A DNA stretch of 64,000 nt, from assembly GCF_000243415.2 (NCBI RefSeq), contig NZ_KI912270.1, positions 5,351,837-5,415,836 of the forward strand. Direction: 5' to 3'. Of this stretch, positions 1-64,000 are shown piece after piece. The stretch comes from Mycolicibacterium tusciae JS617 (GTDB lineage: Bacteria > Actinomycetota > Actinomycetes > Mycobacteriales > Mycobacteriaceae). The translations under genes were made by a program, and so were the position numbers. The notes under the pieces were generated by a model that searched no databases, was not told where the DNA came from, and saw only the letters and a program-made list of their open reading frames with translations. Numbering within the stretch: position 1 is the stretch's first letter; each line of letters opens with the position of its first letter.

Positions 1-1
1 G

Positions 2-460
2 TTACTGTCCGGCGACGACGCTCACTGACACCGCAGCGTCCACATCGGGATGTAGCCGCACCGTGATCGGGTGGGTGCCGACCGACTTGATGTGTGCCTT
101 GGGCAACTGCACCGTGCGCTTGTCCAGATTCGGCCCGCCGGCCTTCTTGATGGCAGCAACCACGTCGGCGCCCGTGACCGAACCGAACAGCTTGCCGCTG
201 TCCCCGGCCGCCTTCACGGACAGCTCGATCGCGCCGAGACCCTCGAGCGCCGTCTTGAGCTCCCGAGCATGCTCGAGCCCCTGCACGGCCTTGGCCTCGC
301 GGGCCCGGCGGATCTCCTCGGCCTGGCGCTCGGCGCCACGCGACGCCACGACGGCCATGCCGCGGGGCAACAGGAAGTTGCGTCCGTAGCCGTCCTTGAC
401 CTCCACGATGTCGCCCGAAATACCCAGGTGCTCCACCTCGGTAGTGAGAATGAGTTTCAT
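2..460 (-). CDS. rplI: 50S ribosomal protein L9
   Basis: Large-subunit ribosomal protein L9, which binds 23S rRNA. The 152-residue product starts [13 protein letters not shown] and carries the N-terminal L9 signature region ([19 protein letters not shown], residues 17-35) followed by the central helix and the C-terminal domain; the length is normal for the family. The ATG is at 458-460 and the TAA stop lies at 2-4, so the gene is complete at the very edge of the window. It is the last visible gene of the leftward operon rpsF-ssb-rpsR-rplI, 29 bases after rpsR. It corresponds to Rv0056. Confidence 0.97.
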
Positions 461-489
461 ATCTTTGTCTTCCTAGATGTCTCGGGCGA

Positions 490-753
490 CTACCGCGTCG
501 CCGAGCTGAACGGCAGCAACGCGACCTCGCGGGCGTTCTTCACCGCGATCGCGATATCGCGCTGGTGCTGCACGCAGTTGCCGGTCACACGGCGGGCACG
601 GATCTTGCCGCGCTCGCTGATGTAGGTACGCAGCAGTGCCGTGTCCTTGTAGTCGATGGTCATGTTCTTGCCCTTCTTGGAGCAGAACACGCACTTGCGG
701 GTCTTGACCGGCTTCTCGGGGGCCGGACGCCTCTTGGTCGAGGACTTCGCCAT
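490..753 (-). CDS. rpsR: 30S ribosomal protein S18 (zinc-ligand, C+ form)
   Basis: Small-subunit protein S18, 87 residues, starting [10 protein letters not shown]. It carries the cysteines of the zinc-binding (C+) form: CVFC at residues 21-24 and a further Cys in [10 protein letters not shown] near residue 60. Mycobacteria usually encode a second, zinc-free S18 elsewhere that replaces this one under zinc limitation; that is family knowledge, not visible here. The open frame runs upstream to 936, but the extension is low-complexity antisense to ssb, so the ATG at 751-753 was chosen. It sits between ssb and rplI in the same operon and corresponds to rpsR1 (Rv0055). Confidence 0.97.
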
Positions 754-784
754 TTGTCTATCTCTTTCTGGAAATTGAAATTGG

Positions 785-1312
785 TCAGAAGGGGGGTTCG
801 TCGTCGCTGCCGCTGAACGAACCGGACGCGGGAGCGCTGCCCCACGGGTCGTCCTGCTTGGCATCGGATCCACCGGCCGGAGCGGCGCTGCGGGAGCCTC
901 CGCCACCGCCACTGCCGCTGCCGAACCCACCGCCACCGCCGCCGCTGCGGCTGGCCTTGTTCACCTTGGCTGTCGCATACTTCAGTGACGGGCCGATCTC
1001 GTCGACCTCGAGCTCCACCACGGTGCGCTTCTCGCCTTCACGGGTTTCGAACGAACGCTGCTTGAGCCGTCCGCTGACGATCACCCGTGAACCACGAGTC
1101 AGGCTCTCGGCCACGTTCTCCGCCGCCTCGCGCCAGATGTTGCAGCGGAGGAACAGCGCTTCGCCGTCCTTCCACTCATTAGTCTGACGATCGAAGATGC
1201 GGGGAGTCGACGCCACTGTGAAGTTGGCGACGGCTGCGCCTGACGGTGTGAACCGAAGCTCGGGATCTGCCGTCAGGTTTCCGATGACCGTGATGATGGT
1301 GTCACCAGCCAC
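785..1312 (-). CDS. ssb: Single-stranded DNA-binding protein
   Basis: Essential SSB, 175 residues. The N-terminal OB fold starts [21 protein letters not shown] and includes the conserved [14 protein letters not shown] segment (about residues 54-67). A Gly/Ser-rich linker follows from about residue 120. The C-terminus is the acidic tip DDEPPF, which recruits replication and repair partners such as the clamp-loader and RecO in other bacteria. It lies between rpsF and rpsR, the usual bacterial arrangement, which couples its supply to ribosomal protein expression. It corresponds to Rv0054. Confidence 0.98.
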
Positions 1313-1394
1313 GAGTTCCTCCTGGGGTTTGGCTCTGTGTGTGCGAAGTCAGTCGCAGGCGAGCCTACGGAGCCGCTCCGACGTACGGCAGCCT

Positions 1395-1685
1395 TTAGTG
1401 CTTGTCGGTCCGCATAACCTTGGTCCGCAGGACGGACTCGTTCAGGTTGAGCTGGCGGTCGAGTTCGGACACTGTCGCGGACTCGGCCTTCACATCGACG
1501 ATGGCGTAGATGCCCTCGGCGTGCTTGGCGATCTCGTAAGCCAGCCGGCGCTTGCCCCAGATGTCGACCTTTTCGACAGTGCCGCCGTCCTTGCGGATGA
1601 CGTTGAGGAATGTCTCCAGCGACGGAGCAACAGTGCGCTCGTCGAGAGTGGGGTCAAGGATGACCATGATTTCGTATGGACGCAT
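1395..1685 (-). CDS. rpsF: 30S ribosomal protein S6
   Basis: Small-subunit protein S6, 96 residues, which pairs with S18 on the 30S platform. The [16 protein letters not shown] start and the [10 protein letters not shown] motif (near residues 46-55) are diagnostic. I chose the ATG at 1683-1685, matching the usual mycobacterial length. An in-frame GTG three codons upstream (1692-1694) is also possible: an AGGAGG lies 4 bases before that GTG and 13 before the ATG, so neither spacing is ideal. It is the first gene of the rpsF-ssb-rpsR-rplI operon; a TAGCCT box about 80 bases upstream on the minus strand could be its -10. It corresponds to Rv0053. Confidence 0.96.
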
Positions 1686-1815
1686 GAGAACCACACCACC
1701 TCCTACGGTCTTGTTCGGCCACGGTCGTTCCGTGACAGGAGGGTTACCTGCGTCGGCAACCGGCTTAGGCTACAGGAATGCCTGCTGAACTGCGAAATCG
1801 CACTGCTCGAGGGCA

Positions 1816-1821
1816 TACGCT
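1816..1821 (+). promoter_or_regulatory. -10 box of a leaderless promoter (TACGCT)
   Basis: TACGCT fits TANNNT and is followed by exactly six bases before the GTG at 1828, so transcription would begin on the start codon. No ribosome-binding site precedes that GTG. Confidence 0.5.
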
Positions 1822-1827
1822 TGCGCT

Positions 1828-3147
1828 GTGTTCTCCGAGACACGCTATGCGCTGAACGGGGATTTGCGCGTCGCGTACCGCGCGTCGCGTGAGGGCGAGC
1901 GGGACATTGTGTGGGTCCCGACCTGGTTCACCAACTGTGAGGTACAGCCGGACTTGCTATCGGTCAAAGGCTGGCTCGAAGCAATGACGTCGCTGGGCCG
2001 AATGATCCTCATCGATCAGCCCGGCACCGGCGCCTCGGATCCCGTCGCTCCGGATGCGATGCCCAGCTTGGAGCAGTGGGCAGACAGCATCACCGCCGTG
2101 CTCGACGATCTCGGCAGCGGTGAAGCGGCCCTTATCGCGATGGGGGGCGCACTCGCGCCTGCCGCAATGTTCGCCGGGGCTTATCCGGCCCGCACCACCG
2201 CCCTTGTGGTGCTCGAGGGATTCGCGGATCCGATTGAAACGAGCGCTGACGGCCGGACACGCGAAGAAGTCCACGCCGCCTTCATCGCCGCGTGGGGAAC
2301 CGGAGAGTACGAGCACATTGTCAACCCAGACATGCCGTGGAACGAGGAGATCCGATCTGCTTGGGCTCGGTTCGAACGACTTTCGGCAAGCCCGCGGATC
2401 GTCGAACTGATGTGGCCCCTCGTCGGCGAGATGGACGTGCGGGCAATTCTGCCAACGATCCGCGTACCAACGCTCGTCGTCCAGCATGCCGACGACGCGA
2501 TCGTCATGCCCGCCAAGGGCAGGTACCTGCGGGACCACATCGCCGATGCGAAATACGTTGAACTGCCTGGCCGCAACATGTACCACGTCGTCGAACCCTG
2601 GCGGGACTCCTTTCAGGAAGTCGCCCACTTCCTCACCGGCCACCAAGCCGACGTCGAAGACGACCGTGTTCTCGCCACCGTGCTCTTCACCGACATCGTG
2701 GACTCGACGCGACGCGCTGCGGAGATCGGCGACCGCGACTGGCACGCACTACTCGACGCCCACGACGCCGTCGTCCGTGCGCAGCTGGGGCGCTTCCGCG
2801 GCCGCGAGGTGAACACCTCCGGCGACGGTTTCCTCGCCACGTTCGACGGACCGCAGCGAGCGATCCGCTGCGCCATGGCAATTCGCGATGCAGTACACGC
2901 GCTCGGCCTGCAGGTACGCGCCGGGCTGCACACCGGCGAGGTTGAGATTCGCGGCGACGACATCGGCGGCATCGCCGTGCATATCGGCGCCCGGGTCAGC
3001 GCGCTCGCCGGGCGAAACGATGTACTCGTCTCGAGCACGCTGCGCGACCTCGTGATCGGCTCAGGCCTCGTATTCGACGACCGCGGCGCGCATCAACTCA
3101 AGGGTGTGCCCGGCGAATGGCGGCTGTTCGCCGTCGCGTCTACCTAA
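1828..3147 (+). CDS. Alpha/beta-hydrolase-fold (inactive) / class III nucleotide cyclase fusion
   Basis: A 439-residue two-domain protein. Residues 1-270 follow an alpha/beta-hydrolase fold (oxyanion region VPTWFT, ILIDQPGTGASD at 60-71, acid loop HADDA at 220-224). The nucleophile elbow is IAMGGAL, with Gly106 where the catalytic Ser should be, and the usual GxDH histidine is replaced by Met251, so hydrolysis is unlikely. Residues 280-439 are a class III adenylate/guanylate cyclase with both metal Asp (D289 in FTDIVDST, D333 in SGDGF). The substrate Lys is Asn329 and the transition-state Asn is His385 (AVHIGAR), the same non-canonical pair reported for M. tuberculosis Rv1900c, whose architecture it shares. 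It therefore probably makes cyclic nucleotide, with the hydrolase fold as a ligand sensor (inference). It is divergent from rpsF and probably leaderless. Confidence 0.88.
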   Translation: MFSETRYALNGDLRVAYRASREGERDIVWVPTWFTNCEVQPDLLSVKGWLEAMTSLGRMILIDQPGTGASDPVAPDAMPSLEQWADSITAVLDDLGSGEAALIAMGGALAPAAMFAGAYPARTTALVVLEGFADPIETSADGRTREEVHAAFIAAWGTGEYEHIVNPDMPWNEEIRSAWARFERLSASPRIVELMWPLVGEMDVRAILPTIRVPTLVVQHADDAIVMPAKGRYLRDHIADAKYVELPGRNMYHVVEPWRDSFQEVAHFLTGHQADVEDDRVLATVLFTDIVDSTRRAAEIGDRDWHALLDAHDAVVRAQLGRFRGREVNTSGDGFLATFDGPQRAIRCAMAIRDAVHALGLQVRAGLHTGEVEIRGDDIGGIAVHIGARVSALAGRNDVLVSSTLRDLVIGSGLVFDDRGAHQLKGVPGEWRLFAVAST

Positions 3148-3159
3148 ACCTCGAGCTAG

Positions 3160-3852
3160 TCACTTGCAGGGGGCGGGCACCTGGCTGGCGAGCTCGGTCG
3201 CCCACGTCTCGTAGGCTTCGGGGGTGGGGTGCATACCGTCCTCGACCCACAGCTTCTCGTCGGCCTGCTGCTTGTAGATGGGCCGCATGTCGACGAATTG
3301 GGCGCCTCGCGATTGCGCCTCTTCGATAAGGATCGAGTCGAACTCGTTCCGCGCCTCCGGGGTGGAGTAGCCCTCGAACCCCGGCGCCCGGAACCATTCG
3401 TTCTGTGCCAGCACGACGACGCGGGCGCCGCTACCCGTCGCCGCGTCGAGCACCGCCTGCACGTTACTGCGGTAGTCGTCGGCCGATACCCCGTTCGCCA
3501 GGTCATTGCCACCGGACTGGAAGGTGATCAGCGTCGGCTTGAACTGTTCGATCTGCGGCACCTGCTCGTCCAATATCTGGCCCGCGGTATAGCCGCTGAT
3601 CCCGGCATTTTGCAGCTCGACCTCACAGCCGTCCTCGCGCCACTTCTCGGCAAGCAGCGCTGGGAAGGACCCCGTCTGCTCGTCGGGAGCCCCGACGCCT
3701 TGAGTCAGCGAATCACCCAGCGACAGATACCGAATCGCGTCACCCGACGCCTCAGGTCGCGGCGACTCCGATGCCTCCGGCGCATCGGCCCGGCCGCATC
3801 CGCTCAACACGACCAGCAACGTCGTCATGAGCGCGATCAGGACGCGCTGCAT
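3160..3852 (-). CDS. SGNH/GDSL-family lipoprotein hydrolase
   Basis: A 230-residue predicted lipoprotein: hydrophobic N-terminus MQRVLIALMTTLLVVLSGCG with lipobox LSGC (Cys near 18). The mature part is an SGNH esterase/lipase fold: block I LGDSLTQG (catalytic Ser), block II Asn/Gly in NAGISG, block III GGND, and block V DGMH with the catalytic Asp and His near the C-terminus. The substrate is unknown; extracytoplasmic acyl-ester hydrolysis is the reasonable inference. The ATG at 3850-3852 was chosen; a GTG two codons upstream is possible. The same frame stays open to 4659 only because of antisense to the next gene. It follows the GT-C membrane protein on the minus strand and probably corresponds to Rv0052 in position, though the family differs from what I recall. 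Confidence 0.88.
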   Translation of the reverse strand: MQRVLIALMTTLLVVLSGCGRADAPEASESPRPEASGDAIRYLSLGDSLTQGVGAPDEQTGSFPALLAEKWREDGCEVELQNAGISGYTAGQILDEQVPQIEQFKPTLITFQSGGNDLANGVSADDYRSNVQAVLDAATGSGARVVVLAQNEWFRAPGFEGYSTPEARNEFDSILIEEAQSRGAQFVDMRPIYKQQADEKLWVEDGMHPTPEAYETWATELASQVPAPCK

Positions 3853-3923
3853 TCTCACCGATCGAGAATAGCGGTGAATTCCGCCCCGACAGTGAGTATC
3901 GCGACTACTTGTACCCACGGCCG

Positions 3924-5618
3924 CTAGCCGCTCGGTTGCTCTGCGAGCTCGCGTTCCGCTTCCGGTTCCGGTGGGGCGCTTACCCGCATCCTGTCCCGAT
4001 CCGGGCGCAGCCAATCGGGCAGCCATCGCGGCGGGGCGTCGGGTGCCCCGTCGAAGACGCCGCCCGCCGGGTCGTCGACCTCGCCGCCAAACCTCACCAG
4101 ATCGTCCTGCGGCCGGTAGATCTGGCGAATCACCAACGCACACAAACCGATCACCGCGATGTCCCGCAGCAGCACCATGACGGTGAACGGCTGCTCGGGC
4201 AGCCCCTTGTTCTGTTCCCCGTAGATGTACAACATCCGCGGTATCCAGATCAGCGCGTCGATCGTCATCCACGCGAGCAGGATCCGGCGGTGCGGCAGCG
4301 CAAGCACCGCCAGCGGCACCAGCCACAGCGAGAACTGCGGGCTCCACACCTTGTTGGTCAGCAGGAACGCCGCGACCACAAGGAACGCCACCTGCGCTAC
4401 CCGCGGCCGCTGCTTGGCCGTCAAGGCGATGTAACTGATTGCGATACAACACGATGCGAACCACAACGCCGACACCGTGTTGGTCACCGTCGGCGGTTCC
4501 CAGAAGCCTAGGTCGGTATCGAACCCCCGCCAGTCGGTGAACGACTTCAACACGTTGTAGATCGAATCCATATCGTCGCCGCGGCGGGTGTTGAGCCGGA
4601 AGAACTCCGACCATCCTCTCGGGAACAGAACCATGATCGGCAGGTTGACCACCACCCACGTCACCACCGCAGCGATCGTCGTCTTACCGACCTCGCGCAC
4701 CTTCCCGGTACGCACCGCCAATACCGCCAGCGGGATGAGCAGCAGCAGTGGATACAACTTCGCTGCCACGCCAAGACCGATGAGCGTCCCCGCCAACACC
4801 GGTTTTCGACGGGCCCACGCGAGCAATGCCCCTGTTGCGAAAGCCGTTGCGAGCGCATCGAAGTTGGTGAATATCTGGAAGATCAAGATCGGTGACGCCG
4901 CCACCAATGCCGCATCCCAAATTCTTCGCGGGCCGGCCAGCTGCGATGTCGCCCACACCGTCGCCAGCCAAGCCAGCGCCAGCCCGAACGCGGCGATGTT
5001 GAAGAACATCACGACCTCGGCGATGATCGGCAACGACACCAGCTTCGACACCGCGGTGTAAGACTTGGCCAGCGCCATCGACCCGTACTGATACAGCCCC
5101 GTCAACACCGGATACTCCATGAAGCGCACCGCGGTAGTCCCGTCGTACTGGATTTTCGGCTGGCCCGCCGAGTCCTTCTCGATCCAGCTGGACTTGTAGG
5201 GGAACCTGCCGAGGTTCAACAGTTCTGCGGTGTAGAGCGGAACGGTGTCGGAGTAGCAGAGCTCGTAGTACGCCCGCTGGTTGTCCCAATTGGCGACGCG
5301 TTGGTCCGGAGGGCCCGTGCCGATGGTCTGCAGGCACGCCGCCTTGGTCGTGTAACCCAACGCGAGCAGCACCAGCGCGATGAGCAGCATCGCCCGCAGC
5401 GGCGTGAAGAACCGTTGCCTGCCGATCAGCGCATGCCTGCCGACCGGCCCGCCGATCACCTCGGACAGCGCGGAGCCGATCGTGTCGGTGCGGCTGGGGA
5501 GGTCTCGGTTGTCGAGGCTCCGTAGGTCTTCTGCGAGGCGGGCCGGCGACACCGTCGACGGCAACGGCGAGCCCGTGGTCGGCTCGCCGTCGTCGTCGAG
5601 ATCTACAGCGTCGGTCAC
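3924..5618 (-). CDS. Polytopic GT-C/GT87-type membrane protein (Rv0051-like)
   Basis: A 564-residue membrane protein with a soluble N-terminal 85 residues, then roughly ten to twelve hydrophobic segments starting at about residue 92 (LRAMLLIALVLLALGY), with an extracytoplasmic loop after the first segment. The organisation and the KLYPLLLLIPLAVLA segment fit the GT-C polyprenyl-phosphate-sugar-dependent mannosyltransferase/arabinofuranosyltransferase superfamily (GT87/DUF2029). The donor and acceptor are unknown. The GTG start at 5616-5618 overlaps the ponA1 TGA stop as GTGA, so translation is coupled to the transglycosylase; a longer open frame into ponA1 was rejected. It corresponds to Rv0051, next to ponA1 as in M. 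tuberculosis, and suggests a shared role in envelope assembly. Confidence 0.9.
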   Translation of the reverse strand: MTDAVDLDDDGEPTTGSPLPSTVSPARLAEDLRSLDNRDLPSRTDTIGSALSEVIGGPVGRHALIGRQRFFTPLRAMLLIALVLLALGYTTKAACLQTIGTGPPDQRVANWDNQRAYYELCYSDTVPLYTAELLNLGRFPYKSSWIEKDSAGQPKIQYDGTTAVRFMEYPVLTGLYQYGSMALAKSYTAVSKLVSLPIIAEVVMFFNIAAFGLALAWLATVWATSQLAGPRRIWDAALVAASPILIFQIFTNFDALATAFATGALLAWARRKPVLAGTLIGLGVAAKLYPLLLLIPLAVLAVRTGKVREVGKTTIAAVVTWVVVNLPIMVLFPRGWSEFFRLNTRRGDDMDSIYNVLKSFTDWRGFDTDLGFWEPPTVTNTVSALWFASCCIAISYIALTAKQRPRVAQVAFLVVAAFLLTNKVWSPQFSLWLVPLAVLALPHRRILLAWMTIDALIWIPRMLYIYGEQNKGLPEQPFTVMVLLRDIAVIGLCALVIRQIYRPQDDLVRFGGEVDDPAGGVFDGAPDAPPRWLPDWLRPDRDRMRVSAPPEPEAERELAEQPSG

Positions 5619-8119
5619 GGAGGCGGAGGCGGGGCTCCCGGCACCACCGGCTGCGGAGGCGGCGGTGGCGCACCGGGTGCGACGGGCACGGGCGGAGCGA
5701 CGGGCACGGTGGTCGGCGGGCCCCACGGGATCGTGACACCGGGAGCCAACTCGATCGTCGGCTGGATCACGGTCTCCGACGGTGGTGGCGGAACCCCGGG
5801 CGGCGGGGTCGACGGACGCGGCGGCGGGGCTTGCGGCACACCGGCATAGCCGCCGATCTCCTCTGGCTTCGGGAACGTCTCGTTATCGGTTCCGTCCAGC
5901 GCCCCGTCCATCGTCGCCTTCCAGATGTCCGACGGCAGGCCCGAACCGTAGACCGGCGATCCGTAACTGTTCTCCAGCGGCTTGGTGCCTTCGGTGGTGC
6001 CGACCCACACCGCCGTCGACAACGACGGCGTGAAGCCGACCATCCATGCGTCACGGTTGGCGCCGGTGTCCCCGAGCTGGTTCGTACCGGTCTTGGCCGC
6101 AGACGGACGCCCGCCGGCCAACGCATGCCCGTTGGAGTACGCGGCGATGGGCTGCATCGCGGATATGACGTTGTCGGCGACCTTCTTGTCGATGCGCTGT
6201 TCGCCCTCGTTGTCCTGCTGCGACGCGTCGAACAGCACCTCGCCGGCAGAGTTGACGACCTTCTGAACGAAATGCGGCTTGTGGTAAACCCCGGACGCCG
6301 CGATCGTCGCGTACGCCGACGCCATGTCCAAGACGCGACTCTGGTACTGGCCCAATACGACTCCGTTGTTGGGCGGTCCACCCTGGCCATCCTCGGACAG
6401 CGTGTGGTCCACGCCGGGGAAGCTCTCGGCGATGCCCGCCTCGTGCGCAGCCTTCGCCACGTCGGCCGGCCCGTTCTCCAGCTTGAGCATCAGCCGGTAG
6501 TAGCTCGTGTTGAGCGAGCGCTTCAGCGCCTCGGCGATGTTGCAGGTTCCGCACCCGCCGCCTTCGACGTTGTTGATCGTGATGCCGTTCATCGACACCG
6601 GGGAACTGTCGACCTGCGTACCCAGGCCCATGCCCTGCTGTAGCGCCGCCACCAACGCGAACACCTTGAACGACGAACCTGTGGGCAGGCCCGCCTGCGC
6701 GAAGTCGAACCCGTTGGCGTCGGTTCCGCCGTAGTACGCCTCGACCCCGCCCGTGTTCGGGTCGATCGACACGATCGCGGTACGCATGTCGGGGTCCTGC
6801 CCCTCGAGGTATTCGGCGGCGGCTTCCTCGGCGGCCTTCTGGGCCTTCGGGTCGATCGTGGTGGTGATCTGCAGGCCCTCGGTGTTCAGCGTCTGCTCGT
6901 CGATGTCGAACAGCTCGAGCAGTTCCTTTTGCACCTGGTGCTCGATCAGTCCGTTGGGGCCGGTGGTCTGGTTGGCCGCGCGCGCCTGGTCCGGTGGCAC
7001 CGTCGGCGGAAATACCTGCGCCGCACGGTCGGTCGGGGACAGCGCCCCGATGGTCACCATGCCGTCGAGCACCCAGTTCCAGCGCTCCAGGGCACCCTCG
7101 GGGTTGACGGCGGGGTCAAGGCCGGACGGCTGCTGGATGAGCGCGGCCAGCAAGGCGCCCTCGGCGACGTTGAGTTCTTCGACGGGCTTGCCGAAGTACG
7201 CGGGCGACGCGGCGCCGACGCCGTAGGAGCCGCGGCCGAAGTAGATGATGTTCAGATACGACTGCAACACTTGGTCTTTGGACCACTCGCCGGACATCTT
7301 CGTCGAAATGACCACTTCCTTGGCCTTGCGGATCAGGCCGCCGACACCCGAGCGTTCGTCGCCGACCAACGCGTTCTTCACATACTGCTGCGTGATCGTG
7401 CTGCCACCCTGCAGGTCGCCGCCGAACAGGTTGTTCTTCATGGCCCTGATGAAGCCGGTGAACGAGAACCCTGGGTTGCTGTAGAAGTCGCGGTCTTCGG
7501 CGGCCATTACCGCGTTACGCACCTGCACCGGAATCTGGTCGATGTTGACATCGACGCGATTGCCTTCCGGCGGAACGATTTTTGCCAACTCACTGCCGTC
7601 GCTGGCCAGTATCGTCGACACCTGGTTGGTGCGGATATCACCGGGCTTGGGCACGTCGACGATCATGTAGGCCATCGCGAAGGTGATGATCGGCAGCACG
7701 ATCATCGCGAGCACCGTGACGACGGCCCCGCGACGAATCCACTTCCAGTTGATCTGCGGACGCTGTCCTGGCTGCCTGCCCTGCGGGCCTCCCGAGGGCC
7801 CGCCGCCGCCAGGGGGAAGTCGCGGCGGCACGGGGGGCGGCTGCTTCGGCGCCGGTGTGCCGTCGAGGGCGGCCTTCACCACATCGATGGGGTCGCGCCA
7901 TTGGGGCGGAGCGACATCGCGCACCGGAGGCAAGATGGCTGTGTGCCTATCGTCGGGCGGAAGGCTGCGCGTACGCGGTGGGGCGGGCGGTTCGGCCTGG
8001 TGACGGTGCCGTCCTGCGGCGTCGTCGGAGGGCTTGGGTCGCGGGTCGCTCACACCATCAGCCACACGCCCTGCACGGACGTCGTCGGCTGACCGGTCGT
8101 GGCGCCCTTCGCTATTCAC
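5615..8119 (-). CDS. ponA1: Bifunctional class A penicillin-binding protein PonA1
   Basis: Peptidoglycan glycosyltransferase/DD-transpeptidase of about 834 residues. It has a long Pro-rich cytoplasmic tail, one membrane segment (AVVTVLAMIVLPIITFAMAY, about residues 130-155), a GT51 domain with the catalytic Glu in AAEDRDFYSNPG, and a transpeptidase domain with SxxK (TGSSFK), SxN (SLNTSYY) and KTG (AAKTGT) motifs, followed by a Pro-rich C-terminal tail. The start is uncertain: GTG at 8117-8119 (VNSEGRHD) resembles what I recall of the corrected mycobacterial start and overlaps the upstream gene by 8 bases; GTG at 8132-8134 is the alternative. It stands between the DUF5318 gene and the Rv0051-like gene. 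It corresponds to Rv0050, which drives polar elongation and is regulated by PknB. Confidence 0.96.
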   Translation of the reverse strand: MNSEGRHDRSADDVRAGRVADGVSDPRPKPSDDAAGRHRHQAEPPAPPRTRSLPPDDRHTAILPPVRDVAPPQWRDPIDVVKAALDGTPAPKQPPPVPPRLPPGGGGPSGGPQGRQPGQRPQINWKWIRRGAVVTVLAMIVLPIITFAMAYMIVDVPKPGDIRTNQVSTILASDGSELAKIVPPEGNRVDVNIDQIPVQVRNAVMAAEDRDFYSNPGFSFTGFIRAMKNNLFGGDLQGGSTITQQYVKNALVGDERSGVGGLIRKAKEVVISTKMSGEWSKDQVLQSYLNIIYFGRGSYGVGAASPAYFGKPVEELNVAEGALLAALIQQPSGLDPAVNPEGALERWNWVLDGMVTIGALSPTDRAAQVFPPTVPPDQARAANQTTGPNGLIEHQVQKELLELFDIDEQTLNTEGLQITTTIDPKAQKAAEEAAAEYLEGQDPDMRTAIVSIDPNTGGVEAYYGGTDANGFDFAQAGLPTGSSFKVFALVAALQQGMGLGTQVDSSPVSMNGITINNVEGGGCGTCNIAEALKRSLNTSYYRLMLKLENGPADVAKAAHEAGIAESFPGVDHTLSEDGQGGPPNNGVVLGQYQSRVLDMASAYATIAASGVYHKPHFVQKVVNSAGEVLFDASQQDNEGEQRIDKKVADNVISAMQPIAAYSNGHALAGGRPSAAKTGTNQLGDTGANRDAWMVGFTPSLSTAVWVGTTEGTKPLENSYGSPVYGSGLPSDIWKATMDGALDGTDNETFPKPEEIGGYAGVPQAPPPRPSTPPPGVPPPPSETVIQPTIELAPGVTIPWGPPTTVPVAPPVPVAPGAPPPPPQPVVPGAPPPPP

Positions 8120-8546
8120 TGGCCGTGCGCGCACGACTGCGCGCCGTTTGGGTCCGCCTCGGTGTGCGCGATCCCTTCGGTGGCGGGATGGCGCCGAGCA
8201 CGTACGACTTGACCAAGTGATTCCATTCGCAGGTGCGACATACCTCCACCACGTGTACAGAGAACTCGTCGAAGCGGGTCGCCAGCAGGACCAACTCCTC
8301 GGCGCTGCGCGCCGAACCCGACACGGGGCCCAGGTGGTCGCCGAACACCCAGGACACGAGGGTGAGCTGCTCCTTGCGGCAGATCGGGCACGTCACCGAA
8401 CTGGGCTTGCCGTGGTACTTAGCCGCTCGCAGCAGGTAGGGATTGGCGTCGCAGACGTCCGAGACGCCAGTGCGTCCCGAGTAGACCTCCGCCAGCAGGG
8501 ACCGCCGTCGAAGCGCATAGTCCACCACCTGTCGCTGCAATCGCAC
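8112..8546 (-). CDS. DUF5318 protein (Rv0049-like)
   Basis: A 144-residue protein of unknown function. It has two CxxC pairs, CPIC (near residue 54) and CRTC (near 102), that look like a zinc-ribbon, and a basic C-terminal tail (SRTPRRTQTARSRAR). I chose the GTG at 8544-8546 (VRLQRQVVDY); the open frame continues to 8954 but that part is antisense to the DUF1707 gene. Its stop lies 8 bases inside ponA1, so it is co-transcribed with ponA1. The position and size match Rv0049 and the DUF5318 family. Confidence 0.88.
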   Translation of the reverse strand: MRLQRQVVDYALRRRSLLAEVYSGRTGVSDVCDANPYLLRAAKYHGKPSSVTCPICRKEQLTLVSWVFGDHLGPVSGSARSAEELVLLATRFDEFSVHVVEVCRTCEWNHLVKSYVLGAIPPPKGSRTPRRTQTARSRARTASE

Positions 8547-8636
8547 GCAGACCAGAGTACGTCGGCCGCGCGGCAGCGGAGGCGTGACGCCGCCGCGGCT
8601 TGCTCCCCATGCGCGGTGACCTGGCCGGCTGACATT

Positions 8637-8642
8637 TACGAT
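8637..8642 (+). promoter_or_regulatory. -10 box of a leaderless promoter (TACGAT)
   Basis: TACGAT is followed by seven bases and then the GTG start at 8650. No Shine-Dalgarno sequence is visible, so the transcript is probably leaderless. Confidence 0.45.
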
Positions 8643-8649
8643 CATCGTC

Positions 8650-9516
8650 GTGGCGAACCGGCAGACGGCAGGAACACGGGCCAAGGACAGCGACCGTAAC
8701 GACACCTGCCAGATCCTCGACAGCGCGCTCGCCGATGGGCAGCTGTCGATGGAGGAGCACCGGACCCGGGTGGCCCTTGCCACACAGTCGGAGACGCTGG
8801 GCGATCTGCAGTCGCTGATCTCCGACCTGCAGAACGCCAACGCGCCGGTGCAACTGCCCGACCTCAAGAGACGGCCCAGAATGCCCACCGTGTCCGGTGG
8901 TGCCGGTTGGGGTCTCCGCCTCGCCGTCGCCGGCGTGCTCGTCGCACTCGGCATGGGAATCGGCTGGGGCCTCTACGGCAACACCACCTCACCGTTGAGC
9001 TTCACCTCGGATCCGGGCGCCAAGTCCGACGGGATCCCCGGGAAGGTCCTCACCCCACCGAAGCAGCTCCAGTCACTAGGCGGCCTCAACGGCTTGCTTG
9101 AGCAGATGCGCCAGCGGTTCGGCGACACCATGGGCTACGACATCGTGATCTATCCGGAGTACGCGGTGCTGTACCGGCCCGACCCCGGCGATGAACGCCG
9201 CAAGCTGAGCTACACCTATCGGGGCGGGTTCGACGATCCGTCGACGCAAGCCAAGAGCGAGGACGACGTCCTGGTCGACCTGGCCGCCTTCGATGTAGAA
9301 ACCGCGGTCGGCATCCTGCGCGGCGCCGCGGAGACCGTCGGCTTGAACCCCGCCGACGTGAAGAAGGACAGCACCTACCTGACGATCGACCCCGCCCGGG
9401 ATCCGACCACTCCGGGCGAGCTCACGCTGCGCGCCAATGTGTCCAGTGACTTCGGCAGCGGCTCGGTCACCTTCGCCGGCGACGGCACGATCAAGCGCAT
9501 CGACACGGTCACCTGA
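8650..9516 (+). CDS. DUF1707 single-pass membrane protein (Rv0048c-like)
   Basis: A 288-residue protein. The N-terminal 60 residues are a DUF1707/SHOCT-like module (R-x-SDxDR-like start AKDSDRNDTCQILDSALADGQL, then EEHRTR near 37). One membrane helix lies at about residues 96-115 (LRLAVAGVLVALGMGIGWGLY) and an extracytoplasmic domain of about 170 residues follows with no recognisable catalytic motif. The GTG at 8650 is preceded by a TANNNT box at leaderless spacing. It is divergent from the DUF5318-ponA1 operon and upstream of padR. Function is unknown; position and size match Rv0048c. Confidence 0.88.
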   Translation: MANRQTAGTRAKDSDRNDTCQILDSALADGQLSMEEHRTRVALATQSETLGDLQSLISDLQNANAPVQLPDLKRRPRMPTVSGGAGWGLRLAVAGVLVALGMGIGWGLYGNTTSPLSFTSDPGAKSDGIPGKVLTPPKQLQSLGGLNGLLEQMRQRFGDTMGYDIVIYPEYAVLYRPDPGDERRKLSYTYRGGFDDPSTQAKSEDDVLVDLAAFDVETAVGILRGAAETVGLNPADVKKDSTYLTIDPARDPTTPGELTLRANVSSDFGSGSVTFAGDGTIKRIDTVT

Positions 9517-9549
9517 CGTCGCCGCAGTTCGTCGGGTTATCACGCTTTG

Positions 9550-9579
9550 TTGGCGCCGAATATATCGGCGCGATACTAT
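9550..9579 (+). promoter_or_regulatory. padR-ino1 promoter with overlapping palindrome
   Basis: TTGGCG (9550-9555), an 18-base spacer and TACTAT (9574-9579) form a good SigA-type promoter. The perfect inverted repeat TATCG-GCG-CGATA (9563-9575) fills the end of the spacer and enters the -10, the expected place for an autorepressing PadR operator. Confidence 0.55.
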
Positions 9580-9637
9580 TGGCAGAGGTGTTGAACCGTC
9601 GCAACGGTAAGCAAATTTCTTCGGGGAGGTGATTCGG

Positions 9638-10183
9638 TTGTTGGAGCTCGCCATCCTGGGACTTCTGCTCGAATCACCGATGCACGGCTACGAGCTGCGC
9701 AAACGACTGACGGGCTTGCTCGGCGCCTTCCGTGCGTTCTCCTATGGCTCGCTGTACCCGGCACTGCGCCGCATGCAGGCCGACGGGCTGATCGTCGAGG
9801 ACGCCGCGCCGGAGGGCATTCCGAAGATGCGTCGTGCGCGACGGGTGTACCGGCTCAGCGAAGCAGGCATCCAGCGCTTCACCGAGCTGGTCGCCGACAC
9901 CGGTCCGCAGAATTTTTCGGACGACGGATTCGGTGTCCACCTCGCCTTCTTCAACCGCACGCCCGCTGAAGCTCGGATGCGGATTTTGGAGGGGCGCCGC
10001 CGGCAGGTGGAGGAACGCCGTGAGGGCCTGCGCGAAGCAGTCGCGCGGGCCAGCAGCTCGATCGACCGCTACACCCGTCAGCTGCATCAGCTCGGGTTGG
10101 AGTCCAGCGAGCGCGAAGTGACATGGCTCAACGAATTGATTGCGGCGGAACGAACCGCTCAGCAACGGGCTGAACAGCCGTAA
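9638..10183 (+). CDS. PadR-family transcriptional regulator (Rv0047c-like)
   Basis: A 181-residue winged-helix regulator. The PadR domain spans about residues 1-85 with the signature MHGYELRKRL (13-22), FSYGSLYPALRRMQADGLI and the wing; the C-terminal coiled region EARMRILEGRRRQVEERREGL resembles the Vir_act_alpha_C dimerisation helices. I chose the TTG at 9638, eight bases after a GGGGAGG and giving MLELAILG as in orthologs; the GTG inside that Shine-Dalgarno (9629) was rejected. It lies 39 bases upstream of ino1, so it is likely co-transcribed with it and probably controls both genes from the palindrome at 9563-9575 (inference). Confidence 0.92.
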   Translation: MLELAILGLLLESPMHGYELRKRLTGLLGAFRAFSYGSLYPALRRMQADGLIVEDAAPEGIPKMRRARRVYRLSEAGIQRFTELVADTGPQNFSDDGFGVHLAFFNRTPAEARMRILEGRRRQVEERREGLREAVARASSSIDRYTRQLHQLGLESSEREVTWLNELIAAERTAQQRAEQP

Positions 10184-10222
10184 GTACTACCGGGTTAGTC
10201 GGAGAGGGAGATAGGTCGTCAC

Positions 10223-11329
10223 ATGACTGGACACAACGGAGCCGGCGCGCCGGCGACATCCAACACTGACGTGCGCGTCGCAATCGTCGGAGTGGGGAAC
10301 TGCGCGTCCTCGCTGGTGCAGGGCGTGCAGTACTACAAGGACGCCGACGAGAACGTCACCGTTCCCGGGCTGATGCACGTACGACTCGGTCCGTACCACG
10401 TGCGTGACGTGAACTTCGTCGCCGCGTTCGACGTCGACGCCAAGAAGGTCGGCTTCGACCTCTCCGAAGCCATCTTCGCGTCGGAGAACAACACCATCAA
10501 GATCGCGGACGTGCCGCCCACCAACGTGGTCGTGCAGCGCGGTCCGACCCTCGACGGCATCGGCAAGTACTACGCGGACACCATCGAGTTGTCCGACACC
10601 GAGCCGGCCGACGTGGTCAAGGTGCTCAAGGACAACGCGGTCGACGTGCTGGTCTCCTACTTGCCCGTCGGCTCCGAACAGGCCGACAAGTTCTACGCGC
10701 AGTGCTGCATCGACGCTCAGGTGGCGTTCGTCAACGCGCTGCCCGTCTTTATCGCCTCCGATCCGGTGTGGGCGAAGAAGTTCACCGACGCGGGCGTGCC
10801 GATCGTCGGCGACGACATCAAGAGCCAGGTCGGCGCGACGATCACCCACCGCGTGATGGCCAAGCTGTTCGAAGACCGCGGCGTGCAGCTCGACCGCACG
10901 ATGCAGCTCAACGTCGGCGGCAACATGGACTTCCTCAACATGCTCGAGCGCGAGCGCCTGGAGTCCAAGAAGATCTCCAAGACCCAGGCGGTCACCTCCA
11001 ACCTGCAGCGCGAGTTCAAGACCAAGGATGTGCACATCGGCCCGTCCGATCACGTCGGCTGGCTCGACGACCGCAAGTGGGCCTACGTGCGGCTCGAGGG
11101 CCGTGCCTTCGGCGACGTGCCGCTGAACCTGGAGTACAAGCTCGAGGTATGGGACTCGCCGAACTCGGCGGGCGTCATCATCGACGCCGTGCGTGCGGCG
11201 AAGATCGCCAAGGACCGTGGCATCGGCGGGCCGGTCGAGGCCGCGTCGGCCTACCTCATGAAGAGCCCGCCCAAGCAGCTGCCCGACGACATCGCGCGCG
11301 CCCAGCTCGAGGACTTCATCGAGGGCTGA
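10223..11329 (+). CDS. ino1: Inositol-1-phosphate (myo-inositol-3-phosphate) synthase
   Basis: NAD-dependent cyclisation of glucose-6-phosphate to myo-inositol-3-phosphate, the committed step for phosphatidylinositol, PIMs, LAM and mycothiol. The 368-residue protein has the N-terminal Rossmann loop [13 protein letters not shown] (about 19-31), the conserved [11 protein letters not shown] motif, [12 protein letters not shown] and the [21 protein letters not shown] active-site region, all typical of the actinobacterial/archaeal-size Ino1. The ATG is at 10223 with a GGAGAGGGAGA stretch upstream. It follows padR and is closed by an 18-bp-stem hairpin. It corresponds to Rv0046c. Confidence 0.98.
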
Positions 11330-11353
11330 TTCTTTCTCTCGAATTCTTTCGCT

Positions 11354-11409
11354 CGAAACTGCGGGGAGATCGCACTTTTGAACCAAATGCGGATCTCCCC
11401 GCAGTTTCG
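11354..11409 (+). terminator. 18-bp perfect inverted repeat after ino1
   Basis: CGAAACTGCGGGGAGATC (11354-11371) is repeated as its exact complement at 11392-11409, with a 20-base loop. No T-tract follows, so it is a terminator-like hairpin of the mycobacterial kind rather than a canonical intrinsic terminator. It lies between ino1 and the next promoter. Confidence 0.55.
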
Positions 11410-11427
11410 GCGTTTGCGGGGACGGTT

Positions 11428-11433
11428 TAGGGT
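11428..11433 (+). promoter_or_regulatory. -10 box of a leaderless promoter (TAGGGT)
   Basis: TAGGGT is followed by six bases (GCCCTA) and then the ATG at 11440. Together TAGGG-TG-CCCTA is also a small inverted repeat. Confidence 0.5.
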
Positions 11434-11439
11434 GCCCTA

Positions 11440-12342
11440 ATGACCGACATCAGTGCTGATGACGAGCTCGCCTCGCTTTCCGAATTCACCTTCCTGCAGG
11501 AGAACGCCCGGCAGGCCGGTGTGACGGGCTCGCTTCCGGCCGTTGAGCGCATCGACTCCGCGGCCATCAGCGCGCTGAAGTTCGGCGAGGCCCCGCCGCG
11601 GGTGGTGTTCCTGCACGGCGGCGGACAGAACGCGCACACCTGGGACACAGTGATCGTCGGCCTCGGCGAGCCCGCGCTGTCGGTCGACCTGCCCGGCCAC
11701 GGCCGCTCGGCATGGCGCGAGGACGGCGACTACGGCCCCAAGCTCAACGCCACCGCGATCGCGCCGGTCGTCCGTGCGTTCGCGCCGGACGCCGACCTCG
11801 TCGTCGGGATGTCGCTGGGCGGGCTCACGGCACTTCGGTTGGCGGTGGCGGCGCCCGAACTCGTGCGCAAGCTGGTCCTCGTCGACGTGACGCCATCGGC
11901 GCCCGAGCGGCACACCGAGATGACCGACGAGCAGAAGGGCACCGTCGCGTTGGTCCAGGGCGAGAAAACGTTCCCGACCTTCGACGCCATGCTCGAGGTC
12001 ACCGTCGCCGCCGCGCCGCATCGGGACCGGGAATCGTTGCGGCGCGGGGTTTTCCACAACGCCAAACGCCTCGAGGACGGCACCTGGACCTGGCGCTACG
12101 ACTCGTTCCGCAAGGGTGAAGGCTTTGACGGCCTGTGGGACGACGTACCCAAACTCAGCACGCCGACGACGTTGGTGCGCGGTGCGAACTCGTTCTTCGT
12201 CAACGACGACGACGCCGCCGAGTTCGCCCGCATCGCGCCGGGATTCCAGGCCGTGCACATTGTCGAAGACTCCGGGCACTCCGTGCAGAGCGACCAGCCG
12301 CGCAAACTCGTCGAGATCTTGCGCGGGGTGCTGGCCGACTAG
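11440..12342 (+). CDS. Alpha/beta-hydrolase, Rv0045c-like serine esterase
   Basis: A 300-residue hydrolase. It shows the oxyanion motif FLHGGGQNAHTWD (about 58-70), DLPGHGRS, the nucleophile elbow GMSLGG (Ser near 126), an acid region around RGANSFFVNDDDA and the C-terminal SGHSVQSDQP with the catalytic His. It aligns in length and motif order with Rv0045c, a characterised mycobacterial ester hydrolase next to ino1; the natural substrate is unknown. It starts at an ATG six bases after TAGGGT, so it is probably leaderless and independent of ino1. Confidence 0.92.
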   Translation: MTDISADDELASLSEFTFLQENARQAGVTGSLPAVERIDSAAISALKFGEAPPRVVFLHGGGQNAHTWDTVIVGLGEPALSVDLPGHGRSAWREDGDYGPKLNATAIAPVVRAFAPDADLVVGMSLGGLTALRLAVAAPELVRKLVLVDVTPSAPERHTEMTDEQKGTVALVQGEKTFPTFDAMLEVTVAAAPHRDRESLRRGVFHNAKRLEDGTWTWRYDSFRKGEGFDGLWDDVPKLSTPTTLVRGANSFFVNDDDAAEFARIAPGFQAVHIVEDSGHSVQSDQPRKLVEILRGVLAD

Positions 12343-12430
12343 CGTTTGGGCCGCGGACGACGCTTCCGTCACTCGCACGCGGCCTCCGAGCCCGCTTAAC
12401 AGGGTGATTGCAGCCACGAGATGCGTGCGA

Positions 12431-13084
12431 TCAACCCGCTAGTGCCGCAGGACCGCGACGTGCCTGGAACACCGCGCACCGCAACGTAATCGGCCGGCCC
12501 TCGGCGTCGACGGTGTGGCGCGGTACGTCGTCGTCGACGACCACTGGCTCCCATCCCTCGTCGAGTGCGGCGGCCACATCGTCGGTGGTGAAAAACACCG
12601 CGCCTGGCATCGTGGACCCCACGATGTCCGCGTTGGCCGGATGATGCCCGACGATCAACAACGTGCCGCCCGGCCGCACTGCCGCCGCTAGCCGCCCGAA
12701 CAACCTGTGCCGCTGCGTGATGCCGTGCACATAGTGCGCAGACACCAGATCAAAGCTGCGCACCGGCGGCGCCCATTCGCTGAGGTCGGCTTGCCGCCAC
12801 TCGATCCGGCGGGCAACCTCGGCACCGATCTCGTCTGCGCGTGCCCGCCCGTTCTGTAGCGCGCTGTCGACGAAATCCACCGCGGTGACGTTCCACCCGC
12901 GCTGCGCGAGCCAGATGGCGTCGGCACCTTCACCGCAGCCCGCGTCGAGCGCAGAGCCGTTGGGCAGCGCGGCCGCCGCGTCGGTCAGCGTCCGGTTGGG
13001 CGCCGTCGGGCGCGGACCGCTGCCGCGCCTGGCCGCCTCCCAACGTCGCTCCCAGAATTTTTTGTCGAGTCCTTGCTCGGTCAT
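12431..13084 (-). CDS. Class I SAM-dependent methyltransferase
   Basis: A 217-residue predicted methyltransferase starting MTEQGLDKKFWERRW. SAM-binding motif I is LDAGCGEGADAIWLA (about 45-59), followed by an acidic loop ending motif II (VTAVDF) and the post-motif FDLVSAHYVHG. The shape resembles the TehB/thiopurine-methyltransferase-like group (Methyltransf_25); the substrate is unknown. The ATG at 13082-13084 was chosen over an upstream extension (to 13141) because the domain begins immediately after it. It is convergent with the hydrolase and divergent from the LLM oxidoreductase. Confidence 0.87.
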   Translation of the reverse strand: MTEQGLDKKFWERRWEAARRGSGPRPTAPNRTLTDAAAALPNGSALDAGCGEGADAIWLAQRGWNVTAVDFVDSALQNGRARADEIGAEVARRIEWRQADLSEWAPPVRSFDLVSAHYVHGITQRHRLFGRLAAAVRPGGTLLIVGHHPANADIVGSTMPGAVFFTTDDVAAALDEGWEPVVVDDDVPRHTVDAEGRPITLRCAVFQARRGPAALAG

Positions 13085-13210
13085 GATTCCCACGGTGACG
13101 CCGGCGGGTCGGCACGGCAAAGGTTCTTGCCGATCCGGCAAAGATGATGCCGCGCGACTACACCGCTGGACTCCGTGTAAAGAGCCGATGGGAATACCGG
13201 GACGTGATCG

Positions 13211-13227
13211 CGGTTACATGTAAACCG
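13211..13227. promoter_or_regulatory. Near-palindrome at the start of the LLM oxidoreductase gene
   Basis: CGGTTACATGTAAACCG is an inverted repeat around ACATGT with one unpaired T. It abuts the GTG at 13227, where a bound regulator would block transcription or translation start. Confidence 0.35.
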
Positions 13228-14018
13228 TGAACCTTCCAATTCGCATCGGCGTACAACTGCAACCTCAACACGCACCGCAATACAGCCACATCCGCGACGC
13301 GGTGCGGCGAGCCGAAGACATCGGAGTCGACGTCGCGTTCAACTGGGATCATTTCTTCCCGCTCTACGGCGACCCCGATGGCGCGCACTACGAATGCTGG
13401 ACGATGCTCGGCGCCTGGGCAGAGCAGACGTCACGCCTGGAGATCGGCGCGTTGGTCACGTGCAACTCGTACCGGAACCCCGAACTGCTCGCGGATATGG
13501 CCCGCACCGTCGACAACATCAGCGACGGGCGGCTAATACTGGGCATCGGGTCAGGCTGGAAGCAGAAGGACTACGACGAGTACGGCTATGAGTTCGGCAC
13601 GGCGGGCGGGCGGCTCGACGACCTCGCCGGCGCGCTCCCGCGGATTAAGTCGCGGCTGGCCAAGCTCAATCCAGCGCCGACGCGCGACATCCCGATCCTG
13701 ATCGGCGGGGGCGGTGAGCGCAAGACGCTGCGCCTGGTCGCCCAGTACGGCGACATCTGGCACAGCTTCTCCGACAGCGCCGAATACCCGCGGAAGGCCG
13801 AGGTTCTCGACGGCCACTGCGCCGACGTGGGCCGCGACCCAACCCAGATCGAGAGGTCAGCGGGTGTGTCGGGGGACAACGAGGAAGCGCTTCTCAAGGA
13901 GGGCGACGCGTTGGCGGGGCTCGGAGCCACTCTGCTGACCGTCGGCGTCAACGGGCCCGACTACGATCTGACGCGGGCCGAAGCTCTGTGCCGCTGGCGC
14001 GACCGTCGCACCGGCTAA
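13227..14018 (+). CDS. LLM-class F420-dependent oxidoreductase (Rv0044c-like)
   Basis: A 263-residue luciferase-like monooxygenase-fold protein. It opens with the IRIGVQLQPQHA strand, then FNWDHFFPLYG (about 37-47), the SRLEIGALVTCNSYRNP region, and the LLM signature ISDGRLILGIGSGW (about 93-106). In mycobacteria most such enzymes use F420 rather than FMN; the substrate is unknown. The C-terminus is shorter than classical LLM enzymes but matches Rv0044c as I recall it. The GTG start overlaps a near-palindrome that could be an operator. Confidence 0.9.
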   Translation: MNLPIRIGVQLQPQHAPQYSHIRDAVRRAEDIGVDVAFNWDHFFPLYGDPDGAHYECWTMLGAWAEQTSRLEIGALVTCNSYRNPELLADMARTVDNISDGRLILGIGSGWKQKDYDEYGYEFGTAGGRLDDLAGALPRIKSRLAKLNPAPTRDIPILIGGGGERKTLRLVAQYGDIWHSFSDSAEYPRKAEVLDGHCADVGRDPTQIERSAGVSGDNEEALLKEGDALAGLGATLLTVGVNGPDYDLTRAEALCRWRDRRTG

Positions 14019-14077
14019 CCACTGAAGCTGCGTAACGGCCCCGGGTCGGGTATGTGCCGTGAGAGGCTGGTGCTGCC

Positions 14078-14755
14078 ATGCCCAAGAAGTATGGGGTCAA
14101 GGAGAAAGACCTCGTGGTCAGCCACGTGGTCAATTTGATATTGACCGGCAAACTGCGATCGGGAGATCGCATGGACCGCAACGAGATTGCACAGGAACTC
14201 GGCCTCTCGCGGGTGCCGATTCAAGAGGCCGTCGTACAACTCGAGCACGACGGCATCCTTTCGACGCAGTACCACCGCGGTGCGTACGTCGAACCCTTCG
14301 ACGAATCGGTCGTGCGCGAACACCACGAGATCTACGGAATGCTCAGCGGGATCGCATCGGCGCGGGCCGCTGCAGCGCAGAATCCGGAGCATCTGCGACA
14401 GCTCGATTCGCTTCTCAAAACGATGCGCGCCAATGTCGATTCACGTGCCTTCCAGGAACCGGCGTTCCAGTTCCGCGTCCTGATCAACGAGGCGTACTCG
14501 GGCCCACGTCTTCTCGCCGCGATCGAGGGGTCGCAGGCGTTCCTGCCGCGGGCATTCTGGCCGGCTTACCAAGCCGATCATCCGAGTCTGCTGCGGTCTC
14601 TCGAGGCGGACTTCGACGCTATACGTCGCGGCGACGGCGAGGCCGCGCGTGCCGCCAACGCGGAGCGGGCGGCCGTCATGGCGCGGATCATGCTCACCGA
14701 ATTGGTGCGTCGTGGCGTCCTTCGGCCTTCCGGTGCCCCGACAGATGGGTTCTGA
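14078..14755 (+). CDS. GntR-family (FadR/FCD type) transcriptional regulator (Rv0043c-like)
   Basis: A 225-residue regulator. The N-terminal winged helix covers about residues 10-75, with RSGDRMDRNEIAQELGLSRVPIQEAV as the GntR recognition helix, and the C-terminal all-helical FCD-type ligand domain covers about 85-220. Start ATG at 14078. It lies 48 bases upstream of an amino acid ABC transporter on the same strand and is a reasonable candidate regulator of it, though the transporter has its own -10 box. The ligand is unknown. Confidence 0.9.
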   Translation: MPKKYGVKEKDLVVSHVVNLILTGKLRSGDRMDRNEIAQELGLSRVPIQEAVVQLEHDGILSTQYHRGAYVEPFDESVVREHHEIYGMLSGIASARAAAAQNPEHLRQLDSLLKTMRANVDSRAFQEPAFQFRVLINEAYSGPRLLAAIEGSQAFLPRAFWPAYQADHPSLLRSLEADFDAIRRGDGEAARAANAERAAVMARIMLTELVRRGVLRPSGAPTDGF

Positions 14756-14791
14756 TTGAGCTGAAGGCGGTGTGACGGCGCCGTTGGTGGA

Positions 14792-14797
14792 TACCTT
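14792..14797 (+). promoter_or_regulatory. -10 box of a leaderless promoter (TACCTT)
   Basis: TACCTT is followed by six bases and then the ATG at 14804 of the ABC transporter gene. Confidence 0.45.
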
Positions 14798-14803
14798 GCA
14801 CTG

Positions 14804-16573
14804 ATGAGGCTTCCTAGGACAGTCGTCGTGGTGCTCATCGCACTGCTGATCGCCGGGATGGGCATGGCTGGGCCCGCGTCGGCTCAGGTCGACCAGTGCG
14901 CGCCCCCGGGAGTCGAGAGCGCCAGCGCGCTGCCGACCAACCTCGCGGCCGCGGCCCAAGGTCCCGCCGAGGACCGCTACACCACCGCGACCGTGCAACC
15001 GCTGGACCGCATCGACGTCAACGCGTTGGGTCTCGGCGTGCCGGGCACCCTGACCGTCGGCACCCTGTCGGACGCGCCGCCGAGCATCTGTATCGACTCG
15101 GCAGGCCAGTTCACCGGGTTCGACAACGAGTTGCTGCGCGCGATCGCCGAAAAACTGGGCCTGAAGATCAATTTCGTCGGCACCGAATTCTCCGGTCTGC
15201 TGGCGCAGGTGGCGTCGCGGCGCTTCGACGTCGGGTCGTCATCGATCACCACCACCGAGGCACGGCGCCGCACCGTCGGATTCACCAACGGCTATGACTT
15301 CGGCTACTTCTCGCTCGTGGTGCCGACCGGATCGCCTATCACCGGCTTCGACAAGCTCGCGGCCGGTCAACGGATCGGTGTGGTGCAGGGCACCGTCCAG
15401 GAGGCGTACGTCATTGACACGCTCGGCCTGGATCCCGTCAAGTTCCCGGACTACAACACCGTCTACGCCAGCCTCAAGACCCGGCAGATCGACGCATGGG
15501 TGGCGCCGTCGCAACAGGCGGTGGGCACCGTGCAGCAGGGAGATCCGGCCGAGATCATCGAAAACACCTTCAGCTTGGACAATTTCGTCGCGTGGGCCGT
15601 CGCGAACGACAACCCGCCGCTCATCAATGCGCTGAACTCCGGTCTGGACGCGATCATCGCCGACGGCACCTGGTCGCGGCTCTACAGCGATTGGGTTCCG
15701 CGCGCGTTGCCGCCCGGATGGAAGCCGGGGTCGAAGGCGGCGCCGGTCCCCCTGCTCCCCGACTTCGACGCGATCGCGGCCGAGAACCAGGAAGCGCCTT
15801 CGGGTGCGGCGGCGCCGAAGTCGACCCTGTCGCAGCTCGCCGCCGCGTTCGGAAACTGGGACCTGTACAAGCAGGCGATTCCCGATCTGCTCAAGACCGG
15901 CCTGCCGAACACGCTGATTCTGACCGTCAGCGCGGCGGTGATCGGCCTGGTCCTCGGCATGGCGTTGGCGGTGGCCGGTATTTCCCGGCACCGTTGGTTG
16001 CGCTGGCCGGCGCGGGTGTACACCGACATCTTCCGGGGATTGCCCGAAGTGGTGATCATCCTGTTGATCGGCCTCGGCCTCGGACCGGTGGTCGGCGGGC
16101 TCACCGGCAACAACCCGTATCCACTCGGGATCGCCGCCCTTGGGCTGATGGCCGCGGCGTACATCGGCGAGATCTTCCGATCCGGCATCCAGAGTGTCGA
16201 AGCCGGCCAGTTGGAAGCGTCTCGCGCGCTGGGCTTTTCCTATCCGTCGTCGATGCGGCTGGTCGTGATCCCGCAGGGCATCCGCAGGGTGTTGCCCGCA
16301 TTGATGAACCAGTTCATCTCGTTGTTGAAGGCCTCCTCGCTGGTGTACTTCCTCGGACTGATCGCCAATCAACGCGAACTGTTCCAGGTCGGCCGAGACC
16401 TCAACGCGCAGACCGGCAATCTCTCTCCGTTGGTCGCGGCCGGGTTCTTCTACCTGTTGCTGACCGTCCCGTTGACGCACTTGGTGAACTACATCGACGG
16501 CCGATTACGCCGCGGCAGTAAACCCACCGAGGAAGATCCGCTTGTGCTGTCGAATTCTCAGGAGATGATCTGA
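14804..16573 (+). CDS. Polar amino acid ABC transporter: substrate-binding protein fused to permease
   Basis: A 589-residue fusion. A signal peptide (MRLPRTVVVVLIALLIAGMGMAGPASA, cleavage near 28) leads into a family 3 solute-binding domain (about 75-305; TLSDAPPSICID, GFDNELLRAIAEKLG, GTVQEAYV). It is followed by a linker and a HisM/GlnP-type permease domain (about 350-575) with about five membrane helices and the EAA loop EASRALGFSYPSSMRLVVIPQ. The fused design means the binding domain is tethered to the membrane. Its stop overlaps the ATG of the ATPase gene, so the two are translationally coupled. The substrate is probably a polar or acidic amino acid; this is a family inference. Confidence 0.93.
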   Translation: MRLPRTVVVVLIALLIAGMGMAGPASAQVDQCAPPGVESASALPTNLAAAAQGPAEDRYTTATVQPLDRIDVNALGLGVPGTLTVGTLSDAPPSICIDSAGQFTGFDNELLRAIAEKLGLKINFVGTEFSGLLAQVASRRFDVGSSSITTTEARRRTVGFTNGYDFGYFSLVVPTGSPITGFDKLAAGQRIGVVQGTVQEAYVIDTLGLDPVKFPDYNTVYASLKTRQIDAWVAPSQQAVGTVQQGDPAEIIENTFSLDNFVAWAVANDNPPLINALNSGLDAIIADGTWSRLYSDWVPRALPPGWKPGSKAAPVPLLPDFDAIAAENQEAPSGAAAPKSTLSQLAAAFGNWDLYKQAIPDLLKTGLPNTLILTVSAAVIGLVLGMALAVAGISRHRWLRWPARVYTDIFRGLPEVVIILLIGLGLGPVVGGLTGNNPYPLGIAALGLMAAAYIGEIFRSGIQSVEAGQLEASRALGFSYPSSMRLVVIPQGIRRVLPALMNQFISLLKASSLVYFLGLIANQRELFQVGRDLNAQTGNLSPLVAAGFFYLLLTVPLTHLVNYIDGRLRRGSKPTEEDPLVLSNSQEMI

Positions 16574-17301
16574 TGGACGCGGTTTCGCTGAGCGCCAACG
16601 ACATTCACCTGTCATTCGGGCCGAACGCGGTGCTGCGCGGCGTGGACATCGACGCACCCGCAGGCACCACCACCGCGGTGATCGGGCCGTCCGGGTCCGG
16701 TAAGTCGACGCTGCTGCGGACCCTGAACCGGTTGTACGAACCCGAGCGTGGCGACATCCTGCTCGACGGGCGTTCGGTGCTCGCCGACAATCCGGACCGG
16801 TTGCGGCAGCGCATCGGGATGGTCTTCCAACAGTTCAACCTCTTCCCGCACCGCAGCGTGCTGGACAACGTCACGCTGGCGCCGCGCAAGCTCAAGCGAC
16901 TCGACGCCGAGCAGGCGCGCGAACTCGGCTTGGCGCAACTCGACCGGGTCGGGCTCCGGCACAAGGCCGCCGTGCGCCCGTCGACCTTGTCGGGCGGCCA
17001 GCAGCAGCGGGTGGCGATCGCGCGGGCCCTCGCGATGTCCCCGGAGGTGATGTTCTTCGACGAAGCCACCTCGGCGCTGGACCCCGAACTGGTAAAAGGC
17101 ATCCTGGCGCTCATCGCCGACCTCGGCGCCGACGGTATGACGATGGTCGTCGTCACCCACGAAATGGGCTTCGCCCGGTCGGCAGCGGACTCCGTGGTGT
17201 TCATGGACCACGGCAAGGTCGTCGAGTCGGGTGCACCCGAGCAGGTCTTCGAAGCCGCCGAAACGGACCGGCTGAAACGCTTCCTTTCGCAAGTACTCTG
17301 A
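16573..17301 (+). CDS. Amino acid ABC transporter ATP-binding protein
   Basis: A 242-residue GlnQ/HisP-type ATPase. Walker A is GPSGSGKST (about 37-45), Q-loop QQFNLF, signature LSGGQQQR (about 138-145), Walker B VMFFDEATSALD, and the H-loop TH in VVVTHEMGFA. Its ATG shares bases with the TGA of the fused binding/permease gene (TGATG). Together the two genes make a complete importer inserted between the GntR and MarR genes, which I recall as direct neighbours (Rv0043c, Rv0042c) in M. tuberculosis. Confidence 0.96.
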   Translation: MDAVSLSANDIHLSFGPNAVLRGVDIDAPAGTTTAVIGPSGSGKSTLLRTLNRLYEPERGDILLDGRSVLADNPDRLRQRIGMVFQQFNLFPHRSVLDNVTLAPRKLKRLDAEQARELGLAQLDRVGLRHKAAVRPSTLSGGQQQRVAIARALAMSPEVMFFDEATSALDPELVKGILALIADLGADGMTMVVVTHEMGFARSAADSVVFMDHGKVVESGAPEQVFEAAETDRLKRFLSQVL

Positions 17302-17343
17302 AGCTTACGTGGTCGTCACACAACTTGGCAGGCTCGGACAGGT

Positions 17344-17349
17344 TAGACT
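17344..17349 (+). promoter_or_regulatory. -10 box upstream of the MarR gene (TAGACT)
   Basis: TAGACT lies nine bases before the ATG at 17359, giving a predicted leader of only about three bases. Confidence 0.35.
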
Positions 17350-17358
17350 GCCGAAATT

Positions 17359-17805
17359 ATGGTGGAGACCGAACCGCAGGTCGCTGAACTGGCCGGAGAG
17401 CTGCAGCGCGTCCTCTCCCGGGTGTTCTCCATACTCCGCAGAAGCGACCCGAGCCGGGACGCCGCGACCAATGATCTGACCCTCGCCCAGTTGTCGATTT
17501 TGCTGACACTGCTCGAGCAGGGACCGATCCGGATGACCGAACTGGCCGCGCACGAGCGGGTGCGCACGCCGACGACGACCGTGGCGATCCGCCGCCTGGA
17601 AAAACTCGGACTCGTCAAGCGGTCCCGCGACCCGTCGGACCTGCGGGCGGTACTGGTCGACATCACGCCCGAGGGCCTGGCCCAGCATCAAGAAGCGCTG
17701 GCCAATCGACGGGCCTTCCTGGCCAAGCTGCTCGAAAAGCTCGCACCCGAGGAGCTCGAGACGCTGAGCAAGGCGCTCGTCCCGCTCGAGCGCATCTCCG
17801 AATAG
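17359..17805 (+). CDS. MarR-family transcriptional regulator (Rv0042c-like)
   Basis: A 148-residue winged-helix regulator. The sequence LAQLSILLTLLEQGPIRMTELAAHERVRTPTTTVAIRRLEKLGLVKRSRDPSDLRAVLVDITPEG shows, in order, the helix-turn-helix (about 45-75) and the wing with the DxRxxxVxLT-like DLRAVLVDIT motif. The terminal helices form the dimer interface. The ligand and targets are unknown. It is convergent with glucosylglycerate hydrolase, whose stop is 5 bases away. Confidence 0.9.
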   Translation: MVETEPQVAELAGELQRVLSRVFSILRRSDPSRDAATNDLTLAQLSILLTLLEQGPIRMTELAAHERVRTPTTTVAIRRLEKLGLVKRSRDPSDLRAVLVDITPEGLAQHQEALANRRAFLAKLLEKLAPEELETLSKALVPLERISE

Positions 17806-17809
17806 CGCT

Positions 17810-19150
17810 TCAGCCCAGCCAGTCCAGCACCGCTGCGGCGGTCCATGACTGCTGCATGCTGCCCAGCGGTTCGCCGGTGAACGGTTCGTAGTACTCGGCG
17901 AAGGTGCCGTCGCTGACCTGCCTCAGACCCTCGCGCCGCAGGATCGAAGACCGTTCCGCCCAGCCGCGGCGAGCGAAGCACCAGGAGAACAGCCACGTGG
18001 TCACCGGCCATACCGGGCCGCGCCAATACTCACGCGATCGGAAGTCACGCGACACCGGGGACGTCGTTGGTATCAGCGCGAACTTCAGGTCCGGATGTCC
18101 ACAGAATCGTGGTCCCTCCAGCAGTCGCAGCAGCGCGCGTTCCTTCTCGTGCGGCAGCCCTCCGCAGAGCAGCGGAGCGAACTGCGCGACCGTCTCGGTG
18201 GCCACCCACTTTTCCGTCCGCAGATCGTAATCCCTTGCCGCACCGTTGCGTTCGTCGGTGGTCTCGACAACGCCCTTGCGGAACCGTTCGGCCCACGAGG
18301 ACAGGTCGCGCACGTCGGCGTGCGGGCGCTTGTAATCCTCGCCGATCTCGGCGAGCACGTCGCACGCCACGGCGAGGATCGCCGAGACGAACACATCCTC
18401 GACGGCGAAGCTCATCACCTTGGGCAGCAGTTCGTCGTCGTAGCGTGCCGACTTCATCTCTTCGAGCAGCCACAGATAGCGGTCGTACTCGATGTCCGAA
18501 GGGCGCTGGCTGGCATCGGTGACGATCGCGTTGTCCTCGCGCTGGTATTCGGGCACGCGGCCGGGAACCACGTTGGCATACGCGCTGTCCCACCGCGGCG
18601 AGTTGTCCATGCCGGATTCCCAGCCGTGGTACAGCGTGACCCGGCCTCGTGAGCGCGGGTCGCGGGCTTCGGCGAGCCAGCGGTGCCACTGGACCAGGTC
18701 TGCCCACCGGCGGTCGAGGAACGCCTCGGCGACGGCCCGGGTCGACCGTCCGCGGCTGCGCGCATGGTCGAGGATGCGTTGTACGGCGATCGCATGCACC
18801 GGCGGCTGAGTGATACCCGACGTGTGCCGGATGCGGGGCGCGTTGACGGCCAGAGCCGAGGTCGCCCACCGCGCGGGCCCGGGGAAGTAGCCGTCGACGC
18901 CGTTCGCGAAGACGATGTGCGGAATCATGCCGTTGGCCCACTGGGCTGACAGCAGCGTGTCGAGTTCGACCACCGCGCGTTCGACGCTCAGCGGCGCCAG
19001 GCCGATCGCCACAAAAGCGGCGTCCCAACTCCACATATGCGGGTACAGCAGCGGTGCCGCAGTCGTCATCGTGCCCAGGTCGTTGCCGCGCAACAAATAC
19101 GCGGCGCGCGCCGCCAGTTGGGTCGGAGCGAAGCTCGAATCGTGGGCCAT
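17810..19150 (-). CDS. ggh: Glucosylglycerate hydrolase (GH63-type)
   Basis: A 446-residue (alpha/alpha)6-barrel glycoside hydrolase. It begins RAAYLLRGNDLG and has the conserved YPHMWSWDAAF motif (36-46). The catalytic residues match the published pair of the M. hassiacum enzyme exactly: Asp182 in WESGMDNSPRWD and Glu419 in DGTFAEYYEP. It hydrolyses glucosylglycerate, a compatible solute that accumulates under nitrogen limitation, to glucose and glycerate; the enzyme has been described as a marker of rapidly growing mycobacteria. The start ATG (19148-19150) is divergent from the SDR gene. The cytoplasmic location follows from the absence of a signal peptide. Confidence 0.93.
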   Translation of the reverse strand: MAHDSSFAPTQLAARAAYLLRGNDLGTMTTAAPLLYPHMWSWDAAFVAIGLAPLSVERAVVELDTLLSAQWANGMIPHIVFANGVDGYFPGPARWATSALAVNAPRIRHTSGITQPPVHAIAVQRILDHARSRGRSTRAVAEAFLDRRWADLVQWHRWLAEARDPRSRGRVTLYHGWESGMDNSPRWDSAYANVVPGRVPEYQREDNAIVTDASQRPSDIEYDRYLWLLEEMKSARYDDELLPKVMSFAVEDVFVSAILAVACDVLAEIGEDYKRPHADVRDLSSWAERFRKGVVETTDERNGAARDYDLRTEKWVATETVAQFAPLLCGGLPHEKERALLRLLEGPRFCGHPDLKFALIPTTSPVSRDFRSREYWRGPVWPVTTWLFSWCFARRGWAERSSILRREGLRQVSDGTFAEYYEPFTGEPLGSMQQSWTAAAVLDWLG

Positions 19151-19191
19151 CGCCTCAATGATGCGTCGGCCGGGCGCGACTTGCAGGTCGG

Positions 19192-19197
19192 TAGGGT
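19192..19197 (+). promoter_or_regulatory. -10 box of a leaderless promoter (TAGGGT)
   Basis: TAGGGT is followed by exactly six bases and then the GTG at 19204 of the SDR gene. Confidence 0.5.
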
Positions 19198-19203
19198 GTC
19201 TTC

Positions 19204-19899
19204 GTGTCGAATGTCGCCGCCGCGGCGGCTCGGATGCCCAGTGCGATGATCACCGGGGCCTCGCGAGGGCTCGGCCCAGCCGTCGCCGCCGCGCTCGCGC
19301 CGACCCACACCCTGTTCCTTGCGGGGCGGCCGTCAGCCGAGCTCGACGCGGTCGCCGAGGAGTTCGGGGCCACCACGTGGCCGGTGGATTTCAACGATCC
19401 CGACGCCATTGCAGCGGCCGTCGAACCGATCGTGGAGCTGGACGTGCTGATCCACAACGCGGGTGTGGCCTACCCTGCCACCGTCGCCGAGTCGACCGTC
19501 GACGAGTGGCAAGACACCATGACCGTGAATGTGATTGGCCCGGTCGCACTTACGCTGCCGTTGCTGCCGGCGTTGCGCAGTGCAGGCGGCCACGTCGTGT
19601 TCGTGAACTCCGGCGCGGGCATCAACGCCTCCCCTGGCCTGGCCTCCTACACCGCGAGCAAGTTCGCGCTGCGCGGGTTCGCGAACTCCCTGCGCAACGA
19701 CGAGCCCTCGCTGCGGGTGACCTCGGTACACCCGGGCCGGATCGCCACCGAGATGCAGGAGCGGCTGGTGGCCTACGAGGGCCGCGAGTACGCGCCCGCG
19801 CAGTTTCTCAGCCCGCAGACTGTCGCCAAAGTCATAGCCGACGCGGTCAACGCGCCGCGCGACGCCCACATCCACGAGGTCATCGTCCGCCACCGCTGA
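19204..19899 (+). CDS. Short-chain dehydrogenase/reductase
   Basis: A 231-residue SDR. The Rossmann motif is TGASRGLG (about 17-24), then NAG (NAGVAYP near 88), the catalytic Ser in NSGAGIN, and YxxxK as YTASK (about 143-147). Position 5 of the cofactor loop (LAGR) suggests NADP(H). Substrate unknown. The GTG at 19204 has leaderless promoter spacing; a shorter start at MPSAMITG (19234) is possible. It is convergent with leuS and ends at a 16-bp-stem hairpin. Confidence 0.88.
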   Translation: MSNVAAAAARMPSAMITGASRGLGPAVAAALAPTHTLFLAGRPSAELDAVAEEFGATTWPVDFNDPDAIAAAVEPIVELDVLIHNAGVAYPATVAESTVDEWQDTMTVNVIGPVALTLPLLPALRSAGGHVVFVNSGAGINASPGLASYTASKFALRGFANSLRNDEPSLRVTSVHPGRIATEMQERLVAYEGREYAPAQFLSPQTVAKVIADAVNAPRDAHIHEVIVRHR

Positions 19900-19905
19900 C
19901 TCCGG

Positions 19906-19961
19906 TGCGATTTCGGTGCGCTGACTACCGCTGAAGGCATGGTTCGCGCACCGAAATCGCA
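19906..19961. terminator. 16-bp perfect inverted repeat between SDR and leuS
   Basis: TGCGATTTCGGTGCGC (19906-19921) and its exact complement (19946-19961) enclose a 24-base loop between two convergent genes, two bases from the leuS stop. It could act as a bidirectional terminator; no T-tract is present on either strand. Confidence 0.55.
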
Positions 19962-19962
19962 A

Positions 19963-22809
19963 CTAGGCGACGATGTTGACCAGGCGGCCCGCCACCACGA
20001 TCACCTTCTTGGGCGTGGCGCCGCCGAGGAACTCCTGCACCTTCGGATCGGCCAGCGCCGCGGCCTCCAGCGTGTCGGCCGCAGCGTCGGCGGCCACGGT
20101 GATTCGCCCGCGGACCTTGCCGTTGACCTGAACCGGCAGTTCGACGGTGTCCTCGACGAGGTACTGCGGGTCGGCCACCGGGAACGGGCCGTGCGCCAGC
20201 GAGGTGCCGTGGCCCAACCGCTGCCACAGTTCCTCCGCCAGATGGGGCGCCAGCGGCGCGACCATCAGCACCAGCGGCTCCAACGCCGCCCGCGCCGTCA
20301 CGCCCTGCTTGGTCAGGTGGTTGGTGTATTCGATCAGCTTGGCCGCGGCGGTGTTGTTGCGCAGGTTGGTGTAGTCGTCAGACACCCCGGCGATCGTGCG
20401 GTGCAACAGGCGCAGCGTGTCGTCCTCCAACGCCTGGTGCGCGCCCGACCGTTCCGAGCCGGTCTGCTCGTCGACCACCAACCGCCACACCCGCTGCAGG
20501 AACCGATACGCGCCCACGACATCCTTGGTCGCCCAGGGCCGCGACGCCTCCAGCGGACCCATCGACATCTCGTAGACCCGCAGTGTGTCCGCACCGTAGT
20601 GGTCGCAGATCTCGTCGGGGGACACCGAGTTCTTCAGGCTCTTGCCGATCTTGCCGAACTCCTGGAACACCTCGATCTCACCGGTCGGCGACGCCCAGAA
20701 GAACTTGCCTTGCCGCTCAACGACTTCGGCGGCAGGAACGTAGGAGCCGCGAGAGTCGGTGTACGCGAACGCCTGGATATACCCCTGGTTGATCAGCCGG
20801 CGATACGGTTCACGCGAGCTGACGTGCCCCAGGTCGTAGAGCACCTTGTGCCAGAACCGGCAATACAACAGGTGCAGCACGGCATGCTCGACGCCGCCGA
20901 CGTAGAGGTCGACACCGCCGGGGTCTTTGGGCCCGTGTTCGGCGGGTCGGGGACCCATCCAGTAGGCCTCGTTCTCCTTGGCGCACAACTCGTCTTGGTT
21001 GTGCGGGTCGGTGTAGCGCAGCTCGTACCAGGAGCTGGCCGCCCACTGCGGCATGACGTTGGTGTCACGGGTGTAGGGCTGCAAGCCGTCGCCGAGATCC
21101 ATTTCGACGTTGACCCAATCGGTCGCCTTGCCCAGCGGCGGCGAGGGCTCGCTGTCGGCGTCGTCGGGATCGAACTGTGAGGGCGCGTAATCCGGTAGGT
21201 CGGGCAGCTCGACGGGCAGCGCCGAATCGGGCAAGGGGTGCGCTCGGCCGTCGGCGTCATAGACGATCGGAAAGGGCTCACCCCAGTACCTCTGCCGCGC
21301 GAACAGCCAGTCACGCAGCTTGTACTCGACGCGGGACTGCCCACGCCCGTCGGCGACCAACCGATTGGTGATCGCCTCCTTCGCCGATGCGACGGAGAGG
21401 CCGTTGAGATAGTCGGAGTTGACCAGCTCGCCATCGCCGGAGTACGCCGCATCCGAAACGGAACCGCCGCCAATCACTTCGATGATCGGCAACCCGAATT
21501 CACTGGCGAACTCCCAGTCTCGCTGATCGTGGCCCGGCACCGCCATGATCGCCCCGGTGCCGTAGCCCAGTAGCACGTAATCCGCGATGAACACCGGAAT
21601 CTGTTCACCGTTGGCCGGATTCGTCGCGTACGCGCCGAGGAACACACCCGTCTTGGACTTGTTCTCCTGGCGCTCGAGATCCGACTTGGCCGCAACCGAA
21701 GCGCGGTAGGCGGCAACGGCGTCCGCGGGCGACGCCGCACCGAAGGTCCAGCGCGAGTCGACGTCGCCGGGCCACTGCGCGGCGACCAGCACGTCGACCA
21801 GCTCGTGCTCGGGCGCCAGCACCAGGTACGTCGCACCGAACAAGGTGTCGGGCCTAGTGGTGAACACCTCGATGTCGCCGGCTTCGGTGGCGAACTGGAC
21901 CGCGGCCCCGGTGGACCGGCCGATCCAGTTGCGCTGCATGGTCTTGACCTTGTCCGGCCAGTCCAGCAAGTCGAGGTCGTCAAGCAGCCGATCGGAGTAC
22001 ACGGTGATGCGCATCATCCACTGCCGCAACCGTTTCCGGAACACCGGGAAGTTGCCCCGGTCACTTCGGCCATCGGAGGTGACCTCCTCGTTGGCCAGCA
22101 CGGTGCCCAGACCGGGGCACCAGTTCACCATCGAATCGGCCCGGTACACCAGCCGATAGGAGTCGACGGCATCAGCGCGTTCGTCGGCGCTCAACTCCGA
22201 CCAAACCCGGCCATCGTCCAACGTCCTGCTACCCGAGTCGAGTTCGGCGATCAGTTCGGCAATCGGTCTCGCCTTGTCGGCCGACGGATCGAACCAGGCG
22301 TTGTAAATCTGCAGAAAGATCCACTGCGTCCACTTGTAGAAGTCGACGTCAGTGGTGGAGAAGCTGCGTCGCGCGTCGTGACCCAACCCCAGCCTGCCCA
22401 GTTGGCGGCGGAAATTGACGATGTTGGCTTCGGTACGGGTGCGCGGATGCGTGCCGGTCTGAATGGCGTACTGCTCAGCAGGCAGCCCGAAGGCATCGAA
22501 ACCCAACGCGTGCAAGACGTTACGGCCGGCCATCCGGTAATAGCGCGCGTAGACGTCCGTCGCGATATACCCGAGCGGGTGTCCGACGTGCAGACCCTCT
22601 CCTGATGGGTAAGGGAACATGTCCTGCACGAACATCTTGTCGGCGGGCAGCGCGCGGTCGGGCTCCGACAACGACCCCACCGGGTTGGGCACGTTGAACG
22701 TGCCCGAATCCGCCCACCTCTGCTGCCAGGCGTGCTCGATCCGCCCAGCGAGCTCCGCGGTGTAGCGGTGCGGCGGGACGTCGATGCCGGCGTCGGGCGA
22801 GTCAGTCAC
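19963..22809 (-). CDS. leuS: Leucyl-tRNA synthetase
   Basis: Class I leucyl-tRNA synthetase of 948 residues. The HIGH-type motif is [14 protein letters not shown] (about 66-79). The editing (CP1) domain covers about 280-490 with the TTRPDTLFG threonine-rich motif, and the KMSKS motif is KIGKS in [12 protein letters not shown]. The C-terminal anticodon-binding domain ends [14 protein letters not shown]. The GTG at 22807-22809 (VTDSPD) was chosen to match the mycobacterial start; the open frame extends another 790 bases upstream but is antisense to the mtc28-like gene. It corresponds to Rv0041. Confidence 0.98.
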
Positions 22810-22995
22810 CTGGACAGGGTATAAGCCCGCCATTCGGTACAGGCGTCGGCCACGGGTTGGTCTCGGTTGCATCACCGGTGGGTCAGAACAAGGTTGCAGG
22901 TCCATTCCAGGCCTAGTGACCGTCGCTTCCGCGTGGATACAGTCGGCGCCTGACCCAAACGGTTGACGAGCGCGACAGAGAAAGGACCGGCGGTG

Positions 22996-23994
22996 ATGAA
23001 CGAGAACGCCCGACGCTGGAGGACTCCGGCTACCAGTGTGGCTGCGGCTACCGTCGGCGTCTTCATGCTCGCAGGCGCCACCGCCTCGGCCCAGCCCGCG
23101 CAGCCGCTGCCTCCACAGCCCGGTCCGTCTGTGGTGACGCAGTCCGCCGCGACGCCCAACACCGCGCTCACGCCCGCAGTCCCCAACACCGCTCTGACTG
23201 TTCCGGCCACCCCCCAGACCGCACTGACCCCAGCTGTGCCCAATGCGGCCCTGACCCAGCCGGCCGTCGCGGCGGCAGCGGCGCCGGGTGGTATCGCGAC
23301 GCCACAGGTCGGAGTTCCGGCCCAGGCGGCGATCACTCCTGCCACGGCTGGCACGGTCTACGACTTCTTCAGAGACAAGGGCGTCGCCCTCGAGCCTCAG
23401 GTCAGCCAGGACTTCAAGGCCCTCAACATCGTGCTGCCGATGCCGCGCGGCTGGGCGCACGTCCCCGACCCCAATGTCACCGACGCTTTCGCCGTGATCG
23501 CCGACCGGGTTGGCGGCAACGGTCTGTACTCGTCGAACGCTCAGGTCCAGGTGTACAAGCTGGTCGGTGAATTCGACCCGCGAGAGGCCATCAGCCACGG
23601 GTTCGTCGACAGCCAGCAGTTGCCCGCCTGGCGATCGACCAATGGGTCGATGGGCGAGGTCGGTGGCATGACGATGTCAACGATCGAAGGCACCTACCGC
23701 GAGAACTCCATGACGCTGGACACCTCGCGTCGCCACGTCATCGCCACCAACGGCCCGGACAAATACCTGGTGTCGCTCGCGGTGACCACCAGCGAAGACC
23801 AGGTCGTCGCGGCGGGCGAGGCCACCGATGCCATCGTCAACGGCTTCAAGGTCAGCATTCCGGCACCCCCGGGGGCCACCCCACCCGCCGCACCAGCTGC
23901 CGCACCGGCGGCGCCTGCCCCGGCCGTCGCGGTCGCCCCGGCTCCCACCGCTTTGGGCGCCCAGGCGCAGCCAACCATCAGACCATCCGGATAA
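22996..23994 (+). CDS. mtc28: Secreted proline/alanine-rich protein, Mtc28-like (LpqN/LpqT family)
   Basis: A 332-residue exported protein. A signal peptide ([25 protein letters not shown], cleavage near 33) is followed by a low-complexity region of degenerate repeats [17 protein letters not shown] (about 50-95) and then an LpqN/LpqT-like domain of about 170 residues ([15 protein letters not shown] onward). The C-terminal tail is Pro/Ala-rich. The ATG at 22996 follows AGAAAGGA at good spacing; a GTG just before it is possible. It is divergent from leuS, as Rv0040c (Mtc28, an immunodominant secreted antigen) is in M. tuberculosis. A GC-rich hairpin follows the stop. Confidence 0.9.
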
Positions 23995-24002
23995 GGGCTT
24001 GT

Positions 24003-24030
24003 TCCCCCGGGCGAAGCCTGGCGCCCGGGG
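24003..24030 (+). terminator. GC-rich hairpin after the mtc28-like gene
   Basis: CCCCCGGGCG (24003-24012) pairs perfectly with CGCCCGGGGG (24021-24030) across an 8-base loop, nine bases after the stop. There is no T-tract. Confidence 0.6.
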
Positions 24031-24062
24031 GGACGCCCAAAACATCGCACAGGCCGGCCTCG

Positions 24063-24068
24063 TATTGT
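24063..24068 (+). promoter_or_regulatory. -10 box of a leaderless promoter (TATTGT)
   Basis: TATTGT is followed by seven bases and the ATG at 24076; no ribosome-binding site is seen. Confidence 0.45.
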
Positions 24069-24075
24069 GTGGCCC

Positions 24076-24453
24076 ATGTTCATCGTCGCGGTGCTATGTC
24101 TGTGTGCCGCGGCTGTGATCGCGGGGCTCGGCGTATGGCTGCTGACCCGCCCGCGGTCGGCTGACCCCGCGTCGGGTGATCCCAAGCGCCAGGTGCTTCG
24201 CGGCGTCGCACCCACTCAACTCGCCGCCGCCGCAATGCTCGCGTCGGCCGGCGTTGTCGCGCTTTCGAGCCGCCCCGACACCGCACTCGTCGTGGTCATC
24301 GTGTGCGTGATCGGCGCCGTGAGCACCGTCGCGGCCGGCTGCTGGCAGGCGGCCAAGGTCATCGCGAGCCGGGAACAGGCCGATCGGGCTGCGAGTGCGG
24401 CGGCCGACGGTTGCGGAGACGCCTGCGCCACCTGCACGCTCTCCTGCAGCTGA
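24076..24453 (+). CDS. Small two/three-helix membrane protein (Rv0039c-like)
   Basis: A 125-residue membrane protein with hydrophobic segments at about 1-22 (MFIVAVLCLCAAAVIAGLGVWL), 47-65 and 73-90. The short C-terminus is cysteine-rich (DGCGDACATCTLSCS, four to five Cys), which could bind metal or form disulfides. The APTQLAAAAMLASAGVVA segment matches what I recall of Rv0039c. The ATG at 24076 was chosen over the GTG at 24067 because of the leaderless -10 spacing. Function unknown. Confidence 0.82.
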   Translation: MFIVAVLCLCAAAVIAGLGVWLLTRPRSADPASGDPKRQVLRGVAPTQLAAAAMLASAGVVALSSRPDTALVVVIVCVIGAVSTVAAGCWQAAKVIASREQADRAASAAADGCGDACATCTLSCS

Positions 24454-24475
24454 ACGTACTGGCGCCGCGCGGGTT

Positions 24476-25081
24476 TCAGTTGCGGCTGATGTCTATCGGG
24501 TGTGTGGCGAGCAGCGACAGCGGTAGGGGCTGACGCCGGAGAACCCTGGCCCACAGATCGTTGCGCGGTTCGGAGAGTACGTCAGACGGCATCGCGGACA
24601 GCACAATCCAGTCGTCGCGTTCGATCTCGCCTTCCAGCTGACCGATCGTCCACCCCGAGTAGCCCGCGAAGATTCGGACTCCTTCGATCACCGGAGCAAC
24701 CGCGTCGGGATCGGCGTCCAGATCCACCATCGCCATGCGGCCCTGCACATGTCGCAGGCCGGGCAGACCGGCCGGATCGACACCGACCCGCATCGTCGCC
24801 AGACACAGCGCGGCGTCGCGCTTGACGGGTCCTCCGATGAACATGGTTTTCGGTTTGGTGGCCAGCTTCGCCCATTGCGGAAGCACGTTGTACACCGCGG
24901 TCTCGCTGGGCCGGTTCAGCACCACACCGAGCGTGCCGCCGTCGTTGTGCTCGACGATGTAGATGACGCTGCGCCGAAACGTCGGTTCCAGTAGATCGGT
25001 GTTGGCGAGCAACAGTGTGCCCGCCCGGACCCGGTGTTTGGCAGGCGCGACGAAGTCCTCCGGATCCTCAGAATGCGCCAT
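24476..25081 (-). CDS. UPF0301 (YqgE/AlgH) family protein (Rv0038-like)
   Basis: A 201-residue member of the UPF0301/YqgE-AlgH family. The N-terminal RAGTLLLANTDLLEPTFRRSVIYIVEHNDGGTLGVVLNRP block (about 18-57) is diagnostic, as are the FIGGPV motif and IFAGYSGWTIGQLEGEI in the second half. Molecular function is not established. It starts at an ATG (25079-25081), divergent from the MFS gene and convergent with the small membrane protein. It corresponds to Rv0038. Confidence 0.95.
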   Translation of the reverse strand: MAHSEDPEDFVAPAKHRVRAGTLLLANTDLLEPTFRRSVIYIVEHNDGGTLGVVLNRPSETAVYNVLPQWAKLATKPKTMFIGGPVKRDAALCLATMRVGVDPAGLPGLRHVQGRMAMVDLDADPDAVAPVIEGVRIFAGYSGWTIGQLEGEIERDDWIVLSAMPSDVLSEPRNDLWARVLRRQPLPLSLLATHPIDISRN

Positions 25082-25149
25082 CCCTCCATCATCGCATCAG
25101 CAACCGGCCAACGTGGTGAACAAACCTCGGCCGCGGCGATATTTGTACT

Positions 25150-26499
25150 GTGGATCGGGGGCCGCCGAACATGATCGGCGAAGGTCGCCCCGCGATGCAA
25201 CAGGACGGGATTTCCGTGGTCGACGTACGTGCGCCGCTCGCGCTGTGGCGCTCGGTGCGCGCCCTTCCCGAGTTTCGGCGGCTACTCGAGCTGCGACTCG
25301 TCAGCCAGTTCGGTGACGGCCTGTTCGCCGCGGGCCTGGCGGGTGGGCTGTTGTTCAGCACCGAACGGGCCGCGACGCCGTGGGCCATCGCCGGCTCGTT
25401 CGCCGTGCTCTATCTGCCGTACTCACTGCTCGGCCCCTTCGCCGGCGCGCTGCTGGACCGGTGGGACCGACGCCTGGTGCTCGTCGGCGCCAACATCGGG
25501 CGCCTGTTGATGGTGCTGGTCGTCGCGTGGCTGTTGGTGGTCAGCGCACACGAGCTGGCAATCCTGGTCGCGGCGTTGATCGTCAACGGGTTCACCCGCT
25601 TCGTCTCTTCGGGTCTATCGGCGGCGCTGCCGCACGTGGTGCCACGCGAGCAGGTGGTGTCGATGAACTCGATCGCCACCGCGACGGGCGGGGCAGCGGC
25701 ATTCCTCGGCGCCATCTTAATGCTCGTGCCGCGCTGGCTGTTCGGGGCCAACGACGTTGGCGCCGCAGCAATCATCTTTCTCGTGTCGGTCCCGGTTGGG
25801 ATTGCATTGTGGCTTTCGTGGCGCTTTACCCCACACCTGCTCGGCCCCGACGACAGCAAGCGCGCGATCCACGGATCGGTCGTCTATGCGGTGGCCACCG
25901 GTTGGGTGCACGGCGCCCGCACCGTCGCCGCAGTCCCGTCGGTGGCCGCGACGCTGGCCGGGCTGGCCGCACACCGCATGGTGCTCGGAATCAACAGCCT
26001 GCTGGTGCTCGTGCTCGTCCGACATACCGATGCCCCGGACGTCGCGGGTCTCGGGACGACGGCGTTGTTCTTCGCCGCCGTCGGCATCGGACAGTTCCTC
26101 GCCGCTGCGCTCATGCCGATCGCGGTCACCCGGTGGGGCCGGTACGCGACGGCCAACGGGGCATTGGCCATCGCCGCGGTGATTCAGGTGGCGGGGTCCG
26201 GTCTGCAACTGCCGGTGATGATGGTGTGCGGCTTCCTTCTCGGCCTCGCGGGCCAGGTGGTCAAGCTCTGCGCCGACAGTGCGATGCAGCTCGACGTCGA
26301 CGATGCGCTGCGCGGGCATGTGTTCACCGTCCAGGACGCGCTGTTCTGGATTGCGTTCATCATCGCGGTGACAGCGGCGGCCGCGGTAATGCCGCCCGGG
26401 GGTCACCAACCCGTGCTGGCCCTCGCCGGTGCCGGTGTCTACCTGCTCGGACTGGCCGCGCACGCCGCGCTCGGACGTCGAACTCGCCGCTCGGGCTAA
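25150..26499 (+). CDS. Major facilitator superfamily transporter (Rv0037c-like)
   Basis: A membrane protein of up to 449 residues with about eleven to twelve hydrophobic helices. The loop between helices 2 and 3 reads [15 protein letters not shown], the MFS motif A equivalent (GxLxDRxGRR). It is related to drug/macrolide-type (MFS_3) exporters, but the substrate is unknown. The GTG at 25150 follows GATATT by six bases (leaderless spacing); ATGs at 25171 and 25195 are alternative starts. The next gene begins 10 bases after the stop, suggesting an operon as with Rv0037c-Rv0036c. Confidence 0.88.
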
Positions 26500-26509
26500 G
26501 GTGACCGGC

Positions 26510-27283
26510 ATGGCTGGTGCCGAGCCTATGGTGGCCGATCTGCGCGCCGAGAGCGACGAACTCGACGCGCTGGTGGCCGACCTTCCCGCCGCGCGCTGGG
26601 CTGACTCCACACCCTCAGCCGGGTGGACGATCGCCCATCAGATCGCCCACCTGTTGTGGACCGACCGCGTCGCGTTCACCGCCGTCACCGACGAGGCCGG
26701 CTTCGCCGCTGTACTGACCGAGGCGGCCAAGAACCCGTCCGGATTCGTCGACGCGGGCGCTGAAGAGCTGGCTCTGACGCCGCCTGCTGAGCTGCTTGCC
26801 GATTGGCGCCGCACCCGGACCCGGTTGCACGACGAACTCCTCACGGTGGCCGAGGGTCGCAAACTGCCGTGGTTCGGTCCACCGATGAGCGCCCCGTCGA
26901 TGGCCACCGCGCGGCTGATGGAGACGTGGGCGCACGGCCTCGATGTGGCCGACGCGCTCGGCGTCGACCGGCCTCCCACCGCGCGCCTGCGGTCGATCGC
27001 CCACATCGGGGTGCGCACCCGCGACTTCGCGTTCACCGTCAACGGCCTTGCGCCACCGGCAGATCCGTTCCTCGTGCAGCTACGTGCCCCCGATGGGTCG
27101 ACCTGGTCATGGGGTCCCGACGACGCCGCGCAACGGGTCACCGGCTCGGCGCAGGATTTCTGCATGCTCGTCACCCAGCGCCGGCCGCGGTCTGCGCTGG
27201 ACGTGACGGCCGTCGGCGAGGACGCCGAGCAGTGGCTGGGTATCGCGCAGGCCTTCGCCGGTCCACCAGGCCCAGGCCGCTAG
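26510..27283 (+). CDS. TIGR03084-family DinB-like metal-binding protein (Rv0036c-like)
   Basis: A 257-residue protein of the DinB/mycothiol-dependent maleylpyruvate isomerase-like superfamily. The four-helix-bundle metal site is suggested by HQIAHLLW (about 46-53) and [14 protein letters not shown] (His/Glu cluster near 140-150). A C-terminal domain follows. Members often act with mycothiol or other thiols, but this one has no assigned reaction. The ATG at 26510 follows AAGGTGACC; the length equals that of Rv0036c as I recall. It probably shares an operon with the MFS transporter. Its stop overlaps the convergent next gene by four bases. Confidence 0.9.
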
Positions 27284-27768
27284 AGCTCGTCGGCCCCGTC
27301 GGCCTTACCGTCGGCGTCGCTGTCGCGCAGCTTGACGTCCCACCGCCCGTCACTGTCGGTGTCGACGAAGGCGTGCTCGCCGCTGACCGCGCGATCGGCC
27401 AGCCCGTCGCCGTCGGAATCCAGAAGCCTGTCGTCGGCCTGACCGTCCGCATCGACATCGACCACAACGCCCCCGGCATGCTCGACGCCGTCGAGCCCGA
27501 ACCACCGCAAGAGGCCGACCCGGTCCATGCTCACCGCCCAGGTGCCGGTGCCGTCGTCGGTGAAGTACGCGGGCTCGAAGAGATGGTCGCGCACCATGTG
27601 GTCGGCGACGCCATCGGCATCCAGGTCGGCCATCGCGTCATCGAGCAAGCCGTCGGCGTCGTAATCCAGGCCGACCGCGTCGAATGCGGCGTCGCCGTTC
27701 AGGTCGATATCGGGCGCCGCGGTCCAGATGGTGGCCGAGCCGTCGCCGTCACCGAGGCAGTACTCCAT
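27280..27768 (-). CDS. Asp-rich calcium-binding-like repeat protein (Rv3906c-like)
   Basis: A 162-residue, strongly acidic protein made largely of DxDxDG repeats: DYDADG, DLDADG, DVDADG, DSDGDG, DTDSDG and DSDADG, plus DLNGD near the N-terminus. These resemble thrombospondin-type-3 or EF-hand-like Ca-binding loops. [16 protein letters not shown] segment separates the two repeat groups. No signal peptide is evident, which is odd for a calcium-loop protein. Homologs have been labelled pullulanase-like, but no catalytic domain is visible. The ATG lies 5 bases after the pcnA stop, so it is co-transcribed with pcnA. Confidence 0.82.
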
Positions 27769-27773
27769 ACCGA

Positions 27774-29246
27774 TCAGACGGCGCGGTCGCCTCGCGAGTT
27801 CCACCACTTGGTCAATTCCTCGACCGCTTCTTCATGCGACAGCGGGCCGCGGTCGAGTCGAAGTTCTTTGAGGTACCGCCACGCCTCGCCGACCTGCGGC
27901 CCGGCGGGAATGTCGAGCAACCGCATGATCTCGTTGCCGTCCAGATCCGGCCGAACCCGTGCCAAATCCTCCTTTTCGGCCAGCTCCGCTATCCGATGCT
28001 CGAGGTCGTCGTAGGCCGCCTGCAGTCGCGCAGCGCGCCGCTTGTTGCGGGTGGTGCAGTCAGCGCGAACCAGCTTGTGCAATCGGGGCAGCAGCGGACC
28101 AGCGTCGGTGACGTAGCGCCGCACCGCCGAATCGCTCCACCGGCCGGTCCCGCTGCCGTCCGCATAGCCGTGGAATCGCAGATGCAGATACACCAGCTGG
28201 GAGACGTCCTCGACCATCTGCTTCGAATACTTCAGCGCCCGCATCCGCTTGCGCGTCATCTTCGCGCCCACCACCTCGTGATGGTGAAAGCTCACGCCGC
28301 CGTCGTCTTCGTGCTTGCGGGTCGACGGCTTGCCGATGTCATGCAGCAGCGCCGCCCAGCGCAGCACCAGATCGGGTCCGCCTTCCGGTCCTGGATCCTC
28401 CAGGTCGATCGCCTGCCGCAACACCGTCAGCGAATGCCAGTACACGTCCTTGTGCTGATGGTGTTCGTCGATGGCCATCCGCATGGCACCCACCTCTGGC
28501 AGCACGACATCGCCGAGGCCGGTCTGCACCATCAGGTCGATGCCCGCGACCGGGTCCTCGCCGAGAAGCAGCTTGTCCAATTCGGCGGCCACCCGTTCCG
28601 CGGAGATCCGTCCGAGCTGCGGCGCCATCTCGACAAGGGCCTCCACCACCCTCGGAGCGACGGTGAAGCCCAGTTGGGAGACGAACCGCGCCGCCCGCAG
28701 CATCCGCAACGGATCATCGCCGAACGACCTCTCGGGGGCGGCCGGGGTGTCGAGCGTCTTCGCGCGCACGGCCGCCAACCCGTCGAGCGGATCGTGGAAC
28801 TCAGCCGGACCATCGGCAGTGATGCGGACCGCCATCGCGTTCGCGGTGAAATCGCGGCGCACGAGATCGTCGTCCAGGTTGTCGCCGAATCGCACCTCCG
28901 GGTTGCGCGACACCTGGTCATAGGTGTCGGCGCGGAAGGTGGTGATCTCCAAGCGGTCACCGGCCTTGCCGACGCCGACCGTGCCGAACTGGATGCCCGT
29001 GTCCCACAGTGCGTCGGCCCAGCCGCGCAACATCTCCTGCATCTGCTCGGGACGGGCGTCGGTGGTGAAGTCGAGGTCGTTGCCGAGCCGGCCGAGCAGG
29101 GCGTCGCGCACGCTGCCGCCGACGAGGAAGAGCTCGTGGCCCGCTTCAGCGAACACGCGGCCGAGGTCGCGCAAGACGGCGCCGTGCTGGTTCAGCGCAA
29201 CCTGCGCTGCGCCCAGCAGTTCGGCGTCACTAGCTGATCCGGCCAC
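27774..29246 (-). CDS. pcnA: CCA-adding tRNA nucleotidyltransferase
   Basis: A 490-residue class II nucleotidyltransferase that adds or repairs the tRNA 3' CCA. The head has LVGGSVRDALLGR (about 40-52) and the catalytic DLDFTTDA; the RRDFTANAMAV and PLRMLRAARF motifs follow. An HD domain (WAALLHDIGKP, HH near EVVGAK) is appended, as in mycobacterial orthologs. The GTG at 29244-29246 was chosen because its spacing to the ELLGAAQVALN start matches M. tuberculosis PcnA, and a TAGGGT/AGGG element lies just upstream; an ATG at 29274-29276 is the alternative. It is divergent from mutT4 and corresponds to Rv3907c. Confidence 0.95.
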   Translation of the reverse strand: MAGSASDAELLGAAQVALNQHGAVLRDLGRVFAEAGHELFLVGGSVRDALLGRLGNDLDFTTDARPEQMQEMLRGWADALWDTGIQFGTVGVGKAGDRLEITTFRADTYDQVSRNPEVRFGDNLDDDLVRRDFTANAMAVRITADGPAEFHDPLDGLAAVRAKTLDTPAAPERSFGDDPLRMLRAARFVSQLGFTVAPRVVEALVEMAPQLGRISAERVAAELDKLLLGEDPVAGIDLMVQTGLGDVVLPEVGAMRMAIDEHHQHKDVYWHSLTVLRQAIDLEDPGPEGGPDLVLRWAALLHDIGKPSTRKHEDDGGVSFHHHEVVGAKMTRKRMRALKYSKQMVEDVSQLVYLHLRFHGYADGSGTGRWSDSAVRRYVTDAGPLLPRLHKLVRADCTTRNKRRAARLQAAYDDLEHRIAELAEKEDLARVRPDLDGNEIMRLLDIPAGPQVGEAWRYLKELRLDRGPLSHEEAVEELTKWWNSRGDRAV

Positions 29247-29317
29247 GTTCGGACACCCTAATAGCAACGGCTCCATCACGACCGGTGAGTGCGGCGGGAG
29301 CGATACTTCATGGCAGC

Positions 29318-29323
29318 TACTAT
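29318..29323 (+). promoter_or_regulatory. -10 box of a leaderless promoter (TACTAT)
   Basis: TACTAT is followed by seven bases and the GTG at 29331 of mutT4. It is divergent from the pcnA promoter region. Confidence 0.5.
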
Positions 29324-29330
29324 CGCTTGG

Positions 29331-30113
29331 GTGTCGGACGGCGAACAGGCAAGACCACGACGGCGCCGCGGCCGTCGTCGCGGCCGCCGCGCCGCAGGTC
29401 CCCCCGAAGCCCTCCCGACGCCCCCAGCGGACCAATCCGATCACCACAGCAACGCGGCCGTCAACGGCGCGAAAGGCCAGGCCAACCCCCAGCCCAAGCC
29501 TCAGAAGTCTCGACAGCGCCGCCCGCCTGACCGCTTGCGCACTGTGCACGAGACCTCGGCAGGAGGCTTGGTCATCGACGGCATCGACGGCCCCAAGGAC
29601 GGCCAGGTAGCGGCCCTGATCGGGCGCACCGACCGGCGCGGACGAATGCTCTGGTCACTACCGAAGGGACACATCGAAGTCGGCGAGACGGCCGAACAGA
29701 CCGCCATCCGCGAGGTCGCCGAGGAGACCGGAATCCAGGGCAGCGTGCTGGCCGCGCTCGGCAGCATCGACTACTGGTTTGTCACCGAGGGGCGGCGCGT
29801 GCACAAAACCGTGCACCATTACCTCATGCAATTCCTCGACGGCGAGCTGTCCGACGAGGACGTCGAGGTCACTGAGGTGGCCTGGGTGCCGCTGATGGAG
29901 CTACCCTCCCGGCTGGCCTACGCCGACGAACGCCGGCTCGCCGAGGTCGCCGGTGAGCTGATCGACAAACTGCACGCGGACGGGCCCACCGCGTTGCCAC
30001 CGCTGCCCCGGTCCTCGCCGCGGCGACGGGCCCAGACGCACTCGCACACCCGCAACCGTCGTCCCGACGAAAAGACAACTCGGCGGACGAACGGGTGCGG
30101 CCAAGGACCGTGA
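29331..30113 (+). CDS. mutT4: NUDIX hydrolase MutT4
   Basis: A 260-residue NUDIX protein. The basic N-terminal tail ([14 protein letters not shown], about 8-21) is followed by the conserved [11 protein letters not shown]. The NUDIX box is [23 protein letters not shown] (about 120-142), matching GX5EX7REUXEEXGU. It probably cleaves nucleoside diphosphate derivatives; the precise substrate is not established here. The GTG at 29331 (VSDGEQ) matches the start of Rv3908 and has leaderless spacing; the open frame to 29289 was rejected. It overlaps the start of the next gene. Confidence 0.93.
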
Positions 30114-32605
30114 CCATCCCGGCGGGACCGCGTATGTACCCCGCGGCGCGCCTGCTCGTCGCGATCGGGCTGTTGGCGCTGTTCGTCGTACCGATGTTGA
30201 TCCCCCGCGCCGCCGCGGGACAGCCTGGCTCGACGCCGTTCCTGTCGGTGCGCATCGACCGCGTCACCCCGGACGTGGTCACCACCACCAGCGAACCGGT
30301 CGTCACCGTCACCGGCACCGTGCAGAACGTCGGCGACCGCGCCGTGCGCGACGTGATGGTGCGCCTCGAGGACACCGCAGCGGTCGAGTCATCCGCGGGC
30401 CTTCGCACCAACCTCGCCGGCGATGTCGACCAGTTCGAACCTGTCGCCCAATTCATCACCCTCGCACCCGAATTGGCGCGCGGGAGTGCCGTTCCGTTCA
30501 CCCTGTCCTATCCCCTGCGGTCCGCGGAGGAACCGTCGTTGGGTATCGAGGAGCCCGGTGTCTATCCGGTGATGGTGAACGTCAACGGCACTCCCGACTA
30601 CGGCGAGCCGGCACGACTCGACGACGCCCGCTTCCTCCTGCCGGTGCTCGGCGTGCCGCGTGATCCGGCCGCCGGGACCGCAGACACGGTGACGTCGGTG
30701 GTACCGCCGGACACCTCCAGACCCGTCGGCCTGACGCTGTTGTGGCCGATCGCCGATCGGCCCCGGCTGGCCGCGGGCGCACCCGGTGGCACCACACCGA
30801 TCCGGTTCATCGACGACGACCTCGCGACCTCCCTGGCATCCGGCGGTCGGCTGGACACACTGCTGGCGGCCGTGGAGTTCGCGACCGGCCCTCAGGTCGA
30901 TCCCGACGAAAACGTCCGCCTCACGACGTGCCTGGCCGTCGATCCCGACCTGCTCGTCAGTGTCAACGCGATGACGGGCGGCTATGTCGTCAACGACGGT
31001 CCCGACGCCGGGCCGGGCACACCGACGCACCCGGGCGCGGGCCAAGATGCCGCAGTGGCCTGGCTCAACCGACTCAGGACACTCGCGCAGCGAATGTGCG
31101 TCGCGTCGACCACCTACGCGCAAGCCGACCTCGACGCGCTGCACAGGGTCGGGGAGCCCGGCCTGTCCGGCATCGCCGTCAAGACTGCCGGTGACATCGT
31201 TGATCAGATTCTCGGGATCGCGTCGGTCCGCGGCGCCAGCCTGATCGGCGACGGGCCTCTCACCGGGCCGGCGGTGCAACTGCTGTCCAACCAGGGGCAG
31301 CGCGTCGCCATCGGCGCGGCCGAGGTCGAGACCGGATCGGAGTCCGACGGCACTGACACCGCAACGCCGGGCGCCGCCGATGTGTCGCCGGTGCGCTATA
31401 CGCGGGGCCTCGTCTCGGCCCCGTTCGACCCGGCGGTCGGCGCCGCGCTCGCCGCAGCGGGCTCCGAACCGGTGTCCCCGTCATACCTCGACCCCTCGCT
31501 GGCCATCCCTGTGCGACACGGTTCGGAGGTGGCGCGCAGACAGGACGCGATCGGCGCGATCATGTGGCGCGCATTGCGACCCGACGCCACCCCGCGCACG
31601 GAGATCCTGATGCCGCCGATGGCGTGGAGTCCGCAACCGGCCGACGCTCAGGCGGTTCTCACCGCCGCGGCGACCATGATCAACGCCGGGATGGCGCGCC
31701 CCCGGCCGTTGCCCCAGGTGATCATCGAAGCGAACGCGGTAGCTCCGCAGCCCGTCGCGCCGCTGCCCGACACCAACGTCGGAGATCCGCGCGGACGATT
31801 CGACGACGCCGTCCTATCCGGCATCGCCGCGGTGATGGGCCGGCTGTGGGGACTGACTGCGGCGCTGACCACCGACGAGCGCACCGGCCTCACGGGCTAC
31901 GCATACACCGCGCCGCTGCGCGAGGACTCACTGCGCGCACTGAGCCAGTCGGTGCCACCCGATGCCCGCAATGGCCTTGCGCAGCAACGTCTCACGACGG
32001 TCGGCCGGACGGTCGACGACCTTTTCAATGCGGTGACGATCGTCAACCCCGGGGGCTCCTACACACTGGCGACCGAACGCAGTCCGCTGCCGCTCGCGTT
32101 GCGCAACAACCTGCCCGTGCCGATCCGGGTCAGGCTCGACGTCGACGCTCCGCCGGGCATGACCGTCACCGACATGGGTGTGATCGAGCTGCCGCCCGGC
32201 TTCCTGCCGCTCAAGGTTCCGATCGAGGTGCACTTCACCCAGCGCGTCGCCGTCGACGTGGCACTGCGCACTGCCGACGGACTGTCGCTCGGCGAACCCG
32301 TGCGGCTGTCGGTGCACTCCAACGCGTACGGCAAGGTGCTGTTCTTCATCACGCTGACCGTTGGGGCGATCCTCGCGCTGCTGGTCGGCCGGCGCCTGTG
32401 GCACCGGTTCCGCGGTCAGCCCGACCGCGCCGACCTCGACCGGCCGGACCCCCTCGACGTCGCACTGCGCTTCGACGACGAGCCAGCGGATGCACCGGTC
32501 GCCCCCACCGGCAGTAGTGGAATCGCCGGTTCCACCGGCAGTAGTGGAATCGCCGGTTCCACCGGCAGAAGTGGAATCGCCGGTTCCACCGGCAGTGACA
32601 AATGA
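30095..32605 (+). CDS. DUF6049 exported membrane-anchored protein (Rv3909-like)
   Basis: An 836-residue protein with an N-terminal signal/anchor ([18 protein letters not shown]), a large extracytoplasmic region of about 700 residues with an Ig-like first domain ([26 protein letters not shown]), and a C-terminal membrane helix near 748-768 ([18 protein letters not shown]). The cytoplasmic tail ends in three 9-residue repeats (GSSGIAGST). The GTG at 30095 overlaps mutT4 by 19 bases; GTG at 30110 overlapping the mutT4 stop is an alternative. Its stop overlaps the murJ ATG (ATGA), which couples it to the lipid II flippase. It corresponds to Rv3909, of unknown function. Confidence 0.9.
32510..32590 (+). 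repeat. Three in-frame 27-bp tandem repeats
   Basis: Units at 32510-32536, 32537-32563 and 32564-32590, unit GGCAGTAGTGGAATCGCCGG then TTCCACC. The third differs by one visible base (AGA for AGT), giving GRSGIAGST. They encode the extreme C-terminus of the DUF6049 protein. Confidence 0.9.
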
Positions 32606-35600
32606 GCACCATCCCCGGCTCCTCGAGCGTGGGCCCCGGCGGCCCCCGCATTCCGGCCGCCGGTCCCCCACCACCGCGGCTGCCCCGCGGACCCGCACCG
32701 AGGCGCCGCGCCGGACGCCCCGAGCTTTCGGACGCCGCGGTGGTGTCCCGCTCATGGGGCATGGCGTTCGCAACCCTGGTCAGCCGCCTCACTGGGTTCG
32801 CCCGCATCGTGCTGATCGCCACTATCCTCGGTGCCGCGCTGTCCAGCGCCTTCTCGGTGGCCTACCAACTCCCCAACCTGATCGCCGCGTTGGTGCTGGA
32901 GGCCACGTTCACCGCGATCTTCGTGCCCGTCCTCGCCCGTGCCGAGCGCGACGACCCCGACGGTGGCACGGCATTCGTGCGCCGTCTGGTCACCCTGGCG
33001 ACGGCGCTGCTGGTGCTCACCACCGCACTGGCCGTCGCGTCGGCGCCGCTGTTGGTCGAGTTGATGCTCGGCGACGACCCCCTGGTTAACCGCGAGCTCA
33101 CCACGGCATTCGCGTATCTCCTGCTGCCGCAGGTGTTGTTCTACGGGCTGTCGTCGGTGTTCATGGCGATCCTCAACACACGAAACGTATTCGGGCCGCC
33201 CGCCTGGGCGCCGGTGTGCAACAACGTCGTCGCGATCGCCACGCTGGGTCTCTATCTCGTTGTCCCCGGTGAACTTTCGGTCGATCCGGTGCAGATGGGC
33301 AACGCGAAGCTGCTCGTTCTCGGCATCGGCATGACGTTGGGCACGGTGACGCAGGTCGTGGTGCTGCTCGTCGCCCTGCGGCGCGAGCGGGTCAGTCTGC
33401 GTCCCCTGTGGGGTATCGACGACCGCTTGAAGCAGTTCGGTGCGATGGCGTCCGCGATGGTGCTGTACGTCCTGATCAGTCAGATCGGCTTGATCGTCGG
33501 CAACCGAATCGCCAGCGGCGCCGCGGCTTCCGGCCCGGCGATCTACACCTACACGTGGCTCGTCCTGATGCTGCCGTTCGGCATTATCGGAGTCACGGTG
33601 TTGACCGTGGTGATGCCACGGCTGAGCCGCAACGCCGCCGCCAACGACAACCCCGCGGTGCTGGCCGACCTGTCGCTGGCCACGCGGCTGACGATGGTGA
33701 CGCTCATCCCGATCGTGGCGATGATGACCGTCGGCGGTCCGGCCATCGGCAGCGCGCTGTTCTCCTACGGCAACTTCGGCGACGTCGACGCCGGCTACCT
33801 CGGCATGGCGATCACGTTGTCCGCCTTCACGCTGATCCCGTATGCCCTTGTGCTGCTTCAACTTCGGGTGTTCTACGCCCGCGAGCAGCCCTGGACCCCC
33901 ATCGCGCTGATCGTCGTGATCACCATCGTGAAGATCGCGGCCTCGGTGGCGGCACCGCACCTCACCGACGATCCGGACATGGTGGCCGGTTATCTGGGCA
34001 TGGCCAACGGGCTGGGCTTCCTGGCCGGGGCCACCGTTGGCTACTTCCTGCTGCGCGCGAATCTCAACCCGCCCGGCGGTCGGCTGATCGGCCTGCAGGT
34101 GGTGCGCACCATTCTCGTCACGATCTGCGCATCGCTGATCGCCGGACTCCTCGCCCACGTGGTCGACCAACTGCTCGGCCTGGAGTCGCTGACGCGCAAC
34201 TGGGGCGGCGGCGGGTCGCTGCTCCGCCTGCTGGTGCTCGGGTTGATCATGGCGCCGATAATCGTCGGGGTGCTCCTCGCCGCCCGAGTGCCCGAGGCTG
34301 CGGCCGCGCTCGCCCTCGTGCGGAGGCGCTTAGCGCGGGGTGGGACGGTTGCCCAACCATCGGCAAAGCTGCCCGACCAGCCTCCGGCGGGCAGGCCCCT
34401 CACGTACGCTCATCACAGGAATTCGTCCGTGCCAGGGCGTCGACCGGGCCCGCCGGTCGTGCGGCGCGGACCCCCGGCGGGGGTGGCCGGGGACGGGATG
34501 GGGAAAGGACCAGCGGTGAGCAACGAATCCGCAGGCGGCTCCGCGCCCGGTCCAGACAACACCGCCACCGCGAAGATCCCGCTGGCGCCGTCATCAGGCG
34601 ACCGCGAACCACCGGTGCCCGCCGACGAATTCCAACCCGACATGCCCGCCCACGAGTTCCGCCCCGACGTGCAGTCGCCCGCCGATGTGAATTCGACTGT
34701 GGAGATTTCGACGGAGCAAGCCAACGGCACGATGCCGCTGCCGGCATCCGGCCGACCGCCGTCGGACTACGCCGGTGATCCCACACGCGAATCACTGCCC
34801 TTCGACGCGCCGAGCGAGCCGCCCATCGAGGCCGCCACCTCGGACGAAGACGTCCACCTCATCCCCGGCGCCGTCATCGCCGGTGGCCGATACCGACTGC
34901 TCGTCTTCCACGGCGGTCCGCCGACGCTGCAGTTCTGGCAGGCGCTCGACACCGCGCTCGACCGCCAGGTGGCGCTCACCTTCGTCGACCCCGAGGCGAC
35001 GCTGTCCGACGATCAGTTGCAGAAGATCCTGGCGGGCACTCTCAAGCTGAGCCGACTCGACATGCCCGGCGTCGCCCGCGTTCTCGACGTCGCAAACACC
35101 GGATCGGGCGGTCTGGTGGTATCCGAGTGGATACGCGGCGGATCCCTGGCCGAGGTCGCCGAAACCTCACCGTCCCCGATCGGCGGCGCGCGCGCGATTC
35201 AATCGTTGGCAGCCGCGGCCGAGGCAGCCCACCGCGCGGGTGTCGCCCTGTCGATTGATCACCCCAGCCGCGTGCGGGTGAGCATCGAAGGCGACGTCGC
35301 GTTGGCATTCCCGGCGACGCTGCCCGCGACCACCCCGGAGGACGACATCCGCGGTATCGGTGCGGCGCTCTATGCACTGCTCGTCAACAAGTGGCCGCTG
35401 CCGGAGTCCGGGGTACGCAGCGGATTGGCTCCCGCCGAACTGGATGCGGCAGGCCAACCTGTCGAACCTCGGGCGGTTGACCGTCAGATTCCATTCCAGA
35501 TTTCGGCTGCCGCGGCGCGCGCGGTGCAAGAGGGCGGCGGTATCCGCAGTGCGCCGACGCTGCTGAACCTGCTGCAGCAGGCCACCGCGGTCGCCGACCG

Positions 35601-36324
35601 CACAGAGCTCATCACCCCCGTCGACGAACCAGAGGCGGCGCCGCCCCCGCAGCGGCCGCGCGAGCGTTCTCCCGAGGATTCCGAGGCGCTGGCCCGCCGG
35701 CGCAAGGGACTCTTGATCGGGCTCGGGGTCGGGGGCGCGATCATCATCGTCGCGCTGGTCGTGCTCGGCACCGTGCTGAGCCGGATCTTCGGCGATGTGG
35801 GCGACGGTCTGGGCGGTGACGAACTGGGCCTCAATGCCCCCGGCTCGTCAGAGGAAGCCACCAGGGAGGCCGGCTCCACCGTGAAACCCATTTCGGCAAC
35901 GGTCTTTTCGCCCGAAGGTGAGGCCGACGCACCCGACGAAGCCAGGCTCGCCATCGACGGCAATCCGACCACGGTGTGGCCGATCGACACCTACACCGAT
36001 CCGGTGCCGTTCCCGAACTTCAAGAACGGTGTCGGGCTGATCCTGACGCTGCCGAAGCCCACCAAGATCGGCGAAGTCACCATCAACGTCAACAGCACCG
36101 GTACCGCGGTGGAGATCCGCTCGGCGCAGACGCCTACGCCCGCCTCGCTGGAAGACACCACGGTGCTGAAGTCGGCCACCACGCTGCAGCCCGGCGAGAA
36201 CACCATCCAGGTCGACAACGCCGAGCCGACGTCCAATCTGCTGGTCTGGGTGTCCACGCTGGGCACCGTCGACGGCGAGAACCGTTCGGACGTCGCAGAG
36301 ATCACTCTCAAGGCGGCCGAATAG
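32602..36324 (+). CDS. murJ: Lipid II flippase MurJ (MviN) with pseudokinase and extracellular domain
   Basis: A 1240-residue fusion. Residues 1-50 are Pro-rich; about 50-575 form the MurJ polytopic core (SRLTGFARIVLIATILG, then QLPNLIAALVLEATFTAIFVPV). A Pro/acidic linker is followed by a cytoplasmic kinase-like domain (about 759-1030), a membrane helix (about 1036-1062) and an extracellular discoidin-like domain (about 1080-1240). The kinase domain looks dead: the VAIK lysine is Thr793 (VALTFVD), and HRD and DFG motifs are absent. In M. tuberculosis the equivalent pseudokinase is phosphorylated by PknB and binds FhaA, restraining peptidoglycan synthesis. The ATG overlaps the upstream stop. 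It corresponds to Rv3910. Confidence 0.95.
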   Translation: MSTIPGSSSVGPGGPRIPAAGPPPPRLPRGPAPRRRAGRPELSDAAVVSRSWGMAFATLVSRLTGFARIVLIATILGAALSSAFSVAYQLPNLIAALVLEATFTAIFVPVLARAERDDPDGGTAFVRRLVTLATALLVLTTALAVASAPLLVELMLGDDPLVNRELTTAFAYLLLPQVLFYGLSSVFMAILNTRNVFGPPAWAPVCNNVVAIATLGLYLVVPGELSVDPVQMGNAKLLVLGIGMTLGTVTQVVVLLVALRRERVSLRPLWGIDDRLKQFGAMASAMVLYVLISQIGLIVGNRIASGAAASGPAIYTYTWLVLMLPFGIIGVTVLTVVMPRLSRNAAANDNPAVLADLSLATRLTMVTLIPIVAMMTVGGPAIGSALFSYGNFGDVDAGYLGMAITLSAFTLIPYALVLLQLRVFYAREQPWTPIALIVVITIVKIAASVAAPHLTDDPDMVAGYLGMANGLGFLAGATVGYFLLRANLNPPGGRLIGLQVVRTILVTICASLIAGLLAHVVDQLLGLESLTRNWGGGGSLLRLLVLGLIMAPIIVGVLLAARVPEAAAALALVRRRLARGGTVAQPSAKLPDQPPAGRPLTYAHHRNSSVPGRRPGPPVVRRGPPAGVAGDGMGKGPAVSNESAGGSAPGPDNTATAKIPLAPSSGDREPPVPADEFQPDMPAHEFRPDVQSPADVNSTVEISTEQANGTMPLPASGRPPSDYAGDPTRESLPFDAPSEPPIEAATSDEDVHLIPGAVIAGGRYRLLVFHGGPPTLQFWQALDTALDRQVALTFVDPEATLSDDQLQKILAGTLKLSRLDMPGVARVLDVANTGSGGLVVSEWIRGGSLAEVAETSPSPIGGARAIQSLAAAAEAAHRAGVALSIDHPSRVRVSIEGDVALAFPATLPATTPEDDIRGIGAALYALLVNKWPLPESGVRSGLAPAELDAAGQPVEPRAVDRQIPFQISAAAARAVQEGGGIRSAPTLLNLLQQATAVADRTELITPVDEPEAAPPPQRPRERSPEDSEALARRRKGLLIGLGVGGAIIIVALVVLGTVLSRIFGDVGDGLGGDELGLNAPGSSEEATREAGSTVKPISATVFSPEGEADAPDEARLAIDGNPTTVWPIDTYTDPVPFPNFKNGVGLILTLPKPTKIGEVTINVNSTGTAVEIRSAQTPTPASLEDTTVLKSATTLQPGENTIQVDNAEPTSNLLVWVSTLGTVDGENRSDVAEITLKAAE

Positions 36325-36378
36325 CCGGGCTATCCCCAGCCCCGCAAAGAGGTGTCAGAACGCCCCCTTCGCGCCGTT

Positions 36379-36384
36379 TAGTGT
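36379..36384 (+). promoter_or_regulatory. -10 box of a leaderless promoter (TAGTGT)
   Basis: TAGTGT is followed by exactly six bases and the GTG at 36391 of sigM. Confidence 0.45.
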
Positions 36385-36390
36385 TCGGCT

Positions 36391-36975
36391 GTGGGGACGT
36401 TCGGGGATCGCACCGATGCGGAGTTGCTCGCCGCGCACGTCGCAGGTGAGCAGTACGCGTTCGAGGAACTGTTCCATCGGCATCACCGCCAGCTGTACCG
36501 GCTCGCGCAACTCACCAGCCGCAACCCCGACGACGCCGCCGACGCCGTGCAGGATGCGATGCTGTCGGCGCACCGCACCGCGCCAGCCTTCCGGCACGAT
36601 GCCGCCGTCAGCAGTTGGTTGTATCGCATTGTGGTCAACGCCTGCCTGGATAGGCTGCGGCGCAACAAATCCCGCCCGACGACCGCACTATTGGACGACA
36701 GCTGTCACGTCGGCGACCCGATGCCGCGGGTGGACACCGCGATCGTGGTCGAGCGGGCGTTGATGCGCCTACCGGTCGAGCAGCGCGCGGCCGTGATCGC
36801 CGTCGACATGCAGGGCTACTCAGTGGCCGAGACCGCCCGCATGCTCGGTGTCGCCGAGGGCACCGTGAAGAGCCGCTGTTCTCGTGCCCGGCGCAAGCTC
36901 GCCGAGACGTTGGACTACTTCGCCATCGCAGAAGGGGGAACCGCGACGGCCTCGTCGCCGTCCAATCGTCGGTAA
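36391..36975 (+). CDS. sigM: ECF sigma factor SigM
   Basis: A 194-residue extracytoplasmic-function sigma factor. Region 2 spans about residues 10-85 (FEELFHRHHRQLYRLAQLTSRNPDDAADAVQDAML, SWLYRIVVNACLDRLRR), and region 4 about 120-175 (LPVEQRAAVIAVDMQGYSVAETARMLGVAEGTVKSRCSRARRKL). The GTG start has leaderless promoter spacing. The anti-sigma gene rsmA follows 15 bases later and trxB next, as in Rv3911-Rv3913. In M. tuberculosis SigM controls a small envelope/ESX-related regulon. Confidence 0.95.
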   Translation: MGTFGDRTDAELLAAHVAGEQYAFEELFHRHHRQLYRLAQLTSRNPDDAADAVQDAMLSAHRTAPAFRHDAAVSSWLYRIVVNACLDRLRRNKSRPTTALLDDSCHVGDPMPRVDTAIVVERALMRLPVEQRAAVIAVDMQGYSVAETARMLGVAEGTVKSRCSRARRKLAETLDYFAIAEGGTATASSPSNRR

Positions 36976-36990
36976 TGGAGACTGGCTGAC

Positions 36991-37602
36991 GTGGGCGACG
37001 GCGTGGAAGATGACCTCGATCCTGCCGTGGTCGAGCGTGTCCGCCGCGACCTTGCCGCGCTGGGATCTGATTCGGCGTCCGCGCCGGAGGTACCGCCGGA
37101 CGTGACTGCTCGCGTTATCGCGGCGATTCGGGCCGAGCCCGCCCATACGGCTCGACGGCAGCCACTTCGGCGATCGCAGGTATTCGGGCTCGTCGTCGGT
37201 CTGGGTGCCGTCGCGGCAAGCGTGATCGTCGGCGCGTGGATGCTGGGCCGCGATCCTGCGCCGACGTATCCGGTCGGGCCCACAGCGAAGCAGATCACCG
37301 TGGCGCGGGCCGCGACGGACATCCCCCTGCCGAACCCGCAGATCGTCGAACTGCTGGCGCAGCCCCCGGACTATGGGCCGCTCGCCGACCCCCGCCGCCG
37401 CGCCTCGTGTCTGGACGGCCTCGGCTACGGCCCGGGGACGCCCGTGCTCGGCGCCCGGCCCCTCGAGATGCACGGCAGGCCCGCCATGCTGCTGCTGCTT
37501 CCCGGTGAGACAGCCGAAGCCGTCGTGGCCGTGGTGGTCGAACCGGGTTGTAGTACTGCTCACACCGGCCTGTTGGCCAAGTCGGTGGTCACTCGCACGT
37601 AA
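36991..37602 (+). CDS. rsmA: Anti-sigma-M factor RsmA
   Basis: A 203-residue single-pass membrane protein. The N-terminal cytoplasmic part (about 1-60) would bind SigM; one helix lies at about 66-86 ([22 protein letters not shown]) and the extracytoplasmic domain of about 115 residues follows. It lacks a clear zinc HxxxCxxC motif. The GTG at 36991 is 15 bases after sigM, indicating co-transcription. It corresponds to Rv3912, described as the SigM antagonist. Confidence 0.88.
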
Positions 37603-37620
37603 TCTGTCCCCAGGCCTGAC

Positions 37621-37647
37621 GGGAACACCCCGGCTTAGGCTGGTGTT
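37621..37647 (+). promoter_or_regulatory. SigH-like promoter upstream of trxB
   Basis: GGGAACA (37621-37627), a 16-base spacer and TGTT (37644-37647) fit the SigH consensus GGGAAYA-N16/17-cGTT. trxB2-trxC is a known SigH target in M. tuberculosis, so oxidative/heat induction of trxB-trxC is expected. The predicted leader is about 35 bases. Confidence 0.6.
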
Positions 37648-37690
37648 ACACCCGTGCCGGTGTAAATCGGCAGAAAGGCGCAAAGCGCTC

Positions 37691-38665
37691 ATGACCTCTA
37701 CCCCCACGGTTCATGACCTGATCGTCATCGGATCCGGGCCCGCGGGCTACACCGCTGCCATCTACGCGGCACGCGCTCAGTTGTCGCCGCTGGTCTTTGA
37801 AGGCATCCAGTTCGGCGGCGCCCTGATGACCACCACCGAGGTGGAGAACTACCCGGGCTTCCGCGACGGCATCACCGGTCCGGAACTCATGGACCAGATG
37901 CGCGAACAGGCGCTGCGCTTCGGTGCCGACCTGCGAATGGAAGACGTCGACGCCGTTTCGCTGGACGGGCCGATCAAGACCGTCACCGTCGGCGACGAGA
38001 CTTACCAGGCGCGCGCTGTGATCCTCGCGATGGGCGCGGCCGCCCGCCACCTGGGTGTGCCCGGTGAGGAGGCCCTGATCGGTATGGGCGTCAGCACCTG
38101 TGCGACCTGCGATGGCTTCTTCTTCCGCGACGAGGACATCGTCGTGGTCGGCGGCGGCGACTCCGCGATGGAGGAAGCGACATTCCTGACCCGATTCGCC
38201 CGCAGCGTGACCATCGTCCACCGCCGCGAGGAATTCCGGGCCTCTCGGATCATGCTGGACCGCGCCCGTGACAACGACAAGATCAAGTTCTTGCTCAACA
38301 CCCAGGTGGTCTCGATCGAAGGGAACCCCAAGGTCAGCGGTGTGCGGCTGCGCAACTCGGTCACCGGAGAAGAGTCCACGCTCGATGTCACCGGCGTCTT
38401 CGTCGCCATCGGCCACGACCCCCGATCGGATCTCGTCAAGGGCCAGGTCGAGCTCGACGCCGACGGCTACGTACAGGTGCAGCACGGCAGCACCGCCACC
38501 TCCGTGGAGGGCGTGTTCGCCGCCGGCGACCTCGTCGACCACATCTACCGACAGGCGATCACCGCGGCGGGCACCGGCTGCTCGGCGTCGATCGATGCAG
38601 AACGCTGGCTGGCCGAAATCGGTTCTGCCCCAAGCGATGAAGAAACCTCAACCCCCGTCCACTAG
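37691..38665 (+). CDS. trxB: Thioredoxin reductase
   Basis: A 324-residue NADPH-dependent flavoprotein that reduces TrxC. The FAD loop is [17 protein letters not shown] (about 13-29), the redox-active disulfide CATC (Cys137 and Cys140), the NADPH loop [11 protein letters not shown], and the C-terminal FAD motif VFAAGDLVD. The ATG at 37691 was chosen over a long upstream open frame that runs antisense/through rsmA. trxC follows 11 bases after the stop, forming an operon. A SigH-like promoter precedes it. Confidence 0.98.
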
Positions 38666-38676
38666 GAGATGCCCCC

Positions 38677-39027
38677 ATGACTGAAACCGCTGCCGGAAAA
38701 GCTCCATCTTCTACAGTCACCGTCACCGACGACTCGTTCGCCAACGACGTGCTCTCGAGCAGCACGCCTGTGCTGGTTGACTTCTGGGCCACCTGGTGCG
38801 GCCCGTGCAAGATGATCGCGCCCGTTCTCGAGGAGATCGCCGGCGAGAAGGCCGGCCAGTTGACCGTCGCCAAGCTCGACGTCGACTCCAATCCCGCGAC
38901 CGCGCGCGACTTCCAGGTGGTGTCCATCCCCACACTGATCCTGTTCAAGGACGGTGCCCCGGTGAAGCGCATCGTGGGTGCAAAAGGCAAGGCTGCGCTA
39001 CTACGCGAACTCGCTGACGTGGTCTAA
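38677..39027 (+). CDS. trxC: Thioredoxin TrxC
   Basis: A 116-residue thioredoxin with the active site WCGPC (Cys41, Cys44), preceded by VLVDFWAT and followed by the cis-Pro motif SIPTLILF. The N-terminal extension of about 10 residues is typical of mycobacterial TrxC. It is the main disulfide reductant of the cytoplasm, recycled by the adjacent trxB product. It corresponds to Rv3914. Confidence 0.98.
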
Positions 39028-39161
39028 CGCCCCATTTGCCGGACCGGACACCCGCCTGGCGTTTTCTCGATTCCCAGAGGCGTCTGAGACAATGCTGTCT
39101 AGATTTACTACGTCTTGTCGGCGCTATGCGACCGCCGGCATCCGTGACCGAAGGGCCGCCT

Positions 39162-40358
39162 ATGTCGAGTCTGCGTCGCGGTGACCGCGGAAGCGGGGTC
39201 ACCGAGATCCGGGCTGCCTTGACGTCCTTGCGAATGGTCGACAATCCCGACGACGACCTCACGACCGGCAGGCACGTCGCGCTCGATGTGTTCGACGACG
39301 ATCTCGACCATGCGATACGCGCATTTCAACAGCACCGTGGACTGTTGGTCGACGGCATCGTCGGCGAGGCGACTTACCGCGCGCTGAAAGAGGCCTCCTA
39401 TCGCCTGGGCGCCCGCACCCTCAATCATCAATTCGGCGCGCCGATGTTCGGCGACGATGTCGCGACGCTGCAGGCCCGACTGCAGGACCTCGGCTTCTAC
39501 ACCGACATGGTCGACGGGCATTTCGGTCTGCACACCCACAATGCACTGATGTCCTACCAGCGCGAGTATGGGCTCTACCCCGACGGAATCTGCGGCCCAG
39601 AAACGTTGCGCTCCTTGTACTTTCTGGGTTCGCGGGTCACCGGCGGCTCACCGCACGCCATCCGCGAAGAAGAGCGCGTGCGAACCTCGGGGCCGCGGCT
39701 GTCCGGGAAGCGGATCATCATCGATCCGGGCCGCGGCGGCGACGACCACGGCCTGATCATGCAGAGCCCCGACGGCCCGATCAGCGAAGCGGACATCCTG
39801 TGGGATCTGGCCAGTCGGCTCGAGGGCCGGATGACCGCAATCGGCATGGAGACGTTCCTGTCTCGGCCGGTCAACCGCGCGCCGTTTGACGCCGCGCGTG
39901 CCCTGACCGCCAACACTGTGGGCGCCGACCTGATGATCAGCCTGCGTTGCGCCACGCAGGCCAGCCCGGCTGCCAATGGTGTCGCATCGTTTCACTTCGG
40001 CAATTCGCATGGCTCGGTGTCCACCATCGGCCGCAACCTCGCCGACTTCATCCAGCGAGAAGTGGTGGCACGCACCGGATTACGTGATTGCCGTACACAC
40101 GGGCGGACATGGGATCTGTTGCGGCTCACTCGCATGCCCACGGTTCAGGTCGACGTCGGCTACGTGACCAATCCGCGGGACCGCGGGCTGCTGGTGTCCA
40201 GTCAGACCCGCGACTCGATAGCCGAGGGCATCTTGGCTGCGGTCAAGCGGCTGTATCTGCTCGGCAAGAACGACCGCCCAACGGGCACATTCACTTTCGC
40301 CGAACTTCTGGCCCACGAGCTCTCCGTCGACCAGGCAGGTCGCGTCAGCCCGAGCTGA
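39162..40358 (+). CDS. cwlM: CwlM, inactive amidase-fold regulator of peptidoglycan precursor synthesis
   Basis: A 398-residue protein with two peptidoglycan-binding (PG_binding_1) modules (about 10-80 and 90-155; FQQHRGLLVDGIVGEATYRAL, HFGLHTHNALMSYQREYGL) and a C-terminal amidase_3 fold (about 180-375). Zinc ligands are missing: DPGHGG reads DPGRGG, the SxH motif reads SLRCAT, and the final Glu is Asp in QVDVGY, so it is unlikely to be a hydrolase. In mycobacteria PknB-phosphorylated CwlM activates MurA and non-phosphorylated CwlM binds MurJ. The ATG at 39162 follows GAAGGG; the frame is open back to 39036. It corresponds to Rv3915. Confidence 0.95.
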   Translation: MSSLRRGDRGSGVTEIRAALTSLRMVDNPDDDLTTGRHVALDVFDDDLDHAIRAFQQHRGLLVDGIVGEATYRALKEASYRLGARTLNHQFGAPMFGDDVATLQARLQDLGFYTDMVDGHFGLHTHNALMSYQREYGLYPDGICGPETLRSLYFLGSRVTGGSPHAIREEERVRTSGPRLSGKRIIIDPGRGGDDHGLIMQSPDGPISEADILWDLASRLEGRMTAIGMETFLSRPVNRAPFDAARALTANTVGADLMISLRCATQASPAANGVASFHFGNSHGSVSTIGRNLADFIQREVVARTGLRDCRTHGRTWDLLRLTRMPTVQVDVGYVTNPRDRGLLVSSQTRDSIAEGILAAVKRLYLLGKNDRPTGTFTFAELLAHELSVDQAGRVSPS

Positions 40359-40380
40359 CCCGGCGCAGTCCACGCCGCCG

Positions 40381-41133
40381 CTAACAGGGGCTGGCGCCTG
40401 CCCCGACCGGCTGTTGCAGCTGCGCGGTTTCCAGCAGCCGCTCCAGCGCCGCTTCGACCTCCGCCTTCCAGCCCAACCCCTGCTCGAGCTCCAGGCGCAG
40501 CCGCGGAAAGTATTGATGCGGCGAAACCACCACGAAGCCGGCGTCCTGCAGCAGATCGGCATCGAGGACGCACTGCTCCACCGAGCAGTCCCCCAGTACT
40601 TCCAGGATCGGGCGAAGAACGGGCGACACCGCCTTCGGATCGGCCAGCTCTGATACGTCGGCGGTACGTCCGAAGGCCTCGAGCGCCCGCACGCCGCGGC
40701 GCACGAGGTCGCCAACGACGGCGGCGATCAGGCTGCGCGACAGTGCATCTGCACCGTCTGAGGATTCGACCCCCAACGTGGTGAGCAATACGGCGTCGGC
40801 ACTGACCGGGCCGGACGGGAAGTGCTGGGCGCGCGGCACGGCACGCGGCGGCGCGTAGAACGCGTAGCCCAGGCACGGCTCGTCTCCGGTCGGCAGTGCG
40901 CCGTCACCCATCGACTCGGGACACAGGACGGCCATCTGCCCGCACGCACCCCACTCGAGCATCACCATCGACAGCCAGGCTTCCTTCTCGAACTCGGGGT
41001 CCGACAGGTGGTTTCCGCCCGGTTGTGTTGACTGCAGGGTCGAGGGATCCACCTCCCAGAACACGCATCGGCGAGCGTGCTTGGGCAACTGCTCGAATGC
41101 TTCGAGCCGCATGGGCGTGATACGTGGCGGCAC
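40381..41133 (-). CDS. Conserved acetyltransferase-like protein (Rv3916c-like)
   Basis: A 250-residue protein. The region MVMLEWGACGQMAV...GYAFYAPP and the following SADAVLLTTLGVE resemble a degenerate GNAT fold, and orthologs are annotated as such, but no clear acetyl-CoA P-loop (Q/RxxGxG/A) is visible, so enzymatic activity is uncertain. The GTG at 41131-41133 is chosen because CGGAGAGG precedes it by about six bases; the frame is open 15 codons further to 41178. It is convergent with cwlM and lies after parB on the same strand. Confidence 0.84.
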   Translation of the reverse strand: MPPRITPMRLEAFEQLPKHARRCVFWEVDPSTLQSTQPGGNHLSDPEFEKEAWLSMVMLEWGACGQMAVLCPESMGDGALPTGDEPCLGYAFYAPPRAVPRAQHFPSGPVSADAVLLTTLGVESSDGADALSRSLIAAVVGDLVRRGVRALEAFGRTADVSELADPKAVSPVLRPILEVLGDCSVEQCVLDADLLQDAGFVVVSPHQYFPRLRLELEQGLGWKAEVEAALERLLETAQLQQPVGAGASPC

Positions 41134-41319
41134 TAGCCTCTCCGGGTTCCGCACAGTGCTGATGTGCACGGCTGCCACTCCAGGATAGAAGGGCGCGGCG
41201 CAGATGGTCGTAATTCTTCGCCGTGAAACGTCCGCCAGCGCGAGGATGGCGAAAGTTGTTGAAACACATGCTGTTTGCGCTCAGGGCCGGCGTGCACGGG
41301 TCCCCTCCCAAGGGTGTGT

Positions 41320-41330
41320 GTCACAGTGAC
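41320..41330. promoter_or_regulatory. Small palindrome upstream of the Rv3916c-like gene
   Basis: GTCAC-A-GTGAC is a perfect 11-base inverted repeat in the 218-base gap between parB (stop at 41352) and the Rv3916c-like gene. It is an operator candidate only; nothing else recognisable lies in the gap. Confidence 0.25.
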
Positions 41331-41351
41331 GTAATTACCGCGGGTAGGCGG

Positions 41352-42320
41352 TCAGCGCTTCGACGCACTCATTAGTTCGACTATCCGTTGGAGGTCCTCG
41401 ACCGACCCGAACTCCACGACGATCTTGCCTTTGCGTTTGCCGAGAGCGACCGTGACGCGTGTGTCGAACGCCGTTGACAGCCGCTCAGCAACATCTTGGA
41501 GCCCCGGCATGTGGATCGGCTTGCGTCGGGGCGCTGCGGGTGTCGCGGGTCCGGCGCTGTTAGCCAGCGTGACCGCCTCCTCGGTGGCGCGCACCGAAAG
41601 CCCCTCGGCCACGATGCGCGCCGCGAGCTCCTCTTGCTGTTCGGCGCCGCCCTCGAGGGAGAGCAGCGCCCGAGCGTGCCCGGCCGACAGGACGCCCGCC
41701 GCCACGCGCCGCTGCACCGCGATGGGCAGCCGCAGCAGTCGGATCATGTTGGTGATGAGTGGACGCGACCGGCCGATGCGCGATGCCAGTTCATCGTGGG
41801 TGACGCCGAACTCGTCAAGCAGCTGCTGGTAGGCGGCGGCCTCTTCCAACGGATTCAGCTGGGCGCGATGGATGTTCTCCAGCAAGGCATCCCGCAACAT
41901 GTTCTCGTCGCCGGTCTCGCGAACGATTGCCGGGATGGTCGCCAGCCCTGCCTCCTGCGCGGCCCGCCATCGCCGCTCCCCCATCACGATCTGGTACCTC
42001 GGAGTGGACTCGCCCGGCAGTGCCCGCACCACGATCGGCTGCATGAGCCCGAACTCACGAATGGAGTGCACGAGTTCGGCGAGTGCTTCTTCGTCGAAGA
42101 CGTGGCGTGGCTGCTTGGGATTCGGTTCAATCGCCGACGGATCAATCTCGCGGTACACGGCACCCGAGACGTTAGGCTCGGGCTGGCCGCTGCCGTACAT
42201 GACGTCGGCGGCGGCGTCACCCATCCGACCGAGGGACGATTCGCCATCGGACGGACCGGTGGGAATGAGCGATGCCAGCCCGCGCCCGAGTCCGCTGCGC
42301 TTGCCCTTGGGTTGAGTCAT
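41352..42320 (-). CDS. parB: Chromosome-partitioning protein ParB
   Basis: A 322-residue CTPase/DNA-binding protein. The N-terminus ([14 protein letters not shown]) contains the ParA-interaction motif; the CTP-binding ParB/Sulfiredoxin domain includes NPKQPR and GERRWRAAQ (about 115-123). The [14 protein letters not shown] motif and the central HTH ([28 protein letters not shown], about 172-199) recognise parS. The C-terminal dimerisation domain ends [12 protein letters not shown]. Three perfect parS sites lie within 2 kb. It follows parA, from which it is separated by a 32-bp tandem repeat. It corresponds to Rv3917c. Confidence 0.97.
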
Positions 42321-42339
42321 CCGTGTCTCCTCATCGGTG

Positions 42340-42457
42340 CCACCTACTCTTCGCGCAAGCGCTCATGGCGCCCCTTCCTCTTCGCGCAACCGCTCATCGG
42401 CGCCATCTTCTCTTCGCGCAACCGCTCATCGGCGCCATCTTCTCTTCGCGCAACCGC

Positions 42458-42464
<7 letters not shown>
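42340..42464. repeat. Four copies of a 32-bp tandem repeat at the parA-parB junction
   Basis: The core TTCGCGCAACCGCTCATCGG recurs with starts at 42350 (degenerate), 42381, 42413 and 42445, that is, at 31, 32 and 32-base spacing. Each unit carries, on the parA strand, CGATGAGCGGTTGCGCGAAGAG, so the TGA stop of parA (42458-42460) falls inside the last copy and is repeated in the others. No spacers of variable sequence are present. Confidence 0.9.
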
Positions 42465-44184
<1,720 letters not shown>

Positions 44185-44234
44185 CTACACAGATGTAACT
44201 CGGACTCAGTCGATGAGAACTAGTCGACCAGACC

Positions 44235-44786
44235 TCAGTCGACCAGAACGACGACGCGGCGGGAAGGCTCCACGCCCTCACTCTCGCTGTGCACACCATC
44301 CACAGCCGCGACGGCGTCGTGCACGATCTTGCGCTCGAACGGCGTCATGGGCGAGAGCTCCTCGCGCTCACCCGACTCGAGCACGCGTCGTGCCACCTTT
44401 TCGCCCAGCGCTGCCAACTCATCGCGGCGTCCCCGCCGCCAGCGGGCAATGTCGAGCATCAGCCGGCTTCGCTCACCGGTCTTCTGGTGCACCGCCAGCC
44501 GCGTCAACTCCTGCAGCGCGTCGAGCACCTCACCCTTCCTGCCGACCAACTTGTTGAGGTCGGTACCGCCGTCGATGCTCACGATGGCGCGCTCCCCTTC
44601 GACATCGAGATCGATGTCGCCGTCGAAGTCGAGCAGGTCCAACAACTCCTCGAGATAGTCGCCGGCGATCTCACCCTCGGCGACCAACCGGTCCTCCAGG
44701 TCCTCCGAAGGAGGCGCCGTGTTCTCCTCGTCGGTCGTCTCGTCGACTAGTTCCTCGCTGCGCTCGGTCGTCTCAGCGTCAGTCAT
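44235..44786 (-). CDS. jag: Jag/KhpB-like RNA-binding protein
   Basis: A 183-residue RNA-binding protein with an acidic N-terminus (about 1-50), a KH domain (GTDLNKLVGRKGEVLDALQELTRLA, about 72-96) and an R3H domain (MTPFERKIVHDAV near 143-155, with the basic SRRVVVLVD end). The ATG at 44784-44786 follows GGGAG by seven bases. It lies between rsmG and yidC, the usual place for the SpoIIIJ-associated protein. It corresponds to Rv3920c. Confidence 0.93.
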   Translation of the reverse strand: MTDAETTERSEELVDETTDEENTAPPSEDLEDRLVAEGEIAGDYLEELLDLLDFDGDIDLDVEGERAIVSIDGGTDLNKLVGRKGEVLDALQELTRLAVHQKTGERSRLMLDIARWRRGRRDELAALGEKVARRVLESGEREELSPMTPFERKIVHDAVAAVDGVHSESEGVEPSRRVVVLVD

Positions 44787-44882
44787 ATGCATCTCCCTCA
44801 TCTCCGGTCTGCACCGGTCGTCTTCGGGTTGACCCACAGCCCTCCGGCCGCGGGTGCCCCAGCGCTACCTACTGCCCGACGG

Positions 44883-45992
44883 TCAGCGCTTACGTTTCTT
44901 GGGCCGCGCACCCGGCCGCGGCGCGGCCCCCGGACGTGGTTTTCCACTGCCGGTGCCCGACACGGTCTTACCCGGGCTCGAGCCCGTCCCCTTGCCATCC
45001 GACGATCCGTTTTCCGCCACCGGCTCGTCGAGCTCCACCCCGTCGCTCGCCGTGATCTCGGCCTGCTCGCTCGCCGTCTTGGACCGCTTCTTCGGCTTTG
45101 CGCCGGGCGGTGGCGCGTTCTGCGAACGCCGTTCCTTCGCCTCGAGCTTCTTGGCTTCTTCCTCTTTCTCGATCATCCCGAACACATAATGCTGCTGTCC
45201 GAACGTCCAGATGTTGTTCGCGAGCCAGTACATGATGATGGCCAGCGGCAGGAAAGGACCGCCCGCGACGACGCCCAGCGGGAAGACGTACAGCGCGAGT
45301 CGGTTCATCATCGCGGTCTGCGGATTAGCCGCTGCCTCAGGACTCTGGCGGGCTACCGACGCTCGGCTGTTGAAGTAGGTGGCGACGCCGGCCAGGATCA
45401 TCATCGGCACACCGACGCCGATGACCGCGTACCGGTTGAATTCCGTGAACGCCTCAAGGCCGTGCTGCTGAATCATTGTCGCGCCCAGCGGCGCCCCGAA
45501 CAGGTTGGCGTCCAGAAAATGGCGCACATCCTCCGCGCTGAAGACGTAGTTGCCGAGTTGCGCGTTCTGCTCCACCGACAACCCCAGCCGGCCAATGCCC
45601 GTCTGGGTCCGGTTGAACGACATCAGCACGTGATAGAGCCCGAGGAAGACCGGGAGCTGAGCCAGCATCGGTAGACACCCGAGGATCGGGTTGAATCCGT
45701 GCTCCTTCTGGAGCTTCTGCATCTCCATCGCCATCCGCTGGCGATCCTTGCCGTACTTCTTCTGCAGCGCCTTGATCTGGGGCTGCAACTCCTGCATCTG
45801 CCGCGTGGTGCGGATCTGCTTGACGAAGGGCTTGTAGAGGATCGCGCGCAGGGTGAACACCAGGAACATGACCGACAGCGCCCAGGCGAAGAAGTTCGAC
45901 GGCCCGAGGACGAAGGCGAACGCCTTGTACCAGGCCCACATGATCGCCGACACCGGGTAGTAAATGATGTCCAGGCTGAACCAACTAAACAC
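44883..45992 (-). CDS. yidC: Membrane protein insertase YidC
   Basis: A 369-residue YidC/Oxa1 insertase. The first membrane segment lies near [22 protein letters not shown] (about 30-52), then the cytosolic hairpin [19 protein letters not shown], followed by further segments ([42 protein letters not shown]), giving the five-helix type. The basic C-terminus ends RPKKRKR and contacts the ribosome. The GTG at 45990-45992 ([12 protein letters not shown]) overlaps yidD by 8 bases; the ORF was rejected further upstream as yidD antisense/out of frame. It corresponds to Rv3921c. Confidence 0.96.
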
Positions 45993-46326
45993 GCGTCTCG
46001 CTCTCTGCTCGCGATGCCTGGGTGCCCCACACATCGTCGGCTGCGTCCGGATCCATCCGGAGCTCGTCTGCGCCTGCGCACAATTCATGTCCGCCGCCGC
46101 GACGCTCCGGTATCGGGTCCCATCCTCCCCTATGCCACGGACCGCACTTCAGCAGCCGCACCACTGCCAACCATCCACCCTTCACCGCGCCGTACTCGGT
46201 GAGCGCATCGACTGCGTACTGACTACACGTCGGCACGAAGCGGCACGTCGCCGGACGCAGCGGGGAAACCATGTGCCGGTACAGCTGGATGACATAGACC
46301 AGAGCGCGCGCGGCCGACCCCGTCAT
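45985..46326 (-). CDS. yidD: YidD membrane protein insertion efficiency factor
   Basis: A 113-residue YidD-family protein. The diagnostic core is [60 protein letters not shown], including the CRFxPTCSxYA motif (about 28-38). It assists YidC-dependent insertion. The ATG at 46326 overlaps the rnpA stop by four bases, and its stop overlaps yidC, so rnpA-yidD-yidC are translationally coupled. It corresponds to Rv3922c. Confidence 0.95.
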
Positions 46327-46676
46327 CGGGCTGCCCCACTCTTGGAAAGCGCACGGCGCAACGCCGTCCGCAGTTCTTGTTCGAGTCGCGCCGAGATCGC
46401 ATGGCGGCTGCCGGGCAATGCCCGAATTACGACGCGATCTGCGGGGTGTAGATCGTCAATGACCGTGCGCGCCACGTGACGAAGCCGACGGGCTACTCGA
46501 TGGCGTTGTACGGCACCGCCGACGGATTTCGACACGACCAGACCGATCCGGGGACCGTCCGCTTCGGCATCGCGCATCGTGTGCACGACGAGATCGGGCT
46601 GCACTGCCCGCACCCCTTGACTGACCGTGGCACCGAACTCGGACGACCGCGTCATCCGGTACCGCGCCGGAAGCAC
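46323..46676 (-). CDS. rnpA: Ribonuclease P protein component
   Basis: A 117-residue RNase P protein. The RNR-type basic motif is [21 protein letters not shown] (about 50-70), with the N-terminal [18 protein letters not shown] start. It supports the catalytic RNA in 5' maturation of tRNAs. The GTG start is at 46674-46676, 32 bases after rpmH, the near-universal rpmH-rnpA pairing. It corresponds to Rv3923c. Confidence 0.95.
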
Positions 46677-46708
46677 CGCGCTAGATCCCGCTAGAACTCA
46701 CGCCGGAA

Positions 46709-46852
46709 TCACGCAGTCAGCTTGCGGCGACCCTTGGTACGCCGGCTCGACACGATCGCCCGGCCAGCCCGGGTCCGCATCCGCAGCCGGAAGCCATGCA
46801 CACGTGCGCGACGCCGGTTGTTCGGCTGAAAAGTCCGCTTGCCCTTGGCCAC
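46709..46852 (-). CDS. rpmH: 50S ribosomal protein L34
   Basis: A 47-residue, very basic protein reading [20 protein letters not shown] at its start and ending [11 protein letters not shown]. The GTG start (46850-46852) follows GAGGAGATA by about 8 bases. It is too short to be found by length-filtered ORF calling. rpmH heads the leftward rpmH-rnpA-yidD-yidC-jag-rsmG-parA-parB series and stands opposite dnaA. It corresponds to Rv3924c. Confidence 0.96.
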
Positions 46853-47163
46853 GGCTGTATCTCCTCGTTCGGTCTGGCGCCCACGTCCCGCACCGGTTCG
46901 ATGTCAGCCGGTGGGACGCGGTTGCCCGTTGGTAAGCTCGTCCGTCTTGCTTAGCCGGCGCGGTCTCCACAGAAACCTGGGTCGCAGCCGTGCCGCCACG
47001 TGTGGGCGACTGTTCGAGGGTACTGAGCAGATTTCCCTAGGTCAAACCACACTCCAACCCACCGCCATCCTGGCTTCACGGGCGCGGAAATCTTCACATC
47101 CGCCACAGCCGTCACGGCGTCCAGGAACCACCGAAGTAACCCCCAGGCAATGTTGCAGAACGG

Positions 47164-47192
47164 TTGGCACCCGCGAAGAAAACTGTTAGCTT
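47164..47192 (+). promoter_or_regulatory. Candidate dnaA promoter
   Basis: TTGGCA (47164-47169), a 17-base spacer and TAGCTT (47187-47192) fit the SigA consensus. Transcription would start near 47199, giving a leader of about 230 bases before dnaA. Confidence 0.55.
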
Positions 47193-47202
47193 CTGCCAAT
47201 GT

Positions 47203-47220
47203 CGTTTCGATAACGAAACG
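47203..47220 (+). promoter_or_regulatory. Inverted repeat just after the predicted dnaA transcription start
   Basis: CGTTTCG-ATAA-CGAAACG is a perfect 7-bp inverted repeat with a 4-base loop. It could be a repressor operator or a stable hairpin at the very 5' end of the dnaA mRNA. Confidence 0.45.
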
Positions 47221-47353
47221 GCGACAGACAACGAAGCGGGGAAGTCCACTCGGTCGCGAGCCCACAGACGCACCACTGCTGTGACGAGCTCCGGCCAGCG
47301 GCGTTCCTGCCCGTAGACAACCGAACGACGACGGCCGTCCTGTCTCCACAACC

Positions 47354-47374
47354 TGTGGATAACTATGTGGACAG
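47354..47374 (-). promoter_or_regulatory. DnaA boxes upstream of dnaA
   Basis: On the minus strand TTATCCACA (47354-47362) is a perfect DnaA box, and CTGTCCACA (47366-47374) is a one-mismatch box three bases away. A weaker GTCTCCACA is at 47342-47350. They suggest autoregulation of dnaA. Confidence 0.7.
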
Positions 47375-47428
47375 TTCGTCTTCGTTCCATTGGTCTTCCC
47401 TTAATTGGCCGCAAGGGGGTACGCGTCA

Positions 47429-48940
47429 TTGACTGCTGACCCCGATCCACCATTCGTGGCCGTCTGGAACTCGGTCGTAGCCGAACTCAACGGCGACGTC
47501 GGAACGGTCGGAGTGGCGAGCGGTGACGCCGGCCCGATTCTGACGCCCCAGCAACGGGCGTGGTTGAAGTTGGTCAAACCACTGGTCATCACCGAGGGTT
47601 TTGCCCTGTTGTCGGTTCCGACCACGTTCGTTCAGAACGAGATCGAGCGCCATCTCCGTGAGCCGATCATCAACGCCTTGAGCCGTCAGCTCGGTCAGCG
47701 CGTGGAACTCGGCGTCCGAATCGCCTCGCCCGGCACCGAAGAACCCGATGACGGACTCAACGGGTTCGCAGGCACACCGGCAACCAACGAGCTCGACGAC
47801 ATCGACGACGACATCGACGAGGATCAGGCTGCGCGCGCGAGTGCTGAGGAGAGCTGGCCCTCCTACTTCTCCAACCGTGCGCGCAACGACACTGTCGACG
47901 ACGCCACCGCGGTCAACTTGAACCGCCGCTACACGTTCGACACGTTCGTCATCGGCGCGTCCAACAGATTTGCTCACGCGGCGTCGCTGGCCATCGCCGA
48001 AGCCCCGGCCCGCGCCTACAACCCACTCTTCATCTGGGGTGAGTCCGGCCTCGGCAAAACTCATCTTTTGCACGCCGCCGGAAACTACGCGCAGCGACTC
48101 TTTCCTGGGATGCGGGTCAAGTACGTTTCGACCGAGGAATTCACCAACGACTTCATCAACTCGCTGCGTGACGACCGCAAGGCTTCGTTCAAGCGGAGCT
48201 ACCGAGACATCGACGTGCTACTGGTCGATGACATCCAGTTCATCGAAGGCAAGGAAGGCATCCAGGAGGAGTTCTTCCATACCTTCAACACCCTGCACAA
48301 CGCGAACAAGCAGATCGTCATTTCCTCGGACCGGCCTCCCAAGCAGTTGGCCACCCTCGAGGACCGGCTCCGCACCCGATTCGAGTGGGGGCTGATCACC
48401 GATGTTCAGCCGCCCGAACTCGAGACCCGCATCGCGATTCTTCGCAAGAAGGCGCAGATGGATCGTCTCGACGTCCCCGGCGACGTCCTCGAGCTGATTG
48501 CCAGCAGCATCGAACGTAATATCCGCGAACTCGAGGGTGCCCTCATCCGCGTCACCGCGTTCGCATCGCTGAACAAGACGGCAATCGACAAGTCGCTCGC
48601 CGAAATCGTGCTGCGTGACCTCATCTCCGATGCGTCCACCATGCAGATCAGCACCGCCGCGATCATGGCCGCGACCGCCGAGTATTTCGAGACCACCCTC
48701 GATGAACTGCGCGGGCCCGGAAAGACACGCGCGCTCGCGCAATCCCGACAGATCGCCATGTACCTGTGCCGCGAACTGACAGACCTGTCGTTGCCCAAGA
48801 TCGGCCAGGCGTTCGGACGTGACCACACCACCGTCATGTACGCCGAGAAGAAGATCCGCGGCGAGATGGCTGAACGTCGCGAGGTCTTCGATCACGTCAA
48901 GGAATTGACGACACGAATCCGGCAACGCGCCAAGCGTTGA
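47429..48940 (+). CDS. dnaA: Chromosomal replication initiator DnaA
   Basis: A 503-residue initiator. Domain I is about 1-85 ([14 protein letters not shown]...[19 protein letters not shown]); domain II is an acidic, variable linker (about 95-165). Domain III is the AAA+ core with Walker [11 protein letters not shown] (about 202-211), Walker [10 protein letters not shown], and the arginine-finger region. Domain IV ends with the DnaA signature [14 protein letters not shown]. The TTG at 47429 follows AAGGGGG by 8 bases and gives LTADPDPPF; upstream frame (47405) was rejected. It corresponds to Rv0001. Confidence 0.98.
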
Positions 48941-49507
48941 GCCCCCGCTTCGACGCCCGCCTCACGCGTTCAGATCGCCAAACCTGCTCGCTTTGCGGTC
49001 GAATCACGCCCCCACACCCAAAAATATCAGAAAAACTTCCGCACCGCCGGTATCACTTGTCACACGCCGAGGATGTGCACACCGGTGTGGACAACCTGGG
49101 ATGAACCGTCGGATGAGTCGCCGGTTGTTTCACAACCGCCGCCGTTTCCACAGAGGCCGAACGGCCACCCCGCATTGATCCACAGGTATCCCACAGCATC
49201 ACACCGGCGACACCCAGCACAGACGCCGCTTCATCCCCAGAGTCCACAGGCCCTATTACTGTTACTTCTTTAACTCTCTAGAAACTTCTTCGAAGAAGGC
49301 CTTTGGGGAACACGCCAAAACTCGCTCCCCGCACCGACTCGACGAACCGAATGTCACCGCGATCGATTAGCTTTCAAGTTGGGCCCGAAAGCTCTACGGT
49401 GATTCAGCACAGCCGTTACGGTCGTCCCGACGCATCGTTTCCAGGCGTGTTGAGACATCACGAAACCGCTGCTTAGCGCTTGTTGTGTTATTGATCGAAG
49501 GGACTGT
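48941..49507. other. Origin of replication oriC (dnaA-dnaN intergenic region)
   Basis: This 567-base gene-free region between dnaA and dnaN is the mycobacterial oriC by position and content. A perfect DnaA box TTGTCCACA lies on the minus strand at 49086-49094. Weaker boxes on the plus strand include GTTTCCACA (49144-49152), TGATCCACA (49176-49184) and GAGTCCACA (49240-49248). AT-rich stretches occur at 49019-49039 and 49253-49292, the latter a candidate unwinding element next to the 14-bp palindrome CTTCTTCGAAGAAG (49285-49298). CACACCGGTGTG (49078-49089) is another palindrome overlapping the perfect box. Confidence 0.9.
49086..49094 (-). promoter_or_regulatory. Perfect DnaA box in oriC
   Basis: TTGTCCACA on the minus strand, the preferred mycobacterial DnaA box. 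It overlaps the right half of the palindrome CACACCGGTGTG. Confidence 0.8.
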
Positions 49508-50707
49508 ATGGACGTGGCGACCACAACTGTTGGTGTCACCGATTTGAAGTTCCGCCTCGTGCGCGAAGACTTCGCCGACGCCGTGGCCTGGGTAGCCCGC
49601 AATCTGCCCAATCGGCCGACGGTTCCTGTCCTGGCCGGCGTGTTGCTCACCGGCTCCGACGAAGGTTTGACGATCTCGGGCTTCGACTACGAGGTCTCTG
49701 CCGAAGTTCAGGTCGCAGCCGAAATCGCTTCGCCCGGAAGCGTTTTGGTATCCGGAAGGTTGTTGTCGGATATCACCCGGGCGTTGCCGGCCAAGCCTGT
49801 CGACGTCAGTGTTGAGGGTACGCGCGTCTCGCTGACCTGCGGTAGCGCCAGATTCTCGCTGCCGACGATGGCGGTCGAGGACTACCCCACGCTGCCCACC
49901 CTGCCCGACGACACCGGCGTGGTCTCCGCTGGTCTGTTCACCGAGGCGATCGGCCAGGTTGCCGTTGCCGCGGGCCGTGACGACACGTTGCCGATGCTCA
50001 CCGGCATCCGCGTCGAGATTTCTGGAGAGAACGTCATTTTGGCGGCGACCGACCGCTTCCGCCTCGCGGTTCGCGAGTTGAAGTGGTCGACGGAATCAGC
50101 CGACATCGAGGCAGCGGTGTTGGTCCCGGCCAAGACTTTGGCCGAGGCCGCCAAGGCCGGATCTGACGGTTCCGATGTGCACCTGTCGCTGGGGGCCGGC
50201 GCCGAGGTCGGCAAGGAAGGCCTGTTGGGCATTCGCAGTAACGGCAAACGCAGTACGACGCGCTTGCTCGACGCGGAGTTCCCGAAATTCCGTCAGCTGC
50301 TGCCGACCGAGCACACTGCGATCGCGACCATCGGCGTCGCGGAACTCACCGAAGCCATCAAGCGTGTGGCGCTGGTCGCCGACCGCGGTGCTCAGGTGCG
50401 CATGGAGTTCGCCGATGATGTGCTTCGACTGTCCGCCGGCGCGGATGACGTCGGCCGGGCGGAGGAGGATCTGCCTGTCGAGTTCTCAGGGGAGCCGCTG
50501 ACCATCGCCTTCAACCCCACCTATCTCACGGATGGTCTGGGGTCGTTGCACTCCGAACGCGTGACATTCGGCTTCACGACACCCAGCCGTCCCGCGGTGT
50601 TGCGGCCGGCGGGTGAGGATGATGGCAGTGTCGGTGACACGGGGCCGTTTCCGGCTGCGCAAACCGATTACGTCTATCTTTTGATGCCGGTGCGGCTTCC
50701 TGGCTGA
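49508..50707 (+). CDS. dnaN: DNA polymerase III beta subunit (sliding clamp)
   Basis: A 399-residue clamp that forms a dimeric ring around DNA and tethers DnaE1 and repair polymerases. The three clamp folds are visible (about 1-130, 140-260, 270-399), with typical motifs [20 protein letters not shown] and [13 protein letters not shown], and the C-terminal [11 protein letters not shown] that forms the protein-binding cleft. The clamp is also the target of griselimycin. ATG at 49508. It corresponds to Rv0002. Confidence 0.98.
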
Positions 50708-50735
50708 CCGGCCCGACGCCACGATGGGGGCGCAC

Positions 50736-51629
50736 ATGCAATTGGGTCTGGTCGGCCTGGGCAAAATGGGCTTCAACATGCGGGAGCGCCTGCGTGGAGG
50801 TGGGCACGAGGTCATCGGTTACGACCCCAGGCCCGAAGTCACCGACGTACCGACGTTGGCGGCACTCGCGGAAGCACTCGATGCGCCGCGGGTGGTGTGG
50901 GTGATGGTGCCGTCCGGGCCCATCACAGATGAGACCATCCGGTCGCTTGCCGACGTGCTCAGTCCCGGCGATATGGTGATCGACGGTGGCAACTCGCGGT
51001 ACACCGAAGACGGACCGCACGCGAAACTGTTGGACGACAAGGGCATTGCGTTTATCGACGCGGGTGTCTCCGGTGGCATCTGGGGACTCAAAGAGGGCTA
51101 CGGCCTGATGGTGGGCGGCAGTAAAGACGATGTCGCCCGAGCCATGCCGATCTTCGAGACGCTGCGGCCGCCCGGCGAACTGGCGGATGGATTCGTCCAC
51201 GCCGGTCCGGTTGGAGCGGGTCACTACGCCAAGATGGTGCACAACGGCATCGAATACGGATTGATGATGGCGTACGCCGAAGGTTATGAGCTGTTGGCGG
51301 CCGAGGAATTGATCGACAACACCCAGGCCGTCATCCAGGCGTGGACCAACGGCACTGTGGTCAGGTCCTGGCTGCAACAGCTGCTGGCCAAGGCGCTCAA
51401 GGAAGATCCGAAATTCACCGACATCACGGGCTACACCGAAGACTCCGGCGAAGGTCGGTGGACTGTCGAGGAAGCCATCAGCCACCGTGTGCCGATGCCC
51501 GTCATCGCAGCTTCGTTATTCGCCCGATTCGCGTCTCGCCAGGACGACTCCCCCACCATGAAGGCGGTGTCGGCATTGCGTAACCAGTTCGGCGGCCACG
51601 CCGTGACGAGGATCAGCGAGTCTGGATAG
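50736..51629 (+). CDS. gnd: 6-phosphogluconate dehydrogenase (decarboxylating), short form
   Basis: A 297-residue enzyme of the pentose phosphate pathway: 6-phosphogluconate to ribulose-5-phosphate and CO2. The Rossmann loop is GLVGLGKMGFNM (about 3-14); then VIDGGNSRY and DAGVSGGIWGL (substrate-binding), and the catalytic GAGHYAKMVHNGIEYG with Lys and Asn. It is the short YqeC/GndA-type form of about 300 residues, commonly NAD-dependent. The ATG at 50736 is preceded by GGGGG; an ATG at 50724 is possible. It sits between dnaN and recF in rapid growers and, as I recall, is absent from this spot in M. tuberculosis. The recF TTG follows its stop directly. Confidence 0.95.
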   Translation: MQLGLVGLGKMGFNMRERLRGGGHEVIGYDPRPEVTDVPTLAALAEALDAPRVVWVMVPSGPITDETIRSLADVLSPGDMVIDGGNSRYTEDGPHAKLLDDKGIAFIDAGVSGGIWGLKEGYGLMVGGSKDDVARAMPIFETLRPPGELADGFVHAGPVGAGHYAKMVHNGIEYGLMMAYAEGYELLAAEELIDNTQAVIQAWTNGTVVRSWLQQLLAKALKEDPKFTDITGYTEDSGEGRWTVEEAISHRVPMPVIAASLFARFASRQDDSPTMKAVSALRNQFGGHAVTRISESG

Positions 51630-52820
51630 TTGTACATCAGGAACCTTTCGCTGACGGATTACCGGTCGTGGGCCCGGGTCGAGATCGACCTCGAACCCGG
51701 GCGCACGGTATTCGTCGGGTCGAACGGGTTTGGTAAGACGAATCTCATTGAGGCGCTGTGGTATTCGGCTACGTTGGGTTCACACCGGGTCGCGTCCGAT
51801 GCGCCGCTCATCCGGGCCGGCGCGCAGCGCGCTGTCGTATCGACGATCGTCGTGAACGAGGGCCGCGAGCTCGCGGTCGATCTGGAAATCAATCCTGGGC
51901 GCGCCAACAAGGCCCGGCTGAACCGTTCGCCTGTGCGCAGCGCGCGCGAAATTCTCGGCGTCCTGCGGGCAGTGCTCTTCGCGCCGGAGGATCTCGCGCT
52001 GGTGCGAGGGGACCCCGGCGAACGGCGCCGCTACCTCGATGAGTTGGCGACAACCAGGCGCCCACAGGTGGCGGCCATCCGCGCGGATTACGACAAAGTG
52101 CTCAAACAGCGCACGGCGTTGTTGAAGACGTCGGCCGGCGCGAAGTATCGCGGTGACCGCAGCGCGCTTGACACGCTCGATGTCTGGGACGGCCACCTCG
52201 CCGCACACGGAGCCCAGCTCATCGCGGCGCGGGTGGGACTCGTGAACCAGCTGGCTCCGGAGGTGGAGAAGGCCTACCAACTGCTGGCGCCAGGGTCACG
52301 GCCTGCGGCCATCCGCTACCGCAGCGGTGTGGAGGTCATCGAGAGCGAAGCAGACGCCGGAACCGGCACCGTGGAGCTGTTCGAGGCCGCGCTGCTGGAC
52401 GCGCTGGCCCGCCGCCGCGATGCCGAACTGGAACGGGGCGTATGCCTGGTTGGTCCGCACCGCGACGATTTGGAGTTACGCCTTGGTGACCAAGTCGCGA
52501 AAGGCTTTGCCAGCCATGGCGAATCGTGGTCGATGGCCCTGGCGTTGCGGCTGGCGGCCTACGAACTGTTACGGGCCGAGGGCAGCGACCCGGTGCTGCT
52601 GCTCGACGATGTGTTCGCCGAACTCGACACCGCGCGCAGGCAGGCGCTGGCCGACGTCGCAGCCTCTGCCGAACAGGTATTGGTCACCGCGGCGGTGCAC
52701 GAGGACATCCCGCCGGGCTGGGATGCGAGCAGGGTCGAGATCGTCATGACCGACAATGACACCGGCCGGATCTCGGAAGTGCGGGCCGGAACGGCAGAGG
52801 GCGGAGCCGACGATGAGTGA
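51630..52820 (+). CDS. recF: DNA replication and repair protein RecF
   Basis: A 396-residue SMC-like ATPase of recombinational repair. Walker A is [16 protein letters not shown] (about 31-46), the ABC signature region lies near [23 protein letters not shown], and Walker B is [12 protein letters not shown]. It loads RecA at gaps with RecO/RecR. The TTG start at 51630 immediately follows the gnd stop. Its stop overlaps the dciA ATG by eight bases. It corresponds to Rv0003. Confidence 0.95.
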
Positions 52821-53361
52821 CGACACGGAACCGCCGACGCACCTCGCCCATCTAAAGGGTATGGATCTGGTACGACGCACCCTCGAGGAGGCGCGGGGCG
52901 CGGCCCGCAGCCAAGGTAAGGATGTCGGCCGCGGTGGCCGGGGCTCGCAACCACGCAAGGTCGCAGGCAACAGTCGGCGACGCTGGTCGGGGCCCGGTCC
53001 GGATTCTCGCGACCCGCAGCTGCTGGCTTCGGTCACGCGCGACGTCGCTCGCAACCGCGGTTGGTCGGACCAGGTGGCCCAGGGCGCGGTCTTCGGACGC
53101 TGGAACGCCGTGGTCGGCGAGCAGATCGCGGCCCACGCGATGCCGACCGCACTGAACGAGGGCGTACTCACGGTTTCCGCGGAGTCGACGGCCTGGGCCA
53201 CCCAGCTGAGAATGGTGCAGGCGCAACTACTGGCAAAGATCGCCGCTGCTGTGGGCGATGGCGTGGTGAAATCACTGAAAATCGTCGGCCCGGTCACCCC
53301 TTCATGGCGCAAGGGCCGATATCACACCGCCGGTCGAGGGCCCCGCGACACGTACGGATGA
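52813..53361 (+). CDS. dciA: DciA-family (DUF721) replication protein
   Basis: A 182-residue DUF721 protein. The basic Gly-rich N-terminal linker (about 30-60) is followed by the DciA core ([64 protein letters not shown]). DciA is the ancestral helicase-operating protein that assists DnaB loading and has been shown to work in M. tuberculosis (Rv0004). The ATG at 52813 overlaps the recF stop, so recF-dciA are coupled. Confidence 0.93.
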
Positions 53362-53500
53362 GGCGGAAGTTTTCGGTTGGCTGAGAGCCACCAGAACGCG
53401 ACGAGCGTCGCGCTCAAGCGGTTTGACGCACCTCGGATCGAGAAATTCCTCAGACGGCGTAAATAGCTATGTGGAAACGCCGCCTCAGAATCAGTGCTGA

Positions 53501-55609
<2,109 letters not shown>

Positions 55610-55643
55610 TCCGCAACGTATCGACAAATAGGGCTGAAATCAC

Positions 55644-58151
55644 ATGACTGACACCACGTTGCCACCGGGCGACGCAGCAGGCGACCGCATCGAGCCGGTC
55701 GATATCCAGCAGGAGATGCAGCGCAGCTACATCGATTACGCGATGAGCGTCATCGTCGGCCGCGCACTGCCCGAGGTCCGCGACGGCCTGAAGCCGGTGC
55801 ACCGCCGCGTGCTGTATGCGATGTTCGACTCGGGCTTCCGGCCGGACCGCGGCCATGCGAAGTCCGCCCGGTCGGTCGCTGAGACGATGGGCAACTACCA
55901 CCCCCACGGCGATTCGTCGATCTACGACACCCTGGTCCGGATGGCCCAGCCGTGGTCTCTGCGCTACCCATTGGTCGATGGGCAGGGCAACTTCGGTTCG
56001 CCGGGCAACGACCCACCGGCCGCGATGCGGTACACGGAAGCGCGTCTCACGCCGCTGGCGATGGAGATGCTTCGCGAAATCGACGAGGAGACAGTCGATT
56101 TCATCCCCAACTACGACGGGCGAGTGCAGGAGCCCACGGTCCTGCCCAGCCGGTTCCCGAACCTGCTCGCCAACGGCTCGGGCGGCATCGCCGTCGGTAT
56201 GGCCACCAACATGCCGCCACACAACCTGCGCGAGCTCGGCGAGGCGGTGTTCTGGTGCCTGGAGAACTTCGAAGCCGACGAAGAGACCACCTTGGAGGCG
56301 GTCTGTGAGCGGGTCAAGGGTCCGGACTTCCCGACCTACGGCCTGATCGTCGGATCGCAGGGTATCTCGGACACGTACCGAACCGGACGCGGATCGGTAC
56401 GGATGCGCGGGGTCTGCGAAATCGAAGAGGACAGCCGGGGACGCACCGGAATCGTCATCACCGAACTGCCGTATCAGGTCAACCACGACAACTTCATCAC
56501 GTCGATCGCGGAGCAGGTGCGCGACGCGAAACTGGCGGGTATCTCGAACATCGAGGACCAGTCCAGCGATCGCGTCGGGCTGCGAATTGTGGTGGAGCTC
56601 AAGAGAGATGCCGTCGCGAAGGTTGTGCTCAACAACCTTTACAAGCACACCCAGCTGCAGACCAGCTTCGGCGCCAACATGCTGTCCATCGTCGACGGCG
56701 TTCCGCGCACGTTGCGCCTCGACCAGCTGATCCGTCACTACGTCAATCACCAACTCGACGTCATCGTGCGGCGCACCACGTACCGGTTGCGCAAGGCCAA
56801 TGAGCGGGCCCACATCCTGCGCGGCTTGGTCAAGGCGCTCGATGCGCTCGACGAGGTCATCGCATTGATCCGCGCGTCGCAGACCGTCGAGATCGCCCGG
56901 GCCGGCCTCATCGAGCTGCTCGACATCGACGAGATCCAGTCGCAGGCCATTCTCGATATGCAGCTGCGCCGCCTGGCTGCCCTTGAGCGCCAGCGCATCG
57001 TCGACGACCTGGCGAAGATCGAGGCCGAGATCGCCGACCTCGAAGACATCCTGGCCAAGCCGGAGCGCCAACGCGCCATCGTGCGCGACGAACTCAAGGA
57101 ACTCGTCGACAAGTTCGGCGACGACCGGCGCACCCGAATCATCGCCGCCGACGGCGATGTCGCCGACGAGGATCTGATCGCGCGCGAAGAAGTCGTCGTC
57201 ACGATCACCGAAACCGGCTACGCCAAACGGACGAAGTCCGACCTGTACCGCAGCCAGAAGCGTGGCGGCAAGGGCGTGCAGGGCGCCGGGTTGAAGCAGG
57301 ACGACATCGTCAACCACTTCTTCGTCTGCTCAACGCATGACTGGATCTTGTTCTTCACCACGCAGGGCAGGGTCTATCGCGCCAAGGCATACGACCTGCC
57401 AGAGGCGTCCCGGACGGCGCGCGGCCAGCACGTTGCCAATCTGCTGGCGTTCCAGCCGGAGGAGCGGATCGCCCAAGTCATCCAGATCAAGACCTACGAG
57501 GACGCACCGTATCTGGTGCTCGCGACCCGCAATGGCCTGGTGAAGAAGTCCAAGCTCACCGACTTCGACTCCAACCGCACCGGCGGCATCGTGGCGGTCA
57601 ACCTGCGCGACAGCGACGAATTGGTGGGCGCAGTGCTGTGCTCGTCTGACGACGACCTGCTGCTGGTCTCGGCCAAGGGGCAGTCGATCCGCTTCTCAGC
57701 AACCGACGAGGCGCTGCGTCCGATGGGTCGAGCGACGTCCGGTGTGCAGGGCATGCGGTTCAACACCGACGACCAGTTGCTGTCACTGAACGTGGTGCGG
57801 GAAGGCACATATCTGCTGGTCGCGACCGCCGGCGGTTACGCCAAGCGGACGGCGATCGAGGAGTACCCGGTCCAGGGCCGCGGTGGCAAAGGGGTGCTGA
57901 CGGTCCAGTTCGACAAGCGGCGTGGCAGTCTTGTCGGAGCGTTGATCGTCGATGACGACACAGAGTTGTACGCCATCACCTCTGGTGGGGGTGTCATCCG
58001 GACGGCGGCTCGCCAGGTTCGCAAGGCCGGGCGGCAGACCAAGGGCGTTCGGTTGATGAACCTGGGAACGGGCACCACACTGATAGCCATTGCGCGCAAC
58101 GCGGAGGAAGGCGACAGCACCGACGAGGTCAATACCGACGTCGGCGAGTAG
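55644..58151 (+). CDS. gyrA: DNA gyrase subunit A
   Basis: An 835-residue breakage-reunion subunit. The winged-helix domain includes the QRDR at [12 protein letters not shown]; residue 91 is Ser (Ala90 in M. tuberculosis, Ser83 in E. coli) and Asp95 is retained. The catalytic Tyr is Tyr130 ([10 protein letters not shown]). The tower and coiled-coil follow, and the C-terminal beta-pinwheel includes the GyrA box QRGGKGVQG. No intein is present: the length and all motifs are continuous. ATG at 55644. It corresponds to Rv0006. Confidence 0.98.
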
Positions 58152-58181
58152 CCCAGAGTTGGGACCAGTAAGGAGCCGTAG

Positions 58182-59180
58182 GTGACTTCACCGAACGAGC
58201 CCGGGTATTCCCGCGCGACCGAGGGGGGCGGCAACGGCTCCGGCTCTGCTCCCGGTCCTGAGGGCGGCTCGGTGGGCGGCGCGTCGCGGGGTCCGCTTCC
58301 CGGCGGATCGAGCCCGGAGCGGATCGCCGATGCGACCGAGGTCCCGCCCTGGCAGCGGGGCAGGGCCGCCAAGCCTGCGAACAGGACACCGGACTCACCC
58401 GCGCGGCCGGACGCACCGCGGCGCCCGAACAGCCCAGCGGCGAGTCACTCCCCCGGCATCGATGCTCGGTTGAACCGGTTCCTCTCCGGCGGTGCGGCGG
58501 CGGGGTCACCGCAGGAGCAGGACGCGGCCGGGTGGGCAGATCCGCCCGAGCAGCCCGCACGGCCCGAACCGACGCGATCCGACGCCCCCGTGAGACCCGA
58601 CGCCGCTCGGCCGGAACAGGCCGCCAGGCCCGAGCCGCCCGCACGAACCGAGCCGCCCCCGCGGCCCGAGAAGTACGCCAGCGAGATCCCCGACCTCTCC
58701 GGAGCGGCACCGCGGTCGGCGCCGCGCAAGCCAGATGCGGAGCGTTCGGGGCAGGAACCGGCAAGCCGTCCCGCGGCTCCGGCGGCCCGAGCGCAGGCGG
58801 CCAGCCGCCATCAGGGCCCGGTGCGCGCCAGCATGCAGATCCGCCGGGTGGACCCGTGGAGCGTCCTGAAGGTCTCCGCGGTCCTGTCGGTCGCGTTGTT
58901 CTTCGTCTGGATGATCGCCGTCGCGTTCCTGTACCTCGTTCTCGGCGGAATGGGTGTGTGGAGCAAGTTGAACAGCAACGTCGGCGACCTGCTGACCAGC
59001 GCCAGCGGCAGTTCCGGCGGCGAGCTCGTGAGTAGCGGAACGATATTCGGCGGTGCTGCTCTGATCGGTCTGGTCAACATCGTGCTGTTGACGGCGATGG
59101 CGACCATCGGCGCCTTCATCTACAACCTCACCACCGACATCGTCGGGGGCGTGGAAGTCACGTTGGCCGATCGCGACTGA
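58182..59180 (+). CDS. DUF3566 membrane protein (Rv0007-like)
   Basis: A 332-residue protein. About 215 residues are disordered, rich in Pro, Ala, Arg and Gly ([22 protein letters not shown]). The C-terminal domain is DUF3566 with two membrane helices ([21 protein letters not shown] near 228-248 and [19 protein letters not shown] near 294-312). GTG start at 58182. It follows gyrA by 30 bases and is probably co-transcribed. Function unknown; corresponds to Rv0007. Confidence 0.9.
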
Positions 59181-59246
59181 GTTCGCGGGTTTGGGCGGGA
59201 GCTTACGATTGCGGTAGTCTCGTCGCTCGGCCGTACCGGCATAAAC

Positions 59247-59320
59247 GGGGCTATAGCTCAGGTGGTTAGAGCGCTTCGCTGATAACGAAGAGGTCGGAGG
59301 TTCGAGTCCTCCTAGCCCCA
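59247..59320 (+). tRNA. ileT: tRNA-Ile (GAT anticodon)
   Basis: A 74-base cloverleaf: acceptor GGGGCTA with TAGCCCC and discriminator A, D-arm GCTCAGGTGGTTAGAGC, anticodon stem CTTCG-ctGATaa-CGAAG with GAT at 59281-59283, and T-arm GGAGGTTCGAGTCCTCC. CCA is not encoded. It follows gyrA-Rv0007 as in other mycobacteria. Confidence 0.97.
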
Positions 59321-59336
59321 CGGAAAGGTTCACACC

Positions 59337-59450
59337 ATGAGGGTTGTGGTGCTGCTCGCCACAGCGGTCGCCGCGGTTGTCGCCGTGGCGATCTGGCGGT
59401 CTCGGCACGGCGTGGAGGTGTGGCACGCGGCGGCCGACGTACCGGCCTGA
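59337..59450 (+). CDS. Small DLW-39-like membrane peptide between two tRNAs
   Basis: A 37-residue open frame MRVVVLLATAVAAVVAVAIW then RSRHGVEVWHAAADVPA. It has one hydrophobic helix followed by a short polar tail with E-V-W resembling the DLW motif. GGAAAGG precedes the ATG at 59337 with good spacing. Actinobacteria often carry a DLW-39 family peptide here, between tRNA-Ile and tRNA-Ala near gyrA, which supports this call; function unknown. It was missed by length-filtered gene calling. Confidence 0.65.
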   Translation: MRVVVLLATAVAAVVAVAIWRSRHGVEVWHAAADVPA

Positions 59451-59463
59451 CATATCCCGACGA

Positions 59464-59536
59464 GGGGCCTTAGCTCAGTTGGTAGAGCGCTGCCTTTGCA
59501 AGGCAGAAGTCAGGGGTTCGAATCCCCTAGGCTCCA
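59464..59536 (+). tRNA. alaT: tRNA-Ala (TGC anticodon)
   Basis: A 73-base cloverleaf: acceptor GGGGCCT with AGGCTCC and discriminator A, D-arm GCTCAGTTGGTAGAGC, anticodon stem TGCCT-ttTGCaa-GGCA with TGC at 59497-59499, and T-arm AGGGGTTCGAATCCCCT. CCA is not encoded. Confidence 0.97.
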
Positions 59537-59559
59537 CTTAGAGACCTTCGCCGACACGC

Positions 59560-59616
59560 CGAAACTGAACTTGTGCAGGCGAATACCGTGAAATCTCCTG
59601 CATACCTTCAGTTTCG
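59560..59616. terminator. Inverted repeat between tRNA-Ala and cwsA
   Basis: CGAAACTGAA (59560-59569) pairs with TTCAGTTTCG (59607-59616), and inside it TGCAGG (59574-59579) pairs with CCTGCA (59597-59602). It lies between convergent transcripts and may end both. Confidence 0.5.
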
Positions 59617-59651
59617 ACGGCCGAGTTGCAACGCGCCTAGTTTCGACGCCC

Positions 59652-60080
59652 TTACGGCCGCGGCGATACCGGCACGCTTGGCTGCAGGGTGGTCGGCGGC
59701 TCCTGTGGCGGAGGCCGCCGGATGATCGAGATGGCCACCGCTCCCCCGGCCAGTACAGCTACCCCGAGTGCCGCGAGCAGCAGCGGACGCTTACGCCGAC
59801 GGGTGCGCGCCTTCTGCAACGCCTGCGGCAGGTTCGCCACCACTTCCTGGGCCGCCGCAAGTTCGGCGGCGATGGTGTCTTGCGCGGCGGCCAGCTCCTT
59901 GCCCAGCTGATCCTTCAGCCGGCTGCGGCGGTAGAGGTCGCCAATCCAGGCAGCAGATGACTGCGCACCGTCGACGCCGAGGCCCAACGCGCCCCGGGTG
60001 ACATCGACCGGACCGACCGCCGAATATTTGAGGCCGCGGGACAACCGCTCCCCAGGGGTCAAGCCGATCTCGGTCTTAGC
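59652..60080 (-). CDS. cwsA: CwsA cell-wall synthesis/division protein, 5' end interrupted by an IS
   Basis: A CwsA (Rv0008c) homolog of about 142 preserved residues: TPGERLSRGLKYSAVGPVDVTRG near the N-terminus, a coiled-coil/Ala-rich AAAQ segment (AAAQDTIAAELAAAQEVVANLPQALQ), one membrane helix (LLLAALGVAVLAGGAVAISII) and a Pro-rich tail. CwsA binds CrgA and Wag31 and supports polar growth. No start codon of its own is joined to it: it abuts the IS1380 left end, and the native ATG TTT lies at 61721-61726 on the far side. The frame stays open into the IS to 60224, so an altered protein could still be made from an IS-internal start. It is probably a natural knock-down or null allele. Confidence 0.8.
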   Translation of the reverse strand, partial: AKTEIGLTPGERLSRGLKYSAVGPVDVTRGALGLGVDGAQSSAAWIGDLYRRSRLKDQLGKELAAAQDTIAAELAAAQEVVANLPQALQKARTRRRKRPLLLAALGVAVLAGGAVAISIIRRPPPQEPPTTLQPSVPVSPRP

Positions 60081-61720
60081 CCGGATTTTTCGTGGAAACT
60101 TGGGTGTCGCGGGGTGTAGATAAGCGAAAGTGCCTGTCCTGCAAGGAATAATTGGACTTGTCAAGGGTTCAATCGTTCCAGCTGGAAGGCACCTCGCAAG
60201 TGAAGAATATCGCGGTCGCACCATGGGTGAAAGTCTCGGCCGACGGTCATGGTGTCGTGTCGCATGCCGGGATGGGCATGCTGCGCGAACTGGCGGACCG
60301 CACGGGCCTATCAGGGCAGGTCACCGCCGCGTTGGCCGACACCTACCGCGGCCCGTGGGTGTATGCCCCCGGGGAGGTGTTCGCCGATCTGGCGGCCGCA
60401 GTGGCCGACGGGGCGGACTGCATCGACGGGGTCGGGCAACTGTGCGGCGATCGTGAGCATGTGTTCGGCGCGAAGGCGTCGACGACCACGATGTGGCGGC
60501 TGGTCGATGAGCGGATCGACGCCGCACACCTGCCGGCGGTGCGGGCGGCACGTGCTGGGGCGCGGGCGGCAGCGTGGAGCGCCGGAGCCGCCCCCGCACC
60601 GGGTGTCTGGTTGCACATCGACATCGATGCCACGCTGGTCATCGATCACTCCGACAACAAGGCCGGCGCTACCCCGACCTGGAAGAAGACGTTCGGTCTT
60701 CATCCGCTGCTGGCGTTTTTGGATCGCCCGGAGATCGCCGGCGGGGAGGCCCTGGCCGGGATGCTGCGCACCGGCAACGCCGGCTCCAACACCGCCAGTG
60801 ACCACATCATCGTCCTGGAACAGGCACTGGCCGCTCTGCCCGCGGCGTGGCGGCCCGACCCCGACCATCCCGGCGACCCCGACAAGGCCCCGGTGCTGGT
60901 GCGCTGCGACACCGCCGGAGCCACCCACAGATTCGCCGACGCCTGCCGCACCGCCGGGGTGGGGTTCTCCTTCGGCTACCCCGTCGATGCCCGCGTACAG
61001 GACGCCGTGGACACCCTCAACCTCGGCCAGTGCTGGTATCCGGCGATCGACACCCACGGCGGCATCCGCGACGGCGCCTGGGTCGCTGAGGCCACCGACC
61101 TGGTCAACCTGGCCTCCTGGCCCGCAGGAACCCGGCTGATCCTGCGCAAAGAACGCCCCCACCCCGGTGCGCAGCTGCGGTTCACCGACGCCGACGGGAT
61201 GCGGGTCACCGCGTTCATCACCGACACCGGACCCGGTGTCGTGCCCGGCCAAGTCGCGGGCCTGGAACTACGCCACCGTCAGCACGCCCGCGTCGAAGAC
61301 CGCATCCGCGAACTCAAAGCCACCGGACTGCGCAACCTGCCCTGTCACTCCTTCTGGGCCAACGCCGCCTGGCTCGAAATCGTCCTGACCGCCGCCGATC
61401 TGGTCACCTGGACCCGGCTCCTCGGATTCACCGGCCAGCCCACCCTGGCCCGCGCCGAGATCACCACCTTCCGCTACCGGGTCCTGCACGTCGCCGCCCG
61501 CATCACCCGCGGTGCCCGCCAAGTCCGGCTGCGTATCGACGCCACCTGGCGATGGGCATCAGCGATCGCAACCGCCTGGCAACACATCCGCACCGCCTTC
61601 GGATAGCACCCTCCCCACCTGACCGACCAACGATGAAAGACCCACGGCACTGGGAAAGCCCGCCCCACCCGGCGACACGGGACAACACCGCCACGCCATC
61701 ACACGAAAACCACTACTCGG
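60080..61720. mobile_element. IS1380-family insertion sequence
   Basis: About 1.64 kb containing one transposase. The ends are inferred from where the cwsA reading frame breaks and resumes; the left begins CCCGGATTTTTCGTGG and the right ends CCACTACTCGG, sharing an imperfect inverted CC-G...TTTTCGTG. I could not identify a target-site duplication, and the exact boundaries may be off by a few bases. Confidence 0.75.
60152..61606 (+). CDS. IS1380-family transposase
   Basis: A 484-residue DDE transposase. The Asp residues fall in WLHIDIDATLVIDHS and LVRCDTAGATH, and the C-terminal signature RHRQHARVEDRIRELKATGLRNLP carries the Glu, resembling the YREK motif of the IS4/IS1380 group. The TTG at 60152 follows GCAAGGA. 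It is intact, with no frameshift, so the element may still be mobile. It is read away from cwsA, which is on the minus strand. Confidence 0.92.
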   Translation: MDLSRVQSFQLEGTSQVKNIAVAPWVKVSADGHGVVSHAGMGMLRELADRTGLSGQVTAALADTYRGPWVYAPGEVFADLAAAVADGADCIDGVGQLCGDREHVFGAKASTTTMWRLVDERIDAAHLPAVRAARAGARAAAWSAGAAPAPGVWLHIDIDATLVIDHSDNKAGATPTWKKTFGLHPLLAFLDRPEIAGGEALAGMLRTGNAGSNTASDHIIVLEQALAALPAAWRPDPDHPGDPDKAPVLVRCDTAGATHRFADACRTAGVGFSFGYPVDARVQDAVDTLNLGQCWYPAIDTHGGIRDGAWVAEATDLVNLASWPAGTRLILRKERPHPGAQLRFTDADGMRVTAFITDTGPGVVPGQVAGLELRHRQHARVEDRIRELKATGLRNLPCHSFWANAAWLEIVLTAADLVTWTRLLGFTGQPTLARAEITTFRYRVLHVAARITRGARQVRLRIDATWRWASAIATAWQHIRTAFG

Positions 61721-61726
61721 AAACAT
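61721..61726 (-). other. Displaced cwsA start (ATG TTT)
   Basis: On the minus strand ATGTTT at 61726-61721 joins in frame to GCT AAG ACC GAG at 60080 when the IS is removed, giving MFAKTEIGLTP; the spacing from Met to LTP equals that of M. tuberculosis CwsA as I recall it. Confidence 0.6.
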
Positions 61727-61890
61727 AATTCAGCGGCAGAACGACCCCGGATCAGTTCGATGCAAAATCGAGGTTAGCGCGCATCTCGCACCTCTCTCGG
61801 GCCGTAACGGGAATGGGTACCAGACTGCCACCAACCGCAACACAGCGGTGCCCGTTGAGCGCCGAACGGCGCGTGGCAGACTGGCATCCC

Positions 61891-62418
61891 GTGACGAGCC
61901 CCATACAGACACAGACCGCGACGCTGCACACCAATCGTGGTGACATCAAGATCGCGCTGTTCGGAAATCACGCACCCAAGACCGTCGCCAACTTCGTGGG
62001 ACTGGCGCAGGGCACCAAGGACTACAGCACCGAGAACGCGTCGGGCGGATCATCGGGTCCGTTCTACGACGGCGTGATCTTCCACCGGGTCATCAACGGA
62101 TTCATGATCCAGGGCGGCGATCCGACCGGTACCGGCCGCGGGGATGCCGGCTACAAGTTCGCCGACGAGTTCCACCCGGAACTGCAATTCGACAAGCCCT
62201 ATCTGCTGGCGATGGCGAACGCCGGACCCGGCACCAACGGATCGCAGTTCTTCATCACCGTCGGCAAGACGCCGCACCTGAACCGCAAGCACACGATCTT
62301 CGGTGAGGTTGTCGATCCGGAGTCGCAGAAGGTGGTCGACGCGATCGCGACGACAGCGACCGATCAGCGGGACAGGCCGACTGACCCGGTGGTCGTCGAA
62401 TCAATCACCATCGCCTGA
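61891..62418 (+). CDS. ppiA: Peptidyl-prolyl cis-trans isomerase A (cyclophilin)
   Basis: A 175-residue cyclophilin that catalyses prolyl isomerisation. The fold is clear: ATLHTNRGDIKIALFG, FYDGVIFHRVINGFMIQGGDPTGTGRG (catalytic Arg and Phe, about residues 53-79), and NGSQFFITVGKTPHLNRKHTIFGEV. The GTG at 61891 (VTSPIQTQT) was chosen; a GTG at 61873 would add six residues and resembles the longer M. tuberculosis start. A CAGACT box lies just upstream. It is downstream of the IS and convergent with the PH-domain gene. It corresponds to Rv0009. Confidence 0.95.
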   Translation: MTSPIQTQTATLHTNRGDIKIALFGNHAPKTVANFVGLAQGTKDYSTENASGGSSGPFYDGVIFHRVINGFMIQGGDPTGTGRGDAGYKFADEFHPELQFDKPYLLAMANAGPGTNGSQFFITVGKTPHLNRKHTIFGEVVDPESQKVVDAIATTATDQRDRPTDPVVVESITIA

Positions 62419-62421
62419 TCC

Positions 62422-62838
62422 TCAGGAGCCGGCGAAGCCGGCGGCCGTTAGCGCGTCGAGCACATGCAGCGGGTCGGCTCCCAGGTCCCACCGGGTGAAC
62501 ACCAGTAGCCGGTCGTCCACCGTGTCGATCTCGAGCAAGCGTGTCTTGCGGCCGATCCGGCGGAATTCCGTGATGCGGATCAGCTTGACATCGGCATGCC
62601 GCAGCGTGGTTTCGCCCATCAGGCCACGGGTGACGAGGGCGTCATTTTTGATTGCCAGCTTTGGTCGTGCACGCCACGACAAACTTGCGAACACAATCAA
62701 CCCGAATGCGGCAATGCCCACGAGGACCCGTCCCGGAGGGTCTGTGATCAGCGTCACAGCGCCAATAGCCAAGATCAAACCGCCCACGCCGAGCGCCGCA
62801 ATGCCGACCGTCGGCGGGCTCCACTCAGTTTGCTGCAC
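62422..62838 (-). CDS. PH-domain (bPH_6) membrane protein (Rv0010c-like)
   Basis: A 138-residue protein with two hydrophobic segments (about 11-29 and 38-55) followed by a bacterial PH-like domain (RPKLAIKNDALVTRGLMGETTLRHADVKLIRITEFRRIGRKTRLLEIDTVDDRLLVFTRWDLG). GTG start at 62836-62838. It is convergent with ppiA. Function unknown; it corresponds to Rv0010c. Confidence 0.88.
   Translation of the reverse strand: MQQTEWSPPTVGIAALGVGGLILAIGAVTLITDPPGRVLVGIAAFGLIVFASLSWRARPKLAIKNDALVTRGLMGETTLRHADVKLIRITEFRRIGRKTRLLEIDTVDDRLLVFTRWDLGADPLHVLDALTAAGFAGS
62428..62442. terminator. Small hairpin between ppiA and the PH-domain gene
   Basis: GCCGGC-GAA-GCCGGC is a self-complementary stem in the 3' end of the convergent PH-domain gene, just past the ppiA stop. 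Weak evidence as a terminator. Confidence 0.3.
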
Positions 62839-62993
62839 GGCGTGTCAACACCCTTTTACCGTGGCTAATGAAGTTATCCACAAGTGCTATCCCCAATGGG
62901 GATGAATCACAACGGTGTGATCTGGTGAACGCAAGGTTGCCAAATGGGTAACGCACCGAACCACGGTTGAATTCATACCCCTCGTTGTGCCAC

Positions 62994-63257
62994 TCAGCGC
63001 CAGCGCATGGTGAGCAACAATCCAGTGATCATGAAAGCAAACGCGATCGCGTAATTCCACGGGCCCAGATCCGCCAAGAAGGGAATCGCGGAGGCCGCCA
63101 GCTGGAACACCAGCAGCCAGGCCAACCCGATCAGCATCAGGCTCACGAAGAACACGACGAACCAGACGCTTGACGGACCGGCCTTGACCTTGACCGGCGT
63201 CCGGCTCACCGGGCTGATGGTGAAGTCGTTCTTCTTACGAACCTTGGACTTGGGCAT
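62994..63257 (-). CDS. crgA: Cell division protein CrgA
   Basis: An 87-residue protein starting [23 protein letters not shown] (cytoplasmic) with two membrane helices ([21 protein letters not shown] and [16 protein letters not shown]). It is a divisome organiser interacting with FtsZ, FtsQ, PBPs and CwsA. The ATG at 63255-63257 was chosen; the open frame to 63350 was rejected because the family starts at MPKSK. It is divergent from the DUF881 gene and corresponds to Rv0011c. Its partner CwsA is disrupted in this genome. Confidence 0.96.
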
Positions 63258-63339
63258 ACGTACCTTCGGGACAGACGGCGTCACACGGTGCGACGATGTA
63301 TCTAGCCTATCGCAGGCATCACCCGTAGGAGACCAGCCA

Positions 63340-64000
63340 ATGGCGCCCACGTCCCGCTCCGCTTGGCGGTTCGGCGTACCCGTGGTCTGCCTTCTGGCCG
63401 GGCTCCTGCTGGCTGCGACCCATCACGTCTCTGACGGCGGGGAGATCAGGCGCAGCGACGCCCCCCGGTTGGTCGACCTGGTGCGGGAAGCGCAACAGTC
63501 GGTCGATCGGCTGACCGTCGAACGCGACTCCCTGGTGAATTCACTGGACAGCCACCACGGCGGATCGCCGAGCGCAGACGCGGCGTTGGCCGCCATCACC
63601 AACAAGTCCGCCAGATTGGCCGTGGAGGCCGGCCTGGAGCCGATGCGCGGTGCCGGTCTGGTGGTGACGCTGAACGACGCTCAGCGCGACGCTGAAGGCC
63701 GTTTCCCCCGCGACGCCTCCCCCGACGACCTCGTGGTGCACCAACAGGACATCGACGCCGTTCTGAACGCACTGTGGAGCGCCGGCGCAGAAGGCATCCA
63801 GATGCAGGATCAGCGGATCATCGGCACCTCGGCGCCGCGGTGCGTCGGCAACACGCTGCTGCTCAACGGACGCACCTACAGTCCGCCGTACGTCATCACC
63901 GCGATCGGCAACGCACCTGCCATGCAGGCCGCCCTCGCCGCGGCGCCGCTGGTCACGCTCTACCGGCAGTACGTGGTGCGGTTCGGATTGGGCTACTCCG
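63340..64000 (+). CDS. DUF881 protein, Rv0012-like (truncated by window end)
   Basis: At least 220 residues, open at the window edge. A membrane helix ([20 protein letters not shown], about 9-28) is followed by a coiled-coil ([19 protein letters not shown]) and the DUF881 domain ([71 protein letters not shown]). The ATG at 63340 follows AGGAG. It stands opposite crgA and corresponds to Rv0012, a putative division-associated protein. Confidence 0.9.

What the first reader, a model, noticed from the sequence alone, without database searches (positions are those of the whole stretch)
59652..61890. IS1380 element inserted between the second and third codons of cwsA
The cwsA body ends abruptly at 60080 where IS sequence begins, while ATG TTT in the correct orientation appears at 61721-61726 just after the IS. 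Joining them gives an in-frame start with the same Met-to-LTP distance as M. tuberculosis CwsA. This is a natural cwsA interruption in an otherwise intact divisome neighbourhood (crgA, ppiA present). cwsA mutants of M. smegmatis are reported to have polar/division defects, so the strain may carry a suppressor or express a chimeric protein from the IS.
Basis: partly seen in the sequence, partly recalled or inferred. Interest (0 to 1): 0.75.

Follow-up and report, generated by a model that had tools for sequence, protein, structure and literature searches.

The report
Jumping element splits cwsA start
A common type of bacterial jumping element has landed a few codons into cwsA, a gene that helps mycobacteria grow at their poles and divide, cutting its start signal off from the rest of the gene; this is an ordinary kind of mutation in an unusual place.

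Summary
Confirmed in substance, corrected in detail. A complete IS1380-family element of 1694 bp (60080-61773) sits in codons 3-4 of cwsA (minus strand). Five near-identical copies in the same genome fix its ends, and 5 of 5 are flanked by a 4-bp duplication, here TTAG (60076-60079 and 61774-61777). The real start is the ATG at 61784-61782, beyond the element; 6 of 6 intact relatives inspected have an ATG there. As the DNA stands, the native start reads 10 codons and stops inside the element. The rest of cwsA is intact, and its frame stays open 80 codons into the element, so a chimera is possible on paper, but no convincing outward promoter was found. Most likely: a recent insertion that silences or nearly silences cwsA, tolerated because single cwsA deletion is survivable (review passages). 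The own genome gave no second CwsA. The kind of event is ordinary; the gene hit is not.

The parts
60080..61773 (+). IS1380-family insertion sequence, 1694 bp, complete; tips CCCGGATTTTTCG (left) and CCTCGATTTTGCA (right, read inward)
   Evidence: five copies in own genome share these ends
60200..61606 (+). transposase gene, 468 aa from GTG 60200 (start choice inferred; a TTG at 60152 opens the same frame, 484 aa); complete
   Evidence: NF033539 transpos_IS1380 positions 1-419 of 419, 348 bits; PF13701; frame read
60076..60079 (.). target duplication TTAG, left copy
61774..61777 (.). target duplication TTAG, right copy
59652..60079 (-). cwsA body, frame intact, whole CwsA domain; cut off from its start codon
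   Evidence: PF10814 positions 1-134 of 134; 82.2% and 84.5% DNA identity to L054 and L053
61774..61784 (-). start side of cwsA: ATG at 61784-61782 and the next codons up to the IS; as the DNA stands it reads 10 codons and stops in the IS (stop ends at 61752)
61785..61890 (.). intergenic region between cwsA start and likely ppiA start, not broken by the IS; holds the presumed native cwsA ribosome site
   Evidence: 61774-61960 aligns at 84.6% to L053 and L054
61813..62418 (+). ppiA (cyclophilin-type isomerase), intact; GTG at 61891 is a likelier start than the ORF's ATG at 61813
   Evidence: PF00160; start choice is inference
62994..63275 (-). crgA, intact
   Evidence: PF06781 positions 1-89 of 89

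Best explanation
A recently transposed, complete IS1380-family element (a relative of the group that NCBI's annotation calls ISMav7) inserted at a TTAG site in codons 3-4 of cwsA and duplicated those 4 bp (shown). It separates the ATG and its upstream region from the otherwise intact coding body (shown). The native start now gives at most a 10-residue peptide (shown from sequence; expression inferred). The body lies beyond the transposase 5' end, in antisense direction, with no recognisable promoter, so cwsA is most likely silent or only weakly expressed (inferred). The strain tolerates this because cwsA alone can be deleted in mycobacteria, and crgA and a DivIVA-family (presumably Wag31) gene are retained here.
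For: Ends and 4-bp duplications in 5 of 5 full own-genome copies; transposase complete; both cwsA sides align to one contiguous intact locus in L053 and in L054; one CwsA match in the genome; no sigma-70-like site in 60000-62000 (0 found, 0.3 expected); two other own copies are 100% identical to this one over 1694 bp, so the insertion is recent unless copies were homogenised. Review PMC3989709 (passages): single cwsA deletion did not influence Z-ring localisation but harmed growth and morphology and altered Wag31 localisation. crgA and one DivIVA match retained.
Against: The cwsA body has no internal stop or frameshift and its frame stays open 80 codons into the IS with ATG, GTG and TTG starts; a GGAA stands about 11 nt before TTG 60164 and a TTG at 60062 in the body could also start translation. 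The consensus scan does not cover many mycobacterial promoters, and one TANNNT match exists at 60209-60204. No expression data. The assembly may show one of several states in the culture.
Confidence: 0.72

Rival explanations
1. The IS supplies an outward promoter and a start codon (ATG 60224, GTG 60221 or TTG 60164), so a chimeric CwsA is still made; or translation starts at the internal TTG 60062 and gives a nearly native protein.
For: Frame open 80 codons into the IS with three start codons; full CwsA domain retained; one TANNNT element upstream and a GGAA about 11 nt before TTG 60164; outward promoters are documented in some IS1380 members (PMC9330008, passages).
Against: The passages place those promoters' action next to the element's 3' end; cwsA is at the transposase 5' end. 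No sigma-70-like match. In cwsA's phase the related elements L061 and L062 are open for 27 codons without a start and L043 for 13 with one GTG; only L042 is open for 80 with an ATG. In this IS one of three phases offers an ATG, so an open fusion is no surprise.
Confidence: 0.2
2. Assembly artefact: repeated IS copies led to wrong joining, and cwsA is whole in the organism.
For: Five near-identical copies longer than a short read.
Against: Both flanks are neighbours in L053 and L054 and carry the same TTAG; each other copy has its own matching pair (CTAG, CTAA, CTAG, CTAA). Swapped flanks would break both patterns. The assembly has 4 contigs.
Confidence: 0.03
3. The insertion was selected because it changes ppiA or cwsA dosage (for example read-through from the transposase raises ppiA).
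For: Transposase and ppiA point the same way, and documented IS1380 outward promoters act on that side.
Against: The cwsA-ppiA intergenic region is whole; no promoter match at the right end; a recent insertion needs no selection.
Confidence: 0.05

Closest known systems
ISMav7 group of IS1380 (M. avium plasmid copies L061, annotated so, and L062, where no transposase is annotated)
   Same: 86% DNA identity over the whole element, 1690-1694 bp, same kind of tips, CTAG duplication in both; the two copies have the same flanks and may be one event
   Different: about 14% DNA divergence; name taken from the annotation of L061, not checked against ISfinder, which is not available here
CwsA (PF10814; M. 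tuberculosis Rv0008c per PMC3989709)
   Same: one copy, domain complete, near crgA and ppiA; the cwsA-ppiA order is the same in L054
   Different: start codon separated from the body by the IS
ISEcp1 and ISPme1 (IS1380)
   Same: family and transposase type
   Different: their outward promoters act on genes next to the element's 3' end (PMC9330008, passages); here the broken gene lies at the transposase 5' end and no promoter was seen
Transposase of Mycobacterium phage Guillsminger
   Same: only phage record hit, 41% protein identity over 97%
   Different: distant

Membership tests
IS1380 family | DDE transposase of the IS1380 type | tested here: met
   NF033539 348 bits against a cut-off of 180, positions 1-419 of 419
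IS1380 family | imperfect terminal inverted repeats beginning with CC (norm recalled, from no call) | tested here: met
   CCCGGATTTTTCG / CCTCGATTTTGCA; 21-nt arms 60077-60097 and 61756-61776, 71% complementary, which include part of the duplication
IS1380 family | 4-bp target duplication (norm recalled, from no call) | tested here: met
   5 of 5 own full copies; 17 of 26 relative loci with a tip pair and readable flanks, 9 without
ISMav7 (the same named element) | near-identical DNA to the named element | tested here: not met
   86% to the copy annotated as ISMav7 family; a relative, not the same element; the ISfinder entry itself could not be consulted
CwsA | PF10814 domain | tested here: met
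   positions 1-134 of 134, 159.7 bits
CwsA | functional expression from its own start | not testable with these tools
   the DNA shows the start separated by the IS and one extra target copy; expression unknown

The most novel reading that the evidence does not exclude
The strain lives with cwsA rewired by the IS: an antisense promoter inside the IS 5' end drives an IS-CwsA chimera with up to 48 IS-encoded N-terminal residues at a new level, altering polar growth, so this isolate is a natural test of how much the native CwsA N-terminus and dosage matter.
Probability: 0.12. Interest if true: 0.45.

Novelty: new member of a known kind. Interest (0 to 1): 0.25.

Why it matters
A CwsA match is nearly universal in the genus (291 of 296 genomes; a match there does not prove an uninterrupted gene, since the own broken copy counts too). 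A wild genome in which the gene is cut from its start is a natural experiment on whether CwsA is needed outside the laboratory. The work also gives exact ends for a mycobacterial IS1380 element and a target tendency (mostly YTAR, a central TA in all readable duplications), which helps annotate other insertions. Otherwise it is an ordinary IS insertion.

Tried and rejected
Rejected: a second cwsA elsewhere (one match). Looked for a sigma-70-like promoter or terminator in 60000-62000: 0 and 0 found, 0.3 and 1.4 expected. Looked for TANNNT facing cwsA in 60330-60070: one, at 60209-60204, about what I would expect by chance from a rough estimate of my own that no call made. Tested whether the open fusion frame belongs to the element: absent in 3 of 4 relatives compared, present in L042. 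Target rule: TTAG is the only YTAR in the cwsA body, but 66% of 428-bp stretches of the window hold none at all, and the body also has CTAC and GTAG, types seen in 3 of the 17 duplications in relatives, so the rule explains the site only in part.

Limits of the counts: only 13 candidates per genome were scored and the match list was cut, so I did not inspect every CwsA match for breaks; one listed match (G079) has a TAG inside and several genomes have split or weak matches. In one search only two candidates per genome were scored. In one search, 36 of 61 genomes matched the IS at E <= 0.001, most by short stretches.

Papers: ISMav7 gave no paper. cwsA with insertion sequence and mycobacter gave two: PMC8025370 read as passages, where cwsA is listed in a hypermutated region and no IS interruption of it is mentioned; PMC11925935 seen as a listing only. 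seen as listings; PMC5596344, PMC3989709 and PMC9330008 as passages. Plocinski et al. 2012 is not held and is known here only through others. I did not search further for published IS insertions in cwsA.

Full report
What is there. The finding lies in a 7.3-Mb genome of four contigs (window at C4:5351837-5415836). The nearest intact cwsA loci found in named records are a Mycobacteriaceae MAG (L053, 88% protein identity in the best segment, query residues 1-129) and Mycolicibacterium tusciae DSM 44338 (L054, 87%). On the plus strand the frame 60152/60200-61606 is a complete IS1380-family transposase (NF033539, 348 bits against a cut-off of 180, positions 1-419 of 419; PF13701). On the minus strand 59652-60079 carries the whole CwsA domain (PF10814 1-134 of 134). 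ppiA (PF00160) and crgA (PF06781 1-89 of 89) look intact.

Exact borders. A search of the own genome found ten matches, five of them spanning the element. Against window 60080-61773, two of the other four copies are 100% identical over 1694 bp, one has a single gap, and one has 2 mismatches and 4 gaps (99.6%); all match to the same two tips. Each is flanked by its own 4-bp duplication: TTAG here (60076-60079 and 61774-61777), CTAG, CTAA, CTAG and CTAA at the others; 5 of 5. The tips CCCGGATTTTTCG and CCTCGATTTTGCA are imperfect inverted repeats; the repeat finder gives 21-nt arms at 71%. The stretch 61715-61773, including the ATGTTT at 61721-61726, is identical in all five copies, so it is IS sequence.

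Where cwsA really starts. Kept as two separate queries, the body piece (59652-60079) aligns to L053 and L054 at 84.5% and 82.2% over 426 columns, and the start-side piece (61774-61960) at 84.6% over 188 columns to both; in each relative the two matches meet with an overlap of 2 bp. The intact L054 cwsA begins with ATG and codes for 143 aa. An ATG stands at the same place in 6 of 6 relatives inspected (L053-L057 and L060; L058 and L059 of the eight loci were not inspected). In the window this ATG is 61784-61782.

What the break does to the frames. As the DNA stands, the native ATG reads 10 codons and stops within the IS (stop ends at 61752). The body frame runs 80 codons up into the IS with a TTG, a GTG and an ATG (60164, 60221, 60224), giving at most 190 aa, 48 codons of it from the IS; a TTG at 60062 lies in the body itself (136 aa). 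No sigma-70-like promoter was found in 60000-62000 (0 against 0.3 expected), which does not exclude other promoter types; one TANNNT faces cwsA at 60209-60204, and a GGAA stands about 11 nt before TTG 60164. In this phase L061, L062 and L043 are closed within 13-27 codons, while L042 is open for 80, so the open frame looks like chance. Passages of PMC9330008 describe IS1380 outward promoters acting next to the element's 3' end; that side faces ppiA here. Hence silencing, or weak expression, of cwsA is the most likely outcome. This step is inferred.

How unusual. A CwsA match was found in 31 of 36 other same-genus genomes in a first sample (of the five misses four are under 90% complete and one is 93%) and in 291 of 296 genomes of the genus at 95% completeness or more, own included (the five misses are drafts of 220-520 contigs, and only 13 candidates per genome were scored). 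A match does not show that the gene is uninterrupted: the own broken copy counts as one. I did not check the others for IS insertions, so I cannot say how rare this is. The own genome has one CwsA match, the broken one, one CrgA and one DivIVA match, over positions 1-56 of 131, presumably Wag31. [quoted passage not shown] Survival without cwsA, with crgA kept, fits that.

The element and its target. At E <= 1e-100, 35 of 248 genomes of the genus, own included, carry relatives; only two candidates per genome were scored, so copy numbers are not counted; the best listed foreign match is 88%. Plasmid records hold 15 matches; two M. avium plasmids match over the full length at 86%, one of them annotated as ISMav7 family. 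Target sites were read in 29 of the relative loci fetched (L042, L064-L091): 27 had a pair of tips within 3 mismatches each; L080 reads N outside and was dropped; of the other 26, 17 show a 4-bp duplication and 9 do not, some of these by wrong tip pairing. All 17 have a central TA; 14 are YTAR, 2 CTAC, 1 GTAG. TTAG at 60076 is the only YTAR in the cwsA body. None of the six relatives inspected has a YTAR in the first 15 bases of cwsA, so the target probably arose in this lineage. This helps to explain the position but is weak evidence, since 66% of stretches of that length in the window have no YTAR.

Verdict. A real, precisely bounded and, by its identical sister copies, recent IS1380 insertion that separates cwsA from its start. 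The kind of event is well known; its interest is that it hits a nearly universal divisome gene in a wild genome. Whether any CwsA is made needs RNA and protein data.

Noticed in passing
L003 3198-3201 (own genome C4, IS copy): The right-hand duplication of this IS copy overlaps the stop codon of an ORF with AA_kinase and PUA domains (glutamate 5-kinase by my reading); the L005 copy begins 12 bp past the stop codon of a rhodanese-domain ORF. YTAR contains stop-codon letters, so this element may favour gene ends.
   Followed up: partly
L006 and L008 (own genome C4:4990060-4993402): A relative of the IS (84-85% identity) is present as two separated parts, with further fragments at L009 (C4) and at L007 and L010 on the 218-kb contig C3.
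   Followed up: no
L004 167-832: A MerB-type alkylmercury lyase ORF (PF03243) ends about 670 bp from one IS copy.
   Followed up: no
window 61607-61890: The transposase points towards ppiA, so read-through from the IS could reach ppiA; the region between cwsA start and ppiA is intact.
   Followed up: partly
window 1-64000: YTAR is scarce: 69 sites (1.08 per kb) against 7.17 per kb expected from base composition; 11 overlap a stop codon of 51 non-overlapping ORFs of at least 100 aa picked by length, 36 lie inside those ORFs, 22 outside.
   Followed up: partly
G079:C96:1379-1783: Another genome of the genus has a full-length CwsA match with a TAG inside it.
   Followed up: no
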